Source: a virus. Taken from it: a stretch of 20,606 nucleotides of DNA. The notes under the pieces were generated by a model. That model was not told the DNA's origin. It was given only the letters and a program-made list of their open reading frames with translations, and did not search any database. The stretch spans positions 1-20,606 of the IMG/VR virus record IMGVR_UViG_3300042543_000853; one strand, 5' to 3'. Positions 1-20,606 of this stretch are shown one piece after another (positions within the stretch are counted from its first letter, which is position 1; each line of letters opens with the position of its first letter). The position numbers were made by a program, and so were the translations under genes.

Positions 1-1047
1 ATGAACGCCCCCGCACCCCGGTTGATCCAACCCACGCCGCATCCGGTAGATGGTGCGGAGACCAATCTGCGCCCGCCGAAACTCGCGGAATTTGTCGGCC
101 AGCGGGAGCTGAAAGACAATCTGGAGGTGTTTCTGCAAGCCGCCAAACGGCGCGGGCAGGCGCTCGACCATGTGTTGTTTCACGGCCCGCCGGGGCTGGG
201 CAAAACCACCCTCGCCCATATCATCGCGCAGGAGATGGGGGTGAATGTGCGTATTACCGCGGGTCCGATGCTTACCAAGGCGGGGGATCTGGCGGCGATC
301 CTCACCAATTTGCAGGCGAGCGATGTACTGTTTATCGACGAAATCCACCGCCTGCCAACCACGGTAGAGGAGGTGCTCTATTCGGCGATGGAGGATTTCA
401 AGCTTGATCTGGTGATCGGCGAAGGCCCGGCAGCACGTTCCATCCGCATCGACGTACCGCGCTTTACGCTGGTGGGGGCGACGACGCGGCTGGGGCTGCT
501 CTCCAACCCCTTGCGCGACCGGTTCGGGATTCCGCTGCGCTTGCGTTTTTATGACGCCGATGAGCTGGAGCAGGTGGTCACCCGTGGCGCAAAGCTGCTC
601 GGCATGGCGATCCATAAGGACGGTGCGCAGGAAATCGCCACCCGCTCACGCGGCACACCGCGCATCGCCCTGCGACTGCTGCGCCGGGTGCATGATTTTG
701 CCTGCGTGGCCAATAAACAGGAGATAGACCAGCCGATTGCGCAGTATGCGCTCACCAAACTGGAAGTAGACGCGCGGGGACTCGATAGCGCCGATATGCG
801 CTACCTTACGGTGCTCGCCGAGCATTATCAGGGCGGTCCTGCGGGGATTGAAACCCTCGCCGCCGCACTCTCCGAGCAGCGCGACGTGCTGGAGGAAACG
901 ATCGAACCCTATCTGCTGCAAATCGGGTTGCTGCAACGTACGCCCCGCGGACGGATGCTCACCGCGCAGGGCTACATGCATCTGGGCCTGCCTGCTCCGA
1001 AGCAGGCGGTGAGCGGCGGCCAGATGGATTGGGTGGAGGGGGGCTGA
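1..1047 (+). CDS. ruvB: Holliday junction branch migration ATPase RuvB
   Basis: RuvB is the hexameric AAA+ motor that, with RuvA, drives branch migration of Holliday junctions so that RuvC can resolve them in the cytoplasm. The 348-residue product has the full family layout: Walker [10 protein letters not shown] at residues 62-70, Walker B LFIDEIH at about 110-116, sensor 1 GATTR at about 159-163, the arginine-finger region LRDRFG at 171-176, and the C-terminal winged-helix DNA-binding domain ending with [10 protein letters not shown]. Length matches the usual 330-350 residues. The [15 protein letters not shown] and GIPLRLRF stretches resemble alphaproteobacterial RuvB. The ATG lies on the first base of the window, so its ribosome binding site cannot be checked. 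In many Alphaproteobacteria ruvB is followed by the tol-pal genes; here a prophage follows instead. Confidence 0.97.
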
Positions 1048-1120
1048 AGAAAATTCGGATGCGTTTCCGGCTTTGTACAAGTTAAAAAACGGAGGGATTG
1101 TAGACGCTTGGGAGTGTATG

Positions 1121-1145
1121 GGAAGGGACGGGAATCCCCCCTTTT
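1121..1145 (+). terminator. Possible rho-independent terminator after ruvB
   Basis: Seventy-odd bases after the ruvB stop, AAGGG (1123-1127) and GGG (1130-1132) can pair with the six-C run and following TT (1136-1143) around an AAT loop. The hairpin has a two-base bulge and is followed by a short T4 run. The stem is imperfect, so this is a modest candidate. A second small hairpin, ATGAAG-GGA-CTTCAT at 1161-1175 followed by TTATT, lies just downstream and could act in tandem with it. The rest of 1048-1240 holds no gene that I can see. Confidence 0.4.
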
Positions 1146-1241
1146 CATTGTATGGTGCGGATGAAGGGACTTCATTTATTGATTAAATACAGCAAATTGT
1201 GATGAATGTGCCGTAATTATACCGGAGAAACGCGAGAGACT

Positions 1242-1263
1242 ATCACAAGTGATTGCGTATAAA
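1242..1263 (+). promoter_or_regulatory. Operator-like palindrome beside a -10-like box
   Basis: The perfect 12-base palindrome-like repeat ATCAC-AA-GTGAT (1242-1253) sits five bases upstream of TATAAA (1258-1263). If TATAAA is a -10 element, transcription would start near 1270, about 20 bases before the ATG at 1291, and the palindrome would fall in the promoter spacer, where a dimeric repressor could block it. No good TTGACA-like -35 box lies at the expected distance (1235-1240 reads AGAGAC), so the promoter call is weak. Confidence 0.28.
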
Positions 1264-1266
1264 TCC

Positions 1267-1287
1267 CTCCCATTTTAGGGAGTTTTT
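1267..1287 (+). terminator. Hairpin plus T5 run overlapping a ribosome binding site
   Basis: CTCCC (1267-1271) pairs with GGGAG (1278-1282) around a six-base AT-only loop and is followed at once by TTTTT (1283-1287), which is the form of an intrinsic terminator on the + strand. The right arm is also the Shine-Dalgarno-like AGGGAG (1277-1282), eight bases before the ATG at 1291. It may end read-through from ruvB, hide the ribosome binding site of the small gene, or do both. Confidence 0.45.
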
Positions 1288-1290
1288 GGC

Positions 1291-1428
1291 ATGCGTAAAC
1301 CTTCAAAATATCGCGCTTATGGAAAAATCCTTGGTCTGCACTGGATTCTGTCGCTGATTGCTATCCTCGTCTCTCCTGCCGTCCTTCTGACGTACGCTAT
1401 CTGTAATCTAATTCGGCGCAAGCGATGA
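1291..1428 (+). CDS. Small single-pass membrane protein (45 aa), unknown function
   Basis: I do not recognise this gene. The 45-residue product has a basic N-terminus (MRKPSKYR), one hydrophobic segment at about residues 15-40 and a basic end (IRRKR), so it should be a single-span inner-membrane peptide. The start is supported by AGGGAG eight bases upstream. It is the only + strand coding candidate between ruvB and the minus-strand phage operon, and it converges on the phage holin gene with 38 bases between the two stops. It could be a host gene next to the attachment site, a prophage border gene, or a chance ORF. The amphipathic-free, Lys/Arg-flanked architecture is shared by small stress peptides and type I toxins, but nothing seen here proves such a role. 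Confidence 0.45.
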   Translation: MRKPSKYRAYGKILGLHWILSLIAILVSPAVLLTYAICNLIRRKR

Positions 1429-1439
1429 GGGCAGGGCCT

Positions 1440-1467
1440 ACCATTTTGCCGGAGGCGGCAAAATGGT
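1440..1467. terminator. 11-bp inverted repeat between convergent genes
   Basis: ACCATTTTGCC (1440-1450) and GGCAAAATGGT (1457-1467) form a perfect 11-bp stem with a six-base loop. It begins at the last base of the holin stop codon and lies just after the end of the + strand 45-residue gene. This position and stem strength fit a bidirectional terminator for the end of the phage late operon, although neither strand has a clear T run directly after the stem. Confidence 0.6.
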
Positions 1468-1946
1468 CACCTGCTTTTCCGCATGTCGCGGGTGCCAAAC
1501 CACCACAGAGTGGCAGCAGTCGCGCAATACACCACCGACCCGACAATCTGCTCTTTCAGGATAGCAGACTTTTCAATCAGCCATGGCAGGCCATTGGCGC
1601 GCTCAATATCCATCATGATGCTGAACCAGATCATGGCGACCAGCAACCATAACCACAGCGTAATCACGGGACGCACGAGGCGCAGGATATTAATCACCCA
1701 TAGGGATGCCTGCCCCATATTGCTGTCGTGCAGGTAGGATGCGGATAGGGTGTCAGCATAGCCCTTCGCCTCGGCAATACGTTCCTCGCTTTCCATCTCT
1801 TTGGCGCGTAATTCGGCATCCAGGCGGTATTTCTCCAGCACAAACTTTCGTTCTTGCCCTTTTTCCACAAAGTCAAAAATGCGGCTGAAGAATGTGCCGA
1901 GCAGGCCGGTCGCGCCGCCGCCGAAAATCATGGTTAGCAGTTCCAT
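1467..1946 (-). CDS. Holin, GTA 3TM type
   Basis: Predicted holin, which permeabilises the inner membrane at the end of the lytic cycle and lets the endolysin reach the wall. The 159-residue product starts with a glycine-rich hydrophobic segment (about 4-25), continues with a charged, probably coiled-coil region (about 28-70), and ends with two strong hydrophobic segments (about 90-112 and 135-150) and a basic tail. This matches the 'holin of 3TMs, for gene-transfer release' family (Pfam GTA_holin_3TM) by pattern. It is the last gene of the minus-strand operon, one base after the stop of the M15 peptidase gene, and GAGG lies eight bases before its ATG. Lysis cassettes commonly pair holin and endolysin in this way. 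The hydrophilic insert between TM1 and TM2 is long for a simple holin. Confidence 0.75.
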   Translation of the reverse strand: MELLTMIFGGGATGLLGTFFSRIFDFVEKGQERKFVLEKYRLDAELRAKEMESEERIAEAKGYADTLSASYLHDSNMGQASLWVINILRLVRPVITLWLWLLVAMIWFSIMMDIERANGLPWLIEKSAILKEQIVGSVVYCATAATLWWFGTRDMRKSR

Positions 1947-1947
1947 A

Positions 1948-2331
1948 TCACCATCCTCTCTTTTTGCCCGTGTCTACATGCACAAAACTACCGTAATGCA
2001 GGCCAAAACCTGTAAAACCTGCCCTCATGAGGATAGACACCAGCTCTTCCTTCTGGAAGTGCTCCAGTCCAATATCAAACGCTCGCCCCTCCAGATGATA
2101 GGATCGAGGTGCACCACCAACCATGGCGTTATGCAGCTCGCTGCGATAGGCGGAATGGATGTGGAACGGGCGACCGGCCCAATGTCGGGCCGTTTGCAGC
2201 ATGTCCATCGCCCGAAAATCAATCAGGATGGCACCAGACCCTTTGCAGGCAATTTCCCTGGGCTGAAAGTTGGGCCAGCGCCACAGAGAGGCGGGGACAA
2301 GAGAATGATGACTAAAATAAGCATTCCTCAT
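1948..2331 (-). CDS. M15-family (PF08291-like) peptidase, probable endolysin
   Basis: A 127-residue zinc peptidase of the M15_3 / D-Ala-D-Ala carboxypeptidase-like fold, which cuts peptide cross-links in peptidoglycan. The conserved blocks are visible: F-x-x-x-E-x-x-C near 22-29, SAYRSELHN at 60-68, VGGAPRSYHLEGRAFDI at 71-87, and GFGLHYGSFVHVD at 108-120. Likely zinc ligands are His79, Asp86 and His118. There is no signal peptide or membrane segment, so it would need the neighbouring holin to reach its substrate. Its ATG overlaps the stop of the upstream 59-residue gene (ATGA), and the holin gene follows after one base. It is the only lysis enzyme in the window not tied to the tail tip, so I infer the endolysin role from context. 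Confidence 0.85.
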   Translation of the reverse strand: MRNAYFSHHSLVPASLWRWPNFQPREIACKGSGAILIDFRAMDMLQTARHWAGRPFHIHSAYRSELHNAMVGGAPRSYHLEGRAFDIGLEHFQKEELVSILMRAGFTGFGLHYGSFVHVDTGKKRGW

Positions 2332-2507
2332 TTAGTGATGGCTCCGTAAGCCGCCACAGCAATCAGGGCCATCACAACGGCACGCCATACCAGCGCAAAC
2401 ACTCCCCTTCCCAGATCCTGATAAAACTCCTTTACCACCTTGCAGCGGAGTGCCTCGGCCAGCGCTTCTACGTCCCCATCGGTGAGATTGCGTTTTTCAT
2501 GTTCCAT
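2328..2507 (-). CDS. Small membrane protein of the lysis cassette (59 aa)
   Basis: This 59-residue ORF fills the gap between the DUF2793 gene and the M15 peptidase gene and looks genuine. AGGAG stands seven bases before its ATG, and its TGA overlaps the next ATG in an ATGA junction. The N-terminal half is charged (LTDGDVEALAEALRCKVVKEFYQDLGRG in register 8-35, written here only as a description of an acidic/amphipathic helix) and the C-terminal third (about 37-57) is one hydrophobic segment ending ITK. Similar small proteins with an LTD-DV-A-A start and a DLGRG-hydrophobic end occur, as I recall, in alphaproteobacterial prophages without assigned function. Its position suggests an antiholin, a second holin or a spanin-like part. 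No lipobox is visible. Confidence 0.8.
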   Translation of the reverse strand: MEHEKRNLTDGDVEALAEALRCKVVKEFYQDLGRGVFALVWRAVVMALIAVAAYGAITK

Positions 2508-2517
2508 GGGGCCTCTC

Positions 2518-3450
2518 CTATAGCGAGTACCATTTGGTGGAGGTGGCAGCGAAGAAGAGCCGCCTTGTATCGGTGGGAATGCTCAATGCCGCATTCGTTG
2601 CCAGCGCATTGATGCTGTGACCGCTGGCGGGATACACGTTCAGCGTGTTTGCTCCCTGATTGGCCACCAGTATCCATTCTCCTCCCTCGGCAGAGGGGAG
2701 TCGCACCCCCTGACTTGCCCCCACGGTGGTGACTTCATTCTGGGTTTTTGTCAGTGCCGTTGCACCAGCCTGATCGCTTCCGGCGGCAGAAATACCCGTG
2801 CCAATGGATTTGAAGGCAACTCGGCCAGTCGAGGCGATCATTTTCAGTACATCATACCAGGTGCTGCCGTCGGAAGAGACTTTGAGGGTAAAATTATCGT
2901 CTCCGAGCGTTCCGAACTCCGCCCGCCCGGAAAAATTGGTTTGGAAGAGAAAAGCGGCGCTATCGCCCGATGCTTCTTTGTTAATTTTGAACTGAAAGTC
3001 GCCATTGCCACTATCGGCGGCATAGATGGCGGTCATCAGCGCAGCATTGGAACGCACTGCCAGCCGATTGGTGGCATCCGCCGTGGTGTTAATACCGAGC
3101 ATGTTGCCCGTCCCCACGGCACTTGTCCATGCGCTGCCATTATAGACATACATGATGTCTTCGTCGTTTAGCCAGACGAACAGCCCCTCACCCGGCACAA
3201 TGAACCGCCAGCCACCATTGAAATAATAGGCAATCTGGCCTGCTTTGCTGGTCCATGCACCTGTTGGAGAGCTGGCAACGATATAACGGTCTCCGGCGCT
3301 GGGTGAGCCGGGAGGGGTGGCAAGGTCTTTATCGATGATGCCGCCGCGAAAGACGGCGTCCAGAATGGTGAGGGCCTCGTTGATCGTCACCTCTTTTTGG
3401 GACTGCGATTGCTCTACCAGAGGCAATCCGAGATTTGGGGTGGTGGCCAT
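2518..3450 (-). CDS. DUF2793 tail fibre/tip accessory protein
   Basis: The first ~110 residues match the DUF2793 pattern found in alphaproteobacterial prophage and GTA-related tails: TPNLGLPLVEQSQSQKEV at the N-terminus, then NEAL..LD, PGSPSAGDRYIVAS, GAWTSKAGQIAYYFNGGW and WLNDEDIMYVYNGSAW. The remaining ~200 residues look like a beta-rich fibre or receptor-contacting region, ending in a module with NTLNVYPASGHSINAL and a final W-Y-S-L. The product has 310 residues, no signal peptide and no membrane segment. GGGA lies eight bases before the ATG, and the gene follows the central tip protein after 67 bases. I infer a host-contact role at the distal end of the tail; no enzymatic motif is visible. 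Confidence 0.8.
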   Translation of the reverse strand: MATTPNLGLPLVEQSQSQKEVTINEALTILDAVFRGGIIDKDLATPPGSPSAGDRYIVASSPTGAWTSKAGQIAYYFNGGWRFIVPGEGLFVWLNDEDIMYVYNGSAWTSAVGTGNMLGINTTADATNRLAVRSNAALMTAIYAADSGNGDFQFKINKEASGDSAAFLFQTNFSGRAEFGTLGDDNFTLKVSSDGSTWYDVLKMIASTGRVAFKSIGTGISAAGSDQAGATALTKTQNEVTTVGASQGVRLPSAEGGEWILVANQGANTLNVYPASGHSINALATNAALSIPTDTRRLFFAATSTKWYSL

Positions 3451-3517
3451 AGTCGCGTTCCCTGCGGTGTGTTAGGGGCGATTCTATGAGCGATGCCCAC
3501 AGCTGGGGAGTGGCGTT

Positions 3518-6500
3518 TTATACCGTGGCCTCTCCTGGAACACCTCGACCATAGAGGGCGGAGAGCTGATACACTTTCACACTCACGCTGGATTGCGTGC
3601 TGCCAAAGTCTGTCACTTGATCGGCGGCGCTGTAGGAGCATGTCGGCGTGGTGCCTGAAATGGTGCGGACCACCGTGCTGCCGTTCAAAATCTCCACCTC
3701 ATAGGATTCCGACTCTTCTGACAGGGGGACGTCCACCCCGTCCCGCCATTCGCCTGAAAGCCGTGTGCGTCGGATCCAGTTGATGGTCAGGTTCAGGGAT
3801 CCGTCGCGGGTGCCCGTAATCCACACAGGGGAATAGGGACGCAGGGTTTTCCCGGTATAGCTGAAGGCGGTCTCATCGGTATTGGCAAGCGTCTCCCCCA
3901 CCGTTACCGCCTTGTAATGGCGTTGCAGTCCAAACGATGCAGGCGGCATGGTGATGGGCAGCAGGGAGGCATCGAGCAGGATAAACGTGGTTCCGGGTGC
4001 ATGTGCTGCGATTTCATGCTCGGTTCCAAGCCGCCCGCGCAGCAATTTGGAAAGCGTGTAACGCCTCTCTGCTGTGAGGGTGGCGGTCTGAAACTGAATG
4101 ATTTCATTGCCGATCAGGGCCACATTGGCGCCATTGAGTAGCGCCAACTCATTCACCGAGGAGAGCGATCCATTGATCAGCGATACATCGATGGTATTGG
4201 TGGTGTCGTACAGGTTTCCTGCCGTCCATGTGCCCATGGCATTCAGCACAATGCCTTTGACCGATTTGCTGCTGGTGCTGGCAATCTGCACAAAACTGTT
4301 GCCACCACTTTCCCCACCATCCAGCGAACGGAAGAGCGCGGATCCAAACCATCCATCCCCCAGCGCCACCTGGGCGGCGCGCATCACCCCCTCGTTTGCC
4401 GTATCAAAAGGCATCGCAGGCAGATCCAGCAAATGCAGCTCTGTTTCGGGGATCAATACCCCTTGCCCCTCTCCTGCGGGGCTTTCGCCCGGTGGGGTAT
4501 AAAAATCATAGGTGGAAATATCCTCGGCCACCGCCGCAATCTGTTGAAGGCCATTGCGCTCCATGGTCGCGGTGATGACCCGCATCACATGATCGACCCC
4601 ATTCACCGTGACCGTAATCACATCCCCAGGTTCCATCGCTGCATATTTGGGGGGAATCCGGAAGCTGTAAGTGGTGCGGGCAATCCATGTGTTGTACAGG
4701 ACGATATCCGCCACTTGCTTGGCATACTGGTCACCCATGACGATGGGAAAGCTGACCGTGACATGCTCCTTCGCATTGACGGTTTGCCGTTGCGAAAACT
4801 GCGTCGCCGCCTGATAGCTGTTGGTGCGGTTGAGGTAACTCACCGTCACGCGGTTGGGCATATCCAGCTCTTGCGCCCGCGTGATTTCCATATGCTCTCG
4901 GATCTGCCCGCTGCTGATGGGCAGCAGATCGTCTTCATCGATCGTGAGGGTGGAGGCATTGCCACGCGGGATGAACTTCAGAATCCCCTCGCTCTCCACC
5001 ATGTCGAAGAAGTAGGCACTCTGCAAAATACCAAGCGCGTCCCGGCACGCCGTCTGGCTATCGATGATAAACCCGTCCACGGTTTGAGTGAGCCTGCTCA
5101 CGTCATAATCCGCCGCGACCAGCCCCACCCGTTGCAACAGTTCGGCCACAATAGCGCCCAGCGTCGAACTTCCCAGCTTGCCGTTAATCCAGTGCCCAGT
5201 TGGCCACAATTGCCAGTCCGCCCACACATTCTGCAAGTCAGGATAGGCGGGATAAGGCCTGCCGTCCCATGTCCATACAAACCGGCGTGGCACCAGATCG
5301 CTGTTTCCGACCTCCGCATTGCGTGCTTCCAGATAATCTTCGGTGGCATTGATCGCAGCGCGCTGGGCCAGTAGATCAATCCTCCCACGCGATCCACGAG
5401 GGAAATAGCTCTCCACCGAATTTGGATCATAAAACACGTTCGGCTGATTGGCGCACCCGTCCACGCTCGGAAAACCGTACTCGGTAAACCATAACGGTTT
5501 CAGCTTTGCCGTCCAGCCGGTGGCAACACTGTGTAATCGCATCACGGCGCTGTCGAGGATCACCCCTTTTGTCACATCACCAGTGTAGGAGGTTGTGGTG
5601 CCGTTATGCAGCATCGCCCGCGCAATGACGCCGGTATTGACGTTGGTGGAGGGCTGTCCGACCAGTCGGCAGCGGTAGAATCCACCCGTCTGTGCGGTGA
5701 TCTTGCAGGACGCCACGTTGACCGCGCCGGTTCCACCGACCGAACTGGTGACGATGCTGCCGCTGGAAATATCGAAATCCGCCCGGCAGAAATTGGCAGA
5801 TGCGCTGTTGTCATACATCACCAGAGCGATCCGGCCCCGCCCGTTTGGTTTGGCGGAAACCTCCAGCGCGTATTCAGCATTGGTGGCCACGGCAGGCGTT
5901 TGCTGGATATAATGTTGTGCAGTTGCGGCGGTTTCAAATAGGCTGTCGGCCTCTGCCACCCCAGTAAAGGGGCTGGCGGTGCTGTCTGCGGTCACCGTAA
6001 CGGCTGCTTTCGACCATGCGGCGTTGCTGAAGGCTTTGACGTTGGTTAGCAGTTCAGGCCCCAGATGCGTGTGGGCGCTATTCCACCAGTGTTCGTGGTT
6101 CTTCCACGCGTAGGTCGCGCCGGAGTAGGCCGTTTGCACCGTGCGGGCCTCGTTGTAAAAGTAATCCCACCCCTCACCATCCTCCCAGTATTGCTGGATC
6201 AGCGCCTCAGTAATCTGGGCCTGTGGTAAATCTGGCGTAATCGGAAAATAAGCATCAATCCCCACCACATCGATATTGCTATCCGTCCACAGGCTGTCGA
6301 GGTGGTAATACCCATCAATCGAATGGTACTCACTCCAATCCCCCGCATACAATACAAGAGGCGTGCCTCCCAGATCGGTCTGCACATTGGCGGCAAGGGT
6401 TTTGAACTGCGACACCGCCGGGAAATTATACGTCCCGTCATGCCAGGTGGTCAGCCCGACCATCTCCGAACCAATCACAAACGCATCAATATTGTTTTTG

Positions 6501-7834
6501 AGATACACCCCTCCCACCTGCAACTGGGCATAATGGCGGATAAAGCGATTGTAGCCATTGGTGCGGGTAAAGAAGCTGGTGACGTCGGCGTTGGAAGTCG
6601 GAGTAATCCGCCCGCGCCATGGCTTATTATCCTCGCCGGGAAGGTCTGTGGTCGTATCCACTTGCAGGAAGGGATAAAACATCACCTGCAACCCCTTGGA
6701 TTTGAGGTAAGCGGCAATCTCCACCACGCTTTTGTCGGTGGGTGTGCCGCCATAGGTGGGTGTGCCATCGCCGAAATACAGCACCAACTCTGCCGTTTCG
6801 CGTGTGTATCCAGCCACGCTCCATTGCACCGGCGTCGTATCGGAAGAACTCAACTCATATTCCACCTTCGGGAATATCTCCGCAGAGGCACATACCTTGC
6901 TGGTAGCAAACCACGAAACCACCAGCCCCACCCATTCCAGATTTGGAAGGGCTTCCAGCATCTGATCAATCGCTACTTCGACGTCTGGTCTCGCATCATA
7001 CCCATGCCGATTGAGGGCGATTTTCTCACCTGTCTGATGAAAATCCCCGTTGGCATCCTCTACCACGGCATATTTTTCCACGATGTCGCGGGAATAGACA
7101 AACTCGCCCGATCCCGGAATCATCATCACGGACTTGATTTTATCCTCCACAGAGGGAATAAATTTGACTTTCCGCAGCACCTCAAAGGTAAAGTTTGGAA
7201 TGCGGTTCCCAAATTGCGCGAGCGGGAAATCCTCAATCACCACATAGGCGGTGCCACGGTAGGCGGGGACGTTCCCTGCACCATCATACCGCTCGATGAT
7301 CGCGGATGGATCCTGATCTTCCGAGCCATAAAAGATTTCGTACTTACCCAGCGCAGCTTGCAGTTCCTCGCCCGTCAGCGCCTTGGCATCGGCCCATACC
7401 CTGAGGATTGAATCAATCTCCCCCTCACAAATGGCAATCGCGAGCGTGGCAAAGTATTCGTAGGTGATACTGGTTTGCGATACCGATCCCCCGCCGCCGC
7501 CTTTTCCGCCACCAGAGGAGGTGGTGTTGCGGTTCTCCACCTCTTTGAGCGACAGCGCCCAGATCACATTGCCCGCCAGCCGGGTGTATCCATACACATG
7601 CGGAATGGTTTTGCCATAGGTCGAAACCTGCACCGATAGGCTTTCCAAACGCCCGCCCACCACATCCGGCAGGCGGGTTTTGCTGGAAAACAGGCTGTTA
7701 TCGATCAGGGATCCAAGCCCCGCGCCTATCGCTTGTCCCCAAGGACCGGCCAGCCATGGCAAGCCGATTCCAAGTCCCATGGAGACACTGGGGGCAATCG
7801 CACTCCCTACCGCTGCCAATGCAATGGTTGCCAT
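3518..7834 (-). CDS. Central tail-tip protein with GTA TIM barrel (RcGTA g15-like; lambda J position)
   Basis: A 1438-residue tail-tip protein of the GTA 'host specificity' type. Visible order: a hydrophobic, glycine-rich N-terminus (1-45) that may meet the tube or hub, a VSTYGKTIPHVYG block (70-82), a poly-glycine linker (108-116), a (beta/alpha)8 GTA_TIM region (about 270-590 and 770-880), a Phage-tail_3-like beta domain (about 890-1110), and C-terminal beta modules. Two glutamates at positions typical of glycoside hydrolases are kept: Glu457 (IGSEM) and Glu785 (WFTEYG). This fits a wall-glycan-cleaving or glycan-binding role during DNA entry. The barrel is interrupted by about 175 residues resembling a carbohydrate-binding module. 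The ATG follows the NlpC/P60 stop with no spacing (TAGATG), and GGAGGG precedes it by eight bases. Confidence 0.9.
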   Translation of the reverse strand: MATIALAAVGSAIAPSVSMGLGIGLPWLAGPWGQAIGAGLGSLIDNSLFSSKTRLPDVVGGRLESLSVQVSTYGKTIPHVYGYTRLAGNVIWALSLKEVENRNTTSSGGGKGGGGGSVSQTSITYEYFATLAIAICEGEIDSILRVWADAKALTGEELQAALGKYEIFYGSEDQDPSAIIERYDGAGNVPAYRGTAYVVIEDFPLAQFGNRIPNFTFEVLRKVKFIPSVEDKIKSVMMIPGSGEFVYSRDIVEKYAVVEDANGDFHQTGEKIALNRHGYDARPDVEVAIDQMLEALPNLEWVGLVVSWFATSKVCASAEIFPKVEYELSSSDTTPVQWSVAGYTRETAELVLYFGDGTPTYGGTPTDKSVVEIAAYLKSKGLQVMFYPFLQVDTTTDLPGEDNKPWRGRITPTSNADVTSFFTRTNGYNRFIRHYAQLQVGGVYLKNNIDAFVIGSEMVGLTTWHDGTYNFPAVSQFKTLAANVQTDLGGTPLVLYAGDWSEYHSIDGYYHLDSLWTDSNIDVVGIDAYFPITPDLPQAQITEALIQQYWEDGEGWDYFYNEARTVQTAYSGATYAWKNHEHWWNSAHTHLGPELLTNVKAFSNAAWSKAAVTVTADSTASPFTGVAEADSLFETAATAQHYIQQTPAVATNAEYALEVSAKPNGRGRIALVMYDNSASANFCRADFDISSGSIVTSSVGGTGAVNVASCKITAQTGGFYRCRLVGQPSTNVNTGVIARAMLHNGTTTSYTGDVTKGVILDSAVMRLHSVATGWTAKLKPLWFTEYGFPSVDGCANQPNVFYDPNSVESYFPRGSRGRIDLLAQRAAINATEDYLEARNAEVGNSDLVPRRFVWTWDGRPYPAYPDLQNVWADWQLWPTGHWINGKLGSSTLGAIVAELLQRVGLVAADYDVSRLTQTVDGFIIDSQTACRDALGILQSAYFFDMVESEGILKFIPRGNASTLTIDEDDLLPISSGQIREHMEITRAQELDMPNRVTVSYLNRTNSYQAATQFSQRQTVNAKEHVTVSFPIVMGDQYAKQVADIVLYNTWIARTTYSFRIPPKYAAMEPGDVITVTVNGVDHVMRVITATMERNGLQQIAAVAEDISTYDFYTPPGESPAGEGQGVLIPETELHLLDLPAMPFDTANEGVMRAAQVALGDGWFGSALFRSLDGGESGGNSFVQIASTSSKSVKGIVLNAMGTWTAGNLYDTTNTIDVSLINGSLSSVNELALLNGANVALIGNEIIQFQTATLTAERRYTLSKLLRGRLGTEHEIAAHAPGTTFILLDASLLPITMPPASFGLQRHYKAVTVGETLANTDETAFSYTGKTLRPYSPVWITGTRDGSLNLTINWIRRTRLSGEWRDGVDVPLSEESESYEVEILNGSTVVRTISGTTPTCSYSAADQVTDFGSTQSSVSVKVYQLSALYGRGVPGEATV
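5525..6052 (-). other. Carbohydrate-binding-like module inserted in the TIM barrel
   Basis: Residues about 595-770 of the tip protein do not look like TIM barrel. They begin ELLTNVKAFSNAAWSKAAV and contain HYIQQTPAV, YALEVSAKPNGRGRIAL, FYRCRLVG and SYTGDVTKGVILDSA. This is the pattern of the beta-sandwich module met at the ends of many phage tail proteins (forms like LLTYSEDFSNAAWTK, GWYRC, YTGDGT-G). The barrel resumes at KLKPLWFTEYG, just before the strand bearing Glu785. Boundaries are approximate and the functional label is inferred from the pattern. Confidence 0.65.
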
Positions 7835-8314
7835 CTATATTGCCCTCCAACAGCTTACTGGAATGCGGTATGCACCGATGACGCGATGCATCCATGATGG
7901 CGAAAGCCGCTCCTCCACCACCCTGCGGGCTGGCGCATAGGCATGGATCAGCGACAATCCTCCTATTGGGTGCGGCGCGACAATCCCCACATGCTGCGGC
8001 AAATGGATGATCCGAAACAACAGCACATCGCCTGCACGGATACGGGATAGCGCCACTTTGGTAAAATGGCAGTCCATTTTCTCCTTGAGTCTCTGACCGT
8101 TTGGATCGGGGGCATAATCCGTTTCGTCAAAATCCGTGAAGGGTACCGGATCCCCCGCCGCATCCAGCGTTCGGGAACGCACACCAACCGCATTGATCAC
8201 GCCAAGCACAAGGCCGATACAATCGCACCCGATCCCCTTCACGCGCCCCTGATGGTGGAAGGGAGTGCCTATCCAGAGCCGCGCCTCATCAACCATGGCT
8301 TGCGCGTTTGCCAC
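7835..8314 (-). CDS. NlpC/P60-family peptidoglycan peptidase of the tail tip (RcGTA g14-like; lambda K position)
   Basis: A 159-residue NlpC/P60 cysteine peptidase that would open the peptidoglycan peptide bridge for DNA delivery. The catalytic set is visible: Cys32 in GCDCIGLV, His108 in LPQHVGIV and His124 in LIHAYA, together with the WIGTPFHHQGR motif at 14-24 that is typical of the GTA/phage subgroup. Its order after DUF2163 and before the TIM-barrel protein is that of RcGTA, and its place equals that of lambda K. The start given is GTG at 8314, which overlaps the DUF2163 stop (TAGTG), but GAGGG is only two bases away. An ATG at 8296 giving MVDEARLWIG is an alternative, with no clear ribosome binding site. 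Confidence 0.9.
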   Translation of the reverse strand: MANAQAMVDEARLWIGTPFHHQGRVKGIGCDCIGLVLGVINAVGVRSRTLDAAGDPVPFTDFDETDYAPDPNGQRLKEKMDCHFTKVALSRIRAGDVLLFRIIHLPQHVGIVAPHPIGGLSLIHAYAPARRVVEERLSPSWMHRVIGAYRIPVSCWRAI

Positions 8315-9177
8315 TATTCTACCCTCAAATCTTCAGCGGTGCCTGCGGTTTCCAGAATCTTGTTCATGCCGGGGATGCTGGGGAATCCACGGAAATTTTC
8401 CAGATTGCTGAACTTCTCCTTGCAGGTGGCAGAAGTTTTGTCGCACCCGGTTTTAATCGAAAACGTATCACCCACTGCCACACTGTTTGGCATGGGCAAA
8501 GCCAGTACGAGCTGTGTGCTTGAGAACTCCTTCACCTCCATCCGCAGGGCGTTATTCAGCCCAGAGGTAAACGTGATCTCTCCGCCGGTGAAATACCCTG
8601 CCGCCTGCGTCAGGGTGGAGGCTTTGAAGGTTTGCCGGTCGGTGATGCTGGTCACGGTGGCCGTGAAGGTGAACGCGCCCATGCTGACCCCGCAACGCGT
8701 ATCACCCAGCACGGCGTCACAGGAGGGGGTGTAGACGCGCCCGATATGCTGTTGCAGATGCTGCGAAAGGCCCCGCAACTCGGCGATGAATTTGGAGCGT
8801 TTAACCCGCACCTCTCCCATCCGCCCGCGCTTCAAAAAAATACGACCAGCGGTTAAATCTTCAAAGTTGACCATGAAGATTTCCACCTCGGCATAATCAT
8901 AGACCCCACCGAGAATCTCCGATTCCAGAATGTCATCGCTGGACAACATGCCGTCTAGATCCAGATTATCGACGGAGAAATCGGACTTTGATTGCACGGC
9001 GGTGGCTGTAAAACCCGTCGCAGCCTTATACAGCAAGGCATCCACTGTCAGATCACGGTCATGATCCGTAAACCCCATTTCCACCCCATCGGTGCGGGTC
9101 ACATGCCAACAGGTACAGAGTGATGTGGTTTCACCATCCAGATGATTCTGCATAGCAACCGAAAGCGTTTTGCTCAT
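8314..9177 (-). CDS. DUF2163 tail hub protein (RcGTA g13-like; lambda L position)
   Basis: A 287-residue protein with an N-terminal DUF2163 domain (SLCTCWHVTRTDGVEMGFTDHD near 19-40) and a C-terminal phage_BR0599-type domain ending in CKEKFSNLENFRGFPSIPG. In RcGTA the equivalent protein forms the hub between tail tube and tip. Four cysteines, Cys153 and Cys162 (SCDAVLGDTRCGV) and Cys245 and Cys252 (GCDKTSATC), are spaced as expected for the iron-sulfur cluster known in the lambda L C-terminal domain and in GTA hub proteins. The start is firm: GGAGG lies seven bases before the ATG, which overlaps the DUF2460 stop as ATGA. It is co-translated with its neighbours on both sides. Confidence 0.9.
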   Translation of the reverse strand: MSKTLSVAMQNHLDGETTSLCTCWHVTRTDGVEMGFTDHDRDLTVDALLYKAATGFTATAVQSKSDFSVDNLDLDGMLSSDDILESEILGGVYDYAEVEIFMVNFEDLTAGRIFLKRGRMGEVRVKRSKFIAELRGLSQHLQQHIGRVYTPSCDAVLGDTRCGVSMGAFTFTATVTSITDRQTFKASTLTQAAGYFTGGEITFTSGLNNALRMEVKEFSSTQLVLALPMPNSVAVGDTFSIKTGCDKTSATCKEKFSNLENFRGFPSIPGMNKILETAGTAEDLRVE

Positions 9178-9773
9178 ACCCGCACCTCCACAATCGGAAT
9201 GGATTGCCAGGAGGAAACGCCTAAACTCTCCATGTTGAGATCAATCTGATCGGTATCGAAGCGTGCAGGTACATCAAATTCAAAGGTAGCACTGACAACC
9301 ACACTGCTGGATGGGGCACTGGTAAAAGTGACAACGCCGGTGGTGGTATTAACCGTCCATCCACTCATTTGCTCCACGCCGTCCTTAAACACATGCACGG
9401 TGCCTGCGACAGGCTTGGTAATGGTACGGTCCACCGTAACGCCGCCGGATGTATAGCTCTTCACCAGTTGGAAGGCGGTCTGGCTGCCATTGCCGGTGCC
9501 AATGATCTGGGCGGTGGCGGCGTAATCAGCCCAATCCTTGAACCGAAACCCTATCGCCCGCCCACGCCTCGCACGGAAGAATGCAATCAGCGTGGCAATC
9601 TGTGCAGGAGTCTTCACCCCATGGGCCACATTCCATTGGCCGCGTGCCTCGCTCCAGTTGATATTGCGCTGTTCCCATCCCCCAAAGGTTTCGACAATAT
9701 CCGTCGAATATCTGGCCCCGCCGGTGGCACCATAGGAAATATCGGTGGGAAATTGTGTCTCTACGAATGCCAT
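9174..9773 (-). CDS. DUF2460 distal tail protein (RcGTA g12-like; lambda M position)
   Basis: A 199-residue DUF2460 protein, by family the distal tail ring that joins tube and hub. Family features seen are MAFVETQFPTDISYGATGG at the start, then YSTDIVE, W..RGQWNVAHGVKT, the FFRARRGRAIGFRFKDWADY block, the internal VHVFKDGVEQMSGWTV strand pair and the terminal FEFDVPARFDTDQIDLNME with IPIVEVRV. I chose the ATG at 9773 because MAF-E--FP is the usual family N-terminus; a GTG four codons earlier (9785) is also open. Its stop overlaps the DUF2163 start by four bases. The 70 bases between it and the tape measure gene hold only an 18-codon ORF and a short GGATG/CATCC hairpin. Confidence 0.9.
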   Translation of the reverse strand: MAFVETQFPTDISYGATGGARYSTDIVETFGGWEQRNINWSEARGQWNVAHGVKTPAQIATLIAFFRARRGRAIGFRFKDWADYAATAQIIGTGNGSQTAFQLVKSYTSGGVTVDRTITKPVAGTVHVFKDGVEQMSGWTVNTTTGVVTFTSAPSSSVVVSATFEFDVPARFDTDQIDLNMESLGVSSWQSIPIVEVRV

Positions 9774-9843
9774 GTTACCGCTCACTCAATGGATGCACCA
9801 TCCTACGGCGAGCTTCCTTATTCGGGAGGAGGCAAACTGCATC

Positions 9844-11469
9844 CTATAAAAGACGCGATCCGCGACGCATGGATTCGGCAAGGGCGGCGGCAACCTGCCC
9901 CTGCGACCGGCGAAAGCTGTTGATGTCCGGCGTGCTGATATTCACCTGCACGCTCACGGGGCGGCTCATCTGGTGATTGGGTACTACCATGCCGCCTGCG
10001 CGAGGCATGATCATTTCTGGCCCACGTTCGCCGACCATGATGGGCTTTCCCCCCATGAAATTCCCGCCCTCGGCAAAGAATCCGCCAAAGACGCTGCTGA
10101 TGCCACTCACAATACTGCCAAAGTCCAGACTTCCACCGCCAGATGCAAACATCCGGTTGGTCACCATGTCGATGCTCTTATCCAGAAACGAGCCGGAAAT
10201 GCGGCTAAACACGTTGCGCACGACCCCTTCCAGATCCGTAAAATCCTTGGCAACACCCTTCAGCGCGTCGGAAAAAATGTCCTTGATGTCGATGGCCGTT
10301 TCTTCGGCCTGGGTTTTGATCTGGGTCAGCGCGGGCAAGGGTTTGTCTTTAGAGGTGCTTCCCACATTTCCCACGGCCTTGCCAATGGCTGCATACTGCT
10401 TCGTGGCAGATGGAATGGATCCCTGTATGCCCTTCCACAAGGAGGCGGTAGTTTTAAGCTGCGTGTTGTATTGCTTTTGTGCTTCTGGCAACTGGTACGT
10501 TGCCACCGTGACATCTCTCAGCAAATTGGCCTGTTCTTGCATTTGTTTGGCGTTTTTCCGGTACCCTGCTGATAATTTGTCCGCTCCAACGGCATCTGCA
10601 ATATCAGCCAGTGCCGCCTTACCATCGGCAATCAGTCCTACCATATCGCCAAATCGGCGTATGATCCACGCCACCACCTCATCAAACATGCGACGTAGCC
10701 CCAATAAGGCAACGCTGGTCGTATTAATGGCAAACAACAGAATTTCCGTAAAGGCATCTGCCAATACCTCAATGGCTGGCGCTACGAACGCCACAATGTT
10801 TTGACCCAGTCCTTTCAGCGCAAGCTCCAGCCTGCCCAGGGCGTCCATCATGCCACCGATCGCTTGCCCCTCTGTTTGTGTCAGTGTCACACCAAGCCGA
10901 TCGGCTTCATCGCGCATTTTTCGCATACCTTCGCTGTCCAGTTCCATCACTTGCAGCATTTCCGCGCCGGACTTACCCATCAGGGTCATAGCAATATTCA
11001 CTTGTTCCGCTGGGTTCTGCACCCCTTGGATAGCATCGGCGATCACCTCAAATTGCTGGTCAATGGCCAGATTTTTAAATGTCGCGGCATCAATTCCGAG
11101 GGCATTCAGCGCGTCGCGTGCTGCTCCCTGTCCCTGCGCAGCCTCCACCGAGTTCTTGGCAAGCTGTTGGAGGGATCTGGCAATCGATTCGGTTTCCACG
11201 CCTACTTCCGATGCTATCAACTGATAGGATGAGAGCACTTCGGTGCTGATGTCCAACCGATTAGAGAGATCGTTGATCCTGTCGGATGCCTCTGCAATAT
11301 TTTTAAGAGCAGCAAGCGAAAATGCACCGGCAATCAGTCCAGGCATACCTCCAAGCACACGAGTTAGGCCACCAAACGCCGATTTCAGGCCACCGATTTT
11401 ATTGCGCACCGCTTCAAAGGCGCGCCCCGTTTTGTCGTGTGCCGAAATGATAAAGTCGAGACCTGACAT
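9844..11469 (-). CDS. Tail tape measure protein
   Basis: About 541 residues, largely alpha-helical, with the traits of tape measure proteins: an N-terminal FIISAHDKTGRAFEAVRNKIGGL block, a glycine/alanine-rich hydrophobic stretch (about 33-56), a long helical middle, hydrophobic segments near 225-260 that could enter the host membrane, and the characteristic C-terminal GGNFMGGKPIMVGERGPEM followed by a proline/glycine turn. It sets tail length and occupies the tube lumen until ejection. The gene follows the frameshifted chaperone product directly: the -1 frame TGA overlaps this ATG (TGATG), with GGGAGG just upstream. An in-frame GTG one codon earlier is less well placed. It has lambda H position. 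Confidence 0.92.
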   Translation of the reverse strand: MSGLDFIISAHDKTGRAFEAVRNKIGGLKSAFGGLTRVLGGMPGLIAGAFSLAALKNIAEASDRINDLSNRLDISTEVLSSYQLIASEVGVETESIARSLQQLAKNSVEAAQGQGAARDALNALGIDAATFKNLAIDQQFEVIADAIQGVQNPAEQVNIAMTLMGKSGAEMLQVMELDSEGMRKMRDEADRLGVTLTQTEGQAIGGMMDALGRLELALKGLGQNIVAFVAPAIEVLADAFTEILLFAINTTSVALLGLRRMFDEVVAWIIRRFGDMVGLIADGKAALADIADAVGADKLSAGYRKNAKQMQEQANLLRDVTVATYQLPEAQKQYNTQLKTTASLWKGIQGSIPSATKQYAAIGKAVGNVGSTSKDKPLPALTQIKTQAEETAIDIKDIFSDALKGVAKDFTDLEGVVRNVFSRISGSFLDKSIDMVTNRMFASGGGSLDFGSIVSGISSVFGGFFAEGGNFMGGKPIMVGERGPEMIMPRAGGMVVPNHQMSRPVSVQVNISTPDINSFRRSQGQVAAALAESMRRGSRLL

Positions 11470-11974
11470 CACCCCTCCCGTTTTTGCCGTTTTTCAGCCA
11501 GCACCTTGTAATACGCAGCCCACCCGGCAAATTCATCGACCGTCATGCATAAAACTTCTGGGACCCGGATTCCCAAACGCTCAGCGAGCGCGTACACCAT
11601 GAGCAAATCCGGATCCTCCCTCAGTTTTTTTCGGCGTCTTCCACCAACTCTGCATCGGATGCCCCGACGAGCTGCTTGGCGATCCGTGCCAGTATGTCTG
11701 CATCCACAGACCGCATCAGATCGGGTTTGTCTTCTCGCGTGAAATGTGGGTTTCCGTCCTTGTCCTTGGCCTTCATGATGATCATGTCTGCGGTCATTTC
11801 CAGCGGGTTTGCTTGCCCACGGTTGAGTTTCATGCGCTCTTGCAACGTCAAGGGCGTGGCATAGATGAGGAATGACTCTCCCTCCTCATCCCATTCGGGG
11901 ACAGGGATCACCTGTGGATCATCCGTCAATTGCTTAAAATGGGCTTTCGCCCGATCAATGGCCTTTGTGGACAT
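11469..11974 (-). CDS. Tail assembly chaperone G-T fusion by -1 ribosomal frameshift
   Basis: A slip at A-AAA-AAC (11624-11630), immediately before the zero-frame TGA, moves ribosomes to the -1 frame. That frame stays open for 51 more codons, from CTG at 11624 to TGA at 11469-11471. The extension begins LREDPDLLMVYALAERLGI and continues with VPEVLCMTVDEFAGWAAYY, a helical pattern like that of lambda T-type extensions (GI-P-V--MT--EF). The fused product would have about 168 residues. In lambda, G and G-T bind tape measure and tube subunits in a fixed ratio. GGGAGG downstream of the slip could instead support separate initiation of the T part at TTG 11606 or ATG 11600, so the mechanism is inferred although the coding content is strong. 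Confidence 0.78.
11621..11974 (-). CDS. Tail assembly chaperone, G-type zero-frame product
   Basis: A 117-residue soluble, mostly helical protein encoded between tail tube and tape measure, where tail assembly chaperones lie. It has FLIYATPLTLQERMKLNRG in the middle, a charged KAKDKDGNPHFTREDKPDLM segment and an acidic end (VEDAEKN). The start is supported by GAGG seven bases upstream. Its last codons form the slippery run described for the G-T product, so the same gene gives a short and a long form. I see no enzyme motif. The G-like role comes from position, size and the frameshift. Confidence 0.85.
   Translation of the reverse strand: MSTKAIDRAKAHFKQLTDDPQVIPVPEWDEEGESFLIYATPLTLQERMKLNRGQANPLEMTADMIIMKAKDKDGNPHFTREDKPDLMRSVDADILARIAKQLVGASDAELVEDAEKN
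11624..11630 (-). promoter_or_regulatory. Slippery heptamer A-AAA-AAC for -1 frameshifting
   Basis: On the minus strand the zero-frame codons are GAA AAA AAC TGA, so the heptamer A AAA AAC has exactly the X-XXY-YYZ phase needed for a tandem -1 slip, and seven A residues in a row precede the C. The palindromic segment ATCCGGAT follows about ten bases beyond the stop and could give a weak stimulatory structure. The adjacent GGGAGG is downstream, not upstream where a stimulatory Shine-Dalgarno would normally be. Confidence 0.75.
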
Positions 11975-12003
11975 AAATAAACCTCTTCACGAGTGGAAAG
12001 ATA

Positions 12004-12414
12004 CTACACGGTGCTTTGTGTCAGGGCACCGGTGCCTTTGAAGGTGAACGAGGCCTCCACCAAACCATCCAGTTGGGCTTTACGCGTGACGTTTGTCACC
12101 AGCGCCGTGCCGGAGAAAAACACGTCTCCTGTATCCGCTCCCTCTGGGTAAACCTTTAGCGAGATGCTTGACCCGGCATCCAGTGTTTCCTGCCCATTGG
12201 TGTCGGTTTCATCCCACAGGCAAGTGAGCGAGCCTTCCCAACCCTTGAGTGTTGGTTCAAAGGTTCGCCATCCTCCATTGCTCTGTGCCGTGTTGATGGA
12301 GGTGCTATCCGCCACCTCGCCGGTGGTCTCAATCTGCCACTCTTTCACCTCTGCCACGGTGGCCGGGGTGCCGCCCACCTTCACAATCCCTTCTTTACCA
12401 GTATGCGTTGCCAT
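12004..12414 (-). CDS. Major tail tube protein (lambda V position)
   Basis: A 136-residue protein of the tail tube type. It starts MATHTGKEGIVKVG, has the A-V-E-V-K-E-W-QIETTGEVADSTSI block seen in tube subunits (a strand pair followed by 'D-TSI-T'), then WEGSLTCLWDETDTNGQ, and ends with a second strand-rich part (GTALVTNVTRKAQLDGLVEASFTFKGTG). Such subunits stack as hexameric rings to form the DNA channel. AAGGAG lies seven bases before the ATG. The gene stands between the tail terminator and the chaperones, as in lambda and RcGTA. I cannot say which of several tube families it belongs to without a profile search. Confidence 0.88.
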   Translation of the reverse strand: MATHTGKEGIVKVGGTPATVAEVKEWQIETTGEVADSTSINTAQSNGGWRTFEPTLKGWEGSLTCLWDETDTNGQETLDAGSSISLKVYPEGADTGDVFFSGTALVTNVTRKAQLDGLVEASFTFKGTGALTQSTV

Positions 12415-12428
12415 TTTCTTGCTCCTTC

Positions 12429-12872
12429 CTAGCCTAGCGTTTCTGGATCATTCTCCAGTGTGTGGTATTTCGCCGCAAAACTCATGGAAACCACTGCAAC
12501 CGGCATTTCCCCATCGCCAACCAGTTTGATTTCCGTGTCACTCAGGAAAATATCCCGCACCAGACCATTCAGGGAGGGGTTATTATAGAGTGCCGTTTCC
12601 ACCTCCACGGCGATCCGATCCAGCCGATCATCATAACCGGTGGTCATCTTCACATATCCTTCCACCATCACCGTCAGCACGCGCTCAAAACGGCGTGGTG
12701 GATGCATGGTGACGGGAACGCTTGATTCGCTGCGTGTAAACACCAGCAGACAGGGCAACTCGGCATCGGTAATGGGGTGCACGCGGGATGCAAACACATG
12801 CTTTTTGGTGGTGGTCAGGCCAGTGACCGCAGCAAGCACGGCATCGCGGATCTGGTCTCTAGCATGTGCCAT
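12429..12872 (-). CDS. Tail terminator protein, lambda U-like
   Basis: A 147-residue protein that resembles lambda U by pattern: an N-terminal helix DQIRDAVLAAV, a strand-turn with FASRVHPITDAELPCLLVFTRSE (compare FFDGRP..FDEADFPAVAVYLT in lambda U), a central YDDRLDRIAVEVETALYNNPSLNGLV helix, and a final beta strand VVSMSFAAKYHT. U-type proteins cap the growing tail tube and dock it to the head. The start is supported by GGAGG six bases upstream. It overlaps the preceding FII-like gene by 14 bases. No lambda Z equivalent is seen between FII and U. Confidence 0.82.
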   Translation of the reverse strand: MAHARDQIRDAVLAAVTGLTTTKKHVFASRVHPITDAELPCLLVFTRSESSVPVTMHPPRRFERVLTVMVEGYVKMTTGYDDRLDRIAVEVETALYNNPSLNGLVRDIFLSDTEIKLVGDGEMPVAVVSMSFAAKYHTLENDPETLG

Positions 12873-13176
12873 CCTCCACCTCCAATATCAGCGTGGTGGT
12901 GCCGGTGCCATCGGGATGCACGCCCACGATGGTATAATCCTGTCCATTGACGGTGAGGCGCTCACCATAAACCGGGGGCGTGGCAATCTTTGCCGTTTCA
13001 TACACCAGTTGTGGTTGGCTGCCTGCAACCGGTATTTCCCCTGCCTGCACGGCAAGGTAGGCGTCATCAAACACCCCCACCACCGTGATCGCCGCCCCGA
13101 CATTCGGGGTGTAGGTTGCTTCCACCCCGAATCCATCGGTATTAAAAAACACGGTAAAGTCTTCAGCAAATGCCAC
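12859..13176 (-). CDS. Head-tail attachment protein, lambda FII-like
   Basis: A 105-residue protein starting with GTG (AGGGG five bases upstream). The VVGVFDDAYLAVQAG..VAGSQPQLVYET stretch (about 33-61) and the LTVNGQDYTIVGVHPDGTGTTTL stretch (about 74-96) parallel lambda FII (GVFDDPEN..., SSPSLFV, LTIGEENFWVDRVSPDDGG). FII-like proteins sit on the head connector and give the site where the finished tail binds. Gene order (after the FI-position gene and before the U-like gene) also agrees with lambda. The C-terminus is EVEDGTC, with a terminal cysteine. Confidence 0.85.
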   Translation of the reverse strand: MAFAEDFTVFFNTDGFGVEATYTPNVGAAITVVGVFDDAYLAVQAGEIPVAGSQPQLVYETAKIATPPVYGERLTVNGQDYTIVGVHPDGTGTTTLILEVEDGTC

Positions 13177-13196
13177 GTTTACCCCTATTCTGCCGA

Positions 13197-13589
13197 TTAC
13201 TTCGACCGCACTACTCGAATGGCCTCGATCAATTTGTTTTTCTTGAGCTTGGCTGGATTGGGAATGCCAAGTGCTGTGGCCATCTCTACCAGCGCCTCAA
13301 AGCTCAGCGGATCCAATCCATCCCCTTCAGGGGCGGCAACCTCACCAAGATCAGGATCGGGGTCGATGGCTGCTTCAATGCCATCCTGCGGATCATCCAC
13401 AAGCGCAGCAGGCTGCTGCACCGGATCGGTAGGCGCTTCTGGCACCACACCCGCTGGTATCTCCTCCGCCTTTTTGGCCTTCCGCAGCAAGATCAGCGTT
13501 TTGGCAGTGTCACCCGCCACCTCTACTACGTCTCCGGCTTTGACCGGCAACCCATCCGCCACCGTATTGCGTAGGATTTCAATCAGCAT
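13197..13589 (-). CDS. FI-position head protein with SAP/HeH-like C-terminus
   Basis: A 130-residue protein in the slot of lambda FI, a DNA-packaging accessory. I placed the start at 13589, where GAGG lies five bases upstream; the reading frame is open further upstream but that part would overlap the capsid gene. Residues 1-38 form a small beta unit (LPVKAGDVVEVAGDTAKTLI). Residues 45-92 are an acidic, proline- and alanine-rich low-complexity linker. Residues 95-128 (LSFEALVEMATALGI..LKKNKLIEAIR) look like a two-helix SAP/HeH/LEM-type motif, which often binds nucleic acid or protein. FI of lambda has a comparable helical motif at its N-terminus, so the domain order seems reversed. The functional link to FI is inferred from position and parts. 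Confidence 0.7.
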   Translation of the reverse strand: MLIEILRNTVADGLPVKAGDVVEVAGDTAKTLILLRKAKKAEEIPAGVVPEAPTDPVQQPAALVDDPQDGIEAAIDPDPDLGEVAAPEGDGLDPLSFEALVEMATALGIPNPAKLKKNKLIEAIRVVRSK

Positions 13590-13619
13590 ATAAACCTCAA
13601 TCATTGAGTGAGAGTGAAA

Positions 13620-13651
13620 GGAGGGGACCACAAGGATCCCCTCCGTTTTTT
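13620..13651. terminator. Strong hairpin between capsid and FI-position genes
   Basis: GGAGGGGA (13620-13627) pairs perfectly with TCCCCTCC (13637-13644) around a nine-base loop. Read on the + strand it is followed by G and T6 (13646-13651), a textbook intrinsic terminator, yet no gene runs on that strand here. On the operon strand the hairpin is followed only by TTTC. It may stop antisense transcription, partly attenuate expression after the capsid gene, or protect the 3' end of capsid mRNA. Confidence 0.6.
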
Positions 13652-13653
13652 CC

Positions 13654-15594
13654 TTAAACGCTGGTGCGAGCGAAGGATTCAGGATGCCGAACCGCGCAAT
13701 CCACATCTTGGAATGCGGTGATACGCACCCCGCCACTGGTATCCTTGGCGTATGGGTTCACCAGCAGGTCAAGGATGCCCCATTCACCGATAATCAAATC
13801 CTCCCAATTCCCGAAGATGATCTCATCGGCGGCAAGCTGGTTACTGGCAAAGGCAAAATAACCATTTACCTCTCCCACACCCGGTTGGCCTGCAACGTTT
13901 GTCCACACCCGGATCCCCGTACTGGTGGCAGCCTCCGTTTGCTTCATTTTCCCACGATCCGTCGCAGAGGCAAGATAGGCAAGGGTGCCAAGGTCTGCAT
14001 TGTCGATGGCCACCTCCGTTTCCAGATCCACCATCTTGGCGAAGGTGGGGGTACCGGTGGTAATGGTGACGCTGCCGATGCCGGTGGTATTCAGAATCCC
14101 CATTGGTTCGCCGCCAAACCCAGAGCCTTTGAGGGCTGCTTTATCGATAGCAAGCGCCAGCACCTTGGCAAGATCGTCCCGCACGAAATTCTCCACATCC
14201 AAGGAGGATTGCATCATCATCCGGCGCGTGATTTCGGTATAGGCCGCCACCGTTTTGGGGATAAGGCTTACCTGTCCAATCGATTGCTGGGATTCGGTAG
14301 CATCCCCCCCCTCGTTAAGCCAGTAAGCGGTTGCTCCGCCGGTCTGTTTAGGGATGGCAAGGTTTCCCTCCAATCCCGTGAGGACGCGTGCTCCCATCTG
14401 CTTCACCAACAGGCGGTTGCGTAGCAGCTCAATGAAACTTGCCGGTTGCAGTTCATTGGCCACCGTATATCCACCCGCCGTGGAGGTGGTAACATTCAGA
14501 TCCCGTTTTGCCATGTTGCCACGCGCACCAGAAACAAGCACGTCCGTGGGAATCTGAATATTGCCCTGGAACTTGCGTTGCTTGAATTTGTTGGAAACGG
14601 CTTCCGACACTTCCCGTTCAAAGGCGGCGTCGTCCCATGTGCGTTTATTGGATGGATCGGCCATCGCTCGCAACGCACGGAGGATACTGTATCGGCGCAC
14701 CTCGTTATCGTTCAGCCCAAGAGGGCCATTTGCCGCAGCGGTATCCACGGCTGGCGTCGCGCCGATGCCGTCCAGTACCAGAGTGCGGAATTCATCGACG
14801 GACTTGCCGCTTCCGATAAATTCCTGCGCTTTGTCCTGAAAGTTATGGCGAATACCGAGCGCCTGAATTTCCCGGATGCGGGTCAGTTCGTTTTTCTGGG
14901 TTTCGGCGCGTACTTTGTCAGGGTCAACAATAATGGCGGGCGGTGCAGGGTTTGCGTTGGCCGCGCCGGTTTGAGCAGGTTCCATAGTGCGTTTCTCCAA
15001 TGATTGAGGGGTTGTTTTGATGGGGGATTGGTCGCTCTGCTCGCCCTCCGACCTTCCGATTCCAACGGTTTGGTCGGCTGGGATAGACACAAGCGAGATT
15101 TCAAGAGGCTTCCACTTCATCACCCGATACGTCACGGATGCGTCGGTTTCTTCCTCAAGGATGACGTGATCGATGCTATACCCCACCGAAATACAGGTGC
15201 GGATGCCATCCACCACGTCCTGGAAATAAGCATCGGCTTGCACACCTTTCCCAAAGCGCACAACCGCACGGCCAACGCGGTCTTTGCCTATTTCCGCTGA
15301 CTCCACCACCCCGATCTGGCTGGTGGGATCATGATCCGCAAGCAGCGGGGCACGACCGGAGACAACCCAGCCCATGTCCACGCTGTCTTTCCCATGGTCG
15401 AGGATCTCGATCATGTATCCCCGATCCACGGGGGTTTCGCTGCTAAACGCCAGTTCCGCCGTGCGCTTTTCCGCGTCGATCTTGCCAATATCGGCAGCGC
15501 GAAACAAAAACCCACGCACCGCACTACCAGACTTGGCGGCGATGCGGAAATCTTCAACGGTCGCAATCCGATCAGGCTTGTGATTGATCTGCAT
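13654..15594 (-). CDS. HK97-type prohead protease / major capsid protein fusion
   Basis: One 646-residue polypeptide holding both prohead protease and capsid subunit. Using the chosen start, residues about 15-185 are an S78-like protease with LLADHDPTSQIG (likely catalytic His near 88), TCISVGYSI (likely Ser near 136) and the LEISLVSIPAD strand. Residues about 195-350 are a helical, charged, scaffold-like delta region. Residues about 355-646 are the HK97-fold capsid: STAGGYTVANELQPASFIELLRNR, then GGDATES, and GSGFGGEPMGILN at about 491-503. The protease should release itself and the delta region after shell assembly. The start at 15594 has GGAGG nine bases upstream; an ATG at 15612 is in frame but less well placed. 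The gene overlaps the portal gene by 23 bases. Most HK97-like phages keep these as separate genes, although fused forms are known. Confidence 0.92.
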   Translation of the reverse strand: MQINHKPDRIATVEDFRIAAKSGSAVRGFLFRAADIGKIDAEKRTAELAFSSETPVDRGYMIEILDHGKDSVDMGWVVSGRAPLLADHDPTSQIGVVESAEIGKDRVGRAVVRFGKGVQADAYFQDVVDGIRTCISVGYSIDHVILEEETDASVTYRVMKWKPLEISLVSIPADQTVGIGRSEGEQSDQSPIKTTPQSLEKRTMEPAQTGAANANPAPPAIIVDPDKVRAETQKNELTRIREIQALGIRHNFQDKAQEFIGSGKSVDEFRTLVLDGIGATPAVDTAAANGPLGLNDNEVRRYSILRALRAMADPSNKRTWDDAAFEREVSEAVSNKFKQRKFQGNIQIPTDVLVSGARGNMAKRDLNVTTSTAGGYTVANELQPASFIELLRNRLLVKQMGARVLTGLEGNLAIPKQTGGATAYWLNEGGDATESQQSIGQVSLIPKTVAAYTEITRRMMMQSSLDVENFVRDDLAKVLALAIDKAALKGSGFGGEPMGILNTTGIGSVTITTGTPTFAKMVDLETEVAIDNADLGTLAYLASATDRGKMKQTEAATSTGIRVWTNVAGQPGVGEVNGYFAFASNQLAADEIIFGNWEDLIIGEWGILDLLVNPYAKDTSGGVRITAFQDVDCAVRHPESFARTSV

Positions 15595-17092
15595 TTGCTT
15601 GTGCCTCCGCATCCAGAATCATTTGCATTCCCTTGACGTCTGGGGCACCCAACGTCACCCCGTACTTTTCTCGCAGTTTCTGCTCGTGTGCGAGCTGAGC
15701 GTAGACCTCCTCGATGTCCATCCCCAGTTCGCTGGCCACATCCTGTGCGCTCATCAGCCCCGCATTGATGGCCTCGACGTAAGCCTTCATTTCCTTCAGC
15801 GGATCCACCCAACGCCAGCCGCGAGGCCGCCATATCGGTGCATTAAACTTCTCAAACTTGGATAGCGGGAGTGGTATTTTTTGCGTGGTGAGGCCCATCA
15901 AGAGCCAGCTTTCAAACACATCATCGCACAGATGCTCAATGAGCCATGTTTGCAGCCGCTTCCAGTGTTCTCGCTCCTCCAGCGCAAAGTGGCGAAGCGA
16001 GGAAAAGTTGACCCCTTCACCATCATTTCCGAGCGTGTTGTAGCTGACGCTCAGCCCAGACGCCGCGCCGCGCAGCATGGCCTTGATGAAAAAAGCAAAG
16101 GAGGTGGTGGGGTGCTGCGGATCCCAGGATTCAAACTTCACCCCTGCGGGTAATTGCTCAAACAGGCCCGGCTCTGCTTCGGTGAGCAGGTTTCCGTCTT
16201 CGTCTTTATCGGTGCCCGTGTAGCCCTGGCCATCCTCAGACGTGAAAAACCCCATTTTGCTGGCGGCGACACCTGCGGCCACCAGCTCATTTTCTTCATA
16301 GACGCCCAGCATCTTGAGACGGCGCATGGCGGAGAACATCCACGGCACGCCACGCGACTGCGAAACGCGCTCGGAGGTATACAGGTGGATGACCTGTTCC
16401 GCTGGGATGCGTTCATAGTGCGTTCGGTTGGTGGCAGAGGCAAAACTGTCTCCGGGGTGTTTTGTCAACACATGGTAGGCAACGGGGCGGTTCCATTTGT
16501 TAAACTCAATGCCCATACGTATTTTATGGCCGTTTTGCAGGGTATCATTGTAATTCTCATCGACATGGTCGCCCTCAATCAATTGCAGGGCGAATGCGAA
16601 GGGATTTCCAGCCTCTTTGCCTCTGATCTTACGAACAAATACCTCCCCATCCTTGGCAACGGTTTCGACAATCAGTTGTTTGACGTCGATCCATGACAGG
16701 CGACCATCCACTGTGCAGTGCTTCTTGCGCCCCCACTCCTTCCATTGTGCTTCGATCACCCGATTGGCGCGATCGTCATAGACCACACCATCCGGCCCAT
16801 CACGCTCCACGGCGCGCACCTGCACCCGAATCCCTTCCGAACCGACCACATTGGTGCGGCACAGGCTTAGGAATCGCTTAGCGTAATCATTATCGGCGGC
16901 AAGCTGGCGCGACCGGGCGCGGATACGGGTGAGTGTCAGACGCACCACAGAATCCATTGAATTACTGATCCCCGTCCAGCCTGCGGTCAGTCGATCCGCC
17001 TTTGCCGCTGCAAAGCTATTGCGCTGTACGATCTTCCGCACAGGTTGCACAGGTTGGACGGCTGGGCGCTTACGGGTAAAAAACCGGATCAT
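15572..17092 (-). CDS. Portal protein, lambda B family
   Basis: A 506-residue protein of the lambda portal family (lambda B has 533 residues). It shows the usual N-terminal arginine-rich segment, NDYAKRFLSLCRTNVVGSEGIRV near 68-90, a W-K-E-W region, DGEVFVRK, LQLIEGDHVDE near 170, then HLYTSERVSQSRGVPWMFSAMRRLKMLGVYEENELVAA and the ASGLSVSYNTLGNDGEGVNFSSLRH stretch. The dodecameric portal forms the DNA entry vertex, docks terminase, and later binds gpW- and FII-like proteins. The ATG overlaps the stop of the gpW-like gene as ATGA, with GAGG about eleven bases upstream. The C-terminal MSAQDVASELGMDIEEVYAQLAHEQKL helix is typical of the family. Confidence 0.95.
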   Translation of the reverse strand: MIRFFTRKRPAVQPVQPVRKIVQRNSFAAAKADRLTAGWTGISNSMDSVVRLTLTRIRARSRQLAADNDYAKRFLSLCRTNVVGSEGIRVQVRAVERDGPDGVVYDDRANRVIEAQWKEWGRKKHCTVDGRLSWIDVKQLIVETVAKDGEVFVRKIRGKEAGNPFAFALQLIEGDHVDENYNDTLQNGHKIRMGIEFNKWNRPVAYHVLTKHPGDSFASATNRTHYERIPAEQVIHLYTSERVSQSRGVPWMFSAMRRLKMLGVYEENELVAAGVAASKMGFFTSEDGQGYTGTDKDEDGNLLTEAEPGLFEQLPAGVKFESWDPQHPTTSFAFFIKAMLRGAASGLSVSYNTLGNDGEGVNFSSLRHFALEEREHWKRLQTWLIEHLCDDVFESWLLMGLTTQKIPLPLSKFEKFNAPIWRPRGWRWVDPLKEMKAYVEAINAGLMSAQDVASELGMDIEEVYAQLAHEQKLREKYGVTLGAPDVKGMQMILDAEAQANADQSQA

Positions 17093-17643
17093 GTATTATT
17101 AATCCTCACGCGTATAAGTTGGCGGGTTGGCACGCCGCGATTGATCTTTTCCTCATCCCTCAGCCGATTCAATTCGGCCTGGAGGCGATCACGCAGGGTA
17201 AAAAGATCGGTGATGCTGTGGTTGTTCAGCGACCGGCCCGCGATGGAGTAGCTGGCGTAGTTGTAGTTCCGCCCCAGAAACGCATTGATTGCGTCAATGT
17301 CCGTTTGAAGGGTGATAAGACGATCAGTGATGCTGGTGGCCGTGGCAAGATTAACCTTTATATCCCAGTATCCTTCGCCGACCGTGTAGCGTTCTCCTGC
17401 CTTTTCGACGTAGGCCAGCCACTTATAGGTGCCAGCTGTGTAGGTACTGGACGTGGCGGCAGAAATACTGGTCAGGTGATCATCACCATCAGCGGATGCG
17501 GTAAGGTTGATTGATCCTGCGCCGCGTGCGGCATATTTCAGCACCCACCCATCGGATGCCTTGTAATCCGACAGGGACTTCTTCCAACTGACGGTATCAC
17601 CGGCGTTGAAATTTTCGGGTTCCCGTGTCGGAATATCGACCAT
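17089..17643 (-). CDS. Head-tail connector: beta domain fused to gpW-like region
   Basis: A 184-residue protein in the exact place of lambda W, between large terminase and portal. I set the start at 17643 (GGTGG seven bases upstream, one base after the terminase stop); a longer open frame to 17796 overlaps the terminase. Residues 1-98 look like a beta-sandwich (NFNAGDTVSWKKSLSDY, DGWVLKY, INLTASADGDDHL, GTYKWLAYVEKAGERYTV). Residues about 103-180 match the gpW pattern: a helix with TDIDAINAFL, a YNYASYSIAGRSL hairpin, and a TDLFTLRDRLQAELNRLRDEE helix ending in a basic tail. gpW-type proteins bind the portal to seal packaged DNA. The N-terminal domain is absent from the 68-residue lambda W, and its role is unknown to me. 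Confidence 0.78.
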   Translation of the reverse strand: MVDIPTREPENFNAGDTVSWKKSLSDYKASDGWVLKYAARGAGSINLTASADGDDHLTSISAATSSTYTAGTYKWLAYVEKAGERYTVGEGYWDIKVNLATATSITDRLITLQTDIDAINAFLGRNYNYASYSIAGRSLNNHSITDLFTLRDRLQAELNRLRDEEKINRGVPTRQLIRVRINNT

Positions 17644-17644
17644 T

Positions 17645-19525
17645 CTATCGCCACCTTTGTACGAATCCCCCTCCACGTTTGCTGCGTTTTGCCGCAGGGC
17701 GTGGGGGTGCCTGTGTGGCATTATGCGGCGGGTCTTCAGAATCAGGAGGTGGCTTTTTCTCGGTGAGTTTTTCGAGTCGAAGGTGGAGTTTTGCAAAGGT
17801 CGGGTTCAGGATTTTAAGCGCCGCCATGTTATACACGCGCAAATCCAGTGGCTCATTCCGGGCGCTGGCTGTTTTCTTGACATATTGCTTGGTTGACCGG
17901 CCCCTTTGGTAACGCTTCACCAGCTTCTCCGACACCAGCCCGGTGAAGTAGGACTCTGGATAATCGGCAGGGAAATGGCAGAATCCAGCGCCGGGATGCT
18001 CAATTTTAAGCCGAGAAAAAATCGTATCCTTGGCCGTGTCGGTCCCCACATAAAACATCTTCACCTTGTGCGAGTTGTTGTTGCTCGGTTTTCCGATGAC
18101 GGGCCTGCCGCTTACGCTGTATCCGCGCACGGGATACACGCGTCGCCCCTGTCGCTGCTTCTTTTTGCAGAACAGGTAAACGGATTCGGCGTGGTGACCG
18201 CCTGCATCGACCGTAATGCAGGCGATGGGCATCTCAGATCCGCGTGCATGGAGGATGGTGGTTTCGATAATATCTTCCAGATCGCGCCACACCTCCTGCG
18301 TGCCGGGATCGCCATGGATCGCATCGTAACGGATGGACCAGCTTTCCTCATCCATCCCCCATCCAAGGATTTCAAATTCCAGCCGGTCATCCTGCACGTC
18401 CACCGCCATGGTGATGACCAGCACTCCTTCCGGCGCGCCCTGGTAGTCGGACATGTTATGGGTGAGCTGATCGGCTTCTAACCCTTCACCGTCCAGATTC
18501 TCCTCATAGGTTTCGGCCAGCTCGGTGTTGATGAACACCTTCAGGTCTTCCGGGTCTTTCTTGGATTCCATCACCTTCTTGGCAAATTCGGAGAATGCCA
18601 CATAGGGCGAATAAAACGATGGCAGGTGAAAGCCCGCGATGCCGTTAAACCGTTCCTCTGCGCGCCATTCGTGATGCGCCAGCATGAAATACTTATCGCC
18701 GTCGCTGATGATGCACTCATTCAGCGCACACACATAATGGGCGTTTTCCGGTTCGCCATCGGGCCAGCGCAGATGCTCAAACACCAGTATCTGCATTTCC
18801 CCGCAATGCGGGCAAGTGACCCACAGCCTGCGTTTATCACTGTGCTCGTACATCTCTTCAATGCGGCTCTCCCCCTTGATCGTGGGGCTAGAACTCACAA
18901 TGATTTTGCGATTCCAGAAGGTTTGCGTCCGTTTGCGGGCCAGCTTGACGGGATTGCCTTCCTTCTTCGCGGATCGCGGATACCGATCGATTTCATCCAT
19001 CAACAGCACCCGTATCGGGCGGGAAGCAAGCGAGGCCGGGGAGTTGGCACCCGCAATGGTCAGATGCCCGCCCGGAAATTTTTTATGGAGGATTTTGTTT
19101 TCTCCGTCGCGGCGGCTTTCCACATTGATCAACGCATTCAGCGCGGGCGTGTCCCGAATCATGGGAACGAGACGGTCTTTACTCCACGCCTCTCCCATCT
19201 CTTTCGTGGGCTGCACCATCATCATCGGGGCGGGATCCTGATGGATATAGTATCCCACCGCGTTGTTCATGATTTCGGTTTTTCCAGTCTGCGATGCCAT
19301 CATCAACACCACCACCTCCACCTCTGGGTCGGTGATAGCATCCATAATGGCGCGCTGATAGGGCACGCGGGCGGTCAGAAACTTACCAGGCTCGGCGCTG
19401 GATTCGCTGGAGAGGTAGCGGTAATGATCCGCCCACTCAGTCAGGCTTAGAAGCGGCGGAGGAGCTACGATGCTTATGGCTGCTCTTGCCACCGACCTTT
19501 GATTTTTGCTCAGCTCTAGGATCAT
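17645..19525 (-). CDS. Terminase large subunit, lambda gpA family
   Basis: A 626-residue packaging motor and cos-cleaving nuclease of the GpA type. Visible motifs: EWADHYRYLSSESSAEPG at 30-47, Walker A-like MASQTGKTE at 76-84, Walker B VLLMDEID at 173-180, coupling motif SSSPT at 211-215, a CPHC...C....C zinc-binding pair (Cys238, Cys241, Cys266, Cys271), and nuclease acidic residues Asp376 (AVDVQDDRLE) and Asp440 (TVDAGGHH). The proline-rich basic C-terminus should contact the portal. The ATG at 19525 lies inside the small terminase gene, an 89-base out-of-frame overlap; a GTG at 19492 is a possible shorter start that still keeps the conserved N-terminus. Cos-type ends are expected for this family. 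Confidence 0.94.
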   Translation of the reverse strand: MILELSKNQRSVARAAISIVAPPPLLSLTEWADHYRYLSSESSAEPGKFLTARVPYQRAIMDAITDPEVEVVVLMMASQTGKTEIMNNAVGYYIHQDPAPMMMVQPTKEMGEAWSKDRLVPMIRDTPALNALINVESRRDGENKILHKKFPGGHLTIAGANSPASLASRPIRVLLMDEIDRYPRSAKKEGNPVKLARKRTQTFWNRKIIVSSSPTIKGESRIEEMYEHSDKRRLWVTCPHCGEMQILVFEHLRWPDGEPENAHYVCALNECIISDGDKYFMLAHHEWRAEERFNGIAGFHLPSFYSPYVAFSEFAKKVMESKKDPEDLKVFINTELAETYEENLDGEGLEADQLTHNMSDYQGAPEGVLVITMAVDVQDDRLEFEILGWGMDEESWSIRYDAIHGDPGTQEVWRDLEDIIETTILHARGSEMPIACITVDAGGHHAESVYLFCKKKQRQGRRVYPVRGYSVSGRPVIGKPSNNNSHKVKMFYVGTDTAKDTIFSRLKIEHPGAGFCHFPADYPESYFTGLVSEKLVKRYQRGRSTKQYVKKTASARNEPLDLRVYNMAALKILNPTFAKLHLRLEKLTEKKPPPDSEDPPHNATQAPPRPAAKRSKRGGGFVQRWR

Positions 19526-19967
19526 AATCAGCTAGTTCCTGCAACGCTTCATTATGGGTTTCCTTAAGCAGTCTCTCTATCTTCTTAGGATCCCGAATCG
19601 ATGCGAGTTGAGGTGTCAGGCGACTGGGAATGGAGAGAATACGGGCGCGGAACGCCGCTAGCACATCGCTCCACATGCCGTGCATGGCTTCCAGCGGGAT
19701 CAGGTTCCCGCGCATGGTTTCCACCTCAATCTCCGTTTTATCCGCCTGGGCGTTGATGGATCGGATGCGGGCACGCTCCAGCTCTGAATCGGTATCGTTT
19801 GCCCGCTTGATTAGCCAGTCGATCACCTTTTCCGTGTCGTAACTGCTGCTCTCTCCCCGTTTTCCTTGTTTTTCAACGGGCATCCCTTCCTTTTGCCATT
19901 TCAGGAGGGTTTTATGATCGCGCCCCAAAATGGTTTGTAACCGTTGTTTGTTTACCAACTCGCCCAT
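19437..19967 (-). CDS. Terminase small subunit, lambda Nu1-like
   Basis: A 176-residue Nu1-type DNA-recognition subunit. The N-terminal winged helix is clear (VNKQRLQTILGRDHKTLLKW followed by QKEGMPVEKQGKRG and YDTEKVIDWLIKR), closely parallel to lambda Nu1 (NKKQLADIFGASIRTIQNWQEQGMPV). A charged coiled coil (about 65-95) and a C-terminal part for terminase large subunit contact follow, then a Ser/Lys/His-rich tail. I chose ATG 19967, with GAGG six bases upstream, over an in-frame ATG at 19985. It is the first gene of the packaging operon and would bind cosB sites, normally located just upstream, where a dyad element is found. Confidence 0.93.
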   Translation of the reverse strand: MGELVNKQRLQTILGRDHKTLLKWQKEGMPVEKQGKRGESSSYDTEKVIDWLIKRANDTDSELERARIRSINAQADKTEIEVETMRGNLIPLEAMHGMWSDVLAAFRARILSIPSRLTPQLASIRDPKKIERLLKETHNEALQELADYDPRAEQKSKVGGKSSHKHRSSSAASKPD

Positions 19968-19984
19968 ACTACACCTCACTTTCA

Positions 19985-20015
19985 ACCAGGGGAGGGATCG
20001 CTCCAGAATCCTGGT
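19985..20015. other. Interrupted dyad upstream of the small terminase gene; candidate cos/regulatory element
   Basis: ACCAGG (19985-19990) and CCTGGT (20010-20015) are inverted copies, and directly inside them GGAG (19991-19994) pairs with CTCC (20001-20004) around a six-base loop, leaving a five-base bulge. It occupies most of the short space between the DUF1643 terminator and the terminase ribosome binding site. In lambda-type phages cos lies just upstream of Nu1, and cos sites show dyad symmetry. No known cos sequence is recognised. Confidence 0.35.
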
Positions 20016-20019
20016 GTCT

Positions 20020-20042
20020 AAAAATAAGCCGCGCCTTGCGCG
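20020..20042 (-). terminator. Intrinsic terminator after the DUF1643 gene
   Basis: On the minus strand CGCGC-AAG-GCGCG (20042-20030) forms a GC-only five-bp stem, followed by GCTTA and then TTTTT ending at 20020. It lies 45 bases after the DUF1643 stop and about 50 bases before the small terminase start. It should separate DUF1643 transcription from the late operon, unless an antiterminator acts. This implies that the late genes have their own start point in the next 50 bases, or that they depend on antitermination. Confidence 0.6.
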
Positions 20043-20087
20043 TTACCCGTGAACGATGCCCGACCAAGTACCTTTTTTGCACAGAGG

Positions 20088-20606
20088 TCATGGACTCCCC
20101 CATGCCAGCGGCTGTTGCTTGGTTGAGACATAGAGGGGATGCTTCGGCTCACCTGATCGATTCAGTACGAGGTAATGCAGCTTGGTACTCATGGGTTGGA
20201 GCAAGTGACGCACGGCACTGGATCGGAGATCCATGCTTCCGTGATTGCCCCATGCACAGATCACCTGATCGGCAAGGGTTGCTGCCTGGATGATGGCTTG
20301 GTCGTTCTCCATTCCTCCCGTGACATCGAGTCCGTCGCGGTGTGCGGCCTTCATATCGTTTGGCTCGGTGGCGCGATAGGCGAACAGGTTGGTGATGATC
20401 AACTGATTGAAACCATTGGCGATCGCTATCTTCTCGCAACGTCCAACCGTGGGGTCATTAAAGTCTTCATCAGCGGTGGATGGATTCAGCATAATGAAAT
20501 TGATCGTGCCGGAACCCAACCTAAAATCCCGCACCAGTGTGTAACGGAATCGTTTGCACTCAGAGAACTGGGCACGGGATGCGATGGCCTGCGTCTTTAC
20601 TTTCAT
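20088..20606 (-). CDS. DUF1643 family protein
   Basis: A 172-residue protein with the complete DUF1643 signature: FIMLNPSTAD at 37-46, NDPTVGRC at 50-57, TNLFAYRAT at 72-80, the END at 100-102, ICAWGNHG at 116-123 and PKHPLYV at 154-160. The family is widespread in bacteria and phages, and I know of no established biochemical role. The dense conserved polar motifs suggest an enzyme. Its ATG is at the last three bases of the window, so upstream spacing cannot be judged. It is separated from the packaging genes by a terminator, so it probably belongs to the preceding phage gene block or to a cargo gene rather than to the structural operon. Confidence 0.88.
   Translation of the reverse strand: MKVKTQAIASRAQFSECKRFRYTLVRDFRLGSGTINFIMLNPSTADEDFNDPTVGRCEKIAIANGFNQLIITNLFAYRATEPNDMKAAHRDGLDVTGGMENDQAIIQAATLADQVICAWGNHGSMDLRSSAVRHLLQPMSTKLHYLVLNRSGEPKHPLYVSTKQQPLAWGSP

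Follow-up and report, generated by a model that had tools for sequence, protein, structure and literature searches.

The window analysed here is the whole of a 20.6-kb IMG/VR virus record, and the locus of interest lies on its minus strand together with a lambda-type terminase, a lambda-type portal, a fused protease-capsid ORF and a distal tail module. The tail genes follow the order tail terminator, tail tube, G, T and tape measure, which places G after the tail tube gene and ahead of the tape measure gene (Table 1). In the capsid region, a single ORF of 652 codons (window 13654-15612) fuses a prohead protease (Peptidase_S78) to the major capsid protein. Towards its C terminus, the tape measure protein has a match to the tape model of the RcGTA-type gene transfer agent with an E of 5e-15, under the model's cut-off. 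The left end of the window (1-1047, plus strand) is occupied by a complete-looking RuvB gene. This gene is probably host DNA, and the record is therefore likely to be a trimmed prophage.

Table 1. Features of the tail chaperone locus and its neighbours in the window
Feature	Position	Strand	Matches
Tail terminator protein	12429..12872	-	Phage_tail_U (weak), phrog_4204
Tail tube protein, upstream of G	12004..12414	-	Phage_tail_2, phrog_1407
G-type tail assembly chaperone, zero-frame gene, 117 aa	11621..11974	-	phrog_344, phrog_16513, PDB 2ob9
Slippery heptamer A_AAA_AAC adjoining the zero-frame TGA (11623-11621)	11624..11630	-	
T-type domain, -1 frame extension, 51 codons + TGA, read only after the slip	11469..11624	-	
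7-nt spacer from heptamer to hairpin, including the zero-frame TGA	11617..11623	-	
Predicted stimulatory hairpin, 5' arm GGATCCGGATTT	11605..11616	-	
Predicted stimulatory hairpin, 3' arm GAATCCGGGTCC	11561..11572	-	
SD-like GGAGG (11619-11615) and TTG (11606-11604), possible independent T start, for the most part within the hairpin, without conservation among relatives	11604..11619	-	
Tail tape measure protein, ATG overlaps the T stop by one base	9844..11469	-	phrog_9483 and others

Slip Site and the -1 Frame

The zero frame of G opens at ATG 11974, closes at TGA 11623-11621 and has GCC GAA AAA AAC TGA as its last codons. Starting from C11624, the -1 frame remains open for 51 codons (LREDPDLLMVYALAERLGIRVPEVLCMTVDEFAGWAAYYKVLAEKRQKREG) and is closed by TGA 11471-11469, whose A is also the first base of the tape measure ATG at 11469. 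A sequence-only reading of this DNA had proposed an A-AAA-AAC heptamer in the phase of a -1 slip at the end of the gene, followed by a 51-codon extension up to a TGA overlapping the tape measure start. The coordinates of both were reproduced on the minus strand, the heptamer (11630-11624) directly adjoining the TGA, and the two potential start codons named in that reading, TTG 11606 and ATG 11600, likewise sit where it had placed them. In-phase heptamers of the X_XXY_YYZ type are rare in the genes of the window, with 20 found in 6334 codons (0.3%), and just one of these 20 is A_AAA_AAC.

Identity and Fold of G and T

The G product matches the PHROG tail assembly chaperone families phrog_344 and phrog_16513, and the match of the G+T fusion to phrog_16513 spans nearly its whole length. 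The AlphaFold model of G has a pLDDT of 87, and its top match in the PDB turned out to be the tail assembly chaperone of HK97 (2ob9), with a Foldseek probability of 1.00, a TM of 0.53-0.58 and an E of 8.5e-3, yet a sequence identity of 15-18%. The alignments used for structure modelling drew on the window and IMG/VR rows only. As modelled, G has the fold of a tail assembly chaperone. At the level of family models, the Pfam entry Phage_TAC_13 (PF16459) gave 16.5 bits for G vs. a gathering score of 28.8, so the threshold was not reached; the same entry matches 6 of 52 relatives at E up to 0.01. No Pfam or NCBIfam model names either G or T. A single-protein search with G in viral_contigs returned zero matches, and no plasmid relatives were found.

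The T extension is predicted by AlphaFold to form three helices (pLDDT 94). Its model has no convincing match in the PDB, and its sequence has none in Pfam at E 0.01 or in NCBIfam at E 0.1, which counts against the frameshift reading. The PHROG tail chaperone family 25875 matches at E 0.0035. The extension had earlier been described as T-type, and profile searches bear this out. A T profile built only from relatives, with the window left out, scores the window extension at 76 bits. The T profile also aligns with the first ~40 residues read after the slip site of lambda itself, and lambda T scores 23.0 against it, above all 500 nulls (300 unrelated ORFs and 200 shuffles; the best reached 18.5). 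The hhalign probability for lambda T vs. T is 25-50%. These profile comparisons make it likely that the extension is homologous to lambda T.

Conservation among Relatives

The arrangement was compared across phage and IMG/VR records in 68 different G genes, counting that of the window, that are followed by a recognisable T domain. In 66 of them T is encoded in the -1 frame, and 54 of these 66 have an X_XXY_YYZ heptamer adjoining the zero-frame stop: A_AAA_AAC in 37, G_GGA_AAC in 11, A_AAA_AAT in five and A_AAA_AAG in one. Most of the remaining -1 relatives have the heptamer three bases off. In one relative (L024) it is found 24 nt upstream of the zero-frame stop, because that stop is located further on. 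Six relatives (L005, L008, L107, L108, L111 and L114) have a -1 frame that becomes open no more than 7 nt ahead of the zero-frame stop, leaving the heptamer as the only place for the shift. Furthermore, the pN/pS of the -1 frame ranges from 0.33 to 0.52 over ten pairwise comparisons. Judged by these comparisons, the extension is a real coding sequence that is under protein-level selection and has homologues in the relatives.

A few contigs have a different junction. L038, L039 and L040 have T in the +1 frame, behind a stretch of nine A's (A9) close to where G stops (e.g., L040:17485-17851 and downstream). Where the others use -1, these would need a +1/-2 shift or slippage during transcription, unless the A9 stretch contains an assembly error; the three contigs have the same sequence at the junction and different sample numbers. 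In L139 (1501-1680) the reading frame of G is broken shortly before the gene ends, though a GGGAAAC-TAA junction comes after; this break is an indel or an assembly error.

A Predicted Hairpin beside the Slip Site

The RNA of the window can form a 12-bp stem (11616-11605 with 11572-11561) that begins 7 nt past the heptamer, a feature absent from the sequence-only reading. Its folding was compared with controls in which the amino acids were kept and the codons were resampled by local usage. Over 66 sequences the folding energy is below the control, with a mean z of -1.67; 28 sequences are below -2, and the window has -2.06. The nine positions used as controls, which lie in G, T and the tape measure gene, have mean z values of -0.62 to 0.01. 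A helix starting 5-9 nt past the heptamer reaches p<=0.05 in 34 of the 66 sequences with ~3 expected, the sequences being related rather than independent; in this test the window helix has p=0.015. The hairpin is not universal, as it is not significant in some relatives (such as L002, L003 and L005).

The stem appears to be maintained through base changes. In the window and five close relatives, both sides have changed in three of eight pairs, and in L057 and L141 a stem pair went from C-G to G-C, a compensatory replacement. In 24 other relatives the same 5' arm region finds its partner in a 3' arm that lies nearer, with changes on both sides in five of nine pairs; this set was chosen partly for the hairpin, which biases the percentage paired and affects the double changes less. 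The position of the 3' arm thus differs between the two groups. Many studied sites of the hairpin-stimulated type have a spacer of 5-9 nt (PMC5009743), and the features typical of dnaX-type -1 sites are also seen here, namely a stable hairpin on the 3' side of the heptamer, at a distance of 5-9 nt, and base changes that compensate each other across the stem. The predicted hairpin is probably the frameshift stimulator.

For the group as a whole, we consider it an even bet that a hairpin embedded in the T coding sequence determines the G-T ratio. In this reading the 5' arm (~GATCC, the Asp-Pro codons) would have stayed in place, and the 3' arm would have moved between the LADR and the R-I/V-P codons with the structure kept. 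A limited literature search found no description of a covarying hairpin at the G-T sites of these phages. The hairpin with its 3' arm moved between groups is an only mildly new element.

Proposed Origin of the -1 Frame Product

The T domain might instead be a separate protein made without any frameshift, from its own start at TTG 11606 (or ATG 11600) behind the GGAGG at 11619-11615. The window does contain GGAGG, 8 nt and TTG in succession, and one relative (L010) has GGAGG with an ATG. However, L002, L003 and L004 have no start codon in the first ~20 codons of the -1 frame, there is no start common to the relatives, and the constant place of the heptamer in the -1 phase would be left unexplained. 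In addition, the SD-like run overlaps the codons of an E-D-P motif, and the TTG bases are paired in the hairpin, which thus also buries the very codon suited to such a start. The six codons before TTG 11606 cannot on their own separate frameshifting from independent initiation, since Leu1 is mostly forced by the C of the heptamer and the first two bases of the stop codon, and the Asp-Pro codons double as stem sequence. Exclusive independent initiation was set aside on account of the non-conserved start codons and seems very improbable to us. It is possible that some free T is made from the GGAGG/TTG start besides the G-T fusion.

Slippage of RNA polymerase on the run of seven consecutive A's could also yield a -1 mRNA that ribosomes would read without slipping, and there is a precedent in bacteria, where runs of nine A's or T's cause transcriptional slippage (PMC5009743). 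Close relatives (L047, L065 and L014), however, carry G_GGA_AAC at the same place, without a long homopolymer, and the site resembles ribosomal shift sites in its phase and in having a hairpin 5-9 nt away. Transcriptional slippage was set aside because of the G_GGA_AAC relatives, and we regard it as extremely improbable.

The explanation we hold with near certainty is that a -1 ribosomal frameshift, programmed as in lambda G/G-T, yields a G-T fusion. One point counting against it is that in E. coli the A_AAA_AAC heptamer slips less readily than A_AAA_AAG (PMC5009743); the host here may differ. Most ribosomes would read the 117 codons of G and stop at TGA 11623. A minority would move one base back with the tRNAs on AAA and AAC, aided by the hairpin starting 7 nt downstream, and would add 51 codons to give a G-T fusion of 168 residues. 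By analogy with lambda, the tape measure protein would be coated by many copies of G and a few of G-T, with the T domain bringing tail tube subunits to it. The earlier proposal of a programmed frameshift thus finds its slip site, G-like and T-like identities and gene order all in place; the slip itself, its frequency and the chaperone function are what we infer.

Comparison with Known Systems

As in lambda, the locus is flanked by the tail tube and tape measure genes and has its -1 phase where G ends; the first ~40 residues of lambda T align with the window extension directly after the slip. The two differ in the heptamer (G_GGA_AAG in lambda vs. A_AAA_AAC in the window) and in the length of T (a frame of 144 residues in lambda vs. 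51), and the window G is not recognisably similar in sequence to lambda G, a profile comparison giving no significant similarity. The comparison with lambda covers gene position, phase, heptamer and protein sequence; the window has in addition the predicted downstream hairpin. Similarly, the Rhodobacter phages RcRhea and RcCronus (Cronusvirus) have a homologous G (30% identity) and T with a stop-adjoining heptamer, G_GGA_AAC vs. A_AAA_AAC in the window, and their records already annotate the tail assembly chaperone as a joined CDS. The closest isolated relatives are the Pelagibacter phages HTVC026P, HTVC202P and HTVC111P and the Roseobacter phages CRP-811 and CRP-821, which have the same A_AAA_AAC or an A_AAA_AAG site and a -1 T domain. 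The deposited Pelagibacter and Roseobacter phage genomes (L002-L005 and L008) give the short G product only, and the -1 T extension was missed.

The programmed frameshift of lambda G/G-T is already known, and the window is a further ordinary example of it. In general, the G-T frameshift appears to persist in dozens of phages, most of them uncultured, and also in Pelagibacter and Roseobacter phages whose records give the short product alone. These phages provide comparative material on a hairpin stimulator and on a minimal T domain of 51 residues.
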